From Sediminicola luteus (GTDB taxonomy: Bacteria > Bacteroidota > Bacteroidia > Flavobacteriales > Flavobacteriaceae): 64,000 bases of DNA. The stretch spans positions 787,872 to 851,871 of the forward strand of contig NZ_KZ300476.1 of NCBI RefSeq assembly GCF_002514735.1, given 5' to 3'. The position numbers were made by a program, and so were the translations under genes. Positions 1 through 64,000 of the stretch are shown here, piece by piece. The notes beneath the pieces are model-generated. The model ran no database searches and was not told the DNA's origin. It was given only the letters and a program-made list of their open reading frames with translations. The stretch's first letter is position 1. Each line of letters begins with the position of its first letter.

Positions 1-425
1 ACCCGAAGTAGCTTTTGCAAGATCAAATCGGTAAGGGAGCTTACCCGCATTTCGCGCCAAGCTTCACCATAATCGTGATTTTTGGCCTCCATTAAACCTT
101 TGGTAATGCTGGTCTGCTTATCGAAAAGGGCCACAGCCGCTTCAGTATCTAAATCGGGTTGTTCTACCACTCCGAGCTCCAATTGTATCAAGGCCATGAT
201 ACTGTAGTTGATGATACCGATAAACTCGGAACGTTCGCCTTCATCAACCTTACGCTCTATATTTTCCTGTAAACCACGAATCCGTTGGGCCTTAATGAAA
301 ATCTGGTCGGTAAGCGAAGGCAAGCGCAGTATACGCCAAGCACTGCCGTAATCGCTCATCTTTTTTTCGAATAATGCACGGCAATGGTCTATAACCGCAT
401 CATACTGCTCCGAGGTACGTTGCAT
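1..425 (-). CDS. DUF1599 (Nmad1-type) protein, 3' end outside the window
   Basis: The ATG is at 423-425 and the frame stays open to base 1, so the C-terminus is missing (141 codons visible). The protein shows an internal duplication: DYGSAWRILRLPSLTDQI near residues 24-41 recurs as DYGEAWREMRVSSLTDLI near residues 116-133. Two such modules are typical of DUF1599 (PF07659, also called nucleotide modification associated domain 1). The biochemical role is unproven; a link to nucleotide metabolism has been proposed for the family. It is divergent from folP with about 110 bp between the starts, an arrangement I recall as common in Flavobacteriia. Family assignment is fairly sure; function is unknown. 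Confidence 0.85.
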   Translation of the reverse strand, partial: MQRTSEQYDAVIDHCRALFEKKMSDYGSAWRILRLPSLTDQIFIKAQRIRGLQENIERKVDEGERSEFIGIINYSIMALIQLELGVVEQPDLDTEAAVALFDKQTSITKGLMEAKNHDYGEAWREMRVSSLTDLILQKLLR

Positions 426-536
426 ATATTGGAATTTGCGTAAATTTCGGTCAAAATTTCCAATTGGTCAACCACCCGCAACAGAAGTGGGGAATATGCA
501 AACAAACGACCCAAAATTTACGAAAACAAACCACCT

Positions 537-1361
537 ATGACCCTAAACTGCAACGGTTTTCTAATGGATCTGCAAGTCCCTAAGATCATGGGCATCTTAA
601 ACCTAACCCCAGATAGTTTTTACGATGGTGGTAAAGCCAAGGATTTGGATTCTTTATTAAAACGGGCCGAAGCTATGCTGAACGCCGGCGCCCACTTTTT
701 GGATCTAGGCGCCTACAGTTCCAGACCTGGGGCCGATTTTGTCTCGGAAGATGAAGAAGCCCGCAGATTGTTAGGGGTGGTTGAAGCTTTGATGCAGCAT
801 TTTCCGGAGGCCTTATTATCCATAGACACCTTTAGGGCCAAAATTGCCCAAGAAGCCTTGGATCGGGGGGCCGCCCTGATCAATGATATTACGGCCGGCC
901 ATGGCGATGAAGCCATGCTGAGCACTGTAGGCAAGTACCTGGCACCTTATGTGATGATGCATATGCGTGGCACACCCCAAACCATGCAACAGCATACCGA
1001 TTATGATGACCTTATGGGGTCGATCTTCAAGTATTTTAGCGAACGCATACAGGCGGCCTATCTGAACCAAATACAGGATGTGATCTTGGATCCCGGTTAC
1101 GGTTTCGCCAAGACTTTGGAACAAAATTATAAGCTACTAAAGCACGCTAGCGAATTATTGGTTTTTGAAAAACCTGTCCTAACAGGAGTTAGCAGAAAAT
1201 CGATGATTTACAAACTATTGGATACCGACCCAGAAAAAGCCCTGAACGGCACTACGGCCCTACATATGATCGCCCTACAGCAAGGCAGTAAAATCCTAAG
1301 GGTACACGATGTCGCGGAAGCGGCGGAGTGTATTCGGATTTATGAAATGTTGGGCCCCTAA
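537..1361 (+). CDS. folP: Dihydropteroate synthase
   Basis: Cytosolic folate enzyme joining 6-hydroxymethyl-7,8-dihydropterin diphosphate to p-aminobenzoate to give dihydropteroate. The 274-residue protein has the family hallmarks: IMGILNLTPDSF at 17-28 (pterin/pyrophosphate loop), the DTFRAK region, NDITAG, DPGYGFAK near 184, and GVSRKSMIY at 217-225 with the SRK substrate-binding residues, ending near RVHD at 255. Length is normal. It lies upstream of cdaA on the same strand, but 302 bp of repeat-containing DNA separates them, so co-transcription is possible but not shown. folE, another folate/pterin gene, is 15 kb away. Confidence 0.97.
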   Translation: MTLNCNGFLMDLQVPKIMGILNLTPDSFYDGGKAKDLDSLLKRAEAMLNAGAHFLDLGAYSSRPGADFVSEDEEARRLLGVVEALMQHFPEALLSIDTFRAKIAQEALDRGAALINDITAGHGDEAMLSTVGKYLAPYVMMHMRGTPQTMQQHTDYDDLMGSIFKYFSERIQAAYLNQIQDVILDPGYGFAKTLEQNYKLLKHASELLVFEKPVLTGVSRKSMIYKLLDTDPEKALNGTTALHMIALQQGSKILRVHDVAEAAECIRIYEMLGP

Positions 1362-1376
1362 CCCCCAAAGGGGAAA
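1352..1376. repeat. C-run/G-run hairpin motif after folP
   Basis: The stretch reads CCCCTAACCCCCAAAGGGG, able to pair CCCC(T) with (A)GGGG, and overlaps the folP stop codon. A close relative follows the oxidoreductase gene at 34094-34120. There is no T-run after it on the plus strand, so it is not a classical intrinsic terminator. Confidence 0.45.
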
Positions 1377-1382
1377 TTGAAA

Positions 1383-1410
1383 GTTCGAAGTTCGAAGTAC
1401 GAAATTCGAA
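1383..1410. repeat. Heptamer tandem repeat, four units
   Basis: Four head-to-tail 7-bp units: GTTCGAA, GTTCGAA, GTACGAA, ATTCGAA. It sits in the 302-bp gap between folP and cdaA, which also holds a palindrome at 1537-1559 and no convincing gene. A near-identical unit (GTACGAA) is tandemly repeated at 5836-5856, and a different heptamer at 2468-2481. Confidence 0.7.
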
Positions 1411-1536
1411 GATTCAACTTAAATTAATCGAACAAATGGTACTATTTTCGGTTCCCTAGGCCCTGAGCGGGAAAGGTTAGCAAAAGACAAGCATATTAAT
1501 TGAAAAAACAGAATCAAAGGTTACCATCACCCCCAA

Positions 1537-1559
1537 CCCCTCTCCCTGAGGGAGAAGGG
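1537..1559. repeat. REP-like palindrome
   Basis: TCTCCC and GGGAGA pair around a TGA loop, extended by CCC/GGG with one mismatch. The sequence resembles the CCCTCTCCCT..GGGAGAGGG type of intergenic palindrome seen in many bacteria. No flanking T-run, so terminator function is not supported. Confidence 0.45.
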
Positions 1560-1663
1560 AAAAAGCAGAATGGTACACCCAATAGTGTTTTCGAATAATA
1601 GTAAGAAAAAACTCTTCGGCCTATTCTTGAAAGTTTTGCTACTTTTACGAAAAGCTTACACTT

Positions 1664-2455
1664 TTGGAATTCCTCAATTTCCTGGATTTTCGGATTACCG
1701 ATTTTATCGACATCTTTTTGGTGGCCCTGCTACTGTATTATATCTACAAACTGGTAAAAGGTACGGTGGCCATCAACATTTTTATTGGTATCGTTATCGT
1801 ATGGGCCCTATGGAAACTGACCGAATTGCTCGAAATGAAAATGATCAGCAGTATGGTCGGGGCTTTTATGAATATCGGACTTTTGGCCTTGATCATCGTT
1901 TTTCAGCAAGAAATACGGAAGTTCCTTTTACTAATCGGTTCTACCAATTTTGCCAAAGGCCGGAATTTTGGCAAGTACTTTAAGTTTATCAAACCTCAAG
2001 ACGGATTGGTTTCGGCACTAAACACCCAAGGTTTGGTGGAGGCCTTGAAGAAAATGGGGCAGTCGAAAACCGGTGCCCTTATGGTTATCGGGCGTACGCA
2101 TTCCCTTGACTTCGTTAAAACCACGGGCGACCATATGAACATTGAGGTTACCCAGCCCATAATAGAGAGTATCTTTTACAAAAACAGTCCGCTACACGAT
2201 GGGGCGGCCATTATAGAGAACAATCAGATCGTGGCTACCCGGGTCATATTGCCGGTTTCCAACGAAAGATCTATTCCGCTTAGGTATGGCCTGCGCCATA
2301 GGGCCGCTGTGGGTATTACCGAAAAAACTGATGCCTTGGCCCTTGTGGTCAGTGAAGAGACCGGAAATATTTCCTATATCAAAAACGGGGAATTCGTAGT
2401 CTTTAAAAATTACGAAGCATTGGAAGAGCAGCTCAAAAAGGATTTATTGGATTAG
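1664..2455 (+). CDS. cdaA: Diadenylate cyclase, membrane type
   Basis: Makes the second messenger c-di-AMP from two ATP. The 263-residue protein has three hydrophobic segments in the first 80 residues (about 13-30, 35-50 and 62-80) and then a DisA_N (DUF147/DAC) domain. The two catalytic signatures are present: DGA at 179-181, followed by RHR at 211-213. This matches CdaA (YbbP/TIGR00159) in size and order. Start is an ATG followed by hydrophilic residues then the first helix. A long frame in another phase at 1570-1983 is a shadow. It follows folP, a pairing I recall as frequent in Bacteroidota. Confidence 0.95.
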   Translation: MEFLNFLDFRITDFIDIFLVALLLYYIYKLVKGTVAINIFIGIVIVWALWKLTELLEMKMISSMVGAFMNIGLLALIIVFQQEIRKFLLLIGSTNFAKGRNFGKYFKFIKPQDGLVSALNTQGLVEALKKMGQSKTGALMVIGRTHSLDFVKTTGDHMNIEVTQPIIESIFYKNSPLHDGAAIIENNQIVATRVILPVSNERSIPLRYGLRHRAAVGITEKTDALALVVSEETGNISYIKNGEFVVFKNYEALEEQLKKDLLD

Positions 2456-2467
2456 GGTTGGAATTGA

Positions 2468-2481
2468 GACTTTAGACTTTA
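2468..2481. repeat. Heptamer tandem repeat GACTTTA, two units
   Basis: GACTTTA occurs twice in a row, then a partial third copy (GA), just after the cdaA stop codon. The unit differs from those at 1383 and 5836 but has the same 7-bp period and the same intergenic setting. Confidence 0.5.
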
Positions 2482-2514
2482 GAAAACCAAACAATCCGAA
2501 ATAAAGCAAAGCCT

Positions 2515-4281
2515 TTAGGCGGTTTCCTCTTCCATAAACTGGGCCTCGTAGAGCTTCTTGTAATAGCCCTCACCTTTTAACAGTTCGGTATGGGTACCCA
2601 TTTCAACCACATTACCGGCTTCCATTACCAATATCTTATCGGCCTTTTTTATCGTTGCCAAGCGGTGTGCGATAATGATCGAAGTCCGGTCTTTGGTAAT
2701 GTTCTCCGTGGCTTTTTGGATCAATTGCTCAGAGTAGGTATCTACCGAAGATGTGGCCTCATCAAGAATAAGGATACTCGGATTACTGACATAGGCCCGT
2801 AGAAACGATATTAACTGCCGTTGCCCACTGGAGAGCATACCCCCACGTTCCTTAACGTTAAAGTCGTAGCCGCCCGGTAGACTGTCTATAAAATCGTGTA
2901 CCCCTATGGCCCGGGCGGCTTCCGCCACCATTTCTTTGGTAACCGTAGGGTTCTTTAACGAAATATTGTTCCCCACCGTATCGGCAAAAAGGAATACATC
3001 CTGTAATACCACTGCGATTTTAGAACGTAGGCTTTTCAATGAAAAATCACGTATCTCGGTACCGTCGATCAATATTTTCCCGGAATCTATATCGTAAAAC
3101 CTATTGAGCAGATTGATTATGGTTGATTTCCCAGCACCTGTGGCACCAACAATGGCAATAGTCTCCCCCGCCTGCACATCGAACGAAATGCCGTGCAGCA
3201 CTTCTTCGCCTTCTATATAACTAAAGCGTACGTCTTGAAAAGAAAACTGTCCTTTTAACTCCTTGGCCTCTACGCTTCCGGTATCGTTTATAAAACTATC
3301 GGTATCTAAAATGGTAAACACCCGATTTGCGGCCACCATACCCATCTGAAGGGTATTGAACTTATCGGCAATCTGTCGCAGCGGCCTAAACAACATACTG
3401 GAAAGCAGAATAAAGGAGAAAACCGCCCCAAAGGTACCCACATCGCCACTAGCCACACTTTGCCGGGCCCCAAAATAGACGATCAAACCTATGGTGATAG
3501 AGCCTACGATCTCGGCCACGGGAAAGAAAATGGAGTTATACCATACGGTGCGTAACCAGGCCTTTTTATGCTTTTCGTTAATTTCTTCGAACTTTTGGAA
3601 TTCAATATCCTCGCGATGGAACAACTGTACGATCTTCATTCCGGTAATACGCTCTTGCACAAAGGAATTTATTTGGGCCACCTGCGCCCTTACTTCTATA
3701 AACGCCCCCTTCATAGCCCGTTGGAACAGTCGGGTAGCATATAAAAGAATTGGGAGTACCGCGAAAACGATGAGTGCCATCTTCCAATTCATATAGAGCA
3801 TTACACCCATTACCACCAACATTTTCAGTAAATCGGCCACGATCACGAAAAAACCCTGACTGAATATTTCCCCGATACGTTGCATATCGCCCACGGCGCG
3901 GGTAACCAAAACCCCAACGGAAGAGGTATCGAAATACTGCATTTTAAAACGCATCATACGCTCGAACAAAGCAATACGGACATCTTTAATGACCGATTCG
4001 CCCAACCAATTGGCAAAATAGGTAAACAACACCTGACAAGTAACCTCGGCAAAATACACCGCTACCATAATCAAGACCAGGTTTAAAAGTAGTGTCCCAT
4101 CTTTATGGGTTATGGCCTCGTCTACCACCCTACCCAGCAATACCGGATTGGCCACAGCGAAAACCGACAACAATATTGCCGCCAAGCTAACCCCATAGAA
4201 AGTGGCCCTATACGGTTTGGTATAGGTAACTACCCTACGCAGTAGTTTAAAATCGAAAGCTTTACCTTGGTTAGTGTCCAT
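2515..4281 (-). CDS. ABC exporter, fused permease and ATPase (MsbA-like)
   Basis: A 588-residue half-transporter expected to act as a homodimer in the inner membrane, exporting lipids, drugs or peptides; the substrate cannot be read from sequence. The N-terminal ~320 residues hold about six membrane helices (ABC type-1 exporter fold). The ATPase follows with Walker A GATGAGKST near 380, signature LSSGQRQL at 483-490 (the usual LSGGQ has Ser in place of the first Gly), Walker B ILILDEATS near 503-511, and H-loop His near 539. Its start overlaps the end of truA by 11 bp, so the two are probably co-transcribed and translationally coupled. Confidence 0.9.
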   Translation of the reverse strand: MDTNQGKAFDFKLLRRVVTYTKPYRATFYGVSLAAILLSVFAVANPVLLGRVVDEAITHKDGTLLLNLVLIMVAVYFAEVTCQVLFTYFANWLGESVIKDVRIALFERMMRFKMQYFDTSSVGVLVTRAVGDMQRIGEIFSQGFFVIVADLLKMLVVMGVMLYMNWKMALIVFAVLPILLYATRLFQRAMKGAFIEVRAQVAQINSFVQERITGMKIVQLFHREDIEFQKFEEINEKHKKAWLRTVWYNSIFFPVAEIVGSITIGLIVYFGARQSVASGDVGTFGAVFSFILLSSMLFRPLRQIADKFNTLQMGMVAANRVFTILDTDSFINDTGSVEAKELKGQFSFQDVRFSYIEGEEVLHGISFDVQAGETIAIVGATGAGKSTIINLLNRFYDIDSGKILIDGTEIRDFSLKSLRSKIAVVLQDVFLFADTVGNNISLKNPTVTKEMVAEAARAIGVHDFIDSLPGGYDFNVKERGGMLSSGQRQLISFLRAYVSNPSILILDEATSSVDTYSEQLIQKATENITKDRTSIIIAHRLATIKKADKILVMEAGNVVEMGTHTELLKGEGYYKKLYEAQFMEEETA

Positions 4282-5032
4282 GTTCGTTTTCTAGATAGAT
4301 GTGAGATGGGTAAGCCACCTCGGTCAAATATAAGCCTTTGGCAGGTACCGATACCCCTGCCCTACCTCGATCCTTCGAGGCTAAAATCGTTTCAAGATCT
4401 TGCAGCGACCACCTTCCCTTGCCAATTTCCAATAGGGTACCCACTACGGCCCGTACCATATTCCGTAGAAAACGGTCAGCCGAAATGGTAAAGATCAAGG
4501 TATGCCCTTCCCAACGCCAATAAGCCTCGGAAATGGCACAGATATAGGTTTTTACATCGGTATGGGCCTTGGAAAAACACTCAAAATCGGAATGTTTAAG
4601 CAATTGTTCCCCGGCCGCATTCATTAAAGCCACGTCCAATTCGGCCCTTAGGGTATAGGCCCCATCTTGTAAAAAAGGATCTTTGCGCATGCTTACCCAA
4701 TACTCATAAGTACGTGAACTGGCATGAAAACGCGCATGGGCATCCGGTACTACCGGCCTTATATGGTATACCCCAATATCCTCGGGCAAAAAAGCATTTA
4801 ACCTGTAGATGAAATGTTCCCAGTCGGTTTCCGTTTCCCAATCGAAATGGGCCACCATATGACGGGCATGTACCCCGGCATCGGTTCGTCCGGCACCGAC
4901 CAAAGCCAATTCTTGCCCCAGGAGCTTGGACATGCGGTCTTCCAAAACCTCTTGAACGGTTATGGCATTAGGCTGTCTTTGCCAGCCATGATAGGCGCGG
5001 CCGTGGTAAGAAAAGGAAATAAAATATCTCAA
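4271..5032 (-). CDS. truA: tRNA pseudouridine synthase A, TTG start
   Basis: Converts uridines 38-40 of the anticodon arm of tRNAs to pseudouridine. The 253-residue protein starts RYFISFSYHG and carries the catalytic Asp in GRTDAGVHA (D51), then RFHASSRTYEYW and RNMVRAVVGTLLEIGKG typical of TruA. The only sensible initiation codon is TTG: an in-frame stop lies four codons upstream and the next ATG is inside the conserved fold, so a TTG start is well supported. The 3' end overlaps the ABC exporter start. Divergent from the phosphoesterase gene across 175 bp. Confidence 0.95.
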   Translation of the reverse strand: MRYFISFSYHGRAYHGWQRQPNAITVQEVLEDRMSKLLGQELALVGAGRTDAGVHARHMVAHFDWETETDWEHFIYRLNAFLPEDIGVYHIRPVVPDAHARFHASSRTYEYWVSMRKDPFLQDGAYTLRAELDVALMNAAGEQLLKHSDFECFSKAHTDVKTYICAISEAYWRWEGHTLIFTISADRFLRNMVRAVVGTLLEIGKGRWSLQDLETILASKDRGRAGVSVPAKGLYLTEVAYPSHIYLENEHGH

Positions 5033-5207
5033 GTGAATGCGTTACTTTTACCCGATAATCTTGCCAACTGACAAGTTTCGCGAGTTTTAAAATCCCGGCA
5101 CAACAAATGCTCGAACCTTCGGGCCAGTCAGCGGGAGATTTATTACAAATATATCGGGATTACCGTATTTCTTGGTGCCAAACCAAAAATTTTAGATCTT
5201 TTTAAGA

Positions 5208-5714
5208 ATGACGAAAATCTTACTGCTCTCCGATACCCATGGCCATATAGACGATGCCATTCTAAAGCATGCGGCTTGGGCCGATGAAATCTGGCATGCC
5301 GGGGACATTGGACAACTTGCGGTAACCGATGCATTACAAGCTATTAAGCCCCTGAGAGCGGTGTTTGGCAATATTGATGACCATACCGCCCGAAAGGAAT
5401 TTAAAGAGAATCTGTTATTTTCCTGTGAGCAAAGCCAAGTTCTGATGACCCATATTGGGGGCTATCCGCCTAAATACAATCCGCGTAGCAGACCACTTAT
5501 AGACCAACACCAACCCAAAATCTTCGTCTGTGGGCATTCGCATATTTTAAAGGTACAATGGGACAAAAAACGGAATCTACTCCATTTAAATCCGGGTGCC
5601 TGTGGCCATCACGGTTTCCATCAAATGCGTACTATGCTGCGTTTCGTAATCGAAGGGCCCAACATAAAAGATATGCAGATTGTTGAGTTGGGTAAGCGGG
5701 GCAGTTTGGGTTAA
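5208..5714 (+). CDS. YfcE/MJ0936-type metallophosphoesterase
   Basis: A compact 168-residue cytosolic phosphodiesterase of the calcineurin-like superfamily. All metal-binding blocks are present in order: LSDTHGH (D9, H11), HAGDIG, FGNID, THIGG and CGHSH. The size and motif spacing match the YfcE/MJ0936 family, which hydrolyses model phosphodiesters with Mn or Ni; the natural substrate is unknown. Transcribed alone; the 498 bp downstream hold a heptamer repeat, a start-less frame and a terminator belonging to the next minus-strand gene. Confidence 0.9.
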   Translation: MTKILLLSDTHGHIDDAILKHAAWADEIWHAGDIGQLAVTDALQAIKPLRAVFGNIDDHTARKEFKENLLFSCEQSQVLMTHIGGYPPKYNPRSRPLIDQHQPKIFVCGHSHILKVQWDKKRNLLHLNPGACGHHGFHQMRTMLRFVIEGPNIKDMQIVELGKRGSLG

Positions 5715-5835
5715 TCTAACTTCAACTTCTTTTAAGGACGAAGTCGGAGGGACGATGTGGGAAGGCGGGAAGCATGAAGTCTTGAACCCTTCAAACTATA
5801 TACCTGGTCAAACCATTAACTATAAACTCTACCAA

Positions 5836-5856
5836 GTACGAAGTACGAAGTAGAAA
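5836..5856. repeat. Heptamer tandem repeat GTACGAA
   Basis: Units GTACGAA, GTACGAA, GTAGAAA. Same unit family and period as the array at 1383-1410, again in a gap between genes. Confidence 0.6.
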
Positions 5857-5874
5857 CTTTAAAGTTGTATTACC

Positions 5875-6129
5875 CTACAACTCCAAACCCATAACTCGTT
5901 TATTTTCCTGTTTATGGCTCATAGTTGGCTGGTTTATAGCTCTATTCTTGATAGAATTCTCCGTAAAACCTGAGTGACGACCAAATTTATAACTAAAAAC
6001 ACGCGTTAAGATTGGCAAGGCATTATTGAAATTCGCGTCAGCTTTTGGAAATGATTCTATTTGAAAATCGGAATTTTGACACGAACATGCCGAGTGAGGA
6101 GTTCCAAATGTGCCATTTTTTTTGGCTAC
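5875..6129 (-). other. Start-less open frame, possible gene remnant
   Basis: On the minus strand a frame of 84 codons runs from a stop at about 6130 to TAG at 5875-5877 with no ATG in its first 60 codons. The translation looks protein-like rather than low-complexity and includes ALPILTRVFSYKFGRHSG, then NSIKNRAINQPTMSHKQENK. An 8-base homopolymer (6116-6123) sits near its 5' end, in a position where a frameshift could have occurred; a short overlapping frame in another phase begins there. I do not recognise a family. It could be a decayed gene end or a repeated intergenic element. It occupies most of the 498-bp gap after the phosphoesterase. Confidence 0.3.
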
Positions 6130-6149
6130 TCAAAGAACCCTAATTACCA

Positions 6150-6181
6150 TCAAACAAAAAACCCGGACAAAAAGCCCGGGT
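6150..6181 (-). terminator. Intrinsic terminator of the DUF4293 gene
   Basis: On the minus strand ACCCGGG and CCGGGT pair around an A/T-rich loop (6161-6181) and are followed by a T-rich tract (complement of 6151-6160). It lies about 30 bp past the DUF4293 stop. Confidence 0.8.
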
Positions 6182-6212
6182 CTTGCGCACTAATACTACT
6201 AAGATGTTAGGT

Positions 6213-6620
6213 TTAACGTAAGCGATCCACAGATTTTACAAGATCCTCATCCTTCTTGATGGCTCTGTTGGCCAGAACCAATAAAACGATAGAAAGTACA
6301 GGAATAAGCATCCCAATACCCTTCTCAGGGGAAGCCCCTCCGGATAAACTTAGGGATCGGTAAACGAAAAATCCTAGTAAAAAAAGGTTCAATATGATGT
6401 TCAAGCGGTTGAACACAAATTGGTTTTGTCTGTTTTTATACAAAAAGATAGTCCCCAAGGCCAATGCCGCAGAAACAAAGAACAACGCCCCCCAAGGCAT
6501 CAAGTCCAAAGCAAAGGTAGCTGCGCCATCGGCACTGGACATCAAGGGAATAAATAGCGGTAATAGGGCCGAAAAAACGGCTGTTAAGGCTAGATATAGG
6601 GTTTGAATGCGTTGAATCAT
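6213..6620 (-). CDS. DUF4293 family inner-membrane protein
   Basis: A 135-residue protein of unknown function with four predicted membrane helices (about residues 9-26, 40-60, 71-88 and 99-118) and a basic C-terminus. The start chosen is the ATG at 6618-6620 giving MIQRIQTLYL, the usual beginning of DUF4293 proteins; a longer frame adds seven residues. It stands divergent from rho, an arrangement I recall as conserved in Bacteroidota, which may point to a shared regulatory region. Confidence 0.85.
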   Translation of the reverse strand: MIQRIQTLYLALTAVFSALLPLFIPLMSSADGAATFALDLMPWGALFFVSAALALGTIFLYKNRQNQFVFNRLNIILNLFLLGFFVYRSLSLSGGASPEKGIGMLIPVLSIVLLVLANRAIKKDEDLVKSVDRLR

Positions 6621-6797
6621 CTCTTTTTGAATCGGCCACAAAAATAAACCTCTTTTGAAAAATAACCCCTATTTATGGAAAATATTTTGTATCATTGCTT
6701 CGTTAATCACAGTAACGCTCACCGTTAAGGCCACTCGGCCCACACTTCCAGCGATTTTATTTACTTCTTTTAGAGAGCACATTTAACGATACATTTG

Positions 6798-8519
6798 ATG
6801 TTTGAGATTTCGGAATTAAAAGCGAAAAAGCTTCCTGAATTGCAAGAGATTGCCAAAAATTTAAAAATACCCAAGTTTAGAAGCCTTAAGAAATTGGATT
6901 TGGTCTATCAAATCCTCGATTTTCAGGCCGCTAATCCAGATATGGCACCTAAAAAGGAACCAAAACCCAAGACTGAAGCCCGTGCGGAAGCTCCTGCTGA
7001 GAAAAAACAAAAACGTACCCGTGTAAAACGGGAGCCCAAAGCCGATGCCAAGCAAGAAGCTCCTGCCGCTGTAGAAACCGTTGGAGCGGAAGCCCCCGCT
7101 AAAGAAGCTCCTGCCAAAGAGACTCAAAAAGCAGCGGAAAAACCAGCCCAGACCCCTCAGAAAAACGAGGAAAATAAAGATGGTGGCGCCCATAAAAAGG
7201 AAAAGCAACACCACAATAAGCGCGACAACAACCCTAGGGAAGACCGCCAAGACAAGCGCGATAGGCAACAACATGGCCATCGCAAAGACGGGCAGCACAA
7301 AAACAACCAACAGAACCGCAATAAAAAAGGTCACCAGAACAAAATCGAAAAGAACAACTTCGACAAAGACCTTAAGAACAAATACAAGGAACCTGAATAC
7401 GAATTCGATAGTATAATCGAAAGTGAAGGGGTATTGGACGTAATGTCTGACGGATATGGGTTTTTACGCTCTTCCGATTACAACTACCTCTCTTCGCCCG
7501 ATGACATTTACGTATCCCAATCGCAAATCAAGCTTTTCGGACTTAAAAAAGGGGATACCGTATTGGGCAATGTACGTCCACCAAAAGAAGGTGAAAAGTA
7601 CTTCCCATTGATCAAGGTTTCGAAAATAAACGGGCTCGACCCCCATGTGGTTCGCGACCGTGTAAGCTTTGAACACCTAACGCCGCTTTTCCCTCAGGAA
7701 AAATTCAACCTGGCCGAACGCCAAAGTAATATCTCTACCCGTATCATCGATTTGTTCTCCCCAATCGGAAAAGGACAAAGAGGTATGATTGTGGCCCAGC
7801 CGAAAACAGGTAAAACCATGTTGCTGAAAGATATCGCCAACGGTATCGCGGCCAACCACCCAGAGGTATACCAGATTATACTTTTGGTAGATGAGCGCCC
7901 TGAGGAGGTTACCGATATGCAACGAAACGTGCGTGGCGAGGTTATCGCCTCTACCTTCGATAAAGAAGCTACCGAACACGTACGTGTAGCCAATATCGTT
8001 ATCGAAAAAGCAAAACGTTTGGTAGAATGTGGTCACGATGTAGTGATCCTTCTTGATTCCATTACACGTTTGGCTCGTGCCTATAACACCGTTCAGCCTG
8101 CCTCTGGAAAGGTTTTGAGTGGTGGTGTAGATGCCAATGCCCTGCACAAACCAAAAAGGTTCTTTGGTGCCGCCCGTAATATTGAAAACGGAGGTTCATT
8201 ATCCATTATAGCCACAGCCCTTACGGAAACCGGCTCTAAAATGGACGAGGTTATCTTTGAGGAATTCAAAGGTACCGGTAATATGGAACTACAGTTAGAT
8301 CGTAAAATTTCTAACCGTAGGATCTTCCCGGCCATTGACCTTACTTCTTCAAGTACGCGTAGGGATGATTTGTTATTGGATGAAAGTACCATTCAACGTA
8401 TGTGGATCCTACGTAAATACTTGGCCGATATGAATCCGGTGGAAGCTATGGAGTTCATAGAACAACGCATCAAAACCACTAGAAGCAATGAAGAATTCTT
8501 GATGACCATGAACCAATAA
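6798..8519 (+). CDS. rho: Transcription termination factor Rho
   Basis: Hexameric RNA-dependent ATPase that ends transcription. The 573-residue product begins [20 protein letters not shown] (Rho N-terminal SAP-like domain). A long insertion of about 150 residues rich in Lys, Ala, Glu, Gln, Asn and His follows (roughly 50-200), as is usual in Bacteroidota. Next come the cold-shock-like RNA-binding domain with DGYGFLR and the ATPase core with Walker [10 protein letters not shown] and Walker [12 protein letters not shown] took the ATG at 6798 rather than the TTG one codon earlier. The N-terminal insertion may add RNA or condensate interactions (inference). Confidence 0.97.
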
Positions 8520-8542
8520 GGTCGTCGTATATCAAATATTAA

Positions 8543-8570
8543 GACCGGAGCCCAGTCTCCGGTTTTTTTA
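8543..8570 (+). terminator. Intrinsic terminator of rho
   Basis: ACCGGAG pairs with CTCCGGT around a short loop (8544-8563), then seven T residues. It lies 24 bp after the rho stop. Confidence 0.85.
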
Positions 8571-8629
8571 TACCCTTTAATCAGCAAAACGAAATGGATT
8601 AACTTTACGGGACAACCTTACTCCAAACC

Positions 8630-9727
8630 ATGAGACGCGTTCTTTTTACCACCCTAATATTATTCGGCTTTAGTTTTTGCATGGCCCAGACACAATGGCA
8701 ACAGGTAGACCCAGAACATATTCACGGACAAGGCTGGAAAAACGAACAAAGGCCTTTTAACCGCTTACCCCAAAAGGCAAAAAATCAGGTTCGGAAAGCC
8801 GTTTGGAATTTAGGTAAACACGCTGCCGGATTATCGCTGGAATTCACCTCAAATGCCTCCCTAATAGAATTCCGATATGTTGTGGAAAATGAATTGGCCT
8901 ACCCACATATGCCTGCCACAGGCAAAAGCGGCATTGACCTGTATACCTATAACAACAAACAAGAGTTTTGGATCAAAGGGAATTACCAATTCAAAGACAC
9001 CATTTATTATTCATTTAAAGGAATAGCCCCCACAGAACACATAGAAGACCCAAATAGAAAATACAAGCTCTACCTGCCGTTATACAATAGTGTAAAATGG
9101 ATCGAGTTCCGCACAAACCCATCTACCTCTCTTAGTTTCGTACCACCAAGCAACACCCAACCCATCGTAATTTATGGCACTTCGATAGCCCAAGGGGCTT
9201 GTGCTACACGGCCTGGTATGGCATGGGGCAATATAGTCGCCAGACAACTGGAACAGCCCGTTATCAACTTAGGTTTTTCGGGTAATGGCCGCTTGGAAGC
9301 CCCTATTATGGACTTAATCAATGAACTGAATCCGGCTTTGGTCATTTTGGACTGCCTGCCCAATTTTTACTTGAACGGAAGACATACCTTGCCCCAAGTA
9401 AAAGAACGCCTTCTCCAATCCGTAGCACAAATAAGAAAACAACACCCGAACACACCCATCTTACTTACCCAACACATGGGTTATGCCGAAGCATTGATAC
9501 AAACCAAAAAAGCGGAAGCAAACCAACCTTTAAACCAAACATTGACTGAAACATTTCAACAATTAATACAACAAGGCCATAACAACCTCTATATGCTAAG
9601 CAAAGAAGAAATCGGTTTAGACCACAACAGCTATGTAGACGGCACCCACCCTAACGATATGGGCATGTTACGCTATGCCGAAGCTTACCTCAAAAAAATA
9701 GCCGAGATTTTCCCAAAAAACCCTTAG
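8630..9727 (+). CDS. Secreted SGNH/GDSL hydrolase with GxDLY domain
   Basis: A 365-residue exported hydrolase. A signal peptide ends near FSFCMAQ (residue ~20). The N-terminal half is a beta-sandwich carrying GIDLYTY near residue 104, the signature of the GxDLY domain (PF14607). The C-terminal half is an SGNH (Lipase_GDSL_3-type) domain with the nucleophile in GTSIAQGA (Ser near 183), the Gly block FSGNGRLE, and the Asp/His pair in DGTHPND. The likely reaction is removal of acyl groups from glycans or glycosides in the periplasm, by analogy with carbohydrate esterases; the substrate is not known. Transcribed alone between rho and rpsT. Confidence 0.85.
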   Translation: MRRVLFTTLILFGFSFCMAQTQWQQVDPEHIHGQGWKNEQRPFNRLPQKAKNQVRKAVWNLGKHAAGLSLEFTSNASLIEFRYVVENELAYPHMPATGKSGIDLYTYNNKQEFWIKGNYQFKDTIYYSFKGIAPTEHIEDPNRKYKLYLPLYNSVKWIEFRTNPSTSLSFVPPSNTQPIVIYGTSIAQGACATRPGMAWGNIVARQLEQPVINLGFSGNGRLEAPIMDLINELNPALVILDCLPNFYLNGRHTLPQVKERLLQSVAQIRKQHPNTPILLTQHMGYAEALIQTKKAEANQPLNQTLTETFQQLIQQGHNNLYMLSKEEIGLDHNSYVDGTHPNDMGMLRYAEAYLKKIAEIFPKNP

Positions 9728-9829
9728 CCCAATAACTGTTTCAAGACTTTTTGGGCCGATTGGGCCACTGTATGTACAGAATTGACCCTTCGGTATAATG
9801 GCTGTTCATTCTCTACTTTCCGATAATTT

Positions 9830-9860
9830 AAGACAAAAAAACGCCCCTCGATGAGGGGCG
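9830..9860 (-). terminator. Intrinsic terminator of rpsT
   Basis: CGCCCCTC and GAGGGGCG form a perfect 8-bp stem with a GAT loop (9842-9860), followed on the minus strand by a T-rich run. It lies 28 bp past the rpsT stop. Confidence 0.85.
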
Positions 9861-9887
9861 CTTACGAAACAGTAGAACTGTTATTTT

Positions 9888-10139
9888 TTACAAAGAAGCA
9901 ACGCGTTTAGTCAAACCGCTCTTTAAGTTGGCAGCTTTGTTAGCGTGGATAATGTTACGCTTGGCCAACTTATCGATCATACTCACTACGCTTGGCAACA
10001 TTTCCTCAGCAGCTTTCTTATCTTCCTCTAAACGCAATTTCTTGATTGCATTACGGGTAGTTTTGTGCTGGTATTTGTTACGTAAACGAGCAGCTTCGTT
10101 TCTTCTGATCCTCTTAAGTGCCGACTTGTGATTTGCCAT
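9888..10139 (-). CDS. rpsT: 30S ribosomal protein S20
   Basis: An 83-residue basic protein beginning [21 protein letters not shown] and ending with [16 protein letters not shown]-like sequence, the standard S20 pattern of binding helix 44 and the 5' domain of 16S rRNA. Length is normal. It lies 47 bp downstream of two tRNA-Glu genes on the same strand, so it may be read from the tRNA promoter after processing; I see no separate convincing promoter in the short gap. Confidence 0.97.
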
Positions 10140-10186
10140 CTTCTTCTTTTGTTTCGTTACAATATCCTATTACGGAAATCGATTTG

Positions 10187-10258
10187 TAGCCCGTAGGGGA
10201 ATCGAACCCCTGTTACCAGGATGAAAACCTGGCGTCCTAACCCCTAGACGAACGGGCC
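10187..10258 (-). tRNA. tRNA-Glu(UUC), copy 2
   Basis: The minus strand folds as a 72-nt cloverleaf. The acceptor arm GGCCCGT/ACGGGCT has a G-U first pair, the D arm is TCTAGGGGTTAGGA, the anticodon loop is TTTTCAT with anticodon TTC, and the T arm is AGGGGTTCGATTCCCCT. CCA is not encoded. It is base-for-base identical to the upstream copy, 35 bp away. Confidence 0.95.
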
Positions 10259-10293
10259 ATTATTTCAATAAACCAAGGCTAAAAACCTCTTAG

Positions 10294-10365
10294 TAGCCCG
10301 TAGGGGAATCGAACCCCTGTTACCAGGATGAAAACCTGGCGTCCTAACCCCTAGACGAACGGGCC
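10294..10365 (-). tRNA. tRNA-Glu(UUC), copy 1
   Basis: Same 72-nt cloverleaf with anticodon TTC. This copy is nearest the promoter at 10388-10417 and is probably co-transcribed with copy 2. Identical tandem copies suggest recent duplication or gene conversion. Confidence 0.95.
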
Positions 10366-10387
10366 ATTGATTACTCAATTGCGGATG

Positions 10388-10417
10388 CAAAAATACAACT
10401 ATTTTTAACTATTGCAA
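10388..10417 (-). promoter_or_regulatory. Bacteroidota-type promoter for the tRNA-Glu pair
   Basis: On the minus strand a -33 TTG (10415-10417) and a perfect -7 box TATTTTTG (10388-10395, consensus TAnnTTTG) are separated by 19 bp. The box ends 22 bp before the mature 5' end of tRNA copy 1. This is the clearest promoter in the window and matches the spacing known for the Bacteroidota primary sigma factor. Confidence 0.75.
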
Positions 10418-10439
10418 CTAAGCAAGCATTTTTTTTGCA

Positions 10440-11915
10440 TCAATATGCTTTAGCGAAGAGCACCTTTTTGTTCGATGGCTTGCCAGAATAGATACAACTA
10501 CCCTGTTCCTCAGCGGCATCGATAGGAATACACCTTATGGTAGCCTTGGTTTCTTCTTTAATTTTTTCTTCGGTTTCCCCCGTACCGTCCCAATGGGCCG
10601 ATACAAAACCGCCTTTTTCATCCAACACCTTCTTAAACTCATCGTAATCGCCCACTTCGGTAATATGGGCCGCACGATGGTCCAAGGCTTTTTTATAGAT
10701 ATTCTCTTGTATCTCGGTCATAAGCCCCTTAACGGTATCTACCACGGCATCGGCTGCTACGGTTTGTTTTTCCAAGGTATCGCGACGTGCAATTTCGTAA
10801 GTACCATTTTCCAGATCGCGCTGACCAATGGCAATACGAACAGGAACCCCTTTTAACTCGTATTCATTGAATTTGAAGCCAGGTTTATGGGTATCCCTAT
10901 TATCGTATTTAACCGACAGCCCTTGAGCACGTAATTCCTTTACCAAAGGGTTTACCTTTTCCGAAATCGCATCTAATTGCTCCATTCCTTTATATATAGG
11001 TACGATTACCACTTGGATAGGCGCCAACTTTGGGGGCAACACCAAACCGTTATCATCACTATGAGTCATGATCAAAGCGCCCATAAGACGGGTAGACACC
11101 CCCCAAGAGGTCGCCCAAACATGTTCTTGTTTCCCTTCTTTATTGGCAAACTTTACATCGAAGGCCTTTGCAAAATTCTGCCCCAAGAAGTGCGAGGTTC
11201 CGGCCTGTAAAGCCTTTCCGTCTTGCATTAATGCCTCTATACAATAAGTCTCCACTGCCCCTGCAAAACGCTCGCTAGCGGTTTTAAGTCCTTTGATTAC
11301 CGGTACCGCCATATGTTCTTCGGCAAATTCGGCATAGACATGCATCATTTGTTCGGCCTCGGCTATCGCTTCCGCTTCCGTGGCATGGGCCGTATGCCCC
11401 TCTTGCCATAAAAATTCGGCCGTTCTTAAAAATAAACGGGTACGCATTTCCCAACGCACCACATTGGCCCATTGGTTGATCAACAAAGGTAAATCGCGAT
11501 ACGATTGGATCCACCTTCTATAGGTATCCCAAATAATCGTTTCGGATGTTGGTCTAACGATCAATTCCTCCTCTAAACGGGCCTCGGGATCAACCACTAC
11601 ACCTTCGCCATCTTCGCCATTCTTTAAACGATAGTGGGTAACCACGGCACATTCTTTGGCAAAGCCCTCAACATGACTGGCTTCCTTACTTAAATAGGAT
11701 TTTGGGATGAACAAAGGGAAATAGGCATTTTCGTGCCCTGTTTCCTTGAACATCTTGTCCAATCCGGCCTGCATTTTTTCCCAAATAGCGAATCCGTAGG
11801 GTTTGATCACCATACATCCCCTAACCCCAGAAGCTTCGGCCAAATCGGCCTTTACCACTAATTCGTTATACCATTTGGAGTAATCCTCCGCTCGCTTCGT
11901 TAATTTTTTACCCAT
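10440..11915 (-). CDS. proS: Prolyl-tRNA synthetase, short (type 3) form
   Basis: Charges tRNA-Pro with proline. The 491-residue protein is a class II synthetase without the bacterial editing insertion between motifs 2 and 3, i.e. the archaeal/eukaryote-like form usual in Bacteroidota. Visible pieces are [19 protein letters not shown] near the N-terminus, motif 2 [29 protein letters not shown], motif 3 [12 protein letters not shown], an anticodon-binding domain with PIQVVIVPI, and a C-terminal zinc-like domain ending FAKAY. The start [20 protein letters not shown] is typical. Divergent from the lipoprotein gene at 12011. Confidence 0.96.
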
Positions 11916-12010
11916 CTAAAATAGTTTGGCACAGAACTTGTTAATTCTTTTAAGAAAATCGTTGGTAAAACTAACTATTTTTATATTGTCCAACAATTAA
12001 ATTTAAACCG

Positions 12011-13351
12011 ATGGCATATTCCTTACCCCTCAAAAAAATACAACTGGTCCTAGGTGGACTGGGCCTTGCCATACTTTCGGTTTCCTGTGGTTCATACCAA
12101 GCGGCCTCGGTATACGATTCCGACGGCATCTATGGCGATGGCGAACGGGTCACGGTAGTAGAAAAGCGTGTTGTGGAAGCACCAAGCCAACCCAACACCT
12201 ATGCAGATTATTTCGGTCGTAACGCCGATGAGATTGACAGAGTCTTGGACGACGAGATTTTTACCGATGTCGAAAGTTACTCTAGCGTTCAAGACAGTAC
12301 GGAACTGGCCCTGAACTACCAATACGACAGTGAGTTCAATGACTACGAGGGTTACGGAAGTTTTGGATCTAACCCAACCTCGGTTAGTATTAATGTTATC
12401 GACTATGGCTGGTACAGCCCTTTTTATATGGACCCATTCTGGTACCCTGGCTTTGGCTGGTACGGGCCTAGTTTTAGCATTGGCTGGGGCTGGGGAGGTT
12501 ACTACGGACCCGGTTGGGGCTGGGGTGGCTACTGGGGCCCAGGATATTGCGGCGGATGTTATTGGGGGCCCGGCTGGGGTGGCTACTGGGGACCTGGATA
12601 CCCTGGATATTATTACAACCCAAGATATTATTCCTATAATTCCGGTCGTAGGGGCTATTATGGTTCCGGTGGATCACGCGGTGCGGTCAATTCATCATAT
12701 GCCTCTAGAAGCCGAGGGCGCTCCAATTTAAACAGTAGTGCTTCTAGAAGCTCACGAACATCTAGTACAGCGAGAAGCAGTAGGGGCCGATCTTCACGAA
12801 GCACCGCTAGCAGAAGTAGTTCTAGCCGTCGTAGCGTCGGTGTAGATGCCTTAAGCCGCAGTCGATCTTATAGTGGTCGTTCATCTAGTTCTAGAAGCTA
12901 CGGGAATCGAACAAGTTCTTCCAATAGAAGTTATTCCTCAAGCAGAAGTGGTTCTAGTAGAAGTTATGGCCAGCGTAGTGGATCTTCGAGAAACTATTCC
13001 TCTACGAGAAGTGGCTCTACCTACAGAAGCCCATCTAGTAGAACGCGTTCTAGCTCACAAGCACGAAGAAGTGCACCTACCCGCAGTTATAGTGGCAGCA
13101 GGAACTCTTCTTCGAACTCCAGAAGCTATTCCAGACCATCTAGCTCTTCAAGAAGCAGCGGTAGTTCTAGAAGTTACCGATCTAGTAGCCCAAGCCGTAG
13201 TTCAGGCGGAAGCTATCGATCTTCGAGCCCTTCGCGAAGCTCGGGCGGAAGTTACCGCAGTTCCGGTGGCAGCTCTAGGTCTTCAGGTGCCAGTCGTGGC
13301 GGCGGTGGAAGAAGTAGCGGAGGTAGAAGTAGCCGTGGCGGTATCCGTTAA
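12011..13351 (+). CDS. Low-complexity lipoprotein, Gly/Tyr/Trp block then Ser/Arg tail
   Basis: Function not recognised. The 446-residue protein has a lipoprotein signal (hydrophobic stretch 13-26, then LSVSC with the lipid Cys at 26). An acidic linker follows with DDEIFTDVESYSS. Residues about 135-210 are almost only Gly, Tyr, Trp and Pro, in repeats like GWGWGGYYGPG and YWGPGYCGG. The rest (about 215-446) is Ser/Arg/Gly-rich with tandem SSPSRSSGGSYR copies. No enzymatic domain is seen. Such composition suggests a surface or periplasmic structural or adhesive role (inference). Other phases of this GC-rich repeat tract give long shadow frames. Divergent from proS; 180 bp before the FadL-like gene. 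Confidence 0.8.
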   Translation: MAYSLPLKKIQLVLGGLGLAILSVSCGSYQAASVYDSDGIYGDGERVTVVEKRVVEAPSQPNTYADYFGRNADEIDRVLDDEIFTDVESYSSVQDSTELALNYQYDSEFNDYEGYGSFGSNPTSVSINVIDYGWYSPFYMDPFWYPGFGWYGPSFSIGWGWGGYYGPGWGWGGYWGPGYCGGCYWGPGWGGYWGPGYPGYYYNPRYYSYNSGRRGYYGSGGSRGAVNSSYASRSRGRSNLNSSASRSSRTSSTARSSRGRSSRSTASRSSSSRRSVGVDALSRSRSYSGRSSSSRSYGNRTSSSNRSYSSSRSGSSRSYGQRSGSSRNYSSTRSGSTYRSPSSRTRSSSQARRSAPTRSYSGSRNSSSNSRSYSRPSSSSRSSGSSRSYRSSSPSRSSGGSYRSSSPSRSSGGSYRSSGGSSRSSGASRGGGGRSSGGRSSRGGIR

Positions 13352-13532
13352 ACAAAACAATAGATTTTGAAAAAGATTTAAACTAAGGTCATTAACTTTG
13401 GTTTACCGGGCAAACTATGTCCAAAACAAACAATTGCTATACAAGCCCGGAAGGGCGAAGAAAAAAGAAATCAACCATAACCCACAATTGAGTTTACACC
13501 TTTAGTATTGTGGGCAACGAAATTCTGTAGAG

Positions 13533-15038
13533 ATGAAAAATTCATTGATAGTACTCCTGCTTTGTAGCGTATGGGGATTACAGGCACAAACCTTGGAAGA
13601 TGTTATGCGTTATGGTACCGACCGTACCCAAGGAAGCACCCGTTTTCAGGCCATGAGTGGGGCAATGGGTGCCCTAGGTGGCGACCTTTCGGCCATTGGG
13701 ATAAACCCGGCCGGGGCAGCCATTTTCAACAATACCCAAATCGGGTTTACCTTAACGAATTACCATCGTAAAAACGAAACCAGTTATTTTGATTCCCGTG
13801 TGAACAACACCATGGACAACCTCAAGTTCAACCAAATCGGCGGGGTTTTCGTTTTTAAAGACAATACCAACGATTGGCGAAAACTAGCGTTTTCATTCAA
13901 TTACGACCTACAACGGAATTTTGAAAATGAGATATTCGCCCGAGGTAACAGTAGACAAGGACTAGACGGATACTTTTTGGCCCATGCCGATGGGGTTTTG
14001 TTAGGCGACCTTAGACTTCGCCCAAACGAAGACCATGTAGATGCTTATTTGGATATCGGACGTTCTTTGGGATACGGCCCACAGCAAGCCTTTTTGGGTT
14101 TCCAAGCCTTTGCCATAGAACCGGTTGACGACGACCCCGACAACGACCGCTATGTTTCGAACACCCCCTACGACAATGGAAGGGTTTCGCAGAACTATGC
14201 CGAACGCACTTTGGGCTATAACAGCAAGTTCGCCGCCAATTTGGCCGCACAATTCCAAGACAATCTGTATTTAGGGGCTTCCTTGAATTTCCATAGTATA
14301 TTTTATGAAAAATACAGCCAAATGGACGAAGACGGCTACGACCCAGATGCCGACATCCGTTATATCGGATTCGACAACTTATTACAGACCCGAGGTACTG
14401 CGTTTTCATTTAACCTAGGGGCCATTGCCAAGCTGAACCAAAACGTTCGGATCGGCGCCTCGTACCAATCGCCTACTTGGTACGACCTACAAGACGAACT
14501 GGCCCAACGTATAAATAGTAATTTGGCCGAGCCCGGATTGAGCGATATCGATTTTCGTTACGTAAACGTATTTGAACGCTACCGAATCCAAATCCCATCG
14601 AAATACACGGGTAGCTTAGCCCTGATCTTTGGTAAAGTTGGCCTTCTTAGTTTCGATTATTCGTACCAAGACATGTCGAATGCAGAAATCAGACCTACGG
14701 GCGACCCCAATTTTGCCCAGGTAAACAACAATATTGCTGCAAACCTTCAAGCTGCATCTACCTATAAAGTGGGCGGCGAGATTAGATTAGACCGCCTAAG
14801 CCTTAGAGGCGGGTACCGCTTTGAGGAAAGTCCTTATAAAAACCCACTGGCCGGAGGTGACCTCGATGGGTTTTCTGCCGGACTGGGTTATTCTTTTGGT
14901 GTAAGCCGAATCGACCTTTCGTACAACCAATACACCCAAGACCTAGGCCATAGGCTTTATGAAGTCGGGTTTGACACTTTGGCCAACGTTTCCAGCACCA
15001 ATAGCCATTTTAGTATAGGCTATGTGGTTAATTTTTAG
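13533..15038 (+). CDS. FadL/OmpP1/TodX-like outer-membrane channel
   Basis: A 501-residue beta-barrel protein of the COG2067 type, which takes hydrophobic molecules such as long-chain fatty acids across the outer membrane. It has a signal peptide ending near GLQAQT (about 19), then the N-terminal hatch signature GAMGALGGDLSAIGINPAGAA split around residues 43-63, where the NPAG motif is the family marker. Many alternating-residue strands follow, ending in an aromatic C-terminus (SIGYVVNF). The ligand cannot be inferred. Single transcription unit with its own terminator. Confidence 0.85.
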   Translation: MKNSLIVLLLCSVWGLQAQTLEDVMRYGTDRTQGSTRFQAMSGAMGALGGDLSAIGINPAGAAIFNNTQIGFTLTNYHRKNETSYFDSRVNNTMDNLKFNQIGGVFVFKDNTNDWRKLAFSFNYDLQRNFENEIFARGNSRQGLDGYFLAHADGVLLGDLRLRPNEDHVDAYLDIGRSLGYGPQQAFLGFQAFAIEPVDDDPDNDRYVSNTPYDNGRVSQNYAERTLGYNSKFAANLAAQFQDNLYLGASLNFHSIFYEKYSQMDEDGYDPDADIRYIGFDNLLQTRGTAFSFNLGAIAKLNQNVRIGASYQSPTWYDLQDELAQRINSNLAEPGLSDIDFRYVNVFERYRIQIPSKYTGSLALIFGKVGLLSFDYSYQDMSNAEIRPTGDPNFAQVNNNIAANLQAASTYKVGGEIRLDRLSLRGGYRFEESPYKNPLAGGDLDGFSAGLGYSFGVSRIDLSYNQYTQDLGHRLYEVGFDTLANVSSTNSHFSIGYVVNF

Positions 15039-15067
15039 ACACCCCACAAACTCTTTTTTCATAAGGG

Positions 15068-15096
15068 CCGCCCAGCATTTTGTTGGGCGGTTTTTT
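15068..15096 (+). terminator. Intrinsic terminator of the FadL-like gene
   Basis: CCGCCCA (15068-15074) pairs with TGGGCGG (15084-15090), followed by six T residues. It is 29 bp past the stop and points away from the convergent T9SS gene. Confidence 0.85.
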
Positions 15097-15133
15097 GTTT
15101 GCAAGGCCAAAGACAGATAAGATTAATTAAAGC

Positions 15134-16540
15134 TTAACGCTTGAGGGTAAAATGGGTTTTTACCGTACTTGCCACCAACACCCCCTCTTCTTCCCGCGAA
15201 TACTCGAAACGGAACCAATAGTCCGATGCCGGCATGGGTTTTCCGTTAAAGGTACCATCCCAACCCGTCGAATCACGGTTGAGCTGTTTCAGTAGTTTAC
15301 CATAACGGTCAAAAATAGATATCTGGGCGGTAGTTAGGGTTTCAATACCCAAAACATGCCAAGTATTATGCAAAGGATCTCCATTGGGCGTAAAAAACTT
15401 AGGATACCCAACCATTAAAAACTCCTGTTCTGAGGTACCACATCCGTTTTTATCGTTTACGGTTACTGTATTGATACCTGGTGGAATATCGTAAAATGTA
15501 TCCTCGTCCCGAAACGGACCACCATTTAATGAATATTCGTAATCGCTATTTCCTTCAACGATAATCCGAACATTATTACTATCAGAGATATCATCGAGGA
15601 TCTCGGGCTCCAAAATAACGGGATCGCCATGGAAGGTGATTAAAATATCGTCGCGTGCAGGTTCCGGAAACACCGGATTACTCGATTGCACCTCTACGAA
15701 ATACCGCCCACTGTTCGGACTCGATACCGTTAGTTCGAATTCCGTAGGCCCATCGGCTAAAACCTGATCAATGGTGCCATCTTCATCGAAATCAACCGAC
15801 CAGGTTACATGAGCCACTTCTGGTCCAAAAGGCGTGCGCAAGGCACTCAACACAATATCAGGATCGCCTATACAGGCATTGATATCCAGTCCTAAAAACT
15901 CATCGCGGATCGTACAGTCCAAAATCCCGTTAGGGTCTCCATTGTCGGCATCACCGGTAAACCTTAAACTAAAAGGCTCGGCATTACCATCGAAGTTGGT
16001 CGCATAATTATTGATCAGTATGTAGTAGACTTCACCTTCCTGCACATCCAACCACTCGTCATAGGGGTTCTTATTCTGGGTCAACGAAGGCACCCCTTCC
16101 ACACCGGTTTCCGGGTTTACGCCTAGGCCCGTAAAACGTGAATTGGTGTTAAATTCGTAATTACATCGAATAGGCTGGGCCTCGCCACTACTTATGGCCC
16201 CACACTCGGCATCGGGCCCGTAAACGGCAAAGTCCCATTCAGCCGTATCGCTTAAGGCCTCAATATCGAAACCTATGGTACCAGCTGCGGCAGCTCGAAA
16301 CACGAACCAAGAGGTGTTATTTTCGATATTGGCATCGGCCAATGAACCTTTTTCCAAACAACCGGTACTGGTAATCACATCGGGATCAAAATCGTCTACA
16401 TCGCCACGCCCATTGCTCTCGGCCAAAATAGGCACATCGGCACAGATGGGTATTGACGAGCGACAATCACCAGAGTTTTGGGCCCATAGCCCAGTAATAC
16501 CCATGAAAAAGCATAGGGAAATCAGACGGGGTATCTTCAT
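15134..16540 (-). CDS. Secreted protein with type-B T9SS sorting domain
   Basis: Exported through the type IX system to the cell surface or medium. The chosen ATG (16538-16540) gives MKIPRLISLCFFMGITGLWAQ, a clear signal peptide; the frame stays open upstream to 17020, but that part overlaps folE antisense and is not coding. The 468-residue product has an N-terminal Cys-containing domain (GDCRSSIPICADVPI), a middle region with Ig-like or lectin-like beta structure and an SLRFTGDADNGDPNG stretch. The C-terminal ~85 residues match the gliding-motility-associated CTD-B: PKFFTPNGDPLHNTWHV, ISIFDRYGKLLKQL, GWDGTFNGKPMPASDYWF. The role of the passenger is unknown. Confidence 0.85.
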   Translation of the reverse strand: MKIPRLISLCFFMGITGLWAQNSGDCRSSIPICADVPILAESNGRGDVDDFDPDVITSTGCLEKGSLADANIENNTSWFVFRAAAAGTIGFDIEALSDTAEWDFAVYGPDAECGAISSGEAQPIRCNYEFNTNSRFTGLGVNPETGVEGVPSLTQNKNPYDEWLDVQEGEVYYILINNYATNFDGNAEPFSLRFTGDADNGDPNGILDCTIRDEFLGLDINACIGDPDIVLSALRTPFGPEVAHVTWSVDFDEDGTIDQVLADGPTEFELTVSSPNSGRYFVEVQSSNPVFPEPARDDILITFHGDPVILEPEILDDISDSNNVRIIVEGNSDYEYSLNGGPFRDEDTFYDIPPGINTVTVNDKNGCGTSEQEFLMVGYPKFFTPNGDPLHNTWHVLGIETLTTAQISIFDRYGKLLKQLNRDSTGWDGTFNGKPMPASDYWFRFEYSREEEGVLVASTVKTHFTLKR

Positions 16541-16774
16541 AGCATGTAAAAGGATAAAAGGTTCCTTTATTTGGGTACTATACCAACGATCGGGCCCGTG
16601 ATTTAGTATAAAATACCGATAACACCACAGGTTTACCGCCCATTGGGTAGGTTGTGTATAAATACGCATCAAATACGTCGACGGATTTTTATATCCAGAT
16701 TTTTCGATGAAATACCTTAACACTTTTTTAGCAGCTCGGTTGTTACCACCTGTCCGCAACTGCCATATAATGCC

Positions 16775-16782
16775 TATCTTTG
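16775..16782 (+). promoter_or_regulatory. -7 box of the folE promoter
   Basis: TATCTTTG matches TAnnTTTG exactly and ends 23 bp before the folE ATG. No TTG lies at the expected -33 distance, so the call rests on the -7 element alone. Confidence 0.4.
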
Positions 16783-16805
16783 CGGTTTGAAAAAAAACAA
16801 AAACC

Positions 16806-17486
16806 ATGAAATTGGATCCCACAACAGCGGAAGGATACGAAGAAATGGGCAACGACCACATTTCTAGCTCGGAAGACACGCCTATGCGAGAAAATGCGTT
16901 CGCCATATCCGATAGTGAGAAGATCGACAAGATCCAAGATAAGGTCAAAGACATTATGGAGATTTTGGGGCTTGATTTGGAAGACGACAGCCTACAAGGC
17001 ACCCCACATCGTGTAGCCAAAATGTTTGTAAAAGAGATTTTCGGCGGACTTCACCCCGACCGAAAACCCAACAGCTCTACTTTTGACAACAAGTATAAAT
17101 ATGGGGAAATGCTGGTTGAGAAGAATATCACCGTATATTCTACCTGCGAGCACCACTTACTACCTATCGTTGGTAGGGCCCATGTAGCCTATATTTCTAA
17201 CGGTACCGTGGTGGGTCTATCGAAAATGAACCGTATCGTAGATTATTACGCCAAGCGCCCACAGGTACAAGAACGTTTGACCATACAGATCGTAAGGGAA
17301 CTACAACAAGTATTGGGTACTGACGATGTGGCCTGTGTAATCGATGCGAAACACTTATGTGTAAATTCACGGGGCATCCGCGATATTGAGAGCAGCACGG
17401 TAACAGCCGAGTATGGAGGTAAATTCCAAGACCCCAGTGTACGTAAAGAACTTTTGAACTACATTAACCTAGACACAACTTTTTAA
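16806..17486 (+). CDS. folE: GTP cyclohydrolase I
   Basis: Opens the guanine ring of GTP to give 7,8-dihydroneopterin triphosphate, the first step to tetrahydrofolate. The 226-residue protein has a variable N-terminal arm, then the T-fold core with TPHRVAKM at 66-73, zinc ligands in STCEHHLLP (C114, H117) and C185 in DAKHLCVNSRG, and VVGLSKMNRIVDYYAKRPQVQERLT. All catalytic positions are intact. cysS follows after 12 bp, so the two are likely one operon with yidD and perhaps the genes beyond. Confidence 0.97.
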   Translation: MKLDPTTAEGYEEMGNDHISSSEDTPMRENAFAISDSEKIDKIQDKVKDIMEILGLDLEDDSLQGTPHRVAKMFVKEIFGGLHPDRKPNSSTFDNKYKYGEMLVEKNITVYSTCEHHLLPIVGRAHVAYISNGTVVGLSKMNRIVDYYAKRPQVQERLTIQIVRELQQVLGTDDVACVIDAKHLCVNSRGIRDIESSTVTAEYGGKFQDPSVRKELLNYINLDTTF

Positions 17487-17498
17487 GCCAACCCAGCA

Positions 17499-18983
17499 AT
17501 GGCCCTGTACAACACCCAAAACCTAAAGGTATACAATTCACTAAGTGGAAAAAAAGAGACCTTGGTCCCTGTAAACGAAGGCCAAATTGGCATGTATGTT
17601 TGTGGCCCCACGGTATATAGCTTTGTTCACTTGGGTAATTGCCGGACCTTTATGTCTTTCGACATGATTTTCCGTTACCTAAAACATTTGGGCTATAAAG
17701 TGCGTTATGTGCGAAATATTACCGATGCCGGTCATTTGGAGAACGACGCAGACGAAGGTGAAGACAAAATCGCCAAAAAAGCCCGTTTAGAACAGTTGGA
17801 GCCCATGGAGGTTGTGCAGCGTTATACGGTAGATTTTCATAACACCCTACAGAAATTCAATTTTCTACCACCTAGTATCGAACCTACGGCTACCGGGCAC
17901 ATTATTGAACAGATAGAAATCATAAAGGAAATCCTAGAAAAAGGGTATGCCTACGAGGTTAACGGTTCGGTGTATTTTGATGTAAACGCTTTTAACGAAA
18001 GCTACGAATACGGAAAATTGAGTGGCCGTAAGTTAGAAGACATGATCGCCAACACCCGAAGCCTGCAAGGACAGGATGAAAAGCGTAGTCCTCAAGATTT
18101 CGCCTTATGGAAAAAGGCGGAAACCCAACATATTATGCGCTGGCCTTCGCCATGGGGAGACGGATTCCCGGGATGGCACCTAGAGTGTACCGCCATGAGC
18201 ACCAAATACCTAGGGGAAACCTTCGATATACATGGGGGCGGCATGGACTTAAAATTCCCGCATCACGAGTGTGAGATCGCCCAGGCCGAGGCCTCTAACG
18301 GAAAATCGCCCGTAAAATACTGGCTACATGCCAATATGCTGACCTTGAACGGCAAGAAAATGTCGAAATCAACGGACAACAACATCTACCCTAGTGAGAT
18401 TTTCTCAGGGGACAACAACATTCTAAGCAAGGCCTACAGCCCAGCCATAGTGCGATTTTTTATGATGCAGGCCCATTACACCAGCATACTGGATCTTAGC
18501 GATGTGGCTTTGGCCGCCTCCGAAAAAGGTTACAACAAACTCATGGAAGCTTTGGCCCAACTGGATAAGCTTCCTGCAGGAGATACTTCTTCCTTTGACG
18601 TAAACACATGGTTACAGTCTTGTTACAATGCCATGAACGACGATTTCAACACCCCTATTTTGATTGCCCAATTGTTTGAAGGTGTGAAGCATATCAATTT
18701 GATCAAAGAAGGCAAGGAAACACTAACCACGGTAGATTTGGCCATTTTGGCCCAAGGTATGCGTTGCTTTACCCACGACATCTTGGGAATCGAAAACCAA
18801 AAAGGGGTTGAAGGCCAACAAGGCGAACAGTTGGACCAAGTAGTTCAATTACTTATTGAATTGCGAAACGAAGCCCGAACCAATCGTGATTTTGCTACCT
18901 CGGACAAGATTCGTAACCAATTGGCCGACATGGGCATTCAACTGAAAGACGGTAAGGACGGTACTACCTTCAGTATTCAATAA
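17499..18983 (+). CDS. cysS: Cysteinyl-tRNA synthetase
   Basis: Charges tRNA-Cys. The 494-residue class I synthetase has the HIGH signature in the variant HLGN at 44-47, KMSKS at 287-291, and the zinc site Cys35, Cys230, His255, Glu259 in the contexts [16 protein letters not shown] and FPHHECE. The C-terminal helical domain ends with [22 protein letters not shown], the usual DALR-like end. Length is slightly above the E. coli enzyme. It sits 12 bp after folE and 9 bp before yidD, so it is very probably co-transcribed with both. Confidence 0.97.
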
Positions 18984-18992
18984 CCCAATGGC

Positions 18993-19214
18993 ATGAAAAA
19001 GATCTTGATCGCTCCTTTTGTTTTACTGGTCAGGGCGTATCAACTACTTATCTCACCGCTTACACCTCCTAGCTGCCGGTATTCGCCCACCTGCTCCCAA
19101 TACACTTTGGAGGCCTTGCGTAAACACGGACTTTTCAAAGGAGGCTGGCTTGCATTAAAACGAATTTTTAGTTGCCATCCTTGGGGAGGTAGCGGGTACG
19201 ACCCGGTTCCTTAA
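18993..19214 (+). CDS. yidD: Membrane protein insertion efficiency factor YidD
   Basis: A 73-residue inner-membrane-associated protein that helps YidC-dependent insertion. The family pattern is complete: an amphipathic start [20 protein letters not shown], then [22 protein letters not shown] with its Cys pair, [25 protein letters not shown] at the end. It begins 9 bp after cysS. The 213 bp downstream to the next start show no terminator, so transcription could continue. Confidence 0.95.
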
Positions 19215-19427
19215 CAGAGTTCCCATTGACATTGAGGTTCGATATGACAAAAACTATCGAAGCTCATTTCTTACCTTTTTCTTTTACTGGGATAATCTAA
19301 AGCAGCATCATAAAAACCCAACGCACTACATTTTAAACGGTTTACGAAGAAAACCTTGCAACCTATACCATTCCCTTACCATGGAATTCGTCAAAACCGT
19401 AACATTGCGCTAATTACAAACCATATT

Positions 19428-19958
19428 ATGATGAAAAACACCCTATTCAAATCCTTTGGGGCCCTATTTATTTCCTTGTCCCTTCTGTCGTGTGATGAGG
19501 TCAAGGAACTGGCTGATGTTAAACTGGACACCAATCTTTCGGAAACCATTAGCTTGACCATTGACCCGGACTCCAACACCTTTAGTGCCACGGAGACTAT
19601 TTCATTACTTAACGACGACTTGGAGACCTATGCCGATAAGCTTAAATCGGTAGAGATTACCAAAATCGTATGTACCCCAAAAAACATTCAGACCAGTGAA
19701 GATGTGGCGGGTTCCATTACCCTTAGCGAAGGGGGAATTGCCTTTTTAGATGAAAGTTTCAGTTTTTCCTCCGGGCAAACCACCGCAACAGCGTATACCG
19801 TTAGTAATACGGCAGCCTTACAGGCCATGGGCCAAAAGCTACTTTCGCAAAAGTCGATCAGCATGGGCGTTGCGGCTTCGGCCAATAATACCGAAACCCT
19901 CAATTTTGACCTTGAGATTACCTTATTCCTTAAGGTTGTGGCCAATCCTTTGGAGTAA
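19428..19958 (+). CDS. Hypothetical lipoprotein
   Basis: Not recognised. The start at 19428 (MM at 19428/19431) gives a lipoprotein signal with basic N-terminus, hydrophobic core FGALFISLSLL and lipobox LLSC (Cys at about 22). A longer frame from a TTG at 19356 is less likely because it hides the signal. The mature part (~155 residues) is acidic at first (DEVKELADVKLDTNLS), rich in Thr/Ser, and looks all-beta; the segments SISLTIDPDS-like and LNFDLEITLFLKVVANPLE suggest a beta-sandwich. Placed between yidD and lgt, itself the lipoprotein-modifying enzyme gene. Confidence 0.75.
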   Translation: MMKNTLFKSFGALFISLSLLSCDEVKELADVKLDTNLSETISLTIDPDSNTFSATETISLLNDDLETYADKLKSVEITKIVCTPKNIQTSEDVAGSITLSEGGIAFLDESFSFSSGQTTATAYTVSNTAALQAMGQKLLSQKSISMGVAASANNTETLNFDLEITLFLKVVANPLE

Positions 19959-19979
19959 CCTTTTGTTTAGACCATAACA

Positions 19980-20004
19980 AGGTGGCCCAGGGTCGCCTTT
20001 TTTT
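19980..20004 (+). terminator. Probable intrinsic terminator
   Basis: AGGTGGC and GTCGCCT can pair with two G-U pairs, followed by seven T residues. It follows the lipoprotein gene by about 20 bp and precedes lgt. Confidence 0.55.
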
Positions 20005-20063
20005 ATTTTGACCAAGTTCATTATGCGCTCAAATATGTATCTTAGGCCACCAAACTGTATACT

Positions 20064-21035
20064 ATGCATTTTTTAGGAATAATCTGGAACCCCGACCAGA
20101 CTTTGTTCACCATTGGTTTTTTACAAATCAAGTATTACAACCTCTTGTGGATTGCCGCCTTTGCCCTAGGTTGGTTTATCATGAAAAAGATTTTCATGAA
20201 TGAAAAAAAGACCCTAGAGCAACTCGATAGTTTGTTCATTTATACCATGTTGGCCACCATGTTGGGTGCCCGTTTGGGCCATGTCTTTTTTTACGATTGG
20301 CCCCATTACAGCCAACATCTTACTGAAATTTTGTTACCCATACGGGAAAACCCGAACGAGAGTATTCTCTTTGGCATCATAAAAGGTTATGAATTCAGCG
20401 GTTTTGCCGGTTTGGCCAGTCATGGTGCCGCCATAGGCATTATCATTGGCATGTTTCTGTATTGTCGCAAATTTGATGACATGAAACCCATTTGGGTGCT
20501 GGATAGGGTGGTAATACCCGTAGCCATTGGTGGTGTTCTTATACGTTTGGGCAATTTCTTCAATTCAGAGATCAACGGTAAAATAACCTCGGCCAGTTCG
20601 TTTATGGCTACAAAATTCATTCGCGATTCCGACGATATGCCCCTGTCTAGGGCTTTGGCCATTACCAAACAGAAATCGGCTTCTAAGGCTTATGAAATGA
20701 TAGAAAAAGATCCAGCATTTGCCAAGGTACTCGAAGAAATCCCATACCGCCATCCGGCCCAGTTATTCGAGGCCATGTGCTATGTTCCCGTTTTTGTAGC
20801 CTTGTATTATTTTTATTGGAAAACCGATAAAAAAGATCAAAAAGGATTTTTGTTCGGCTTCTTCTTGGTATCCCTCTGGACCATTCGTTTCTTCGTTGAA
20901 TTCTTGAAGAAGAGTCAAGGTGGTTTCGAAACCGAGTTAGGCACCTCACTTTCTACCGGACAATGGTTGAGTATTCCGTTCGTGTTGATCGGTTTCTATT
21001 TTATGTTCTTTTTCGACAAAAAGAAAACCGCTTAA
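20064..21035 (+). CDS. lgt: Prolipoprotein diacylglyceryl transferase
   Basis: Inner-membrane enzyme that moves diacylglycerol from phosphatidylglycerol to the lipobox Cys, the first step of lipoprotein maturation. The 323-residue protein has seven predicted helices. Family blocks include GARLGHVFFY, the SHGAAIGIIIG segment with the essential His, the signature GGVLIRLGNFFNSE with Arg and Asn, and YRHPAQLFEA. An insertion of about 45 residues between NGK and YRHP, rich in charged residues, makes it longer than the E. coli enzyme, as I recall for Bacteroidota. DUF192 follows after 1 bp. Confidence 0.96.
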   Translation: MHFLGIIWNPDQTLFTIGFLQIKYYNLLWIAAFALGWFIMKKIFMNEKKTLEQLDSLFIYTMLATMLGARLGHVFFYDWPHYSQHLTEILLPIRENPNESILFGIIKGYEFSGFAGLASHGAAIGIIIGMFLYCRKFDDMKPIWVLDRVVIPVAIGGVLIRLGNFFNSEINGKITSASSFMATKFIRDSDDMPLSRALAITKQKSASKAYEMIEKDPAFAKVLEEIPYRHPAQLFEAMCYVPVFVALYYFYWKTDKKDQKGFLFGFFLVSLWTIRFFVEFLKKSQGGFETELGTSLSTGQWLSIPFVLIGFYFMFFFDKKKTA

Positions 21036-21036
21036 G

Positions 21037-21519
21037 ATGATACGTCCCATACTTTTCGCCTTACTATGTTTAAGCCTTAGCTTGTCTTGCAAAGAGGAAA
21101 AACCAAAAGTACCCGTAAAGGCAAAAACCATTGCTTTTAACCACGAGGCACAACTGGACCTGCTTAAAGGAAAAGACAGTATAATCAAAAGCCTGGAAAT
21201 TGAATTGGCAGAGACCGAATACGAACGCCAAACCGGTCTTATGTATCGCAGTAGCATGGCCCAAAACCGGGGGATGCTCTTTATTTTCGATAAAGACGAG
21301 TACCGTTCCTTCTACATGAAAAATACCGAAATCGGTCTCGATATCATCTACATCAACGATGCCCTGGAAATAGTGAGCATACAAGCCAACGCCGAACCCT
21401 TTAATGAAAGTAGCCTGCCCTCTAACGCACCAGCCCGGTATGTCTTGGAAATCAATGCCGGACTTGCAGCAACTTGGGGTGTTGCGGTTGGCGATAAAAT
21501 CCGATTTAGCCGATTATAA
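21037..21519 (+). CDS. DUF192 lipoprotein
   Basis: A 160-residue protein with a lipoprotein signal (LCLSLSLSC, Cys near 18) and a single DUF192 domain. The markers are RQTGLMYRSSMAQNRGMLFIF, FYMKNTEIGLDIIYIN, and the C-terminal RYVLEINAGLAATWGVAVGD. DUF192 function is unknown; the fold is a small beta-barrel. It begins 1 bp after the lgt stop and ends 3 bp before the ABC ATPase, so the three are one transcription unit. As a lipoprotein it would be a substrate of its neighbour Lgt. Confidence 0.9.
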   Translation: MIRPILFALLCLSLSLSCKEEKPKVPVKAKTIAFNHEAQLDLLKGKDSIIKSLEIELAETEYERQTGLMYRSSMAQNRGMLFIFDKDEYRSFYMKNTEIGLDIIYINDALEIVSIQANAEPFNESSLPSNAPARYVLEINAGLAATWGVAVGDKIRFSRL

Positions 21520-21522
21520 GCT

Positions 21523-22734
21523 ATGGGGCGACATTGGGCCATTTTTACCACCAACGAAAGCAACAAAAAAGGTTTTCTAAAACTACTGGTACAAGGCAAG
21601 ATCGATGAACTTGAAATCGACCTCTCTAGACCCGCATTGTATTCCCGAGCGCAAATTTTAAAAGCAATCCAAGAAGAAGAAATACACGATGACCCTACCT
21701 ACCTAAAAGCGTATGGTCAAAGCTTGGGCTCTATGTCTAGTGGCGAACGCAAGAAACGGTTTTTAGAGCAGCTTCTTAGCCAAAATATTAGCTGCCTGAT
21801 TCTCGATAATCCTTTCGACCATTTGGACCTCGAAGGACAACAAGCCTTGAGACAACAGCTGGAAACGCTTGAAAAAACTCCCACCATTTGCCTGTTATCG
21901 CGCAGATCAGATGCCCTTAGCATTACCACGAACACAGCGCTATTAGAGAACACCTCTTTAATTGAAGCCCCCGAAGAAAGGGAACCGCAATTCGTTTGGA
22001 CAAGCCCTCTGCCCAAGCCCATTCACAGCCCGGCACCTTTCAAAAGTTTATTCGCTTTTAAAAATGTTAATGTCGCCTATGAGGACAAGCCGGTGCTCCA
22101 AGACATTAGCTGGGAAGTAAAACAGGGGGAATTTTGGCAACTAAAAGGCCCGAACGGTAGTGGCAAATCTACTATATTAAGCATGGTAAGTGGCGACAAC
22201 CCCAAAGGCTATGGCCAAGAGCTGTACTTATTCGGACATAAAAAAGGAAGTGGGGAATCGGTTTGGGAACTAAAAAAACATATCGGGTACTTTACCCCTA
22301 GCCTACTCGACAGCTTTAAAGGCTACCACACCTTAGAGAACATGATTGTTTCGGGACTAACGGACTCGATAGGTTTGTACACCCGACCCAAGGACACCCA
22401 AATACGAAAGGCCAAAGAATGGCTGTCTTTTTTGGGCTTGGCCGATAAGGCCGAACGATATTTCCATGAGTTAAGCCTAGGTTACAAACACCTGATTATG
22501 ATCGCCCGGGCCATGACCAAACACCCACCCCTATTGATCCTGGACGAACCCACGGCCGGATTGGATGACGAAAGCTGTAGACTCTTTACCAGCATGGTCA
22601 ATAAAATATCGGCCGAAAGCGATACGACGATCGTGTTCGTTTCTCACCGCAACGAACCAGGTCTGGCACCTAAAAAAATCTACGAATTGACCCCTGGCCC
22701 ATCTGGTGCCACAGGTAAGACAACCTTAGTGTAA
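21523..22734 (+). CDS. Tandem ABC ATPase, ModF/PhrA-like, first domain degenerate
   Basis: A 403-residue soluble protein with two ABC domains. The first (about 1-165) has lost Walker A, but keeps a signature-like GSMSSGERKK and a Walker-B-like CLILDNPFDHLD. The second (about 178-403) is complete: GPNGSGKST, signature HELSLGYKHL, Walker B LLILDEPTAGLDDES and the H-loop VFVSHRNE. This layout resembles ModF, whose role is poorly known and which lacks a membrane partner. No permease gene is adjacent. The 5' end is 3 bp after DUF192; the 3' end meets a convergent gene with only 4 bp between stops. Confidence 0.8.
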   Translation: MGRHWAIFTTNESNKKGFLKLLVQGKIDELEIDLSRPALYSRAQILKAIQEEEIHDDPTYLKAYGQSLGSMSSGERKKRFLEQLLSQNISCLILDNPFDHLDLEGQQALRQQLETLEKTPTICLLSRRSDALSITTNTALLENTSLIEAPEEREPQFVWTSPLPKPIHSPAPFKSLFAFKNVNVAYEDKPVLQDISWEVKQGEFWQLKGPNGSGKSTILSMVSGDNPKGYGQELYLFGHKKGSGESVWELKKHIGYFTPSLLDSFKGYHTLENMIVSGLTDSIGLYTRPKDTQIRKAKEWLSFLGLADKAERYFHELSLGYKHLIMIARAMTKHPPLLILDEPTAGLDDESCRLFTSMVNKISAESDTTIVFVSHRNEPGLAPKKIYELTPGPSGATGKTTLV

Positions 22735-22738
22735 CCCG

Positions 22739-23353
22739 CTAAGGATTATCCTTTTTCCACAAGGCGGAAAATACGGCTTCACCCGTGGCCACAGTAAGTT
22801 CGAAATCGCCTAGGTACAGATAATTGTCGAACCTTACCGACCAAACCCCATCCTTGACCTCTTCGGCATAATATCGCGCCGCTGCTATGGAATTCATCAT
22901 ACTAAATTGTACCATGGGATCTATGCCCAATTGCCCGATTACCATATGCATTTGTGCCGTGATATACATTTCGGTATCCAACCGCACATACTGTAACAAA
23001 GCTTCCGGCATACCATCGAACTCACGGCGTAGATCCATAATATCGATTTCATCCACTGGTGTATAACCTTCGATTTTTGATTCGGAAAATGGTGCCATTT
23101 GCTGCAGTTGCCACTGCCTTCGCTCCACAATAACATCGGTGTTATCCAATACGAACCGCCCTGCCCTTTCAGAAATGGTATCATTACTCAAATACGTCAT
23201 TTGGCGCATCCGATCTACATCCATACGGGCGAGATCGGCATTTAACCCATACCTAAAATCGGCTAAGGTCTTTTCGAACTTTTGAATGCGCTTCGACTGG
23301 GCAAAACCAAACTGAAGCGCTCCCATCAGCAAAAACAAAATCACATTTCTCAT
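22739..23353 (-). CDS. Hypothetical periplasmic protein
   Basis: Not recognised. The 204-residue protein starts with a signal peptide (MRNVILFLLMGALQFGFAQS, cut near residue 18). The mature part is helical and charged (KRIQKFEKTLADFRYGL, DVDRMRQMTYLSND) and ends with a beta-rich segment containing DGVWSVRFDNYLYLGDFEL. No Cys and no catalytic pattern seen. It lies downstream of secDF on the same strand, but the secDF terminator at 23366-23400 lies between them, just upstream of its ATG, so it needs its own promoter or readthrough. Confidence 0.7.
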   Translation of the reverse strand: MRNVILFLLMGALQFGFAQSKRIQKFEKTLADFRYGLNADLARMDVDRMRQMTYLSNDTISERAGRFVLDNTDVIVERRQWQLQQMAPFSESKIEGYTPVDEIDIMDLRREFDGMPEALLQYVRLDTEMYITAQMHMVIGQLGIDPMVQFSMMNSIAAARYYAEEVKDGVWSVRFDNYLYLGDFELTVATGEAVFSALWKKDNP

Positions 23354-23365
23354 ACTGCTATGTTT

Positions 23366-23400
23366 AAAAGCAAAAGACCCCGGAACATACCGAGGTCTTT
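23366..23400 (-). terminator. Intrinsic terminator of secDF
   Basis: On the minus strand AAAGACCTCGG pairs with CCGGGGTCTTT (one mismatch) around a 7-nt loop, followed by a short T-rich tail. It lies 24 bp past the secDF stop and only 20 bp before the start of the following gene. Confidence 0.7.
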
Positions 23401-23423
23401 CGCAATTCTTATATAAAGTACGC

Positions 23424-26384
23424 TTAGGCTTCTTTATCGTTAAGCACCTTCTTTTTTAAAGCATCGAACATAATCGGGGTAGCGATGAATACCGATGAAT
23501 AGGTACCTACCAAAACACCGATGATCATAGCAAACATAAAGCCTCGAAGCGACTCCCCTCCGAAAATGAAGATAGCCAATAATACCACTAAGGTAGTCAT
23601 GGAAGTATTCAAGGTACGGCCCAAAGTTGAGTTCAAAGCCAAATCTACGTTCTGACCGGCTTTCCAACCACGTTCACCAACTATTTCACGAATACGGTCG
23701 AAAACTACCACCGTATCGTTCAATGAGTAACCGATTACCGTTAGGATAGCCGCGATAAAGGCTTGGTCGATCTCCATATTGAAAGGCATAATGGCACCTA
23801 CCAAGGAGAAGATACCCAATACGATCATAACATCGTGGAATACCGCCGCTACGGCACCCAAAGAGAACTGCCATTTACGGAAACGGAACAAGATGTAAAG
23901 GAATACCACTGCCAAAGATCCAATAATGGCCAAGAAAGCGTTGTTCTTGATATCATCTGCAATGGTTGGTCCTACTTTACGATACTTCAACACCCCGAGC
24001 TCATCATTGCTGCCTCCTGGTTTAAAATCGTCGTAAGTGGTTCCTTCTGGAAAATACTTCTGCAATCCGGTATACAAAATATCCAAAATCTCATCATCGA
24101 CTTCAGTACCGGTAACATCTACCTTGTATTTGGTGGTAATCATTACCTGGTTGGCATCCCCGAAAGTCTTGGCATTTACGTTACCCAAAGCTTCGGAAAG
24201 CTCGCCGGAAATCTCTGCCGGACTTACCGGATTCTCGAAACGAATCTGGTAGTTACGCCCACCTACAAAGTCAACACCAGACTCCAATCCTTTGGTGAAT
24301 AAAGAGAAAACCCCAACCGCTACCAAAATACCTGATATAATATAAGCCACTTTGCGCTTGGCCAAGAACTTAATGTTCATGTTACGGAACAAATTCTTGG
24401 TGGCCGGCGTAGTAAAGGCCAATTGGTTACCCTTGCGAGATGCATACCAATCGATCAATAAACGGGTGATGAAAATAGCCGTAAACAAAGAGGTAGCGAT
24501 ACCGATCATAAGGGTAGTCGCGAAACCTTTGATAGGCCCAGAACCGAAAATATAAAGAATTACCGCAGTAAGACCCGTGGTAATGTTCGCATCGAGAATA
24601 GATGACAAGGCATTACCAAAACCATCGATAATGGCGGTTGCCTGGTCTTTTCCTTTAGCCAACTCTTCTTTTATGCGCTCAAAGATTAGCACGTTGGCAT
24701 CTACCGACATTCCAATGGTCAAGACTATACCGGCAATACCTGGTAAGGTAAGTACCGCACCAAGGCTAGAAAGTACCCCGAAGATCAACAAGATATTCAA
24801 GATCAAGGCTACATCGGCGAACCAACCGGCACGACCGTAGTAGAATACCATCCATACCAATACGAAGGCCATAGCGATCAAGAATGACATCAGACCACTG
24901 TCGATAGCTTCCTGACCCAAAGATGGCCCAACAACGAAAGAGTCGATGATCTCGGCAGAGGCAGGTAGTTTACCCGCACGCAATACGTTGGCGATATCTT
25001 TGGTTTCGTTTACGGTAAAGGTTCCGGTAATCTCTGAACGACCCCCAGAAATTGGTCCTGAAGAAACCCCAGGGGCGGTATATACCTTATTATCCAATAC
25101 AATGGCGATACCGGTCTGGTTGGTAAAGGCATCTCCGGTCAATTCTTCCCACTCCTTGGCACCCTTGGTATTCATACTCATGGTAACCGCAGGCTTCTGA
25201 AACTGATCGAAAGTATCTTGGGCATCGGTAATGATGTCGCCGCTCATACGAGGGGCATTCTCACGGTTCGATTTCAAGGCGAAAAGGTCTACTACCTCAG
25301 CATCCTTAACCGGACGTTTCCAAACGAATTTGGCGAACTGTATTTCATTAGGCAATAACCTTTTTACTTCGGACATTCTAAGATATCCGCCCAATTCGGC
25401 CGTATCTTTTATGGCTACTCGGGCAATGGCGAAACCTTCGCCTGCACCTTGGATCAAATCGAAAATGGGGTTCACCTGGTTGGCGATATCCAAAGAATCT
25501 TGGGACACGTCGCTCAATAAAGAATCGATCTCTGATTCTGGTGATGCTTCTTCTTGGGCAGTTTCTTCTTTAGGCTGCACCTTGTCTTTCAACAAATCGT
25601 TGGCAGCGATCAAGAAACTGGTAATATTACGGTCTTGTGGGGTATAGGTTTCCCAAAACTGTAATTGTGCCGTACTACTCAATAATTCCTGGGCACGGGC
25701 TATATCCTTGGCGCCGGGCAACTGTACTACGATACGACCCGAGTTGCCTTCCCTTTGGATACTAGGCTGGGTTACCCCGAAACCATCGATACGCTTACGC
25801 AATACTTCAAAAGCAGAAACTACCGACTCGTCTATCTTTCTACGGATGATGGGTTTTACTTCATCGTCACTCATCTGGAAGTTGATTTCGTCGCTTAGGG
25901 CCTTATTGGCAAAAATCTCAGGTGAGGCCAATTTGGTATCTCCCTTGATACGGTCAAAGGCAGTGAAAAACAACTCTAAATAGGTGTCTTGGCTATCGGT
26001 AGAAGCTTTATCGGCTTCAGTTAGTGCCGTATTGAACACCGCGTTTTTCGAGTTATTGGCCAAACCTTTCAAGATGTCCTTAACTGAAATCTGTAGGGTT
26101 ACATTAATCCCCCCCTTAAGGTCGAGACCTTTGTTGAGTTCTTTGGTCTTGGCCTCGTTATAGGTGGTATACCAAACGGATTCGTTTCCGATAGAATCGA
26201 GGTAACGTGCCTCCAAAGCTTCGCGCTTGGCTACATACCCTTCTTCGGAATCGGCTACACTAGATACGGCAAATGCCTCAGCTTCCGACTCTACCTTATT
26301 GGTGATAAAGGTATACGACAGCTGATAGATGCTCACGATTCCAAACAAAAAAGCAAAAAGCTTTATAAGTCCTTTATTCTGCAT
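23424..26384 (-). CDS. secDF: Fused protein-export subunit SecDF
   Basis: Uses the proton gradient to pull preproteins out of the SecYEG channel on the periplasmic side. The 986-residue fusion has, in order: a first helix near residues 8-26; the SecD P1 region (about 60-480) with DLKGGINVTLQ; an IVVQLPGAKDIARAQELL base repeat; and FTVNETKDIANVLRAGKLPA. Five helices follow, with SVDANVLIFERIKEE. SecF comes next: helix near 675, GVDFVGGRNYQIRF, then helices with GYSLNDTVVVFDRIRE. The SecD/SecF fusion is normal for Bacteroidota. The 5' leader to the upstream gene is 102 bp and contains a small GGTCT/AGACC hairpin. Confidence 0.97.
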   Translation of the reverse strand: MQNKGLIKLFAFLFGIVSIYQLSYTFITNKVESEAEAFAVSSVADSEEGYVAKREALEARYLDSIGNESVWYTTYNEAKTKELNKGLDLKGGINVTLQISVKDILKGLANNSKNAVFNTALTEADKASTDSQDTYLELFFTAFDRIKGDTKLASPEIFANKALSDEINFQMSDDEVKPIIRRKIDESVVSAFEVLRKRIDGFGVTQPSIQREGNSGRIVVQLPGAKDIARAQELLSSTAQLQFWETYTPQDRNITSFLIAANDLLKDKVQPKEETAQEEASPESEIDSLLSDVSQDSLDIANQVNPIFDLIQGAGEGFAIARVAIKDTAELGGYLRMSEVKRLLPNEIQFAKFVWKRPVKDAEVVDLFALKSNRENAPRMSGDIITDAQDTFDQFQKPAVTMSMNTKGAKEWEELTGDAFTNQTGIAIVLDNKVYTAPGVSSGPISGGRSEITGTFTVNETKDIANVLRAGKLPASAEIIDSFVVGPSLGQEAIDSGLMSFLIAMAFVLVWMVFYYGRAGWFADVALILNILLIFGVLSSLGAVLTLPGIAGIVLTIGMSVDANVLIFERIKEELAKGKDQATAIIDGFGNALSSILDANITTGLTAVILYIFGSGPIKGFATTLMIGIATSLFTAIFITRLLIDWYASRKGNQLAFTTPATKNLFRNMNIKFLAKRKVAYIISGILVAVGVFSLFTKGLESGVDFVGGRNYQIRFENPVSPAEISGELSEALGNVNAKTFGDANQVMITTKYKVDVTGTEVDDEILDILYTGLQKYFPEGTTYDDFKPGGSNDELGVLKYRKVGPTIADDIKNNAFLAIIGSLAVVFLYILFRFRKWQFSLGAVAAVFHDVMIVLGIFSLVGAIMPFNMEIDQAFIAAILTVIGYSLNDTVVVFDRIREIVGERGWKAGQNVDLALNSTLGRTLNTSMTTLVVLLAIFIFGGESLRGFMFAMIIGVLVGTYSSVFIATPIMFDALKKKVLNDKEA

Positions 26385-26486
26385 TCTAAAAAATATTTAA
26401 ATTAAGTTGATTGTATTGTTCTGGTGGTCTTAAAGTGAGACCTGATACTATGGCAAAGATTTTTGCCTTGGGACACTAATTACAGA

Positions 26487-27092
26487 TTAGCTGATTCCCC
26501 GAACATAAGGTCCTGCCCTTACTTCCGGAATTTGACATGAAGTAGTATCAATGACCTCTTGGTCATATGGGGTAACTTCAAGCTCCTTTAGAACGGATAC
26601 TTGAAGCTCGAAAGTTTGTGCGGAGAGGATGGCTGAAAAAGGAAAATATCCCAGCGTTTGTTCTTGGTCAGAAACCAATGGGCCGTTTACAAAAGCATGT
26701 ACATCGAAGGGCTGAAGTAGTTCAGACACCTCCAATTGGTAGCTTTCCGGACTATTACCCTCAGGCGAACTCGGGGCGGGATCATTTTGGTCTGCCAAAA
26801 GATTCTCCTCTAAAAGAAAGGCCCTAACCTGATCGGCATTTACGTTACTATAATAACGAATATGAAGTTGCTGGGTATCTTGGGCCACGATTTCGATCGT
26901 ATCGACACCCAAGACCTCCAATTTTTGCTTGATAATAGCCAAGACCTCATCATGGGCCGCTTCGGAAGACCACTCTACATCAGCAAATTGTAATGAAATC
27001 TGCTGATTGGAAGCTTCCTTTCGCTCACGATTTAACCCGGCCAGTAAAGCCAGAAAAATAAATAAAGTACTTACGTACCATTTTCCGTTCAT
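26487..27092 (-). CDS. Membrane-anchored protein, possible SecD P1-like fold
   Basis: No family recognised with certainty. The 201-residue protein has one N-terminal hydrophobic segment (about 5-20), so it is either secreted or anchored in the inner membrane with the rest outside. Residues 44-100 resemble the SecD base repeat: EVLAIIKQKLEVLGVDTIEI, then LHIRYYSNVNADQVRAFLLE, compared with EVLRKRIDGFGV and IVVQLPGAKDIARAQELL in the neighbouring SecDF. The middle is a Pro/Ser/Glu linker. It is directly upstream of secDF on the same strand, 102 bp away. The resemblance is by eye and may only reflect a ferredoxin-like fold. Confidence 0.6.
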   Translation of the reverse strand: MNGKWYVSTLFIFLALLAGLNRERKEASNQQISLQFADVEWSSEAAHDEVLAIIKQKLEVLGVDTIEIVAQDTQQLHIRYYSNVNADQVRAFLLEENLLADQNDPAPSSPEGNSPESYQLEVSELLQPFDVHAFVNGPLVSDQEQTLGYFPFSAILSAQTFELQVSVLKELEVTPYDQEVIDTTSCQIPEVRAGPYVRGIS

Positions 27093-27378
27093 GCCGCAAA
27101 TATAAAAAGAAATAGACGCTAGGCTATATTTTTTTCAATATACCCGCCTGATGCCCTTCTTATTATCCCTCAAAACCATCTCCATCTTAATGGCTTCAGA
27201 CAAAAAGAAGAAAGAATATAGAAAAAAGACCACTAAAAACCCCATACAACTTTTATTTACGGAAGCTTCCTTTTTATAAGGTAAATATCTTTTCACTTTT
27301 CATGAGAACCCACTTAACCAAACTCGTTACCAATGCGAAACGAGGGTTCATATAATCTATCGAAAACCAGACGCAATT

Positions 27379-27477
27379 TCTCAGTGTAGCTCTGCGTCTT
27401 CTCAGCTTGCCTCTGTGTAACTTGAGCCATATAAATTGTTGCACAGAGTTTCACAGAGTAGCTCAGAGTACCACAGC
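27379..27477. repeat. Inverted array of ~10-bp CTCTGTG units
   Basis: Left arm units such as CTCAGTGTAG, CTCTGCGTCT, CTCAGCTTGC, CTCTGTGTAA are answered on the right arm by reversed units TTGCACAGAG, TTTCACAGAG, TAGCTCAGAG, TACCACAG. The innermost pair (CTCTGTGTAAC with GTTGCACAGAG) matches at 10 of 11 positions around a ~20-bp A/T-rich loop. The 580-bp gap 27093-27675 otherwise contains the mdh terminator and no convincing gene. Confidence 0.6.
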
Positions 27478-27609
27478 ATGTTCAACTCTTGATTCACCTT
27501 ACTAACGATTTAATAACAGTACTTTACCCCTCACTCCCTGGAAGAGAAACGTCCCTATAGTTCCGATAATCGGGATTACACCTTAACTATCGGACACTTG
27601 TGATTATCC

Positions 27610-27653
27610 CTAAAAAGAACAACCCCCGAACGGCATGGCCATTCGGGGGTTGT
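27610..27653 (-). terminator. Intrinsic terminator of mdh
   Basis: ACAACCCCCGAA pairs perfectly with TTCGGGGGTTGT (27619-27653), with a further GGCCAT-type pairing in the loop; on the minus strand CTTTTTAG follows. It begins 23 bp past the mdh stop. Confidence 0.85.
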
Positions 27654-27675
27654 ATATTTCTATTTGGCTAAACGC

Positions 27676-28602
27676 CTACAATTCCAAAAGTCCGTTGGTC
27701 TTTTTAACCCCTTCGGCACTGGTGTGTAGCTTGGTCTTTTCGGCCTCGCTCAATTCGATCTCAACGATTTTCTCGATACCGTTCCTACCCAAGATCACGG
27801 GAACACCGATACATAGATCGTTCAAACCAAACTCGCCTTCCAACAAGGCAGAACATGGGAACATTTTCTTTTGATCGCAAGCAATGGCCTGTACCAAAGC
27901 GGAAACCGCGGCACCTGGCGCATACCAAGCCGAAGTACCCAATAATTTGGTAAGGGTAGCCCCACCTACTTTGGTATCTTCCATAACCTGGTTCAAACGT
28001 TCTTCGCTCAAGAATTCAGAAACCTTAACACTGTTACGGGTAGCATGGGCCGTTAAAGGAACCATACCTACATCTGAGTGTCCACCGATTACCATTCCGT
28101 CTACATCAGAGATAGGGGCTTCCAAAGCTTCGGCCAAACGGTACTTGAAACGGGCCGAATCCAGAGCACCACCCATTCCAATAATCTTGTTCTTAGGAAG
28201 ATCAATGGCTTTATGGGCCAAATAGGTCATGGTATCCATAGGGTTACTAACCACGATCAATATCACATTTGGCGATTCAGCTACCAAGCTTTCGGCTACC
28301 GACTTTACGATTCCGGCATTGATCCCGATCAACTCTTCGCGGGTCATACCTGGTTTTCTTGGAATACCAGAGGTAATAACGGCAATATCACTACCGGCCG
28401 TTTTAGAATAATCGTTGGTAACCCCTGTAATTTTCGTGTCGAACCCGTTTAAAGAGGCACACTGCATTAGATCCATGGCCTTTCCTTCGGCATATCCTTC
28501 CTTGATGTCCAACAAAACAACTTCAGAAGCAAAATCCTTGATGGCTATGTACTCTGCACAACTGGCGCCAACGGCACCGGCCCCTACTATGGTAACTTTC
28601 AT
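27676..28602 (-). CDS. mdh: Malate dehydrogenase
   Basis: TCA-cycle enzyme converting malate and NAD+ to oxaloacetate. The ATG at 28600-28602 gives MKVTIVGAGAVGASCAEYIA with the Rossmann GxGxxG at the N-terminus; a 25-residue extension in the open frame is not conserved-looking. The 308-residue protein belongs to the LDH-like MDH group. It shows VVLLDIKEG, TSGIPRKPGMTREELI (mobile loop with the substrate Arg), VVSNPMDTMTYL, the Arg of LDSARFKYRLAE and the catalytic His in GGHSDVGMVPL. Single gene with a -7 box upstream and a strong terminator. Confidence 0.95.
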   Translation of the reverse strand: MKVTIVGAGAVGASCAEYIAIKDFASEVVLLDIKEGYAEGKAMDLMQCASLNGFDTKITGVTNDYSKTAGSDIAVITSGIPRKPGMTREELIGINAGIVKSVAESLVAESPNVILIVVSNPMDTMTYLAHKAIDLPKNKIIGMGGALDSARFKYRLAEALEAPISDVDGMVIGGHSDVGMVPLTAHATRNSVKVSEFLSEERLNQVMEDTKVGGATLTKLLGTSAWYAPGAAVSALVQAIACDQKKMFPCSALLEGEFGLNDLCIGVPVILGRNGIEKIVEIELSEAEKTKLHTSAEGVKKTNGLLEL

Positions 28603-28634
28603 CTGTACGTATTTTAAAGTGTTATTACTAGCCC

Positions 28635-28642
28635 CAAAATTA
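28635..28642 (-). promoter_or_regulatory. -7 box of the mdh promoter
   Basis: TAATTTTG on the minus strand matches TAnnTTTG; it ends 32 bp before the mdh ATG. No TTG at the right -33 distance. The rest of the 311-bp divergent gap 28603-28913 shows an open but unconvincing frame upstream of the next gene and nothing else. Confidence 0.4.
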
Positions 28643-28913
28643 CTCAATTTAGCTTGAACCACCTTGGTAAAACACACTTATTAATAGCCCTTTAAAAAAA
28701 GCCCGATGTCTTTGCGAATTGTTAAAAAAAAGAGCCTTTCATCGAAAAATGGCCTTGAGGCATGCAGTTCATCGATTTCTTACAATAGCGCAAGAAAAAC
28801 TTCCGTTCTCCCAATCCCAAATCTTAGCATACACGAAACCCACAAAGGGATTACCTACCCCCTTTTCAGGCTTTATCGCTGGTGTTTCATGCTTGCTACA
28901 AAAACATAAGCGT

Positions 28914-29270
28914 GTGAAAAGGAGGCTATGGCTTTTAGCCGCAATGACGGTGATGCTGTTGATTAATTGTTCTGAAGTCCCCGAAAACAACGACCCTATT
29001 CTGGGCACTTGGCATAAGGAACTTTCGGATACAAGTATTCAAAAGCAGGAATGGATCTTTAACGATGTGTACCTAGGTAGATATACCGAATATGGCACTA
29101 AAGGGATTCTGTTTGAAACGGATTTTAAATGGGAGTTGAGCGAAACCGGATATACCTTAAGTTATCCCGGAACCGATAGACCCCCTATTTGGGTAACCTT
29201 AGAATCTTTGGAGTCGGGAAGTACCGCCCTAATGGCCTCGAAAACCATAGTGGCCATCCGATCGAACTGA
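28914..29270 (+). CDS. Small lipoprotein, GTG start
   Basis: Not recognised. The frame is open far upstream, but starting at the GTG at 28914 gives (M)KRRLWLLAAMTVMLLINCSE, a compact lipoprotein signal with Cys at 19. An internal ATG at 28944 would remove the basic n-region. The mature part is about 100 residues: DPILGTWHKELSD, QEWIFNDVYLGRYTEYGTKG, LFETDFKWELSETGYTLSY. This is a short all-beta pattern of the lipocalin-like kind (GTW motif at the first strand), common in Bacteroidota lipoproteins. Divergent from mdh and followed by a strong terminator. Confidence 0.6.
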   Translation: MKRRLWLLAAMTVMLLINCSEVPENNDPILGTWHKELSDTSIQKQEWIFNDVYLGRYTEYGTKGILFETDFKWELSETGYTLSYPGTDRPPIWVTLESLESGSTALMASKTIVAIRSN

Positions 29271-29291
29271 CAATAGCGCAGTAAAAAGTAT

Positions 29292-29326
29292 AAAAGTCGT
29301 CTGGAACTTCCGGACGACTTTTTTTA
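29292..29326 (+). terminator. Intrinsic terminator
   Basis: AAAGTCGTC pairs with GACGACTTT around a 12-nt region with a further partial pairing, followed by a T7 run. It lies 21 bp past the small lipoprotein gene. Confidence 0.85.
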
Positions 29327-29508
29327 TGCCACAATTTCAAATACAGAACGGAATGGACTGTACTTACTAGATTTATCGTGTCCGCACACTAAGGAGACCG
29401 CCATCCCCTAAAAAATAATACTGTGTTATTTTGACGCAGAAACAATTTTTACTATCTTTTCCCTCGAAAACAAACCCTTTAGGGCCATACTCGAAACATT
29501 CCTGCACT

Positions 29509-30102
29509 ATGAAATTTCACAAATCCACTGCGCTTTTTATCGCACTGCTCCTTTGTACGACCGTTGCTACCGCTCAAGAAACCGAAACTTTGTTCGACGG
29601 CTCCAACTTAGACGCTTGGCAACTGCCTACCGACACCGATCATTGGTCTATAGATAAAGGTGTACTTACCGCCAGAAATGACCCCGAACAAAAGGGATCC
29701 ATTCTATGGACAAAAAAGACCTATACCGATTTTGTGATCGAAACCGATTTTCTTTTCGGGCATGGTCGGGTAGATTCCGGGATATTCATCCGTACCGACC
29801 GCCAACAGATCCAATTGGGTAATTCGGGGTCTAAAAAGCGCGATATGACCGCCTCACCTTATATTCCAGGCAAAGGCTATCCGGTTGAGGCCGTTGGCGT
29901 TGAAAAGTTACTTAAACTGCGCGATTGGAACCATATTAAAATAGAGGCCAGAGGCAAACAATATGAAGTTTGGCTCAATGGTGAACTGGTACTTTCATTC
30001 CATTCCGAAGATGCCATTGAAAAAGGCCCAATAGGCTTACAGCTTCACCCCAAACGCGACATGTGCGTAAGCTTTAAGAATATTACCGTTACCGAACTCT
30101 AA
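29509..30102 (+). CDS. Secreted DUF1080 (3-keto-disaccharide hydrolase domain) protein
   Basis: The ATG at 29509 gives a signal peptide MKFHKSTALFIALLLCTTVA cut near ATAQE; a TTG start 26 codons upstream is less likely. The mature protein (~175 residues) is one DUF1080 domain (PF06439, concanavalin-like jelly roll): ETLFDGSNLDAWQLP, DHWSIDKGVLTARND, GSILWTKKTYTDFVIETDF, DSGIFIRTD, WNHIKIEARGKQYEVWLNG and GPIGLQLH. Members cleave 3-keto-glycosides made by Gfo/Idh/MocA oxidoreductases. Such an oxidoreductase gene follows 37 bp downstream, supporting that role here. The glycan is unknown. Confidence 0.88.
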   Translation: MKFHKSTALFIALLLCTTVATAQETETLFDGSNLDAWQLPTDTDHWSIDKGVLTARNDPEQKGSILWTKKTYTDFVIETDFLFGHGRVDSGIFIRTDRQQIQLGNSGSKKRDMTASPYIPGKGYPVEAVGVEKLLKLRDWNHIKIEARGKQYEVWLNGELVLSFHSEDAIEKGPIGLQLHPKRDMCVSFKNITVTEL

Positions 30103-30139
30103 ACAACCAAAATAATTCACTAAACGATTTATCCACATT

Positions 30140-31516
30140 ATGGAAGACAGAAGAAATTTTATCAAAAAAACCACCTTGGGTGCCACAGGGGTAGCCCTCG
30201 GGGCCACGGCATTCTCGGCCAAATCCTATGGAAATATCCTTGGGGCCAACGACCGTGTCGTACTTGGATCTATAGGTATCCGTGGCAGAGGAAAGGGATT
30301 AATGGATGCCTTTTCTAAAATGTATAGTAACGGAGTCGAGATTAAAACCCTTTGCGATGTAGACTCTTCCCTATTCGGAGAGCGTCTTAAAATCGCAGCG
30401 AACAACCAAAAAGGAAGAAAACCAGGCACCGAAACCGATATGCGTAAAGTTTTCGACGACAAGGATATCGATGCCGTAATTATCGCCACCCCAAATCATT
30501 GGCACGCCCTATCAACTATCTGGGCCTGCCAAGCCGGAAAAGATGTGTATGTAGAGAAACCTAGCTCGCATAATGTCTGGGAAGGTCGTAAAATGATCGA
30601 GGCCGCCCGTAAGTACAACCGTATCGTACAGGTCGGTTTCCAAAACCGCTCTATCAGTAATGTAATGCAGGCCATGGATTTCTTGCACAACGGCGGTATC
30701 GGTGAGGTATATATGGCCAAGGGAACTTGTTACAAACCAAGGGACTCGTTTGGTATTAGCCCAGACACCGCTCCACCGGCCCATCTCGATTATGACAAAT
30801 GGCTAGGCCCGGCGGCTTACCGTGCCTATAATGAAAAACGTGGCCATTATAATTGGCACTGGCATTGGAATACCGGAAACGGTGATACCGGTAACCAAGG
30901 CCCACACCAGTTCGATGTGGCCCGCTGGGGATTGAACAAAAACGAACACCCAATCAAGGTTCAGTCCATGGGCGGAATTTTCGGCATTGACCCAAGGGAA
31001 TGTTCCCAGGAGACCCCCAACACCCAAACCTCGGCCTTTGAATATGCCGATGGTAAAATATTGGAGTTCGAGACCCGTGGCCGTTATACCCCGGGGGAAA
31101 ACAGCCTTCAAAGCAAAATCGGTAATACCTTTTTTGGAACCGAAGGGTATCTCGAATTGAACGGCTCTACCTGGAAAGCCTTTAAAAAACGTGATAAAGA
31201 ACCTTTTGCCGGTTCTGGTATGGCCGAAGGTGCTGCCGTTGGTGGTGATACTTCATTTAGAAAAGCTCCGGATAGTAAAGGTCATTTCGGGAACTTTATA
31301 GATGGGGTGCGTTCCGGTAGCCGTTTTGACCTGAATTGTGATGTGGAAGAAGGCCATATGTCGACCGTATTGCCATTGATCGCCAATATCGCATACCGTT
31401 TGGGGGAAACCTTAAAATTCAATGGGGAGTTCGAACAATTTATCGATAATGAGGCGGCCGATCTAATGCTTACACGTAAGTACCGCTATCCGTATGTGGT
31501 ACCGGAAAATGTGTAA
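30140..31516 (+). CDS. Tat-exported Gfo/Idh/MocA oxidoreductase
   Basis: A 458-residue NAD(P)-dependent sugar oxidoreductase expected in the periplasm. The N-terminus EDRRNFIKKTTLGATGVALG is a twin-arginine signal (RRNFIKK). The Rossmann part starts at VVLGSIGIRGRGKGLM and includes DIDAVIIATPNHWHA and the EKP motif in VYVEKPSSHNV. The C-terminal Gfo/Idh domain has GDTGNQGPHQFDVARWGL. Exported members with an intact cofactor site usually hold a tightly bound nucleotide. Next to DUF1080 it is likely to oxidise a glycoside at C3 (inference from known pairs). It follows DUF1080 by 37 bp, so they are probably co-transcribed. Confidence 0.9.
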   Translation: MEDRRNFIKKTTLGATGVALGATAFSAKSYGNILGANDRVVLGSIGIRGRGKGLMDAFSKMYSNGVEIKTLCDVDSSLFGERLKIAANNQKGRKPGTETDMRKVFDDKDIDAVIIATPNHWHALSTIWACQAGKDVYVEKPSSHNVWEGRKMIEAARKYNRIVQVGFQNRSISNVMQAMDFLHNGGIGEVYMAKGTCYKPRDSFGISPDTAPPAHLDYDKWLGPAAYRAYNEKRGHYNWHWHWNTGNGDTGNQGPHQFDVARWGLNKNEHPIKVQSMGGIFGIDPRECSQETPNTQTSAFEYADGKILEFETRGRYTPGENSLQSKIGNTFFGTEGYLELNGSTWKAFKKRDKEPFAGSGMAEGAAVGGDTSFRKAPDSKGHFGNFIDGVRSGSRFDLNCDVEEGHMSTVLPLIANIAYRLGETLKFNGEFEQFIDNEAADLMLTRKYRYPYVVPENV

Positions 31517-31620
31517 CACAAACAACTTTGAGTCCACAATCATGGTATTTTCTCAGTCTCTAAATGCAAATACCTGATAAAAAAGACTAAAGCAAATCAG
31601 TTAGTAACGTGATTTTTATA

Positions 31621-31661
31621 AACGGGAGTTGTTCCTAAACGGTTTCAGCTCCCGTTCTTTA
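31621..31661 (+). terminator. Terminator or leader hairpin before the sulfatase
   Basis: AACGGGAG pairs with CTCCCGTT across an 18-20-nt loop, then CTTT. It lies 105 bp after the oxidoreductase stop and only 10 bp before the sulfatase ATG. It could end the upstream transcript or be part of the sulfatase leader. Confidence 0.5.
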
Positions 31662-31670
31662 ATACGATTT

Positions 31671-33062
31671 ATGAAAAATAATCTTCTCCTATTAGCCCTA
31701 CTTCTAACACTCGGCCTTGGTGCCCAAAACCAAAAAACGGAACGACCAAATATTATCTTGGTCATGGTAGACGATCTGGGTTACGGTGATTTGGGTAGCT
31801 ACGGACAAAAAGTGATCCAAACGCCCCATCTGGATCAAATGGCCCTCGAAGGGCTTCGTTTTACCCAGTTTTATGCAGGATCGCCGGTTTGTGCCCCTTC
31901 GCGATCCGTGCTAATGACCGGACTCCATACCGGACATACGACAGTTAGGGGAAATACAGGTATAGGTGGCGTACGCGGACTTGGCGGAGCCAAGGGTCGT
32001 ATTCCGTTAAAAGCGGACGACCTTACCCTAGCCCAAATTTTAAAACAACAAGGCTACCATACGGCCATGACCGGGAAATGGGGTCTGGGCGAACCCAACA
32101 CTACTGGCCTGCCCAATGACCATGGTTTTGACGATTGGTTCGGTTTTTTAAACCAACGTAGGGCCCATCATCACTATACCGATTATTTATGGCGAAACCG
32201 AGAGCGGGTAGATATTCCCCACAGCAAAAAACATGACCCCGCCTATTATTCCCATAATCTTTTTACCGGCTTTGCCTTAGATTATTTGGCCAAAAGGAAA
32301 AAAGACGGAAAACCCTTTTTCTTGTATGTTCCCTATTTGTTACCGCATGCGGAATACGAAATCCCTGAAATACACCCAGACTATGTCAACGAAGATTGGA
32401 CCTATGACGAAAAAGTACATGCTTCCATGGTACGCTTAATCGATTCGGATATGGGGAAAATCCGTAAAAAACTGGAAGCGCTGGGCATGACCGAAAACAC
32501 CTTGATCCTATTTACCTCCGACAATGGCGCCGCATTACGCTGGGAGGGTCGTTTTGATAGTTCGGGGCCACTAAAAGGCCGGAAACGCGATGTGTACGAA
32601 GGAGGTATCCGCACTCCCCTATTGGCCGTGATGCCGGGCACCGTTCCCCAGGGAAAGGTCTCGGAATTCGTGGGCTACTTCCCCGACATTTTTCCCACCC
32701 TGGCCGAAATGGCAGGTGCCAAGGCCCCAAAAGGCTTGGATGGTATTCCGTTTACCTCAATTTTAGAAGGGAAAGATTTAAAACCTATAAAAAGGTCTCT
32801 GTATTGGGAGTTCCACGAACAAGGAGGCAAACAGGCCGTACGTTTGGGCAAATGGAAAGGGGTACGATTAGAAATTGACAAAAAAGGCTTTCATTCAGAC
32901 CTTGAACTCTACGATCTAGAAGCAGACTCTTCGGAAACCCATAATTTGGCCACAACCCATCTGAAAATGGTAAAACGTATACTGAAAATCATGAAAAAGG
33001 AACACCGGCTATCCACATCCTTTCCGTATCCGCATGAAAAAACTAAATTGAACACAAACTAG
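31671..33062 (+). CDS. Secreted family S1 sulfatase
   Basis: The ATG at 31671 gives a signal peptide (KNNLLLLALLLTLGLGAQ, cut near residue 19). The 463-residue protein is a formylglycine sulfatase: PNIILVMVDDLGYGDLG with metal Asp34 and Asp35, active-site VCAPSRSVLMTG with Cys74 to be converted to formylglycine, GKWGLGE, HADY-like region, and FTSDNGAA with the second metal-binding Asp-Asn. It removes sulfate esters from glycans or other substrates in the periplasm. The maturase is not in the window. The next oxidoreductase gene begins 4 bp after its stop, so the two are an operon. Confidence 0.93.
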   Translation: MKNNLLLLALLLTLGLGAQNQKTERPNIILVMVDDLGYGDLGSYGQKVIQTPHLDQMALEGLRFTQFYAGSPVCAPSRSVLMTGLHTGHTTVRGNTGIGGVRGLGGAKGRIPLKADDLTLAQILKQQGYHTAMTGKWGLGEPNTTGLPNDHGFDDWFGFLNQRRAHHHYTDYLWRNRERVDIPHSKKHDPAYYSHNLFTGFALDYLAKRKKDGKPFFLYVPYLLPHAEYEIPEIHPDYVNEDWTYDEKVHASMVRLIDSDMGKIRKKLEALGMTENTLILFTSDNGAALRWEGRFDSSGPLKGRKRDVYEGGIRTPLLAVMPGTVPQGKVSEFVGYFPDIFPTLAEMAGAKAPKGLDGIPFTSILEGKDLKPIKRSLYWEFHEQGGKQAVRLGKWKGVRLEIDKKGFHSDLELYDLEADSSETHNLATTHLKMVKRILKIMKKEHRLSTSFPYPHEKTKLNTN

Positions 33063-33066
33063 CGGC

Positions 33067-34104
33067 ATGACAAAAGAAACAAACCTCGGCTTTGGCGTTA
33101 TCGGACTCGGCAGTATCGCCAACCATCATATACAAGCCATTTTACATAGTTCGAACGCCCATTTGGTCGCTGTCTGCAGTCGAAATGAAGACAAACTGGC
33201 TCAGGCCGAAAAAGAGTTTGGCGTCTCCACCTATACCGACTTTACCGAAATGATGCAGCATCCGGAACTAGATGCGGTATGTATCTGTACCCCAAGCGGG
33301 TTCCACCTAGAACCCACTTTGACTGCCGCCCAGGCCGGGAAACATGTATTCGTAGAAAAACCCTTAGAGGTTAACTTGGATCGAAGCCTGCAAATGATCA
33401 CCGCCTGCGAAACTGCGGGTGTTCAATTGGAATGTGTTTTCCAAAACCGCTTCCAACCCGATTTCCTTAAAATGAAAAAAGCCCTAAACCAGGGTCAATT
33501 GGGCAAACTGGTTTTGGGCAATGCCTATATCAAATGGTTCCGCGACCAAGCCTACTACGACAGTACCGATTGGCGGGGTACCTTTAAGGGAGATGGCGGG
33601 GCAGCTTTGATAAACCAGTCGATACATACCATTGATTTGCTGCTTCAGCTCATGGGGCCCGTAAAGTCAGTTATAGGTAAAATTGCCACCGTGGCCCATG
33701 ATATAGAAGGCGAAGACTTGGGGTTAGGTATTCTAGAGTTTGAAAACGGGGCCTTGGGTACCATTGAAGGCAGTACGGCCATACACCAAGGCTATCCCGA
33801 GAAATTGGAAATACACGGCACCCTAGGCAACCTTATTTTAGAAGGTGGTCGCATTACCCAATGGCAAATCAAAGGACAAGAAGGAAACAGTAACGAAGCC
33901 CCAACCGAAACCGATTCTGGTAGCAGCGACCCCATGGCTATTGGCTATGGGTTACACCAAAAACAGTTGCAAGGTTTTGTAGACAGTATTTTAGATGGCT
34001 CAAAAGCTGAAGTAGACGGCCAGTCGGCCCTAGCTTCCATAAGGGTAATCCGAGCTATTTATGAATCGTCACAAAGCGGGAAACGGGTGGTTTTGGCCCC
34101 TTGA
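33067..34104 (+). CDS. Cytoplasmic Gfo/Idh/MocA oxidoreductase
   Basis: A 345-residue NAD(P)-dependent oxidoreductase without signal peptide, so it probably works in the cytosol on a sugar or inositol derivative. It has GFGVIGLGSIANHHIQAI at the N-terminus (Rossmann GxGxxA type), DAVCICTPSGFH, HVFVEKPLEV (the EKP Lys near 98), and GGAALINQSIHTIDLLLQLM with the His/Asp pair of the catalytic site. The start is 4 bp after the sulfatase stop. It differs from the Tat-exported homologue at 30140, so the island holds one enzyme on each side of the inner membrane. Confidence 0.92.
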   Translation: MTKETNLGFGVIGLGSIANHHIQAILHSSNAHLVAVCSRNEDKLAQAEKEFGVSTYTDFTEMMQHPELDAVCICTPSGFHLEPTLTAAQAGKHVFVEKPLEVNLDRSLQMITACETAGVQLECVFQNRFQPDFLKMKKALNQGQLGKLVLGNAYIKWFRDQAYYDSTDWRGTFKGDGGAALINQSIHTIDLLLQLMGPVKSVIGKIATVAHDIEGEDLGLGILEFENGALGTIEGSTAIHQGYPEKLEIHGTLGNLILEGGRITQWQIKGQEGNSNEAPTETDSGSSDPMAIGYGLHQKQLQGFVDSILDGSKAEVDGQSALASIRVIRAIYESSQSGKRVVLAP

Positions 34105-34120
34105 CCCCCCAAAAGGGATA
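34094..34120. repeat. C-run/G-run motif, second copy
   Basis: GGCCCCTTGACCCCCCAAAAGGG resembles the motif at 1352-1376, and again overlaps the end of a gene. The pairing of CCCC(T) with (A)GGG is similar. Confidence 0.4.
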
Positions 34121-34212
34121 TTGTTTAAGCTATAGAAAAATGCCCTCCTTTTGCGATTTAGTTACGTTGAACCTTCGTTTTCTCAGTCGCGCACTCCTTC
34201 GAAATGACAAAT

Positions 34213-34252
34213 GGGTATAAAAAAACGCCCTCGAGGGGCGTTTTTTCTTTCT
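34213..34252. terminator. Bidirectional terminator between the oxidoreductase and gyrB
   Basis: AAAAAACGCCC and GGGCGTTTTTT form a long stem with a TCGAG-type loop (34219-34246) with A/T runs on both sides, so it can serve both convergent genes. It lies 14 bp from the gyrB stop. Confidence 0.88.
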
Positions 34253-34265
34253 TATCCTACCTTAC

Positions 34266-36203
34266 TTACGCATCGATATTCGCGTATTTGGCGTTCTTTT
34301 CTATAAACTCCCTACGCGGTGGTACTTCATCTCCCATAAGCATAGAGAATGTACGATCCGATTCAGTGGCATTATCGATATCAATTCTTCGTAGTGTCCT
34401 GAATTCCGGATTCATGGTGGTATCCCATAATTGCTCGGCGTTCATCTCACCCAAACCTTTATATCGTTGGATATTTACGCTTCCGCCCATGTCTTCGGCA
34501 ATGGCATCACGCTCTTCATCGTTCCATGCATATCGTTTTTTGGCCCCTTTCTTCACTAAATATAAAGGAGGGGTTGCAATGTAGACATGACCATTTTCAA
34601 TAAGTTCACGCATGTATCTGAAAAAGAATGTCAATATCAGCGTTTCAATATGGCTACCATCGACATCGGCATCACACATAATCACTACCTTGTGATAACG
34701 CAGCTTATCCAAATTCAGAGCTTTACTATCTTCTTCGGTACCAATGGTTACCCCAAGGGCCGTATAAATATTTTTTATTTCCTCATTTTCGAAAACCTTG
34801 TGCTGCATGGCCTTCTCTACATTCAAAATCTTACCACGCAATGGTAAAATGGCTTGGAAATTACGGTCGCGCCCTTGTTTGGCGGTTCCACCAGCCGAAT
34901 CTCCCTCAACCAAGAAAACTTCACAATTTTCTGGATTCTGATCGGAACAATCGGACAGTTTTCCGGGTAAACCACCAATGCTCATTACGGTCTTTCGCTG
35001 TACCATTTCACGGGCCTTGGTAGCTGCATGACGGGCTTGGGCGGCTAAAATTACCTTTTGAACAATGCTCTTGGCATCGTCCGGATTCTCTTCCAAATAG
35101 TTGGTCAGCATTTCAGCTACGGCCTGACTTACGGCCGAAGACACCTCACGGTTACCTAATTTGGTCTTGGTCTGTCCCTCAAACTGAGGTTCTGCCACCT
35201 TAACCGAAACAATGGCCGTTAAACCTTCACGGAAATCATCACCCTGAACATCGAATTTCAACTTATCGAGCATACCCGAACTATCGGCATACTTTTTCAA
35301 GGTACCGGTCAGCCCCCTTCTAAAACCAGAAAGATGGGTACCACCTTCGTGGGTATTGATATTGTTTACATATGAATGGAGGTTCTCGGTATACGAGGTA
35401 TTGTAGATCATCGCTACCTCAACAGGTATACCATTTTTCTCGCCTTCCATAGAAACCACCTTTTGGATCAATGGCTCACGGTTGCCATCGAGGAACTTGA
35501 TAAATTCCTTCAAACCTTCCTCAGAGAAGAAAGTCTCACTGACAAACTCCCCTTTTTCGTCTTTTTCACGCTTATCGGTCATGCTTATGGTAACCCCCTT
35601 ATTCAGATAAGCCAACTCGCGCATACGATTGGCCAAGGTTTCATAACTATACTCCGTAGTTTGCGTAAAAATGGAATCGTCTGGCACAAAGGTTACGATG
35701 GTTCCGGTGATATCGGACTCGCCCACACTTTTTACCGGATAAAGGGATTTTCCCCTTTCGTATTCCTGCTCCCAGACCTTTCCATCGCGATGTACGGTGG
35801 CCTTTAAATGGTTCGAAAGGGCGTTTACACAAGAAACCCCTACCCCGTGCAAACCACCGGATACTTTATAGGAATCTTTATCGAACTTACCCCCGGCACC
35901 GATTTTGGTCATGACCACCTCTAGAGCCGAAACCCCTTCTTTTTTGTGGAGACCTACCGGAATACCTCGCCCGTTATCTTGTACGGTTATGGAATTATCT
36001 TCGTTAATGGTCACGCTTATGTTATCGCAATGCCCACCCATGGCCTCATCGATAGAGTTATCGACTACTTCATAGACCAAATGGTGAAGACCGCGTACAC
36101 CAACATCACCGATATACATTGACGGACGCATACGTACGTGCTCCATACCCTCCAGGGCCTGGATACTGTCCGCTGAATAATTTTTCTTAGCTTCTTCGCT
36201 CAT
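34266..36203 (-). CDS. gyrB: DNA gyrase subunit B
   Basis: ATPase subunit of the type II topoisomerase that adds negative supercoils. The 645-residue protein has the GHKL ATPase with VDNSIDEAMGGH, VQDNGRGIPVG, and GGLHGVGVSCVNALS. The transducer follows, then the TOPRIM domain with EVFLVEGDSAGG, PLRGKILNVEKA and CDADVDGSHI, and the C-terminal QRYKGLGEMNAEQLWDTTM. The sequence looks like GyrB rather than ParE, though I separate these only by overall pattern. gyrA is not in the window. Its 5' end faces the GDPD gene, with a -7 box 78 bp upstream. Confidence 0.95.
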   Translation of the reverse strand: MSEEAKKNYSADSIQALEGMEHVRMRPSMYIGDVGVRGLHHLVYEVVDNSIDEAMGGHCDNISVTINEDNSITVQDNGRGIPVGLHKKEGVSALEVVMTKIGAGGKFDKDSYKVSGGLHGVGVSCVNALSNHLKATVHRDGKVWEQEYERGKSLYPVKSVGESDITGTIVTFVPDDSIFTQTTEYSYETLANRMRELAYLNKGVTISMTDKREKDEKGEFVSETFFSEEGLKEFIKFLDGNREPLIQKVVSMEGEKNGIPVEVAMIYNTSYTENLHSYVNNINTHEGGTHLSGFRRGLTGTLKKYADSSGMLDKLKFDVQGDDFREGLTAIVSVKVAEPQFEGQTKTKLGNREVSSAVSQAVAEMLTNYLEENPDDAKSIVQKVILAAQARHAATKAREMVQRKTVMSIGGLPGKLSDCSDQNPENCEVFLVEGDSAGGTAKQGRDRNFQAILPLRGKILNVEKAMQHKVFENEEIKNIYTALGVTIGTEEDSKALNLDKLRYHKVVIMCDADVDGSHIETLILTFFFRYMRELIENGHVYIATPPLYLVKKGAKKRYAWNDEERDAIAEDMGGSVNIQRYKGLGEMNAEQLWDTTMNPEFRTLRRIDIDNATESDRTFSMLMGDEVPPRREFIEKNAKYANIDA

Positions 36204-36280
36204 GGATTTGAAAACTTAAATATGCCCGAACCCCTTTCAGAACAAGGGATTTCACCGGACAACATCAATTCTGTAACAAA

Positions 36281-36288
36281 CAAAGATA
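36281..36288 (-). promoter_or_regulatory. -7 box of the gyrB promoter
   Basis: TATCTTTG on the minus strand matches TAnnTTTG. It would give a leader of about 70 nt. The -33 region lacks a clear TTG. Confidence 0.4.
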
Positions 36289-36369
36289 ACCTAAATATAA
36301 CGGCCAGCCAGCCCTAAGCCGACTTAAAACTAACGGAGTTATCAACAATACCCATTTTACACAAAACCT

Positions 36370-36395
36370 TCTTAAAAGGCCGAAAAACAGCCTTA
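36370..36395 (-). terminator. Weak terminator of the GDPD gene
   Basis: On the minus strand AAGGC and GCCTT pair around an 9-nt T-rich loop, followed by TTTAAG. It lies 19 bp past the GDPD stop. The stem is short. Confidence 0.45.
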
Positions 36396-36413
36396 AATCG
36401 AATTTTACGTTTT

Positions 36414-37277
36414 TTAGCGTTTTGCCTTCATTTCCAAATAAGCTAAAAGTGCCTTAGGAAGATCCGTTTGGATAACATTGGCCCGCGGGTATCGTTCCAA
36501 TTGGGAAAATCCCTGGCCTGGATCCGCTTTTTCGGCCCTATCGATGTCGCCCAAACTGTTCAACCACAAGCGTATCCCACGGGCCCGCATCTTTTGGGCA
36601 AATGGTTCTGAGTACACCTTTTTGTCGATATGAAGTATGGTTTGCGGAAAAGTACGCATGAGCCTTCGGGCCTGCCGACGTGTATATACCCTGGGCATGA
36701 TCTTTATCGCCGGGTACATTTGGTGCAGGGCCAAGGCTTCCTTTCTCTCGTACAGAAAGAAAAGCACTTGGCTTTCCATCTCCAGACCAACGATCTCTTT
36801 GGCCGCTTCTAAAATGGCTGGCATGCCTTCCAACTTAAAATCGACATCAATCAAAATAGAGTCCCGCGCGGCATTCAAGGCCTGGGCAAAGGTGGGGATC
36901 TTTTCTTGGGTGGGTCGCCCTTTATGTGTTAAGCGTAGCTGTTGTAACTGTGCCCAACTGTGTTCGGCTACCAAACCACTTCCGGTGGTGGTACGATCCA
37001 AACTCTTATCGTGCATCATTACCAAAACCCCATCACTGGTGGCCCTGATATCCAATTCCACGATATCGGCGCCCAAGCGGATGGCCTCCTGAATGGCTGC
37101 CAGCGAATTTTCGGGATGGTATTCGTGAGCCGCCCTATGGGCTGCTACCAGTACTTTTTCCGGTTTATGCGTAAAATCGTAAAGTATACTATCCGCCCGG
37201 GTCTGTTGCGACCAAATATATGAGGATAGAAAAATAAAAAAGAGCACGGCACCCTTCCCTGCGACATTCATATTCAT
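36414..37277 (-). CDS. Glycerophosphodiester phosphodiesterase-like protein
   Basis: A 287-residue secreted member of the GDPD family, which releases glycerol 3-phosphate and an alcohol from deacylated phospholipids. A signal peptide covers the first ~23 residues (GKGAVLFFIFLSSYIWSQ). Family residues are clear: AAHRAAHEYHPENSLAAI (catalytic His and the E-N pair), ADIVELDIRATSDGVLVMMHD (metal-binding Glu and Asp plus second catalytic His), DRTTTGSG, then DVDFKLEG. The C-terminal ligands look less typical: LHIDKKVYSEPFA and IRLWLNSLGD. Start could be the first or third codon (both ATG). Single gene. Confidence 0.88.
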   Translation of the reverse strand: MNMNVAGKGAVLFFIFLSSYIWSQQTRADSILYDFTHKPEKVLVAAHRAAHEYHPENSLAAIQEAIRLGADIVELDIRATSDGVLVMMHDKSLDRTTTGSGLVAEHSWAQLQQLRLTHKGRPTQEKIPTFAQALNAARDSILIDVDFKLEGMPAILEAAKEIVGLEMESQVLFFLYERKEALALHQMYPAIKIMPRVYTRRQARRLMRTFPQTILHIDKKVYSEPFAQKMRARGIRLWLNSLGDIDRAEKADPGQGFSQLERYPRANVIQTDLPKALLAYLEMKAKR

Positions 37278-37450
37278 AAGCTTGGTTTGGTAGGCACAAG
37301 ATAAATATACCCCACAACTTTTAGCATGTTTTGAAGATTACGGAATGGTTATGCCTTGGTGAAGGCCCTACCTTCTGGAATAATAGGCTATAATCTATAT
37401 CACGTAAAAAATCACCTTTCGATTCGTTTGTTGACAGGGGCTATCCATAT

Positions 37451-37476
37451 AAAACTTAGGGTTTCCCCTAGGTTTT
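37451..37476. other. 11-bp hairpin with TTTC loop
   Basis: AAAACTTAGGG pairs with CCCTAGGTTTT (one G-T pair) around TTTC. It lies 70-100 bp upstream of the gene at 37548 in the 270-bp divergent gap, and overlaps a second palindrome GGTTTTAAAAACC. Neither strand gives a long T-run, so a leader structure or protein site is more likely than a terminator. Confidence 0.4.
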
Positions 37477-37547
37477 AAAAACCCGTACAAACGCTCATGT
37501 ATCACATGACCTAATGCTTCAATTTTGTGGATATAAATCCTAATCCT

Positions 37548-38447
37548 ATGAGAACCCTAATCATTTTAGTATTCCTAGTTTGCTTTTCGGCACCCCAATG
37601 GGCCCAACAACGGGCGCAGGGCATGGCTATTTCATATGAACTGCCCCAAGGCTGGAAGGTAATGCAAGAAGAATATGGCACCCTACTTCTAGGCCATGAG
37701 ACCATTCCGGGATTCATCTTACTTCAAGAACACGGGTATAACGGACAAGATATGGTGGTAGCCGAAATGGCCGAAGGCGTGCAGGAAGAAGGTATTTTAC
37801 TTAGCCCAACCCACGGCATCCGACAATTGGATAATGGCGACTACTTTGCCGAATACCAAGGGCAGGTACAAGGCCAGGCCGCCAAGGCCGTGGCGGTAAC
37901 CTCTATGAGCAAACTCTGGCAGATTGGTGGTGTTATGGTAATGACTATGGTAAACCGGGACTTGTTTACCCCACAACATCAAGAATTGGCCATTCGGATC
38001 GCCCAATCGATACAATACCACCCCTTTATGGATGCCCAGGCCCAACAGTGGGCCCAATTGGTAAAAGGACGCATGCTCGTTTACCTAGATAGTTACAGTT
38101 CTAGCACGACGCTAAGCGGCAGTGATGGTGACTATGCCGGCGAGAATTCCGTTTCCATGAGTACACGTGAAGAGGTGCACCTTTGCAGCAACGGGCAATT
38201 CGCGATCCAAAACGATTCCAGTTCAAGTTTAAGTATGAGTGGCCCCATGGGTATGGGCAATACCGATCGCGATCAAAGCCAGAACCAAGGTTTGTGGGCC
38301 CTAATGAACATTAACAATACCCCGGTATTCCGATTGTTATATACCGATGGAAGTGTGGAGTACCATGCCGTTGAAGATTATCGCGAAGACAAGATTTACA
38401 TTGGTGGCAAGGCCTATACCATTGCTGCCGGAAACCGTTGTCAATAA
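37548..38447 (+). CDS. Hypothetical secreted protein
   Basis: Not recognised. The ATG at 37548 gives a signal peptide (MRTLIILVFLVCFSAPQWAQ, cut near 20); a GTG seven codons earlier is less good. The mature protein (~280 residues) has an N-terminal part resembling a stress-type periplasmic domain (ISYELPQGWKVMQEEYGTLLLG) and a C-terminal beta-rich part, with a Ser-rich stretch SSSSLSMSGPMGMGN and LLYTDGSVEYHAVEDY. It ends CQ, with a second Cys in VHLCSNGQF that could form a disulfide. Its TAA stop overlaps the next start by one base (TAATG), so the two are translationally coupled. Confidence 0.7.
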   Translation: MRTLIILVFLVCFSAPQWAQQRAQGMAISYELPQGWKVMQEEYGTLLLGHETIPGFILLQEHGYNGQDMVVAEMAEGVQEEGILLSPTHGIRQLDNGDYFAEYQGQVQGQAAKAVAVTSMSKLWQIGGVMVMTMVNRDLFTPQHQELAIRIAQSIQYHPFMDAQAQQWAQLVKGRMLVYLDSYSSSTTLSGSDGDYAGENSVSMSTREEVHLCSNGQFAIQNDSSSSLSMSGPMGMGNTDRDQSQNQGLWALMNINNTPVFRLLYTDGSVEYHAVEDYREDKIYIGGKAYTIAAGNRCQ

Positions 38448-38866
38448 TGGTCGGGTTTTATATTTTCTTAGGCCTCGCACTTGTAGGTATGGCCGGATTT
38501 TTCTACACCTACTTCCAAAGCAAAACCTTTAAGGAAAGCGCCAAGAAGGTAAAAGCGTCAGTAATCAAGGTAGAACGACAGGTTTCTTACGACCGCGAGA
38601 ACAATACCGAAACGGTAAGCTATTATCCCGTTTTCCGAGTGCGGTACAACAACAAAAATTATCAGCAGCGATCTAATGTGGGGCAAAATCCGCCCCGATA
38701 TAAACAAGGCGACCAGCCGGTGGTGTGGTTCCACCTAGAACCCACTGGGGATTATAGGATTAAAGAGACCGGCTGGTTCAGCCTTAATTTTGGCTGGGTA
38801 CTCTGCCTGGCCGCCACCGCCATCATGCTGCTGTTCGCCTATTATTTTTACGCCCAATTGCCCTAA
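38447..38866 (+). CDS. DUF3592-like membrane protein
   Basis: A 139-residue protein with an N-terminal helix (about 4-23) and a C-terminal helix (about 112-134). Between them lies a beta-rich outer domain with VKASVIKVERQVSYDRENNT, YYPVFRVRYNNKNYQQRSN and YKQGDQPVVWFHLEP. This layout and the VxYxPxxxVxYxxxG-type order match DUF3592, whose function is unknown. The ATG at 38447 overlaps the preceding stop codon, so they form an operon; they may act together in the envelope. Confidence 0.75.
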   Translation: MVGFYIFLGLALVGMAGFFYTYFQSKTFKESAKKVKASVIKVERQVSYDRENNTETVSYYPVFRVRYNNKNYQQRSNVGQNPPRYKQGDQPVVWFHLEPTGDYRIKETGWFSLNFGWVLCLAATAIMLLFAYYFYAQLP

Positions 38867-39010
38867 ATCCACTAGATCTATTGGTATTCAGAACGAAGTC
38901 AAAAGGGTTCAGGACAGCTTTTAAAAACTAAAAATTACCACCATATCGGTTTACCGGTTTTCGGGATCTAAGGACATCCCCTATATTTATCTCCCAAACC
39001 AAAGTACAGC

Positions 39011-40927
39011 ATGAGAATACTGGCCTGCGCTTTTTTTTTATCGCTTATTGGCTATACCCAACCACCCTCCGATTCTTTGGCCATAGCCCAAAAAATACAA
39101 GAAGGGAGACAATTAGCGACCACGGGTGAACTGCATAGCGGCGATTCCCTCTTACATGTGGCCTTGGTTGAGGCACAAGGCATAGCCTCACTGCCCTTAG
39201 AGCGAATGGCGTTACAAAACCTAGGGGTTGCGGCCCGCTTTGCCGGCAAACCGAGTTTAGCGATAAGCTATTACGAAAAAGCCGCCCAAATCTCGTTACG
39301 TTTACAAGACACCCTAACCACAGGGCGTCTCTATTTTAATATCGCCTTGGAACGGCACCAAAACCAAGGCCATTTCCCCGGAGCCGTACAAGGCTATCTG
39401 AAAGCCCTGGCCTTTATGAAGGTGGCCCAAGATACGCTGGGCCGTATGAGTGTATACCAAAATCTGGGTAATGTTTACGAAAGTATGGCCGATTGGCAAC
39501 AAGCTAAAAGTTATACCGAAAAAGCCATGGCGGCCATCCAACAATTTCCGGACGCTCCCGAACGCAGCCTGGCCATTCAAGGGCTGAACATTAACTTGAT
39601 CAACCTCGACCTCGAAACCGCCAATTTTGAACACGCCAATTCAATGATTGCCGTGGGGGATTCCTTGGCACAGCTTTCTACCGACCCCGAAAACAACTAC
39701 CATTTCTACCGCCTAAAATCAGAGTATTATAGGATACATCCGAACGAAAAAGACTTGGACAGGGCCTTACATTTGGCCCAAACCGCTTTTGACTATGCCC
39801 AACAGGTCGACTTTCATTACCAGCGCTCCGGGGCCCACCAGATGATGGCCGAAATCTACCTAGACCGCAACCAGCCCAAAAAAGCTTTTTCTCATTTACA
39901 GCAAGCCCAGGCCCTTTACGATGCCGCTCCGGATTTACAGCCCGATGGCGACCTATACCAACTTTTCGCCCTGTATTACAAAAAAAACAGCCAAACCGGC
40001 AAGGCCTTAACCGCCTTGGAGTACGCCCAACAGATTCAAGACAGTGTTTTGAATGAAAGGATCCAACATCGGGTAAACCTGTTGGATATCCAATACCAAA
40101 CTGCCGAAAAAAACCGACAGATCAGTGAACAAAACCTAGAAATACAGGCCCACCAAAATCGATTGCTTCAACAAAAACAAAAACTGTTTCTGGCCCTCGG
40201 GGGCGGTATCCTCTTTTTCGTAGCTGCGGTAGGCATATGGTTTTTCTTTAGACAAAAACACCAATTGGCCCTTCAAAAAATAAAAGGTTTGGAACAACAA
40301 CGGGAAATTGCCGAACTCGAGGCCGTAATACAAGGTGAGGAACAAGAACGCCATCGTATCGCCAAAGAATTGCACGATGGTATCAACGGTGACCTGTCCG
40401 CTTTAAAATTCCAGCTGGGGGCCATACCAGGGTCCGATACCACAGGAATCGTGGATAAAACAATGAACATGTTGGACGATTCCATTGAAAGTATACGTAG
40501 TATTGCCCACAACTTGGCGCCACCTGCCATAACCCAATTCGGACTCATAGAGGCCATACGTCAATTTGGCCATAAACTGGACAAGAATAATAGCCTCGAG
40601 GTGGTTTACCAGCACTATGGCAACCTACCCCAACTGAGCCCTTCGGTAGAAACCATGATCTATCGTATAGTTCAGGAATTGAGCCAGAACACCCTGAAAC
40701 ATGCCCAAGCCAGTGAACTTTTGATACAAACCAATGCCAGCCCAACCCATTTTCAACTTACCGTTGAGGATAATGGTCAAGGGTTTGCCCCAAAGGCTGC
40801 GGCCGGACTCGGTTTAAAGAACTTAGAATCCCGAATCCAATTCTTAAACGCCCAAATGGAAGTCGATAGCAGCCCCGAAGGTAGTAGTTACCATATTGAA
40901 ATACCCCTAAACACCAAACCATCATGA
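39011..40927 (+). CDS. TPR sensor histidine kinase (HisKA_3 type)
   Basis: A 638-residue sensor. An N-terminal signal peptide (cut near 16) is followed by a periplasmic region of about 370 residues with TPR-type helices (LGVAARFAGKPSLAISYYEKAAQ, YQNLGNVYESMADWQQAKSYTEKA). One membrane helix lies near 392-413. A short coiled coil leads to HisKA_3 with the phospho-acceptor His455 in RHRIAKELHDGINGDLSALK, then a HATPase domain with IVQELSQNTLKHAQ, VEDNGQGF and GLGLKNLESR. This is the NarX/DesK-like architecture common in Bacteroidota. The response regulator start overlaps its stop by 4 bp, so they are a cognate pair. Confidence 0.93.
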   Translation: MRILACAFFLSLIGYTQPPSDSLAIAQKIQEGRQLATTGELHSGDSLLHVALVEAQGIASLPLERMALQNLGVAARFAGKPSLAISYYEKAAQISLRLQDTLTTGRLYFNIALERHQNQGHFPGAVQGYLKALAFMKVAQDTLGRMSVYQNLGNVYESMADWQQAKSYTEKAMAAIQQFPDAPERSLAIQGLNINLINLDLETANFEHANSMIAVGDSLAQLSTDPENNYHFYRLKSEYYRIHPNEKDLDRALHLAQTAFDYAQQVDFHYQRSGAHQMMAEIYLDRNQPKKAFSHLQQAQALYDAAPDLQPDGDLYQLFALYYKKNSQTGKALTALEYAQQIQDSVLNERIQHRVNLLDIQYQTAEKNRQISEQNLEIQAHQNRLLQQKQKLFLALGGGILFFVAAVGIWFFFRQKHQLALQKIKGLEQQREIAELEAVIQGEEQERHRIAKELHDGINGDLSALKFQLGAIPGSDTTGIVDKTMNMLDDSIESIRSIAHNLAPPAITQFGLIEAIRQFGHKLDKNNSLEVVYQHYGNLPQLSPSVETMIYRIVQELSQNTLKHAQASELLIQTNASPTHFQLTVEDNGQGFAPKAAAGLGLKNLESRIQFLNAQMEVDSSPEGSSYHIEIPLNTKPS

Positions 40928-41553
40928 TTCGCATCGCCATCACCGACGACCACCCCCTAATCTTAGAGGGACTTAAAACCCTATTGGCCCATGAAACACA
41001 TATTACTTTGGTTGGCACTTATGGTTCTTTGGCCGAAACCGAAGCTGGCTTGGCGGTCGATTGCCCCGATGTGTTGCTTTTGGATATTAACCTACCCGAT
41101 GGTAACGGGGCCAGCAACTGTAAGCATTTTGTAAAAGCCTATCCCGATTTAAAGGTAGTTGCCCTTACCAATTTTGAAGAATCGGCCTTTGTGCGCCAGA
41201 TTATACAAAACGGGGGCAAAGGGTATCTTTTGAAAAACACCCCAAAAGCCGAGCTCTTGGAAGCCATTGATACCATTATGGCGGGCGACACCTATTTACC
41301 GAAAAAAATCAAGCAACAATTGCTCAACGAATCTTTGGGTAGCCGTACCTCTTATTTTATTCCCAAGCTCACCCGAAGGGAAAAAGAGGTGTTGGCCTTG
41401 ATCGTTAAAGAACACACCACCGAAGAAATTGCCGAAAAACTCTTTATCTCGGTAAAAACCGTAGAAGCCCATAGAAGTAACCTTATCCAAAAACTTGGGG
41501 TTCGCAATACCGCAGGCCTAGTACGAATGGCCGTGGAAAAAGGGTTGGTGTAG
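40924..41553 (+). CDS. NarL/LuxR-type response regulator
   Basis: A 209-residue transcription factor, the partner of the kinase just upstream. Receiver domain: acidic pair D8-D9, phospho-acceptor D54 in LLLDINLPDG, Thr in VVALTNF, and Lys in GYLLKN. The LuxR-type helix-turn-helix is at about 147-205 (LTRREKEVLALIVKEHTTEEI, LFISVKTVEAHRSNLIQKLG). Start ATG lies in the overlap ATGA. Target genes are not evident: the next genes downstream are on the other strand. Confidence 0.95.
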   Translation: MIRIAITDDHPLILEGLKTLLAHETHITLVGTYGSLAETEAGLAVDCPDVLLLDINLPDGNGASNCKHFVKAYPDLKVVALTNFEESAFVRQIIQNGGKGYLLKNTPKAELLEAIDTIMAGDTYLPKKIKQQLLNESLGSRTSYFIPKLTRREKEVLALIVKEHTTEEIAEKLFISVKTVEAHRSNLIQKLGVRNTAGLVRMAVEKGLV

Positions 41554-41575
41554 GTTTATTTGAAAGCAGATTTGG

Positions 41576-41992
41576 TTACTCTAGAGGCAAACCTTCCATA
41601 ATTATTCCATTGAACTGCCCTGAAGTTTGTCGAAGTTCCTTTAACGGTCTATAAGCCTCTGAATTATACCAGTTGTTGGCATGCTCCATACTTGGAAACT
41701 TGATCATCACTAAAAAAGAGGGATTCCAATTCCCCTCTATAGTTTGGATATTATCGCCGGCCACTACATATTCTCCGCCATATTTTTCAACAATGGAAAA
41801 CACCTCTTTTTTGTAGGCTTCCATTTTTACCGTATCAACAATCTTAACATTTTCAAATAGGCAATACACTGTTTTCATTTTCTTGGATGTTTTTGATGAA
41901 CAAGAAAATAAAGCGCACAAAACCATTATACAGGGTAGCAGATAATTTGCAGACAGAATTTTCCTTTTCAAGATTGATATTCTTTTCCGCAA
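41576..41992 (-). CDS. DUF1330 domain protein, possibly lipoprotein
   Basis: The C-terminal ~98 residues are a DUF1330 domain, a small dimeric alpha/beta barrel-like fold of unknown role: MEAYKKEVFSIVEKYGGEYV, NPSFLVMIKFPSMEHANNWY and NSEAYRPLKELR. With a TTG start at 41992 the protein has an N-terminal basic and hydrophobic region ending CALFSCSS, a plausible lipobox (138 residues). An ATG 22 codons later would leave too short a signal, and the ATG at MKTVYCLF would give a cytosolic DUF1330. I kept the longest form, with low certainty about the start. It converges with the response regulator at 22 bp. Confidence 0.65.
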   Translation of the reverse strand: MRKRISILKRKILSANYLLPCIMVLCALFSCSSKTSKKMKTVYCLFENVKIVDTVKMEAYKKEVFSIVEKYGGEYVVAGDNIQTIEGNWNPSFLVMIKFPSMEHANNWYNSEAYRPLKELRQTSGQFNGIIMEGLPLE

Positions 41993-42120
41993 AGATGTTA
42001 CCCATCAATTCAACAAAAAATAAACTAGCTTAAGAAAGCGATCATTTTTATTTCATAAAGAAAATCAGAGATAATTCTCTCACTATTAAAACATTAAACA
42101 CTTACAACCTTTACTAATAA

Positions 42121-42157
42121 CACGGCAAATGTAGTTTTATAACCTTTGCTTGCCGTG
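42121..42157. other. 8-bp hairpin with 21-nt loop
   Basis: CACGGCAA and TTGCCGTG pair perfectly, with an alternative GCAAA/TTTGC pairing inside. It lies 8 bp past the SDR stop but lacks a T-run on the minus strand. Confidence 0.4.
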
Positions 42158-42164
42158 CCCCCAG

Positions 42165-42947
42165 TTAATACGACTTCGGTGTCTCGGCCAACAGCACCCT
42201 TTCGCGAACCCAATCTGGCATTATGCGCCCTAATCGACTCAACAAAGCCGTTGAGGGCGGAAACACATTGGTCTTCATTTCCTTTTCAAATCCGCGTAAG
42301 ACATAGTCGGCCGCCTTTTCTTCACTGATCTCGTTGGGTGCCGGTATACCATCGTTACGAACGGCCTCGGTATCTACAAAGCCCGGGTGTATGGTCTGTA
42401 GTTTTATATGGCGTATCCCAAAATGTTTCAATTCCATACGGGCGGTTTCCATAAAAATACGCACAGCCGCTTTGGCTGCCGTATAATCGCCCTGCATAGG
42501 GATGCCAAACCAAGTGGCCTGAGAATTCATATGGGCGATCATACATGAGGTCGTTTGCGATTTCATCTGGGCCATTAAGGGTACGTAAAAATGGATAAAG
42601 GAATCGAAGTTGGCGCGCATACAGTAGGTTATGGTATCCGACGATGCCGTGAGACAATTGGAGGGCGGACCTATACCCACATTTAACAAAGCCAAATCGA
42701 TACGACCATGTTTTTTCACGATTTCGGCCACTACTTTAGGGCCATGTTCAGGATTGGTGGCATCGCCCACATAATAATCACAAGTCGACCCCAAGGTACG
42801 AATCTGATCGGCTAGGGCCATTAATTTTTCTTCACGCCGGGCCGTGATGATCAAAATGTTATCGGATTTGGCCAGCTGTAAGGCGGTAGCAGCCCCAATT
42901 CCGGAAGATGCCCCGGTAATTAGAATGACCTTGTGCTCACATTTCAT
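42165..42947 (-). CDS. Short-chain dehydrogenase/reductase
   Basis: A 260-residue NAD(P)-dependent oxidoreductase of the classical SDR family. It has the cofactor motif LITGASSGIGAA near residues 9-20, a DATNP segment, NVGIG in the NAG position (N near 89), Ser near 140 and the catalytic YxxxK in DYTAAKAAV (Tyr near 154, Lys near 158). TARREEKLMAL after the first strand is usual for NADP-binding members (Arg pair). Substrate not predictable. Single gene, divergent from the S9 peptidase. Confidence 0.88.
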   Translation of the reverse strand: MKCEHKVILITGASSGIGAATALQLAKSDNILIITARREEKLMALADQIRTLGSTCDYYVGDATNPEHGPKVVAEIVKKHGRIDLALLNVGIGPPSNCLTASSDTITYCMRANFDSFIHFYVPLMAQMKSQTTSCMIAHMNSQATWFGIPMQGDYTAAKAAVRIFMETARMELKHFGIRHIKLQTIHPGFVDTEAVRNDGIPAPNEISEEKAADYVLRGFEKEMKTNVFPPSTALLSRLGRIMPDWVRERVLLAETPKSY

Positions 42948-43078
42948 AGGGTTGGGTTTGGAAGGGAAAAGATACCCAAAATCACCTCATCTTATGCATA
43001 AATTGTCCAAGATCGGCCTAATTGCATAAAGACAGGCCTAGCTTTTGTATTTTCATAGGCCTTCAAAAAACGATTACC

Positions 43079-45328
43079 ATGAAAAGCTATTTCCTTTATT
43101 TACTCTTATTCTTCGGAATTACCATTACCACCCAGGCCCAAACCTTGGATGATTATAAAAGGGCCGTGGCTTTCCGCTATAATAACTATAACAACAAGAC
43201 CGCCTTTAACCTGCGTACCGATGTACACTGGTTTAAAAACGGTAGCGGTTTTTGGTATGAAGACCATAACCCCGAAGGGAAAAACTTTATGTGGGTAGAC
43301 CTAAAGAAAGGGAAAACCGCACCCGTTTTCGACCAAGACCAATTAGCCGCCGAATTGGCAAAATTGACCGAAACCGAACAAAAAGCCCAAAACCTTGCCC
43401 TGACCGACTTGGAACCCCAAGGAAAATCGTGGCAGTTTTCATCTAACGGTAAAACTTTTGTTTGGAACCCAAAAACCAAAACACTGACCGAAAAAGCGGA
43501 AAAACCAAAAACCGAACAGACCGAAAACGAAAGTAAATCGCCCGATGGTAAGTGGATCGCCTTTACCAAAGATTTCAACCTGTTTTTACGAAATACCGAA
43601 ACCCAAGAAGAAAGCCAACTGACTTTCGACGGTACCCAAGGCTACGAATACGCCAGCTGGTATGGTTGGTACGATACCATGGTCGGTGAGAACGCTGAAC
43701 GGCCTGCCCATTTTTATGTGGACTGGTCCGAAGATTCGAAGTACCTAAAAACGGCCGTGGTCGATTTGAGACAGGCTGAAAAAATGTACCTGTTGGATCA
43801 TAGTATCGACTCTCTTTATCGCCCTAAGCTGCTTTCCTATTACCGCGGTTCACCAGGCGACACCACTATGGTGCATACCCGACCGGTATTCTTTGATGTA
43901 GCCGCTCGCCAAGAAATTCCAAACGCCCTTCCCAAAAACACCCATATTAATGGGGTTGATACCGATTGGGGGGCTGAATCACATCTGGTCTGGGCCAGTT
44001 GGGCCGAAAGGGGCTATCAAAAACAATATGTAGTACGTTTTAACCTGCTCAACCGAAAAACCGATACGTTGATTACAGACAGTAGTCCTACCAATACCGA
44101 TGGATTCGATTATAGGATGATCGAGGGGAAAAACACCTTAGTTTTTTTATCGGAACGTTCCGGATGGCGCCAACTGTACAAGGTAGATACCGAATCGGGC
44201 GTTACCCAAGCCTTGACCCAAGGGGATTTTTATATCGATGCCATTTCGCATATCGATAAAAAAAAGGGCCTGATTTATTTTACCGCTGGAGGCAGGGAAC
44301 CCGAAGCCAACCCCTACCATTTAAAATTGTACGTGGTCGACCTAGAAGGTAAACTGCGATCATTAACCCCAGAACCCATCCACCATGTGGTAGATTTTTC
44401 GAAAGACGGTGACTTTTTCGTCGATAATATGTCCACGGTAAACCAACCTACCCAAACCGTGCTCCGCAGGGCCAAAGACGGTAAAATCGTGAACCGCTTG
44501 ACCCAAGCCAACGTGGCCGCATTAAAGCAAATGGGCTGGCTAGAACCGGAAACCTTCACTTTTACCGCCAAAGATGGGAAAACCACCCTGTATGGCGCGC
44601 TTTGGAAGCCCACGAACTTTGACCCCAACAAGACCTACCCTATTGTAGATAACAGTTATACCGGTCCGCATACCCAGCGTTTTCCACGAACTTACGGCTG
44701 GGGGCCTTACAGTCAAAGTTTGGCCGAATTGGGCTTTGTGGTACTTCAAGTCGATGGTTTGGGCAGTGCCAAACGCTCGAAAAGCTTTCACGACCATTCC
44801 TATAAGAAAATGGGGGATAATTTGCGTGACCATACCTTGGCCATTGCGCATTTACGCGATAAATACGACTGGATCGCCAAGGATCGGGCGGGTATTTACG
44901 GACACTCGGCCGGTGGTTACGATGCGGCCCATGCCCTAATGGTGTTTAACGATACGTATACCGTGGCCGTGTCGAGTTCGGCCGATCACGATTTTCGAAT
45001 GGAAAAAGCCTGGTGGCCCGAAATGTATATGGGATGGCCCGTAGATGATACCTACCACGAAGTTTCGAATATTACCTTGGCGCCCAAACTTAAAGGAAAA
45101 TTGCTGTTGACCCATGGTGGAATAGACGAAAACGTAAACCCTTCGGCCACCTTTAAATTGGCAGAGGCCCTTATCAAAGCCGATAAGGAATTCGACTTAT
45201 TGATCCTACCCAGTCAGCGCCATGGTTATCGAGGCACACATAACGATTATTTCATTAAAAAAAGATGGAATTATTTTGTGGAACATCTGTTGGAAGGTAA
45301 TCCTATTTGGGATTTTCCGATGGAGTGA
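43079..45328 (+). CDS. Secreted S9-family (DPP IV-like) serine peptidase
   Basis: A 749-residue exopeptidase acting in the periplasm or outside the cell. The ATG at 43079 gives a signal peptide MKSYFLYLLLFFGITITTQA. The N-terminal part (about 30-490) is a DPP IV-type beta-propeller with WVDLKKGK, DYRMIEGK and FLSERSGWRQLYKV. The C-terminal alpha/beta hydrolase domain has the nucleophile Ser610 in GIYGHSAGGY, Asp in HGGIDENVNP, and His in LPSQRHGYRG. It cleaves dipeptides from peptide N-termini, most likely after Pro in family terms. A TTG start 19 codons upstream is less likely. Transcribed alone. Confidence 0.92.
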   Translation: MKSYFLYLLLFFGITITTQAQTLDDYKRAVAFRYNNYNNKTAFNLRTDVHWFKNGSGFWYEDHNPEGKNFMWVDLKKGKTAPVFDQDQLAAELAKLTETEQKAQNLALTDLEPQGKSWQFSSNGKTFVWNPKTKTLTEKAEKPKTEQTENESKSPDGKWIAFTKDFNLFLRNTETQEESQLTFDGTQGYEYASWYGWYDTMVGENAERPAHFYVDWSEDSKYLKTAVVDLRQAEKMYLLDHSIDSLYRPKLLSYYRGSPGDTTMVHTRPVFFDVAARQEIPNALPKNTHINGVDTDWGAESHLVWASWAERGYQKQYVVRFNLLNRKTDTLITDSSPTNTDGFDYRMIEGKNTLVFLSERSGWRQLYKVDTESGVTQALTQGDFYIDAISHIDKKKGLIYFTAGGREPEANPYHLKLYVVDLEGKLRSLTPEPIHHVVDFSKDGDFFVDNMSTVNQPTQTVLRRAKDGKIVNRLTQANVAALKQMGWLEPETFTFTAKDGKTTLYGALWKPTNFDPNKTYPIVDNSYTGPHTQRFPRTYGWGPYSQSLAELGFVVLQVDGLGSAKRSKSFHDHSYKKMGDNLRDHTLAIAHLRDKYDWIAKDRAGIYGHSAGGYDAAHALMVFNDTYTVAVSSSADHDFRMEKAWWPEMYMGWPVDDTYHEVSNITLAPKLKGKLLLTHGGIDENVNPSATFKLAEALIKADKEFDLLILPSQRHGYRGTHNDYFIKKRWNYFVEHLLEGNPIWDFPME

Positions 45329-45414
45329 CACCAATTCAGATAATGGATAATAGAGGATAGAAAAAAGACGCCCATAGGTATCGGCACATGGTCCAAACAA
45401 ACTTTCCGGATAGT

Positions 45415-45446
45415 ACATTAAAAAACCCCCTGCTTTGCAAGGGGTT
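45415..45446 (-). terminator. Intrinsic terminator of asnB
   Basis: On the minus strand AACCCC pairs with GGGGTT and TGC with GCA in the loop, followed by T6. It lies 65 bp past the asnB stop. Confidence 0.75.
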
Positions 45447-45510
45447 CTGCTAACTAATACAAACACTACCCAATCCTGTTACAGATATATAGGTATCTTT
45501 AATCAAATCA

Positions 45511-47175
45511 TCAATAGGCGTCTTCGTGCACATTGGCCACCGCCCTACCCGATGGGTCGTTCATGTTTTTAAAGGCCTCGTCCCATTCCAATGCGATTTT
45601 GGTGCTACAGGCCACAGAGGCTTCTTGGGGCACCGAGAGCGCTGCCGTATCCGAAGGAAAATGCTCCTCGAATATGGATCTATAATAATATTCTTCTTTG
45701 TTCGAAGGGGTTTGGATCGGGAAACGGAACTTGGCATTGGCCAACTGCTCGTCGCTAACCGCTTCTTCAACGATCTCTTTCAAGGTATCTATCCAGCTAT
45801 AGCCCACCCCATCGGAGAATTGTTCTTTTTGGCGCCAGGCTACCTCTTCGGGTAAATAGTCCTCAAAAGCCTTACGTACCACCCATTTCTCCATTCGTTC
45901 AGGCGTGATCATCTTGTCTTGCGGGTTAATGCGCATGGCCACATCCATAAACTCCTTATCCAAAAAAGGTACCCGGCCTTCAATACCCCAGGCCGCTAGT
46001 GATTTATTGGCCCTAAGGCAATCATACATATGTAATTTGCTCAATTTACGCACCGTTTCCTCATGGAACTCTTGGGCGTTCGGGGCTTTATGAAAGTAGA
46101 GATACCCTCCGAAAAGTTCATCTGCCCCTTCGCCAGACAATACCATTTTTATCCCCATCGATTTAATGACACGGGCCATAAGGTACATAGGGGTCGATGC
46201 TCTAACGGTAGTAATATCGTAGGTTTCCAACTTATAGATTACATCGCGAATAGCATCTAGGCCCTCTTGAATGGTGAATTTGATTTCGTGGTGAACCGTA
46301 CCGATGTGGTCTGCTACTTTTTGGGCGGCTGCCAAATCGGGCGACCCTTCCAAGCCCACTGAAAAAGAGTGGAGTTGGGGCCACCAAGCTTCTTTGGTAT
46401 CACCACTTTCTACCCGCATTTGGGCGTATTTTTTAGCTATGGCCGAGGTTACGGAAGAATCGAGTCCGCCGGAAAGCAATACCCCATAAGGCACGTCGGA
46501 CATTAACTGACGGTGCACAGCATCTTCCAAGGCTTGTCCCAAATCTTCAATACTGGTCGCATTATCCTTTACGGCATCGTACTCCATCCAATCGCGTTGG
46601 TACCAACGAGTCAACTCGCCGTCGGCACTAGAGAGATAATGTCCGGGAGGGAATAATTCAATTTTACCACAAATACCTTCCAAAGCCTTTAATTCGGAAG
46701 CCACATAAAAAGTACCGTGTTTGTCCCAGCCCATATATAAAGGGATGATACCCATATGATCACGGGCAATCAAATATTCGTCTTTTTCCGCATCGTATAA
46801 GGCAAAACCGAAGATACCGTTCAGATCATCTAGAAAATCCGTTCCTTTTTCCCGGTATAAAGCCAAGATAACCTCACAATCGGACTGGGTTTGAAAGGCA
46901 TAATCCGTTTTCAATTCCTTTTTTAGCTCCCTATGGTTATAAATTTCGCCATTGGCCGCCAACACCAATGACCCATCGGCACTATACAGGGGTTGTTTAC
47001 CCGAAGCCGGATCTACAATGGCCAAACGCTCATGGGCCAATAAGGCCTTTTCACCTGCATAAATACCATTCCAGTCGGGCCCCCTATGGCGAATGGTTTT
47101 AGACATTTCCAGCAACTGGGGCCTTAGGGCCTCACTAGATTGTTTTATATCGAATGCACATACAATTCCACACAT
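45511..47175 (-). CDS. asnB: Asparagine synthase (glutamine-hydrolysing)
   Basis: Uses ATP and glutamine to turn aspartate into asparagine. The ATG at 47173-47175 gives MCGIVCAFD, so Cys2 becomes the N-terminal nucleophile after Met removal, as required; an upstream ATG would not. The 554-residue enzyme has the glutaminase domain with RHRGPDW, NGEIYNHRELK, and DCEVILALY. The synthetase domain has the PP-loop GVLLSGGLDSSVTS and LSGEGADELFGGY. Length matches E. coli AsnB. Single gene in front of a divergent DUF2911 gene. Confidence 0.95.
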   Translation of the reverse strand: MCGIVCAFDIKQSSEALRPQLLEMSKTIRHRGPDWNGIYAGEKALLAHERLAIVDPASGKQPLYSADGSLVLAANGEIYNHRELKKELKTDYAFQTQSDCEVILALYREKGTDFLDDLNGIFGFALYDAEKDEYLIARDHMGIIPLYMGWDKHGTFYVASELKALEGICGKIELFPPGHYLSSADGELTRWYQRDWMEYDAVKDNATSIEDLGQALEDAVHRQLMSDVPYGVLLSGGLDSSVTSAIAKKYAQMRVESGDTKEAWWPQLHSFSVGLEGSPDLAAAQKVADHIGTVHHEIKFTIQEGLDAIRDVIYKLETYDITTVRASTPMYLMARVIKSMGIKMVLSGEGADELFGGYLYFHKAPNAQEFHEETVRKLSKLHMYDCLRANKSLAAWGIEGRVPFLDKEFMDVAMRINPQDKMITPERMEKWVVRKAFEDYLPEEVAWRQKEQFSDGVGYSWIDTLKEIVEEAVSDEQLANAKFRFPIQTPSNKEEYYYRSIFEEHFPSDTAALSVPQEASVACSTKIALEWDEAFKNMNDPSGRAVANVHEDAY

Positions 47176-47404
47176 ATCGTTCAATTTTAAGGCAAACATG
47201 AATTTATACGCATCAAAACGAAACCCTTATACTCTTTTTGGTTTCGATTTATTATCAATTTCGGTGATTTATTCAAAATATTCACACATTCAACCAAAGC
47301 AAACAAATAATTTGAAAGTTATGTAAGGGCCAAAAAATTTAACGACTTTTTAATCGTACCTTAGAAAAATCGAAGGTAGATTTACAACACTAAAAACAAC
47401 TATC

Positions 47405-47932
47405 ATGAAAAAATTCGTAGCAGGCGCCGCTTTTGCATTGGCCCTTTTGGTAAGTGGACAACTAAGTGCCCAAAAATTCAATGGTTTGGATAAAAGTCCG
47501 GCCGATATCGCCTCTTTTCCCTCTAGTTACAAAGTAGCCGATAAGGCGGTTCGTGTTATTTACAGTCGTCCGCAGTTAAAAGGACGTTCCGTTGAAAGTT
47601 TGGCCCCGTCCGGAAAGGTATGGCGTACCGGTGCCAATGAGGCCGCCGAAATTACGTTTTACAAAGATGCCATGTTCGGTACCGAAAAAGTAAAGGCCGG
47701 TACTTATGCCCTGTTCACCATTCCCGGGGAAAAAGAATGGACGGTTATCTTGAACACCAAAGTAAACCAATGGGGGTCGTACTCTTATGATAAATCTGCC
47801 GATGTGGCCCGTACCACGGCCAAAGCCAGCACGGCCTCTGAATCGTTGGAAGCTTTCTCCATCGCCTTTGACGATGCCGGCAACCTTCATATGGGTTGGG
47901 GTAATGTACGTGTAGAAGTACCCGTGAAATAA
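47405..47932 (+). CDS. Secreted DUF2911 protein
   Basis: A 175-residue protein with a signal peptide (KKFVAGAAFALALLVSGQLSAQ) and one DUF2911 domain: ADKAVRVIYSRPQLKGRSV, VWRTGANEAAEITFYKD, GTYALFTIPGEKEWTVILN and FAIAFDDAGNLHMGWGN-like C-terminus. The family is beta-rich and of unknown function, common in Bacteroidota. The start is the ATG at 47405 after a 229-bp divergent gap shared with asnB. A strong bidirectional terminator follows. Confidence 0.88.
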   Translation: MKKFVAGAAFALALLVSGQLSAQKFNGLDKSPADIASFPSSYKVADKAVRVIYSRPQLKGRSVESLAPSGKVWRTGANEAAEITFYKDAMFGTEKVKAGTYALFTIPGEKEWTVILNTKVNQWGSYSYDKSADVARTTAKASTASESLEAFSIAFDDAGNLHMGWGNVRVEVPVK

Positions 47933-47954
47933 GAACTCGTTAAGTTAGAATACT

Positions 47955-47985
47955 AAAAAACGCCCGGTTAAGCCGGGCGTTTTTT
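47955..47985. terminator. Strong bidirectional terminator
   Basis: AAAAAACGCCCGG and CCGGGCGTTTTTT form a nearly perfect stem with a 5-nt loop, usable by both the DUF2911 gene and the convergent amidohydrolase. Confidence 0.9.
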
Positions 47986-48004
47986 GGTTTCAGTGTTTCG
48001 TTGA

Positions 48005-49627
48005 CTATTTTACTTGCTCCCCAGCCACATAGGTAGCCTCGGCCTTAATATTTGGGATATCGACGGCCGATACTTGCATTATATCTTCGCTGAGTATTAC
48101 AAAGTCGGCCCATTTACCTGCTTCGATACTACCCTTTTCGTTTTCCTCAAAATTGGAATAGGCCGCCCAAATGGTCATGCCTTTTAAGGTTTCTTCCCTA
48201 CTTAGGGCATCCTTCATCTGAAAACCACCCTCGGGATAATGCTCGGTATCCATACGGGCCACGGCAGCATAAAAGGTTAAAAACGGACTTACCCGTTCTA
48301 CAGGAAAATCGGTTCCTAAAGCTACCATGCCTGCTTGGTCCAAGAGGGTTTTATAGGCATAGGCCCCTTGTACCCTATCATGCCCTAAGCGTTCATCGGC
48401 CCAATACATATCGGAAGTAGCGTGGGTGGGTTGTACCGAAGGGATGATATTGTTCGAAAAATAATCGAAATCGGCCGGGGCGATTACTTGGGCATGTTCC
48501 ACTTTCCAGCGTCTGTCGCCCATATTCTCCAAAGCTTTTTTATAGGCCCTTAGTACGACCACATTGGCCGAGTCGCCAATAGCATGGGTATTCATCTGGT
48601 AATCGGATGCCGCGATACGGTCGGCCAAATATCCGATTTGGTCTACTGGCGTGACCATGGCCCCGAAATGGCCTTTTTTATCACTGTATGGTGCTTTTAA
48701 GGCGGCCCCTCGCGATCCCAAGGCCCCATCGCCATACACCTTAACCGAACGTATGTTGAGCCAATCGGTCTTTACGATGCCCTTCTCTAAATAATAATCC
48801 AAGTTTTCCTTGGTATTGGCCACCATACCGTATACCCGTATTTTTAAATCGCCGGTTTGTTGTAGGCTATCGATTAGCTCTAAAACACTGCGATCCAATC
48901 CGGCATCGTTTACGGTGGTTAATCCATAGGAATGACATATATCTTGTGCCGCTAACAAACCTTCTATTTCCATGGCACGTGTGGGTGGTGGTAAAACGGC
49001 ACGTACCAACTCCATGGGATTGTCTACTAGCACCCCAGTTGGCTGTCCGTTTCGCAACACGATCTCCCCGCCATCTACTCGGGTACTACCGTCTATACCG
49101 GCCATATCAAGGGCTTTTTGGTTGACCCATAAGGCATGCCCGTCTATACGGGTCAGGGCTACAGGAATATCGGGGAATAAGGCGTCCAATACTTTTTTGG
49201 TGGGGAATTCCTTCACCTCCCAATCGTTTTGGTCCCATCCCCTACCTAAAATGGCCGTTGGTTTTTTATCCGCTACAAAGTCCTTAACTCGAGTAACTAC
49301 CTCATCAGCGCTTTTTGTGCCCACCAGGTCTACCACTTGCTGGTTCATACCCAGACCATAAAAATGGCAATGCCCATCTATTAAACCGGGAACAATAGTC
49401 TTGCCCTGGGCATCGAGGGTATTTTTGGACTCGTATTTCTTCGATAAATTGGCAGCACTACCTACAGCCAAGAATTTACCATCCTTAACCACAAAGGCTT
49501 CGGCCTTACCAAATTCGGTATCAACGGTGTATATATTGGCATTGGTCACTAAAAGATCGACCCCTTCTTTTGGGGATTCACAGGCCAAGGCCCCTACTAA
49601 AATCAGGAATAGGAAAAAATGTTTCAT
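48005..49627 (-). CDS. Lipoprotein amidohydrolase (amidohydrolase_3/YtcJ-like)
   Basis: A 540-residue metal-dependent hydrolase. The ATG at 49625-49627 gives a lipoprotein signal, KHFFLFLILVGALACES, with Cys at 16. It then shows the amidohydrolase_3 layout: LVTNANIYTVDTEFGKAEAF, IVPGLIDGHCHFYG (HxH metal motif), GRGWDQNDW, LTRIDGHALWVNQ, VEHAQVI, and VALGTDFPVERV with the metal Asp, ending in KGSIEAGKWADFVIL. Substrates for this group include various amides and N-acyl compounds and cannot be told from sequence. Single gene. Confidence 0.9.
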   Translation of the reverse strand: MKHFFLFLILVGALACESPKEGVDLLVTNANIYTVDTEFGKAEAFVVKDGKFLAVGSAANLSKKYESKNTLDAQGKTIVPGLIDGHCHFYGLGMNQQVVDLVGTKSADEVVTRVKDFVADKKPTAILGRGWDQNDWEVKEFPTKKVLDALFPDIPVALTRIDGHALWVNQKALDMAGIDGSTRVDGGEIVLRNGQPTGVLVDNPMELVRAVLPPPTRAMEIEGLLAAQDICHSYGLTTVNDAGLDRSVLELIDSLQQTGDLKIRVYGMVANTKENLDYYLEKGIVKTDWLNIRSVKVYGDGALGSRGAALKAPYSDKKGHFGAMVTPVDQIGYLADRIAASDYQMNTHAIGDSANVVVLRAYKKALENMGDRRWKVEHAQVIAPADFDYFSNNIIPSVQPTHATSDMYWADERLGHDRVQGAYAYKTLLDQAGMVALGTDFPVERVSPFLTFYAAVARMDTEHYPEGGFQMKDALSREETLKGMTIWAAYSNFEENEKGSIEAGKWADFVILSEDIMQVSAVDIPNIKAEATYVAGEQVK

Positions 49628-49700
49628 GGTATGATTACTTATCCTAGGCAAGATACAATTCATTACCCAATTTTATAGCAAGTACAAAGCCTCCAAAAAC

Positions 49701-49770
49701 AAAAAAAAGCCTTGGCCGAAGATTTGGGAAAATACTCAACTACCAACCCAAATGTAATCGTACCAAGGCT
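49701..49770 (-). terminator. Large nested terminator or structured RNA after the CAT-like gene
   Basis: Reading the minus strand, AGCCTTGG (complement of 49763-49770) and CCAAGGCT (complement of 49708-49715) close an outer stem. ATTTGGG and CCCAAAT pair inside it, and T8 follows the outer stem. It lies about 98 bp past the acyltransferase stop. A terminator is likely, but the size and two-tier pairing are more than a simple hairpin. Confidence 0.6.
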
Positions 49771-49867
49771 ATTCCTATATACTCCTTCAAAGCCCTCCGA
49801 ATCTTCCTGGTTTCAGACGAAAAGTACAAAGACAAAAGACACTGGGTTTAACCTCTTACATTAGCAT

Positions 49868-50494
49868 CTATTGATCAAGATAATATTGAAACCGTTCAAA
49901 AAACTGGCCCACATGCAAACCATCCATTAAGGCATGGTGTACGTGCATACTCACTGGCATTTTCCATTGGCCGTTTTCTTCATATAATTTCCCGAAAGTC
50001 ATTTTTGGCACACTATCTTCGAGTGGAAAATGCCTAGCGTGGGAGAGGCCCGTAAACTTGACCCATGGAATGGTGGAGACATGCATGACATTTTCAGGAC
50101 AGGGTACCTGTAACAAGGGGCCTTTGGTAGTGCGGACCCGTTGCATTTCGGCCTGTACCCCTTTGTTGAATTCCGAATAGTTGGCATGGAAAGGCATATG
50201 TGTAAAGCCGAAAAGGCCATCTTCGCGGGCAACGGTGGCAGATGCCCCGATTTCGGCATAATGATACACTTCGCCAGATTCAATACGATACCCAAAATTT
50301 TCTATATCGCCGGCCGCCCTTAGGGCGCAGTGCAAATAATAGGAAAAGAGGGAATAGCCCTTCTGCTTGGCCGTTAGTTTGGCCTTGCCCATGTTAACTT
50401 CGGCCTGAAGCCCCCAAAAAGGCTCACTGAAAACCTTAAAAAAGTTAAAGTGCTCGGTCCGGATCCAGGTCTCCAAATTTACTTTCGTGCGCAT
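49868..50494 (-). CDS. Chloramphenicol acetyltransferase-like acyltransferase
   Basis: A 208-residue CAT-family enzyme, which moves an acetyl group from acetyl-CoA to a hydroxyl of its acceptor. It begins KVNLETWIRTEHFNFFKVF (the typical CAT N-terminal strand), has a helix with SLFSYYLHCALRAA and MPFHANYSEF, and ends with the catalytic HHALMDG at 186-192. Similar genes are widespread in environmental Bacteroidota and need not confer drug resistance. It is divergent from a Crp/Fnr regulator over 140 bp that holds a -7 box and a palindrome. Confidence 0.88.
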   Translation of the reverse strand: MRTKVNLETWIRTEHFNFFKVFSEPFWGLQAEVNMGKAKLTAKQKGYSLFSYYLHCALRAAGDIENFGYRIESGEVYHYAEIGASATVAREDGLFGFTHMPFHANYSEFNKGVQAEMQRVRTTKGPLLQVPCPENVMHVSTIPWVKFTGLSHARHFPLEDSVPKMTFGKLYEENGQWKMPVSMHVHHALMDGLHVGQFFERFQYYLDQ

Positions 50495-50513
50495 GTTCTA
50501 TCTTCTTTCCCCG

Positions 50514-50521
50514 CAAAAATA
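50514..50521 (-). promoter_or_regulatory. -7 box of the CAT-like gene
   Basis: TATTTTTG on the minus strand matches TAnnTTTG exactly and ends 19 bp from the ATG. No good -33 element. Confidence 0.45.
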
Positions 50522-50579
50522 ACACCCTCATCGTTTTCTTTACTTTACAATTGTTAAGTATGTGTTCTGTTTGTGTGTT

Positions 50580-50587
50580 TATTTTTG
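50580..50587 (+). promoter_or_regulatory. -7 box of the Crp/Fnr gene
   Basis: TATTTTTG on the plus strand matches TAnnTTTG. Transcription would begin within or just before the palindrome at 50593-50614. Confidence 0.45.
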
Positions 50588-50592
50588 GAAAT

Positions 50593-50614
50593 TGAACTCG
50601 TTTAAACGAGTTCA
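50593..50614. promoter_or_regulatory. 22-bp perfect palindrome, probable operator
   Basis: TGAACTCG-TTTAAA-CGAGTTCA is fully self-complementary over 22 bp. It sits six bases after the -7 box, covering the expected start point of the Crp/Fnr transcript, 20 bp before its ATG. That position fits a repressor site, possibly autorepression; as RNA it would form a 5'-leader hairpin. Confidence 0.65.
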
Positions 50615-50634
50615 TTATTATACCTTGCCTTTAT

Positions 50635-51210
50635 ATGAACGGTATTTTAGAAGCTTTAGATCGTTATTACCCACTGTCGGATAGCTCAAAAAAGTTACTC
50701 GCAAATCAATTGCAACCTTTATCGCTGGCCAAGGGACAAACCCTTATGCATGAAGATGAAGTATCGGAACACATTTATTTTATAGAAAAAGGGGCCTTGC
50801 GCACCTTTTTTTTCGATGATAAGGGCAACCAGACCGTAGTTTGGTTCGGATTTGAAGGGGATATCTGTTTTTCGCTAACTGCCTATTTTAATCTAGATTA
50901 CAATTATACCATTCGCACTGTATTGTATGAAGACTGCCAGTTATATACCATGCCCATGGACCATTTTTTAAAATTGTACGAAACACATTTAGATTGGGCC
51001 AATTGGGGTAGGCGATTTGCCGAGACCCATTTATTGTATAATTATACCGAAGTAGATTCGTACCGCCCTTTGAATGCCACGGAACGCTATTTGGATTTTA
51101 TGGAACGGAACCCGGAAATCGTGAAAAGGGTTCCCCAAAAGGACATTGCTTCGTATTTAGGGGTAAGTCCGGTTACTTTAAGTAGGATACGAGGTAAAAA
51201 GTGGCCTTAG
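50635..51210 (+). CDS. Crp/Fnr-family transcriptional regulator
   Basis: A 191-residue regulator. The cNMP-binding-type beta-roll covers about 20-115 (LAKGQTLMHEDEVSEHIYFI, VWFGFEGDICFSLTAYF) and lacks the cAMP-contacting Arg-Ser signature, so the ligand may not be cAMP. The C-terminal HTH is short: ATERYLDFMERNPEIVKRV, then QKDIASYLGVSPVTLSRI. This length is normal for the Bacteroidota subgroup. Divergent from a CAT-like gene, which is its most likely target besides itself. Its stop shares bases with the convergent OmpA gene stop (TTAG). Confidence 0.9.
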   Translation: MNGILEALDRYYPLSDSSKKLLANQLQPLSLAKGQTLMHEDEVSEHIYFIEKGALRTFFFDDKGNQTVVWFGFEGDICFSLTAYFNLDYNYTIRTVLYEDCQLYTMPMDHFLKLYETHLDWANWGRRFAETHLLYNYTEVDSYRPLNATERYLDFMERNPEIVKRVPQKDIASYLGVSPVTLSRIRGKKWP

Positions 51211-52304
51211 AAGCCGCCTTCTTCAACATCGGCGTCATCGAATTCAGTGATTACGAACTCTACCCTCCGGTTGGTTTTACGGCCTATTTCAGTATTATTG
51301 GTATCTACGGGTTTGTCGTTCCCATAGCCCTCCCATTGGATACGCCCTTTATCGATTCCCAATTTGATCAAGTAATCGGAAACGGCTTTGGCCCTTTTTT
51401 GTGAAAGCTCATGATTGTAGTCCGAGCCGCCCACATTATCGGTATGTCCCATAATGGCTATATGGTACCTAGAATCTTGTTTGAGGTATGAATGTAATCG
51501 CTTTAACTCTTTTATGGCCGGCCCTTTGATTTCGAATTTATCGGTCTCAAAATTCAAATTATCGAAGACATGGGTAACACCCAAAGAAAAGTCGGTCAAG
51601 GCTTCAACGTGTACATTATCTATATAATAATAACTGGCCTTTTTGGCTCCTTGAGCTTGGGTTTCCATCAGATCGGTCCGGTCGTTTTTGTGATAGTTAC
51701 CGATTACCATATAGCGTTCGTAACCCTTGGCTACAAACTCACCACTAATCTTCACCCATTTCTCTTGTTCAATGGTTTTTTTGATATTGAACAACTCAAT
51801 AAAATGAAAGCCATTATATAGTTTGGTAACCAGTTCTCCTTTGGTCAACACCTGACGTACCGAAGATTTTAGTTCGTCTTTAGCGAACAATACCCCGAAC
51901 TTCTTTACCCCATAATAGCTTTTATCGGACAGGCTTACATAAAAACTAACCTCATAGGAAATACCAGGCTTTAGGGGTTCGGCAAGTTTAGTTTGCACAT
52001 ACTCCCTATAATCGTTAGGAGCATACATATAAAAACCGGCATAAGCATCGCCATCTTGCGGCTCTTGATCTCCTATAAAATTACTAACGCCCATAGAGGT
52101 ACTGCAGACGTTAAAATAGTCTGTAGACCCTTCTGTTGGGGAACCCCAATGCGGAATGTCCTCCGCAAAGGTGCCGTGCTCCTTCGGACAGTCGTTATAC
52201 ACTTCAAAACTGGGGTTTTGAATCAAATTTTGGGAAATACCCTGTACACCAATCGCCATCATCATCAAAGCAAGCAGCGTATTTCTATAATTATCCAAAC
52301 TCAT
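51207..52304 (-). CDS. OmpA-family protein with N-terminal jelly-roll domain
   Basis: A 365-residue envelope protein. After a signal peptide (cut near 24, VQGISQN) comes a ~200-residue beta domain starting NLIQNPSFEVYNDCP. It carries PGISYEVSFYVSLSDKS, a pattern of carbohydrate-binding-like jelly rolls. The C-terminal ~110 residues are an OmpA domain that binds peptidoglycan: LNFETDKFEI, HIAIMGHTDNVGGSDYN, LSQKRAKAVSDYLI and GYGNDKPVDTNNTEIGRKTNRRVEF. So it probably links a ligand-binding domain to the cell wall. Its stop overlaps that of the regulator by 4 bp. Confidence 0.88.
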   Translation of the reverse strand: MSLDNYRNTLLALMMMAIGVQGISQNLIQNPSFEVYNDCPKEHGTFAEDIPHWGSPTEGSTDYFNVCSTSMGVSNFIGDQEPQDGDAYAGFYMYAPNDYREYVQTKLAEPLKPGISYEVSFYVSLSDKSYYGVKKFGVLFAKDELKSSVRQVLTKGELVTKLYNGFHFIELFNIKKTIEQEKWVKISGEFVAKGYERYMVIGNYHKNDRTDLMETQAQGAKKASYYYIDNVHVEALTDFSLGVTHVFDNLNFETDKFEIKGPAIKELKRLHSYLKQDSRYHIAIMGHTDNVGGSDYNHELSQKRAKAVSDYLIKLGIDKGRIQWEGYGNDKPVDTNNTEIGRKTNRRVEFVITEFDDADVEEGGF

Positions 52305-52310
52305 GTAACC

Positions 52311-52325
52311 TTACATTAAATGTAA
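52311..52325. promoter_or_regulatory. 15-bp inverted repeat upstream of the OmpA gene
   Basis: TTACATT-A-AATGTAA, perfect 7-bp arms, centred 14 bp upstream of the ATG. It overlaps TACATTTA, a one-mismatch -7 box on the minus strand, so it could be an operator or part of the ribosome-binding leader. Confidence 0.4.
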
Positions 52326-53220
52326 CTTTCAAACGGTTTAACCATTTGGGATCGTTCCATTTTCATGTTGCTATAAAACAAGGTGTTCGCGTAAGAAGAA
52401 CGCTACATATAGCCATATATTGCAAGTACCTTATACAGAAGACTGTAAATCAGCACTAAACAACCCGAACACATAGACCAACAGGCTCTCTACCAATAAA
52501 ATAGCCCAAAAACACAAATCGTATTATTCATCGTTATAATGTGTGTTTTTATCGTTAAAATGCATTACCGTGAATAAAAACATTATGTAAAAAACGAAGA
52601 CCATAACCATAAAACGGCAACACCCTACACTTGAACTATTTTTCTTACTTATTTGTAGTTTAGCTAACGGTTGAATGAAAAAAAAGGATCCAATGCACCC
52701 AAAACATCCCTAATTTCGAATCTTTTGGCCCTTTTGGATTTTGTTTCAGTTCTAGTGTCGCACACCAAACCAAATTTGGTTGGGTTTTGCAAATTGTTGT
52801 ATAAAAAAACAACTAAAGCGGGTCTAGAACACAAGCAGGAATAGAAAAAAGTAATGCATTCTATAATCAAAACACCACTTAAGAAAAGATTTGCTCTTAA
52901 GACCGTTAACCAAGGTATAAGGAAAGTCGTCCCTCGGTAATATCGATTACAACCGCTACCCCTTAAACCATTTCAACATTGAAATACCACCTAAAAAATG
53001 GTTCTTTTTACCTTTGGTCATCAAAATAAAATAGAACCGTAGCTTTGGCTATGCTTAGATTTTCTTTTTCGCCCAAAGAAAAAATTCCTGTTTTTTTATT
53101 GGTTGAATCTCAAAATTGAAATGGTATTATTAAATCCTACCCATTGCCCTTATAATAAAAGCCTGGCCAATGAGCCATTCTTTTGGCAGGTATCTTTTAA
53201 GTTTTCCTATTTAATCAAGA
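52326..53220. other. Gene-poor stretch of about 900 bp
   Basis: AT-rich DNA without a supported gene. The longest frame (minus strand, 52664-52870, 68 codons) has no family resemblance or ribosome-binding context. A 14-bp palindrome, AACCAAATTTGGTT, lies at 52768-52781. Nothing else stands out. Confidence 0.5.
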
Positions 53221-54984
53221 TTATTGAAACATATCAAACTTATAGGTGGCCCCCGCCAAAACCTGTAAACCTTGGGTAGGAAATCGGGCCCATTTTTGAT
53301 AGTCTCCGGCCAAATTACTTCCCTTAACGAAAATGGAAAGTTGGTTATTGAAGCGGTAGCCTGCATGCAGATTGGCATCTAAATAGGCGTCCAATGTTAT
53401 GATGTTGGCCGGGAATTCGGCCGGGTTGCCACTTTCTACAACTACAGCCTCCAAATCGTCGCGTTCGCCTACATAGAACAACTGTCCGCCAAAGAACCAC
53501 TGCTCACCCATTTGATAGTCGAACCATACTTTGGCCTGAATCTCGGGAAGGTTCCAAGCCGGATTATCGGTCTCGGTATCATAGGTATTGTAATCTACCT
53601 GCGCGCCAAGGGTAAAATCGCGGGCCACATCTAAACTTAATGCCCCGCGTACCCCAAAGGTGCGTACATCGTCGTAGAATACCTGGAACGAATTGCCAAA
53701 AGTGTATTCCTCGGCCGGCTGTCTAAACGCATTGGTCGGATTCAGTAAAAACAGGGGCTTCCGGTTTTCGGCACTGTACGACCCACGGACGTCATAGGAA
53801 AGGTTAGGCAATAACTGTCCTTTTAACCCGGCATAACCCAAATATTGCCTATCGGTCGGGCTCATGGTTAGGGTGGGCGAAACATAAGGGTTTTCATTTA
53901 CATAATCGAAATAGGAATTCTGTTCCAAATCGCCCTGTAAGCCACCATAGGCAATTACGTTATCACCCGAGATACGGAATGAGGCCGTAATATCGGGATA
54001 GATATAAAAACCTCCGCTTTCACCAAAACTATCGTCGCCATATAGTAGTTTGGCGCCAAGGTTCAAGGTAAGTTCATCGCGGAGAATGGTAATACCCGGA
54101 CTTACCCCAAACTGCATGGCGTGGTAATCTACCGTACCCAGATTTTCGCTGGCGTTCAAGGAGTTCGCTCCCATTTGTCCGCCCACATAGTCGGCCTTTA
54201 CTTCTATGGTAAAAAGTTCATCGGCAATGGGCAATTCAAAAACCGGAGCTATCATGGCCCGGTTCTCGCCCGACTCACTACCATCCCAAAACCGGCGCAA
54301 TAGTACTTTGCCTTCTTTGATTACGGCATCGTCCCATTTAAGATTACCACCCAATTGGGCATTATAATACGATTGTTTGCCACTGACTCCATCGAGGGTG
54401 CCCTCAGGAAAGGTGTCGTCCAACACCCCATACCAATGGTATATCTTATGGGTAAAGCCCCCTTCGATACCCCAGCCCATATAGCGGTCTTGGCGGGCAT
54501 AGGCGGCATTGAGAGAGGTATTGTAAAAGTCGTTATCGAGTACTACCCCGTCTACCGCCCCACGTGAGGAGTGGTGGTTAAGGCCCACATCTAACCTGGA
54601 ATCGCGATCTATGGCGGCCGAAGTATAAAAATCTACTAAGGCATTATTGTAATTGCCCAAGCCAACCGAGGCATAGGAATCGTACTGCTTTTCGGGTCGG
54701 CGTTTTTTAACACCACTGGCCTTGCCCTTGGCCGGGGTAAATGTCGAGGCCACCGGAACCGAGAAAATACTGTATTGTACCGGCTTCTTTTGCAGGGTAA
54801 CCGAGTCGCCCACCTGAGGGGTCGATTTAATTTTTACGGCATCGCCAACGGTAGGGCTATAGGCCTTTACCACGTTTACCGTTTGGGTACCTATGGGGTC
54901 GTCTTCTTGGGCCTGGGCCGAGAAAATACTGAAACAGATCCCCAAGAAAATAGCAAATGGCTTATAATTCATTTTCCTTTCCAT
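53221..54984 (-). CDS. Plug-less outer-membrane beta-barrel (TonB-receptor-like)
   Basis: A protein of about 587 residues with a signal peptide (NYKPFAIFLGICFSIFSAQA). It resembles Bacteroidota proteins often labelled TonB-dependent receptor, but no plug domain or TonB box is apparent. A short N-terminal segment (GTQTVNVVKAYSPTVGDAVK, then a Lys/Pro-rich linker) leads directly into barrel strands from about residue 105 (YDSYASVGLGNYNNALVDFY). The last residues are TYKFDMFQ, an aromatic barrel end. It follows the TPR gene on the same strand: the ATG at 54982-54984 begins right after the TPR stop (a second ATG is at 54972), so the pair is an operon. Role unknown. Confidence 0.78.
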   Translation of the reverse strand: MERKMNYKPFAIFLGICFSIFSAQAQEDDPIGTQTVNVVKAYSPTVGDAVKIKSTPQVGDSVTLQKKPVQYSIFSVPVASTFTPAKGKASGVKKRRPEKQYDSYASVGLGNYNNALVDFYTSAAIDRDSRLDVGLNHHSSRGAVDGVVLDNDFYNTSLNAAYARQDRYMGWGIEGGFTHKIYHWYGVLDDTFPEGTLDGVSGKQSYYNAQLGGNLKWDDAVIKEGKVLLRRFWDGSESGENRAMIAPVFELPIADELFTIEVKADYVGGQMGANSLNASENLGTVDYHAMQFGVSPGITILRDELTLNLGAKLLYGDDSFGESGGFYIYPDITASFRISGDNVIAYGGLQGDLEQNSYFDYVNENPYVSPTLTMSPTDRQYLGYAGLKGQLLPNLSYDVRGSYSAENRKPLFLLNPTNAFRQPAEEYTFGNSFQVFYDDVRTFGVRGALSLDVARDFTLGAQVDYNTYDTETDNPAWNLPEIQAKVWFDYQMGEQWFFGGQLFYVGERDDLEAVVVESGNPAEFPANIITLDAYLDANLHAGYRFNNQLSIFVKGSNLAGDYQKWARFPTQGLQVLAGATYKFDMFQ

Positions 54985-54985
54985 A

Positions 54986-57900
54986 TTAGTTCTCATTGGG
55001 GTTCACGGAGGAATTGGTCATCGCCTCCTTGGTTTTGATCTTGGACAGTTCGGTCTGTGCCTTTTCGGTGATTTCTTGATAGTCGGCAAAATTCTTGATG
55101 ACACTTTCCAAAATATAGGTTGCTTGAAAAGCATCGCCCAGGGCATAAAAGTTCTGGGCCATTAACACCAAACCTTTACCACCCCATTCTTTATAACCGG
55201 AATATTCCTTGGCCAATTTTTGTACGGCCGCATTAGACTCTTCAAAATCTTGATGCTGGTTTTTAAAATAGGCATCATAGTATAAGGCCTCTGCAGCCTC
55301 GCCTCCTTTGGCGAATTTCAATACTTCGGTGTAGGCTTCACGGGCGCGGGACATATCGCCGGTTTCCCGGGCCGAACGGGCGATCATGGTATGGGCATCG
55401 GCCTTGATCCGGTCGTCTATTCCGGGACTGGCCAATACCTTTTGGGCATACTCCAAGGTTTTGTCGTACTGTTTTTGACCGTAATACCCTTTCATTAGGT
55501 TGGATTGGGCAAAACTGACATTCTGCGGGATTAATGCCGTAGTCTCCAACTGATGTAAATAAGGCATGGCCGCGCCATAATCTTCCTTGCCAATATAAAT
55601 CTCACAAGTTCTTGTTAAGGCCTGTTCGCTATATTCATTAGAGCTATCGCCCACCAACTTAAAATGAGTCAAGGCTTTGTCGTATTCACCTTTTCCGAAA
55701 TAGAGTTGCGCCAGGTTAAAACGGGCCTCCATGGCATGCAGTCCATTCGGAAATTGCGCCACATAGGCCTCCATTTGTTTAATAGCTGTTTTTTCCTTGC
55801 CTTCGGCCAAGGCCCTATTGGCAGCCTCAAAACTGGCCTCGTCCAATTCGGCATCGGAGACTTCTACAAAATCGAGCCCTTTGGCCCAATCGGCATATTC
55901 GCCTACCCGTCCCAGGTCTACATAGACCAATTTGGCCGACGATACTGCCTGAACGGCCTCTTGGGTACCCGGATATTTAGCCACAACTTGTTTAAAGGTG
56001 TTTAATGCCGCCTCGTTTTGGTTGGCATTGTATTGGGTCAAGCCTTTTCGCATCAATGCCTTGGGGGCCACCTTACTTTTCGGGAACTGACGCACGATTT
56101 TGTCATAAATCTGTAGGCCTTGTCCGCGGTCGCCTTTTTTAATATAGGTATTGCCCAACTCGAAAAGGGCTTCTTCCTTAAAGCGCGATTTCGGATAGCG
56201 GGCATCAAATCCTCGTAGTTCCCCTATTTTTTTCTCCACCCGGTCTACAAAACCATAGGAAAGGGCTTTTTGGTAGGTGGCATAGTCTTTGCCCGAAGCC
56301 CCCGGTTTTGACAGCACCAGATTATAGGTCTCCAGAGCAGGCCAATATTTGCTGGTCACAAAATAACAATCGGCCAAGCGCATGAGCCCGTCATTTTGCA
56401 GGTCGGCCAAGGCCGCATTGCGGTCGGTAAAATTTTTAAAAGCGTCCCCGGCCTCGGCATAGGCTTTTTGTTTGTAATGGGCATAGCCCAGCTGATAGTC
56501 TACCTGGGCCCATTCTTCCAACCCTTGGTCCCCGGCTCGTTTAAAGCCCTCAAAGCCATTTACCGCCTCGGGGTAACGGCCCAACACATATAAAGACTCG
56601 GCCTCCCAATATTGGCTACGTGCGGTGTAGGTAGGATCGGCCGCAACCGCTCTTGCCTTTTCGAAATAGGTGAAAGCGTCCAGATAATTATTCTCATAAA
56701 ACAGTTCAGAGGCCCTTAAAAAGGCTACTTTTTGGTACACGGCATCCGTGGCGAACCCTCTGTTCTTATCCAACAGTTCCAAAGCGCCCTCGTAGTTGCC
56801 CGAGCTTACATAACTATCTACCAACAGTTCTTTGATCTTATCTTCTTGGGGGTCGTCTGGATATTTTTTTAAATAGGCCATCAAGGTCTCCGGAACCGAT
56901 TCGTACGGATTCCCAACTTCGTAGCCCAATTTGGCATAATTCAGATGGGCATCTTTGGTAATCTCCGCAGAAAAATCCATCTGGCTCGCATTTCGAAAGG
57001 CGTTCAAAGCCTCCTGTTTTTTATCGAGCTTTAAATAACACTCGGCCAAATGGTAATAGGCATTCTGGGCCACCGCATTGGTACCGCCCACAATTTTATT
57101 GAACTGACCAATGGCCCCGGCATAATCGCCTTGTTTGTAATGCGAATATCCCAAAAGGTAGTAATCGGTATTGCTCCATTTACCCCGTTTTCCTTTGTAT
57201 TTTTCAAGGTAAGGCACAGCCTCACCATATTGTTTTAGGTTAAAATAACTTTCGCCTATGATTTTATTGAGCTCTGAGATTTCCTTGCGATCGGCCTTGG
57301 GTAAATGTTGTTTGGCCAATCGAATGGCTTCTTCAAACTTACCCAGTTTAAAATTCATGTCGGCCTGGTAGTAGGAGAGCTTTTCCTCTAAAAGTTCGGG
57401 ATCTTGTATTTGGTCGAATCGCTGGTTGGCCGTATCGTAATCGTCTTGCTCATAAGCCATATAGCCCAAATAATACTTGGCCTGGGAACCATAGGTCTCG
57501 GTATGCGAGACCTTATTGAAGTATTGTTCGGCCCCTTTGTAGTTTTTCCCGTTAAACAGGGCGTAACCATTATTGAAATCGAAACGTTCACGATCTTTTT
57601 GACCCAACGAACGTACATCGGCCTTGCGATACCATTTTAAGGCATACGGATACTTGCCCGTCTCAAAATAATAGTCGGCCACATCCATAAAGGCGGTATT
57701 ACGTTTGGTGGAGGTCGGATAGCGTTCAACAAAGCTTTCCATAAGTTTATCGGCGCCGGTCTGGTTTAAGCGTATGGCCGCATTGGCCACATAATAGGCA
57801 CTATTGGCCTGAACCTCGGGATCTTCAGAGACAGCCCCTACCCTTCTAAAAATGGCTTGGGAAGCTTGGTACTGCTTGTTGTTGTAAAGATCAAGGGCCT

Positions 57901-58006
57901 TTTGGTAGTCTTTATCGGCATGGGTATAGATTGCGGTCTCTTGCCCATGGGCCCAATGCAGAAATCCCGTTACTAGGAACAGGATAACCGTGGCAAAGTG
58001 TTTCAT
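54986..58006 (-). CDS. Large periplasmic TPR protein
   Basis: A 1006-residue protein with a signal peptide (KHFATVILFLVTGFLHWAHG). Almost all of the rest consists of TPR-like helix pairs: YQKALDLYNNKQYQASQAIF, LLGYSHYKQGDYAGAIGQFN, LGYAHYKQKAYAEAGDAF and many others. The C-terminus is KTKEAMTNSSVNPNEN, without a membrane anchor. TPR arrays are protein-protein scaffolds; the barrel encoded directly downstream is the best candidate partner (inference from operon). A -7 box lies 28-35 bp upstream. Divergent from the FtsE-like gene. Confidence 0.88.
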   Translation of the reverse strand: MKHFATVILFLVTGFLHWAHGQETAIYTHADKDYQKALDLYNNKQYQASQAIFRRVGAVSEDPEVQANSAYYVANAAIRLNQTGADKLMESFVERYPTSTKRNTAFMDVADYYFETGKYPYALKWYRKADVRSLGQKDRERFDFNNGYALFNGKNYKGAEQYFNKVSHTETYGSQAKYYLGYMAYEQDDYDTANQRFDQIQDPELLEEKLSYYQADMNFKLGKFEEAIRLAKQHLPKADRKEISELNKIIGESYFNLKQYGEAVPYLEKYKGKRGKWSNTDYYLLGYSHYKQGDYAGAIGQFNKIVGGTNAVAQNAYYHLAECYLKLDKKQEALNAFRNASQMDFSAEITKDAHLNYAKLGYEVGNPYESVPETLMAYLKKYPDDPQEDKIKELLVDSYVSSGNYEGALELLDKNRGFATDAVYQKVAFLRASELFYENNYLDAFTYFEKARAVAADPTYTARSQYWEAESLYVLGRYPEAVNGFEGFKRAGDQGLEEWAQVDYQLGYAHYKQKAYAEAGDAFKNFTDRNAALADLQNDGLMRLADCYFVTSKYWPALETYNLVLSKPGASGKDYATYQKALSYGFVDRVEKKIGELRGFDARYPKSRFKEEALFELGNTYIKKGDRGQGLQIYDKIVRQFPKSKVAPKALMRKGLTQYNANQNEAALNTFKQVVAKYPGTQEAVQAVSSAKLVYVDLGRVGEYADWAKGLDFVEVSDAELDEASFEAANRALAEGKEKTAIKQMEAYVAQFPNGLHAMEARFNLAQLYFGKGEYDKALTHFKLVGDSSNEYSEQALTRTCEIYIGKEDYGAAMPYLHQLETTALIPQNVSFAQSNLMKGYYGQKQYDKTLEYAQKVLASPGIDDRIKADAHTMIARSARETGDMSRAREAYTEVLKFAKGGEAAEALYYDAYFKNQHQDFEESNAAVQKLAKEYSGYKEWGGKGLVLMAQNFYALGDAFQATYILESVIKNFADYQEITEKAQTELSKIKTKEAMTNSSVNPNEN

Positions 58007-58033
58007 GTATAGCTATCTTTTCAAATAGGCTGA

Positions 58034-58041
58034 CAAACCTA
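58034..58041 (-). promoter_or_regulatory. -7 box of the TPR/barrel operon
   Basis: TAGGTTTG on the minus strand matches TAnnTTTG, about 28 bp upstream of the ATG. No clear -33. Confidence 0.4.
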
Positions 58042-58081
58042 CCATACCTGGGCCAACATCTTTGGCCAGAATATTGCCGGT

Positions 58082-58206
58082 TTATAGCGTTCTCATGGTT
58101 AATATTAACGGCTCGGTCTTATAACGGAAAGATACCCCATTAAGTATGCCAAGGCCTATTTTCACAACTATTTTAAGAAATTGTTAACAAAGCCTTGGCG
58201 CTATAA
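58082..58206. repeat. Nested inverted repeats in a divergent gap
   Basis: Outer arms TTATAGCG (58082-58089) and CGCTATAA (58199-58206), inner arms GCCAAGGC (58148-58155) and GCCTTGGC (58192-58199), and a 12-bp palindrome GTTAATATTAAC (58098-58109). They lie in the 357-bp gap between the TPR operon and the FtsE-like gene, which has no gene in it. Confidence 0.45.
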
Positions 58207-58363
58207 GATAGTTTCCTAAAACAACCAAAAATCCGCAATAACATCAAAATTTAAGCCATTGGTTTAACGGGCAAGCACAGCTGATCTACAAATGCCGGGC
58301 AACCTACTTTTTACAGATGGAAAAACACCCTATATTAGCACATACAAACCTCAGCGTACCAGC

Positions 58364-59047
58364 ATGTCCGAAACCATTGTCCGATTAGACCAAGCCTCGA
58401 TTTTTCAGAAAGACAATCTTATTTTACAGGATGTCAATGTAGAAATGCGCCAGGGTGAGTTTGTGTACCTTATCGGAAAAACGGGAAGCGGAAAAAGTAG
58501 TTTTATGAAAACCCTTTATGCCGATATTCCGCTGCAGGAAGGAACAGGACAGGTAGCCGGGTTCGATTTGGAAAAACTACCGGAGTCCGATATCCCTTTT
58601 TTACGCCGAAAGCTGGGGGTGGTCTTTCAAGATTTTAAACTGTTACCCGACCGTAATATCGATCAAAACCTGCGCTTTGTTCTTAAGGCCACTGGCTGGA
58701 AGGACAAAGAAAAAATGGATGCCCGTATCAAGGAGGTCTTGGAAAAGGTGGCCATGGACACCAAAGACTTTAAATTCCCGCACGAGTTATCAGGTGGTGA
58801 ACAACAACGGGTGGCCATTGCCCGGGCCTTGCTGAACGACCCGGAATTGATCATTGCCGATGAACCCACCGGAAACTTGGATCCACAGACCAGTGTAGAA
58901 GTAATGAAGGTGCTGCAAGAAATACACCAAAGCGGCCGGAGTATTCTAATGGCCACCCACGACTATGCCTTAATACTGAAGTTTCCGGCCAAAACCCTGA
59001 AGTGCGATGAAGGCAAGGTATTCGAGGTCGTTCAAAAAAGTGTTTAG
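58364..59047 (+). CDS. FtsE-like ABC ATPase
   Basis: A 227-residue ABC ATPase. The ATG at 58364 gives MSETIVRLDQASIFQKDNLI, matching FtsE; a longer frame to 58292 is not supported. Motifs: Walker A GKTGSGKSS, Q-loop VVFQDFKLLPDRN, signature HELSGGEQQRVAIARALL, Walker B LIIADEPTGNLDP and H-loop LMATHDY. FtsE partners the membrane protein FtsX to control peptidoglycan hydrolases at division; no ftsX is next to it. It could also be a LolD-like ATPase, but the length and lack of a partner fit the FtsE assignment used in flavobacteria. Confidence 0.8.
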   Translation: MSETIVRLDQASIFQKDNLILQDVNVEMRQGEFVYLIGKTGSGKSSFMKTLYADIPLQEGTGQVAGFDLEKLPESDIPFLRRKLGVVFQDFKLLPDRNIDQNLRFVLKATGWKDKEKMDARIKEVLEKVAMDTKDFKFPHELSGGEQQRVAIARALLNDPELIIADEPTGNLDPQTSVEVMKVLQEIHQSGRSILMATHDYALILKFPAKTLKCDEGKVFEVVQKSV

Positions 59048-59321
59048 GCATTCCAATTAAAGATAAAAGACCGCTTCGCTCATTGATATTAGAACAAAGA
59101 CAAAGAGGTTTATCCGAAAATCATGTGTTTTCACCTTGATCGGACTCGGCCATCCCGCCCAATGATCATAAAGCCTTCTAAGTAAGACTCCAAAGCATTA
59201 GCGATACCTTTCAAATTAAAAACCCTAAACACTATAGCCTCAAAAAGCTATGTTTTACCCCAAACCAGTGAAATAAGGTTTCCAAAACTTTTTCGTTTCT
59301 TTGAGGGCAAAACAACCGACC

Positions 59322-60074
59322 ATGAATATTTTGGGAATCGATATAGGGGGCAGTGGTATGAAGGGCGCCTTGGTAGATATTATTACAGGCGAACGTGTTT
59401 CTGACCGCTTTAGGGTACCCACGCCCGAAACCCGTAATCCCGAAGGCATGGCTGGCGCTATAAAAGAAATTGTTGACCATTTCGATTACCATGGCCCCGT
59501 GGGTTGTGGTTTTCCAACCTCCTTGAAAAAAGGGGTCTGCAACTCGGCAGGCAACCTAGACCCAAGCTGGGTGGGCCAAAATGTAGCCGAGGTGTTCAAT
59601 GCGGCCACAGGCTTACCTTTTACCGTGGTTAACGATGCCGATGCGGCCGCCTTTGCCGAAATTCGCTATGGTGCCGGACTCGATGTAGATGGCTTGGTGG
59701 TTATGATAACCATTGGAACCGGATTGGGTAGCGGGGTATTTTGGAACGGTGAATTGATACCCAATTTTGAATTGGGACAATTACCTTACAAGGAATATTC
59801 GAAAATAGAGCTCTGGGCCGCAGGATCGGCCAAAGACCGCGAAGGCCTCAGCTATAAAAAATGGGTGAAACGCTTCAATAAATTTTTACAGTATATAGAC
59901 TTGATCGTATCTCCTGATCTTATTATCGTAGGGGGTGGCGCCTCTAAAGATTGGGCCAAGTTTGAAGCCGGGATTACCATTCCTACCCCGGTGGTACCTG
60001 CCCAACTAAAGAACCATGCCGGAATTATCGGTGCCGCGGCCATGTGCCCTCCTGGTGAGTGGCCTGTGAAGTAA
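59322..60074 (+). CDS. ROK-family kinase, polyphosphate glucokinase-like
   Basis: A 250-residue sugar kinase. The start ATG at 59322 gives MNILGIDIGGSGMKGALVD with the phosphate-1 loop; a TTG seven codons earlier is less likely. Further motifs: VGCGFPTSLKKGVCNSAGNL, VVNDADAAAFAE (catalytic Asp), TIGTGLGSGVFWNG, and PDLIIVGGGASKDW. The LGQLPYKEYSKIE segment with no ROK zinc CXCG cluster is typical of polyphosphate/ATP glucokinases (PpgK). It would feed glucose into metabolism, using polyphosphate or ATP. The sulfatase genes downstream are 119 bp away and may not be co-transcribed. Confidence 0.85.
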   Translation: MNILGIDIGGSGMKGALVDIITGERVSDRFRVPTPETRNPEGMAGAIKEIVDHFDYHGPVGCGFPTSLKKGVCNSAGNLDPSWVGQNVAEVFNAATGLPFTVVNDADAAAFAEIRYGAGLDVDGLVVMITIGTGLGSGVFWNGELIPNFELGQLPYKEYSKIELWAAGSAKDREGLSYKKWVKRFNKFLQYIDLIVSPDLIIVGGGASKDWAKFEAGITIPTPVVPAQLKNHAGIIGAAAMCPPGEWPVK

Positions 60075-60192
60075 TGCATAGGCGCTAAAAAAAATTCTTT
60101 ACATCCTTAAACCTTTGGTCATTTTCAGTGTCAAACGGACACAGTTTTGATAAATCAGTTATATTTATCCAACCCCTAATCCGTATGACCCT

Positions 60193-61638
60193 ATGAACCA
60201 ATTTGCTTCCAGAATACTATCTAGTTGTTTAACACTCCTTTTTGTCTTAGGGCTTTATAGTCAAAATTCCGAACGACCCAATGTCATCTTTATCATGGTC
60301 GATGATATGGCCTGGGCCGATGTGACCCAAGTTGCGGCACAAAACGGATTTTACGAATTGCCCAATATGCTGCAAATGGCCCAAGAGGGTATGACTTTAA
60401 ACCGTTTCTATCCTGGCGGTCCCAATTGCGCGCCAAGTAGGGCCTGTTTGGTCAGTGGTATGTATACCCCGCGTACCAAAATCTACCAACCCAGCGGTTG
60501 GGCCAAAGGTCCAGCAAATGCCATGCGATTTGCAGCCCCCATGAAATCGAACGGGAAAAATAACTTTGGGATGGACATCCGCACCCAACTCGACCCCAAA
60601 ACCATTTCCATTGCCGAGATGCTGGAAAATGCCGGATATGCCACCGCCCGCATCGGCAAATGGCATTTGGGTCCGAATAAGCAAGGCTTTGGCCTATCGA
60701 CCCAAGACGGGGTAGACTCCTCCGAAAAAAGATATTATAACGATACTACGGCCACAGACCGTATGGTACAAGGTGCTTTCGATTTTATGGAAAAGCATCA
60801 AAAGCAACCCTTTTTCCTGTATTTCCCCCTTTGGGAAGTACATACCCCCATTGTGGCCAAACCCCATTTAGTAGCCAAATACAAAGCCAAATGGCAGCAA
60901 TGGCCCGACAAATCGATCCGTTGGAACCCTACCTATGCAGCCATGCTCGAAGAAGCCGATACGGCCATTGGGGCTTTACGGCAAAAAATCACCCAATTGG
61001 GACTCGCCAGCAACACCTTGGTCGTACTGACCTCCGACAATGGTGGGGCCGGACACATTACCTCAAACGCCCCTTTACGCGGAGCCAAGGGAAGTCTATA
61101 CGAAGGAGGCATCCGAACCTTTGCCGCAGCAGTTTGGCCATCGGTTATAAGACCGGGTAGCCAAAGCGACGATCCGATCACCGGGGTGGACCTAATGCCG
61201 AGTCTGGCCGAATTAGCTGGTGCCGAATTACCTAACACACAACCCATAGACGGACAGTCTTTCGTGTCCACCCTAAGAGGTGAAAAAAGAGAGGAGCGGG
61301 CCATTTTCTGGCATTACCCCCTTTATCTTGAAGGAAAGGATACCAGCAAACAAGGTTGGCCATCGGACCGTGTTTTACCCATTTATGGTTCAAAAGAATT
61401 ACTATGGCGCGCCGTACCCGCCAGTGCGATCATGAAAGGCGACTGGAAGTTGATCTATTACCATGAATACGGTTCGTATGAACTATTCCATATCGGAAAA
61501 GACCCCAACGAGACCCAAGAACTTTCGAAGAGCAAGCCCAAACTGGCAAAAAAGCTAAACCAAGAACTTCAGCATTGGTTAAAAACGACCGATGCCGATA
61601 TTCCTTCCGTAACCAACCCTCATTTTAAATCCCGATAA
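60193..61638 (+). CDS. Secreted S1 sulfatase, first of a pair
   Basis: A 481-residue formylglycine sulfatase. A signal peptide (cut near 23, LYSQNS) is followed by PNVIFIMVDDMAWADV with Asp37-Asp38. Active site NCAPSRACLVSGMYTPRT has the modified Cys79, then GKWHLGPN and LTSDNGGAGH. The C-terminal part ends with the sub-domain FHIGKDPNETQELS. It differs from the sulfatase at 31671 in the flanks of the active site (GGPNCAPSRA versus GSPVCAPSRS), so the substrate is probably different. The next sulfatase starts 12 bp after its stop; the two form an operon. Confidence 0.93.
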   Translation: MNQFASRILSSCLTLLFVLGLYSQNSERPNVIFIMVDDMAWADVTQVAAQNGFYELPNMLQMAQEGMTLNRFYPGGPNCAPSRACLVSGMYTPRTKIYQPSGWAKGPANAMRFAAPMKSNGKNNFGMDIRTQLDPKTISIAEMLENAGYATARIGKWHLGPNKQGFGLSTQDGVDSSEKRYYNDTTATDRMVQGAFDFMEKHQKQPFFLYFPLWEVHTPIVAKPHLVAKYKAKWQQWPDKSIRWNPTYAAMLEEADTAIGALRQKITQLGLASNTLVVLTSDNGGAGHITSNAPLRGAKGSLYEGGIRTFAAAVWPSVIRPGSQSDDPITGVDLMPSLAELAGAELPNTQPIDGQSFVSTLRGEKREERAIFWHYPLYLEGKDTSKQGWPSDRVLPIYGSKELLWRAVPASAIMKGDWKLIYYHEYGSYELFHIGKDPNETQELSKSKPKLAKKLNQELQHWLKTTDADIPSVTNPHFKSR

Positions 61639-61650
61639 GCCGTCCGCACT

Positions 61651-63105
61651 ATGAAATATGTTATTACCCTTGCTGTATTCTTGAGTACCCTCTCCATTTC
61701 CCAGGCCCAAGAAAAAGCTGAAAGACCCAATGTACTTTGGATCTATTTGGAAGATGTCAGTGGCTGGTTCAGTAGCTATGGCGACACCCTGATCCAAACC
61801 CCGAATATGGATGCCTTGGCACAATCGGGTATTCGGTTCGACCGCTATTATGCCACGGCCGGGGTATGTTCCCCCTCCAGATCTGCCGTGGTCACCGGGA
61901 TGATGCAAACCAGTATAGGGGCCCATCACCATAGATCGGCCCGATCGAATTTCCGAGGGTTACAATATGACGAATACGATAAAAATGAACTGCCCGACCA
62001 TGTGGTTCCCCTACCTATCCGTTTTAAACAGGCCGGTTATTGGACCTTTAACGATGGTAATAAAGATGACTATAACTTTGAATGGGATGCCAAAGCCTTT
62101 TACGACTATTACAACCCAAAACCATGGGGGCTTCAAAAATTCATAAACGGGGAATGTCTGGCTGGGAATACCGACGGCAAACCCTTTTTCGGGCAGATTC
62201 AGTTAGGTGGTGGTAAACTTAGAAATAGGGCTCCAAAAATAATTGACCCCAGTACCGTTAGCGTTCCACCTTATTATCCAGATGTTGCTGAGGTCAGAAA
62301 AGAAATCGCCCATCATTACGATTGCCTTCTGGAAACCGACAAACAAGTGGGTCAAATTATTGACTACCTCAAAGAAAATGGACTCTATGAGAATACGGTA
62401 ATCTTTATGTTCAGCGACCATGGCATGAAACTGCACCGTCATAAACAATTCCTATACGAAGGCGGTATCCGTTTGCCATTCGTCTTAAGTGGCCCAGGTA
62501 TTAATGGGCAACAAATCAACAGCGATTTGATCAGTGGCATTGATATCAGTGCAACCTCATTGGCCGTAGCGGGTATTGGCATTCCGGCAAGTATGGAAGG
62601 CCGCGATATTTTAAGTGCTACATACCAAGAAAGAACCCATGTTATCGCGGCCCGCGACCGCTGCGACGAGACCATAGATAAAATTAGGGCCGTTATAACC
62701 CCTAAGTACAAATACCTTTTAAACTATTACCCCGAACGCCCCTATATGCAACCGAGCTATAAAGACCCTTGGCCAGTAAGTAAAAAATTCAGGGCCATGA
62801 TGGCCGCCGGGGAAATGAATACCACCCAATTGTTGTTCTTCGGTCCAACCAAAGCCCCGGAGGAACTATACGATCTCGAAAATGACCCCCATGAGATACA
62901 CAATCTGGCCCAAGACCCCAACTACAAAAACGAACTGGAGCAACACAGAAAGCTTTTGTTCCAATGGATCGCCGAAACAGGGGATCAAGGTCAAATACCA
63001 GAATCGGACCTGGCCTTAAAATGTGTTATGGAAAGGCGCGGGGCCCATAAATGTATAGCCCCGGAATACGATAGGGTAAAAGCCAGCATGGATTCTGAAA
63101 AATAA
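61651..63105 (+). CDS. Secreted S1 sulfatase, second of a pair
   Basis: A 484-residue sulfatase with a signal peptide ending SQAQE (about 20). The active site GVCSPSRSAVVTGM has Cys73 followed by Ser, the C-S-P-S-R variant. The first metal motif reads YLEDVSGWF, so the usual Asp-Asp pair is Glu-Asp. Downstream are MQTSIGAHHHRS and FMFSDHGMKLHRH. These features resemble the group that includes N-sulfoglucosamine sulfohydrolase-like proteins; N- versus O-sulfatase activity cannot be settled from sequence. The C-terminal LYDLENDPHEIHNL is usual. Co-transcribed with the sulfatase upstream; converges with the YgjV gene. Confidence 0.92.
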   Translation: MKYVITLAVFLSTLSISQAQEKAERPNVLWIYLEDVSGWFSSYGDTLIQTPNMDALAQSGIRFDRYYATAGVCSPSRSAVVTGMMQTSIGAHHHRSARSNFRGLQYDEYDKNELPDHVVPLPIRFKQAGYWTFNDGNKDDYNFEWDAKAFYDYYNPKPWGLQKFINGECLAGNTDGKPFFGQIQLGGGKLRNRAPKIIDPSTVSVPPYYPDVAEVRKEIAHHYDCLLETDKQVGQIIDYLKENGLYENTVIFMFSDHGMKLHRHKQFLYEGGIRLPFVLSGPGINGQQINSDLISGIDISATSLAVAGIGIPASMEGRDILSATYQERTHVIAARDRCDETIDKIRAVITPKYKYLLNYYPERPYMQPSYKDPWPVSKKFRAMMAAGEMNTTQLLFFGPTKAPEELYDLENDPHEIHNLAQDPNYKNELEQHRKLLFQWIAETGDQGQIPESDLALKCVMERRGAHKCIAPEYDRVKASMDSEK

Positions 63106-63128
63106 CAACGGTTTGATCAAACAACTGA

Positions 63129-63353
63129 TCACCCCTTCAAAAAATAATACCCATTCACCCCCAGAATGGCCAAATTGGTGATGACCACGGGCCATGAGAT
63201 ATCAAGCATAAAACCGTAGGCCACGAAAAGGGCACAACCAACCGAATTTACCATGCGTAGCTTTTTGATATCCTTCATTAAAAAAGAAAGCAATACCCCC
63301 AAGGAGGCTGCATAACCGACCCATTCGGTTAACGTGATTCCAAATAGTTCCAT
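63129..63353 (-). CDS. YgjV-like small membrane protein
   Basis: A 74-residue protein with three helices (about 9-25, 34-50 and 54-71) resembling the YgjV family and, loosely, SemiSWEET half-transporters. It starts MELFGITLTEWVGYAASLGV at the ATG 63351-63353; a TTG three codons upstream is less likely. The function is not known. It ends 24 bp from the convergent sulfatase stop. Confidence 0.7.
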   Translation of the reverse strand: MELFGITLTEWVGYAASLGVLLSFLMKDIKKLRMVNSVGCALFVAYGFMLDISWPVVITNLAILGVNGYYFLKG

Positions 63354-63411
63354 TTCCACCAAATTTTGCCGTTAAGAACGGGCTTTTTGCATTGTTAAAC
63401 TAAGTCGTAAA

Positions 63412-63440
63412 AAAAAGGGAATCTATACAGACTCCCTTTT
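63412..63440 (-). terminator. Intrinsic terminator of typA
   Basis: AAAAAGGGA and TCCCTTTTT form the stem and TCT/AGA pair inside it. On the minus strand the T-run follows the stem 20 bp after the typA stop. The same stem is also usable in the plus direction. Confidence 0.8.
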
Positions 63441-63460
63441 TATAAAACTTCTATTGTCTC

Positions 63461-64000
63461 TTAGGTTATCTTATTACGTTTGCGATCTACCTCCTTTAAA
63501 AAAATCTTACGCAAACGCAAGTAATTCGGGGTAACCTCAACATATTCATCTTTTTGGATGTATTCCAAGGCCTCTTCCAATGAGAATTTTATGGCCGGTA
63601 CGATTTTGGCCTTATCATCGGCCCCGGCAGAACGTACGTTGGATAGTTTTTTGGTCTTGGTAACATTAACGGTCATATCATCGCCTCGTGAGTTCTCACC
63701 GATTACCTGACCTTCGTAAATATCTTCTCCCGGATCAATAAAAAACTTTCCGCGCTCTTGAAGTTTATCTATGGAATACGGAATGGCCTTACCGTTCTCC
63801 ATACTTACCAAAGATCCGTTGATACGTTGCGGAATATCGCCTTTTAAAGGTTGGTACTCCAAAAAGCGGTGGGCCATAATGGCTTCACCAGCAGTTGCGG
63901 TAAGCAATTGGTTTCGTAGACCTATGATACCACGCGACGGAATCTCGAACTCGATCAACATACGGCTGCCCTTGGCCTCCATACTCTTCATCTCACCCTT
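63461..64000 (-). CDS. typA: Translational GTPase TypA/BipA, C-terminal part
   Basis: The frame is open to the window end (180 codons visible); the GTPase domain lies outside. The visible part is the C-terminal domain of TypA/BipA: MEAKGSRMLIEFEIPSRGII, GLRNQLLTATAGEAIMAHRF, NGSLVSMENGKAIPYSID, FIDPGEDIYEGQVIGENSR and MTVNVTKTKKLSNVRSAGAD. It ends with the usual LEEALEYIQKDEYVEVTPNYLRLRK. BipA is a ribosome-associated GTPase needed for assembly and growth under cold or stress. Confidence 0.95.
   Translation of the reverse strand, partial: KGEMKSMEAKGSRMLIEFEIPSRGIIGLRNQLLTATAGEAIMAHRFLEYQPLKGDIPQRINGSLVSMENGKAIPYSIDKLQERGKFFIDPGEDIYEGQVIGENSRGDDMTVNVTKTKKLSNVRSAGADDKAKIVPAIKFSLEEALEYIQKDEYVEVTPNYLRLRKIFLKEVDRKRNKIT

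Follow-up and report, generated by a model that had tools for sequence, protein, structure and literature searches.

A Putative Composite Catabolic Island of DUF1080, Sulfatase and Two Gfo/Idh/MocA Genes in Sediminicola luteus

Introduction

Oxidation–elimination glycosidases were reportedly the subject of a 2024 Nature paper. The 3-keto-glycoside route runs through oxidation, elimination, hydration and reduction, and the last reduction is assigned in Agrobacterium to a Gfo oxidoreductase, a result called preliminary there (PMC10628242). BT2157 has been named a 3-ketotrehalose hydrolase, and a periplasmic DUF1080 protein has been proposed to act on 3'-ketolactose, in PMC9007349. Kastner 2024 is cited in PMC12101588. 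On the sulfatase side, BT1622 and BT1636 are listed as members of S1_20 with 3S-Gal/3S-GalNAc specificity in a table of PMC10154620, and a histidine that reads an axial O4 is described as well conserved in S1_20 in PMC10154612. In the literature searched, which mostly lay outside subscription journals, DUF1080 and sulfatases were found together only as co-mentions, unrelated as judged by titles and the beginnings of abstracts, and DUF6807 was found only in a passing mention.

The window analyzed here is a stretch of 64,000 nucleotides from Sediminicola luteus (contig NZ_KZ300476.1 of assembly GCF_002514735.1, positions 787,872 to 851,871). It holds four genes that look like two recurring pairs joined.

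Gene Content and Layout

The island (29509 to 34104) consists of four genes on the + strand, separated in 5' to 3' order by 37, 154 and 4 bases. These genes and the elements around them are as follows.

29292 to 29322, + strand: terminator-like hairpin with a T run after it, separating an upstream lipoprotein-like gene from the island (RNA folding energy −19.7 kcal/mol, z −6.6; absent from the terminator scan list)
29430 to 29460, + strand: promoter-like site TTTG-N19-TATCTTTT (own scan; one mismatch to the consensus TTTG/TANNTTTG)
29509 to 30102, + strand: exported DUF1080 protein of a divergent clade of the 3-keto-disaccharide hydrolase family (PF06439, 109.1 bits against a cut-off of 26.8)
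30140 to 31516, + strand: Tat-type Gfo/Idh/MocA oxidoreductase (Tat-Gfo), distant kin of glycoside 3-dehydrogenases (Pfam; NCBIfam BT_2158_fam)
31621 to 31656, + strand: stable hairpin separating the first gene pair from the second, a possible terminator or regulatory stem (−19.0 kcal/mol, z −4.1; absent from the terminator scan list)
31671 to 33062, + strand: exported S1 sulfatase, closest solved kin in S1_20 (PF00884; trees)
33067 to 34104, + strand: cytosolic Gfo/Idh/MocA oxidoreductase (Gfo2), starting 4 bases past the sulfatase (Pfam; NCBIfam)
34220 to 34246, + strand: terminator-like stem of 12 pairs, past the island and ahead of the convergent gyrB (terminator scan and RNA folding)

All four genes are open frames where the preliminary description had placed them, and its four-gene sulfatase/Gfo/DUF1080 island is confirmed by these frames, by Pfam and by leaders and motifs read by eye. 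Both Gfo/Idh/MocA proteins lie above the Pfam cut-offs, with Rossmann and C-terminal domains. The leaders of the DUF1080 protein and the sulfatase are hydrophobic, and a twin-arginine motif, DRRNFIKK, is found on the first Gfo protein and none on the second. The same description held that the locus has no SusC/SusD pair or glycoside hydrolase. This stands for the window ORFs listed, in which the references for SusC and SusD find no match, and for the 17 window proteins scanned with Pfam, none of which is a glycoside hydrolase.

The site at 29430 was scored against the Bacteroidota consensus TTTG/TANNTTTG. No exact copy of it lies in the island, and there is one near match, that at 29430; 0.07 such sites are expected by chance per 180 bases of the window. 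Scanning the region for promoters and terminators gave counts at chance level. Since hairpins lie upstream, between the pairs and before gyrB, and the promoter-like site lies at 29430, the island may be one operon or two.

The DUF1080 and Tat-Gfo Pair

The DUF1080 clade was sought in 149 genomes of the family, including that of the window, at E 1e-30 or better. It is present in 10 of them, nine besides the window's own. A gene of the DUF6807 cluster adjoins or is fused to DUF1080 in eight of these nine, and in six a Tat-Gfo gene adjoins too; the DUF6807 identity was confirmed with Pfam on two of the eight genes. The fusions occur in both orders. A LacI-type regulator is also present in four genomes (G018, G050, G075 and G037), and SusD and SusC lie nearby in three of them, by names read from sequence. 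As far as such comparisons go, DUF1080 and Tat-Gfo are a recurring module, usually including DUF6807 in relatives, and the earlier reading of the two genes as a pair is supported to that extent. The repeated association of the three, fusions in both orders included, also gives the unassigned DUF6807 family a testable role. DUF6807 is missing from the island itself; the one DUF6807 gene of the window's genome lies about 600 kb off, near GH92-like (read from sequence), sulfatase and Gfo genes.

Among the best four candidates per genome, relatives of Tat-Gfo at 79% identity were found in two genomes of another family. In one of these (G487), a DUF1080–DUF6807 fusion lies directly 5' of the relative, which is the order of the window minus DUF6807; in the other (G507), there is no DUF1080 beside it. 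Because identity is so high across families, lateral transfer of Tat-Gfo between them is suggested. Against the NCBIfam model BT_2158_fam (NF058561), Tat-Gfo scores 146.9 bits and does not reach the cut-off of 750.

Folded from its single sequence, the DUF1080 protein gave a useless model (pLDDT 31.8); the AlphaFold2 model from alignment A4 has a pLDDT of 95.7. In fold comparisons this model is closest to other DUF1080 proteins, 3-keto eliminase/hydratases among them. The 3-keto hydratases 8tda, 8rr2 and 9fbe align over 165 of 176 residues at Z 17.8–19.5, and lectins and glucanases follow at about 15–17; the fold is close to CBM66 and lectins too. The PDB titles of solved DUF1080 enzymes read 3-keto-glycoside eliminase/hydratase (8rr2, 9fbe) and 3-keto-2-hydroxy-glucal hydratase (8tda, 8v31). 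Two acidic residues kept in the solved BT2157-type 3-keto hydratases are absent from the window's clade. At the position of EYQVLD in BT2157 the clade has QIQIG, the acidic residues being replaced by Gln and Gly, and one DUF1080 paralog in the window's genome likewise has Gln for Glu. Asp112 and His180 are invariant in all 11 aligned clade members. The clade profile gives BT2157-type enzymes only 22.6–26.1 bits. The earlier suggestion of a DUF1080-type 3-keto enzyme therefore survives in part: the predicted fold agrees with a BT2157-type hydratase, and the one sequence feature tested for that identity, the acidic residues of EYQVLD, does not. From its context, the protein likely works in 3-keto chemistry.

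The Sulfatase and Gfo2 Pair

The sulfatase carries the formylglycine motif CAPSR (C-x-P-S-R) and scores 190.4 bits with PF00884, which makes it an S1 sulfatase. Its profile gives BT1622 492 bits and BT1636 473 bits, and the next solved enzyme follows about 180 bits lower, at 296. His166 is aligned with a histidine of 7an1 and 7ana and is invariant in the six sequences of alignment A2; it may be the reported S1_20 histidine that recognizes the axial O4. Its nearest solved kin make the enzyme a putative 3-O-sulfatase.

The closest matches in the 149 family genomes, among the matches listed, have 50% identity in G020 and 48% in G004, and both lie near a Gfo2 relative, adjacent in G004 and at 4.5 kb in G020. 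The DUF1080 clade is found about 7.5 kb from the sulfatase in G004 and 20 kb in G020. Marinifilum caeruleilacunae (L097) has a third close relative of the sulfatase, at a distance of 6 kb to a Gfo2 relative, but this locus was found through the Gfo search and so is not independent. In the stretches read around seven other sulfatases of the same clade (six loci; one long-branched row left out), a Gfo2 relative was in no case the best match. The window sulfatase groups with the Gfo2-linked trio with an SH-aLRT of 93 in a quick tree and 71/47 in a careful one. A class-wide sulfatase search of 395 genomes at E 1e-118, with the best four candidates per genome, returned its own genome alone.

The best NCBIfam match of Gfo2 is inositol 2-dehydrogenase TIGR04380, at 166.4 bits, and the cut-off of 355 is not reached. 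Its best solved relatives are 3q2k/3q2i, UDP-GlcNAcA 3-dehydrogenases; DgpA and a glucuronide-3-dehydrogenase are also among its solved relatives. The nearest Gfo2 relative, at 60%, is in a Cytophagales MAG. The combination of a sulfatase with a cytosolic Gfo recurs in two other genera and in a Marinifilum, each time in a sulfatase/GH92 cluster and with a Gfo of another lineage. One clade uniting the window Gfo2 with the Gfo2 proteins of those clusters was rejected (AU p 1e-5, with long branches present), and for this reason the sulfatase–Gfo2 pairing seems, on the trees, to have arisen more than once. Among 80 Gfo2 loci of named genomes, some of them incomplete, three reference sulfatases found a sulfatase-like match in six (one a fragment) and none in 74; the whole four-gene set is in none of the 80. 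Thirteen loci were read gene by gene, and in several of them there are genes of uronate type, NagA/NagB-like or TRAP-transporter-like genes, or a Tat-Gfo (names by sequence or similarity). Zobellia-type Gfo2 relatives adjoin RND/TolC-like genes.

Co-Occurrence of the Four Families

For the sulfatase and Gfo families, at most the best 11 to 14 candidates per genome were scored, so genomes rich in either may contain more matches. On that basis, all four families share one sulfatase-rich region in at least 2 of the 148 other family genomes, namely G004 and G020, where the regions span about 12 and 22 kb, respectively, and include GH92. The G004 cluster also has a KDPG-aldolase-like gene and a mannitol-dehydrogenase-family (UxaB-like) gene. 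The co-occurrence raised in the preliminary description is thus found as a shared region, but recurrence of the four genes as a compact island is not borne out in the 148 genomes, among the matches listed, or in the 80 Gfo loci of named genomes.

Seven of the 148 genomes have a Gfo2 relative, among the matches listed, nine have the DUF1080 clade, and five have both. Five of seven compares to 0.4 expected (hypergeometric 4.6e-6), a statistic that ignores lifestyle and kinship. The two genes are close together in only two of the five. In the other three (G129, G011 and G018), they are on different contigs or more than 1 Mb apart, and Gfo2 lies beside RND/TolC-like genes.

Within the window's genome, expectations were drawn from a random-placement test that used guessed sizes for contigs C6 and C7. 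Four of 14 DUF1080 loci are within 3 kb of a PF01408 gene versus 0.32 expected, and 4 of 19 PF01408 genes are within 3 kb of a sulfatase versus 0.74 expected, two of these four being the island's own. Only one of the 14 DUF1080 loci, this island, has a sulfatase within 6 kb, versus 1.05 expected. DUF1080 and Gfo genes are linked beyond chance in this genome, and DUF1080 genes show no general linkage to sulfatases.

Genomic Site between mdh and gyrB

The island adjoins the conserved mdh gene, before gyrB. We read the mdh region in 18 relatives; none has the island there. gyrB is within two genes of mdh in 16 of them and was not seen there in two, and on the opposite side of mdh, secDF is no more than two genes away in all 18. 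Relatives of the small upstream gene (28719 to 29270) sit between gyrB and mdh in three of the 18. On that comparison, this gene was probably part of the old order, and the island was placed between it and gyrB. The mdh–gyrB gap carries different cargo in relatives, another sulfatase in the case of G002. The 60 relatives searched include no genome of the same genus.

Proposed Pathway and Alternatives

We tentatively read the locus as a composite catabolic island that joins two modules serving one substrate, to which we give a probability of roughly 0.37. In the first module, Tat-Gfo would oxidize C3 of a glycoside sugar in the periplasm, and the DUF1080 protein would act on the 3-keto product by elimination and/or hydration to give the aglycone and a 3-keto sugar. 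In the second, the sulfatase would remove a 3-O-sulfate and free the C3 hydroxyl needed by the first module, and Gfo2 would use NAD(P)H to reduce the 3-keto sugar once imported. The substrate may be a marine glycoside. Gene content, relatives, fold and neighborhoods are results of the analysis, and the export signals were read by eye; what we infer is the 3-O position, the oxidation at C3, the order of the steps, the reductase role of Gfo2 and the single shared substrate. Desulfation at C3 and then oxidation there is chemically sensible, since the closest solved sulfatases are 3-O-sulfatases, and it might gate the oxidation because a 3-O-sulfate blocks the exact hydroxyl that a 3-dehydrogenase needs. 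Taken to its full extent, the 3-O-sulfate would be a protecting group on C3, its S1_20-like removal would license periplasmic oxidation, a DUF1080 enzyme whose active site has been remodeled would cleave without hydrolysis and the cytosolic Gfo would close the redox cycle. We consider this sulfatase-gated form, taken as a whole, rather unlikely. If it is true, sulfated glycosides could be opened with neither a glycoside hydrolase nor a SusCD pair at the locus. If both pairs serve one substrate, desulfation would be directly coupled to 3-keto chemistry, and there would be a plausible partner for sulfatases that occur without glycoside hydrolases.

The earlier idea that a sulfatase and a cytosolic Gfo were added to one route gains from the closest sulfatase relatives lying near a Gfo2 relative and loses from the stable hairpin that splits the pairs. 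That hairpin, with the 154-base gap, would also suit two functionally separate two-gene units that share the mdh–gyrB insertion spot, each for another glycoside. The pairs have different relatives and neighbors elsewhere, and the varied cargo of the gap, including the other sulfatase in G002, points the same way. We hold such separate units to be quite possible, if somewhat improbable, because G004 and G020 each have all four families in one sulfatase cluster, and the DUF1080 clade is often present where there is a Gfo2 relative (five of the seven genomes among 148), close together in two of the five.

Two further alternatives concern single proteins. It is rather doubtful that Gfo2 belongs with the inositol or nucleotide-sugar dehydrogenases and stands outside 3-keto metabolism. 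Its best NCBIfam match, its solved relatives 3q2k/3q2i and the RND/TolC-like neighbors of the Zobellia-type relatives all lean that way, but the score is under the NCBIfam cut-off, several of the 13 loci read have the sugar-related or Tat-Gfo neighbors described above, and the gene starts 4 bases past the sulfatase. We find it unlikely that the DUF1080 protein is a carbohydrate-binding or otherwise altered accessory to Tat-Gfo (and elsewhere to DUF6807) rather than a 3-keto hydratase. Such an accessory role would fit the Gln and Gly at the EYQVLD position, the likeness to CBM66 and lectins and the DUF6807 fusions in both orders. Yet DUF1080 proteins, the eliminase/hydratases among them, head the fold matches, Asp112 and His180 are kept in all 11 clade members aligned, and the paralog shares the Gln for Glu.

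Comparison with Known Systems

For the BT2157 route of Bacteroides thetaiotaomicron, the comparison is with the BT2156–BT2160 operon. As in the island, DUF1080 adjoins a Gfo/Idh/MocA dehydrogenase, and the fold of BT2157 (3osd), like those of 8tda, 8rr2 and 9fbe, is matched by the island DUF1080 model. The island differs in that its DUF1080 is of a divergent clade and that it has, in addition, a sulfatase and a cytosolic Gfo. The lactose route of Caulobacter, with LacABC and DUF1080, resembles the proposed one in that C3 is oxidized in the periplasm and a DUF1080 protein bearing a signal peptide acts next; the oxidation is by membrane-bound LacABC and not a Tat-Gfo, and the accessible text mentions no sulfatase (PMC9007349). 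BT1636 (3S-Gal) and BT1622 (3S-Gal/GalNAc) are the closest solved kin of the island sulfatase by a wide margin (enzymes of PMC10154612 and PMC10154620). They are tied to mucin-type glycans, whereas the island sulfatase is partnered by Gfo enzymes and DUF1080 and not by glycoside hydrolases.

The clusters of G004, G020 and Marinifilum caeruleilacunae (L027/L028, L029/L030 and L097) are like the island in having a closely related sulfatase and a Gfo2 relative, and those of G004 and G020 also have the same DUF1080 clade and a Tat-Gfo. All three contain a DUF6807 gene, and they differ from the island in being large, with several sulfatases, GH92 and a Gfo2 of another lineage. The parts of the island are already known. 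As far as was searched, it is their compact four-gene combination that is new, and, in the literature covered, so is the idea of gating at the 3-O position.

Association of DUF1080 with DUF6807

DUF1080 (PF06439) and DUF6807, the usual partner of the island's divergent DUF1080 clade, are found fused in both orders, once in a genome of another family and once in a genome of the same family:

L159:7555-9147 (G487), DUF1080-DUF6807 fusion, assigned by similarity
L027:8701-10281 (G004), DUF6807-DUF1080 fusion, assigned by Pfam

In eight of the nine other family genomes with this DUF1080 clade, a gene of the DUF6807 cluster lies alongside the DUF1080 gene or is fused with it. Together, the fusions in two orders and this co-occurrence are a hint that DUF6807 has a part in the same chemistry as the DUF1080 clade.

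The only DUF6807 of the window's own genome is within a ~35 kb region (G000:C2:185000-224700; loci L043 and L158). This region holds two-domain DUF1080 genes and Gfo genes, together with UxaC-, KdgK- and KDPG-aldolase-like genes, TRAP-transporter-like genes, a GH92-like gene and a sulfatase, several of these names being read from the sequence.

Other genes of the window and relatives of the cytosolic Gfo

Further genes of the window are:

59301-60074, ROK-family gene, preceding the tandem S1 sulfatases
60193-61638, S1 sulfatase, first of the tandem pair
61651-63105, S1 sulfatase, second of the pair
36414-37277, glycerophosphodiester phosphodiesterase family protein on the far side of gyrB, with a sub-threshold match to DUF4996

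RND-efflux- and TolC-like genes adjoin a relative of the cytosolic Gfo enzyme in Kriegella, Pseudozobellia, the family genome G018 and Zobellia (loci L031, L033, L035 and L037), the three genera being assigned through identical proteins; this neighbourhood is conserved across the four.
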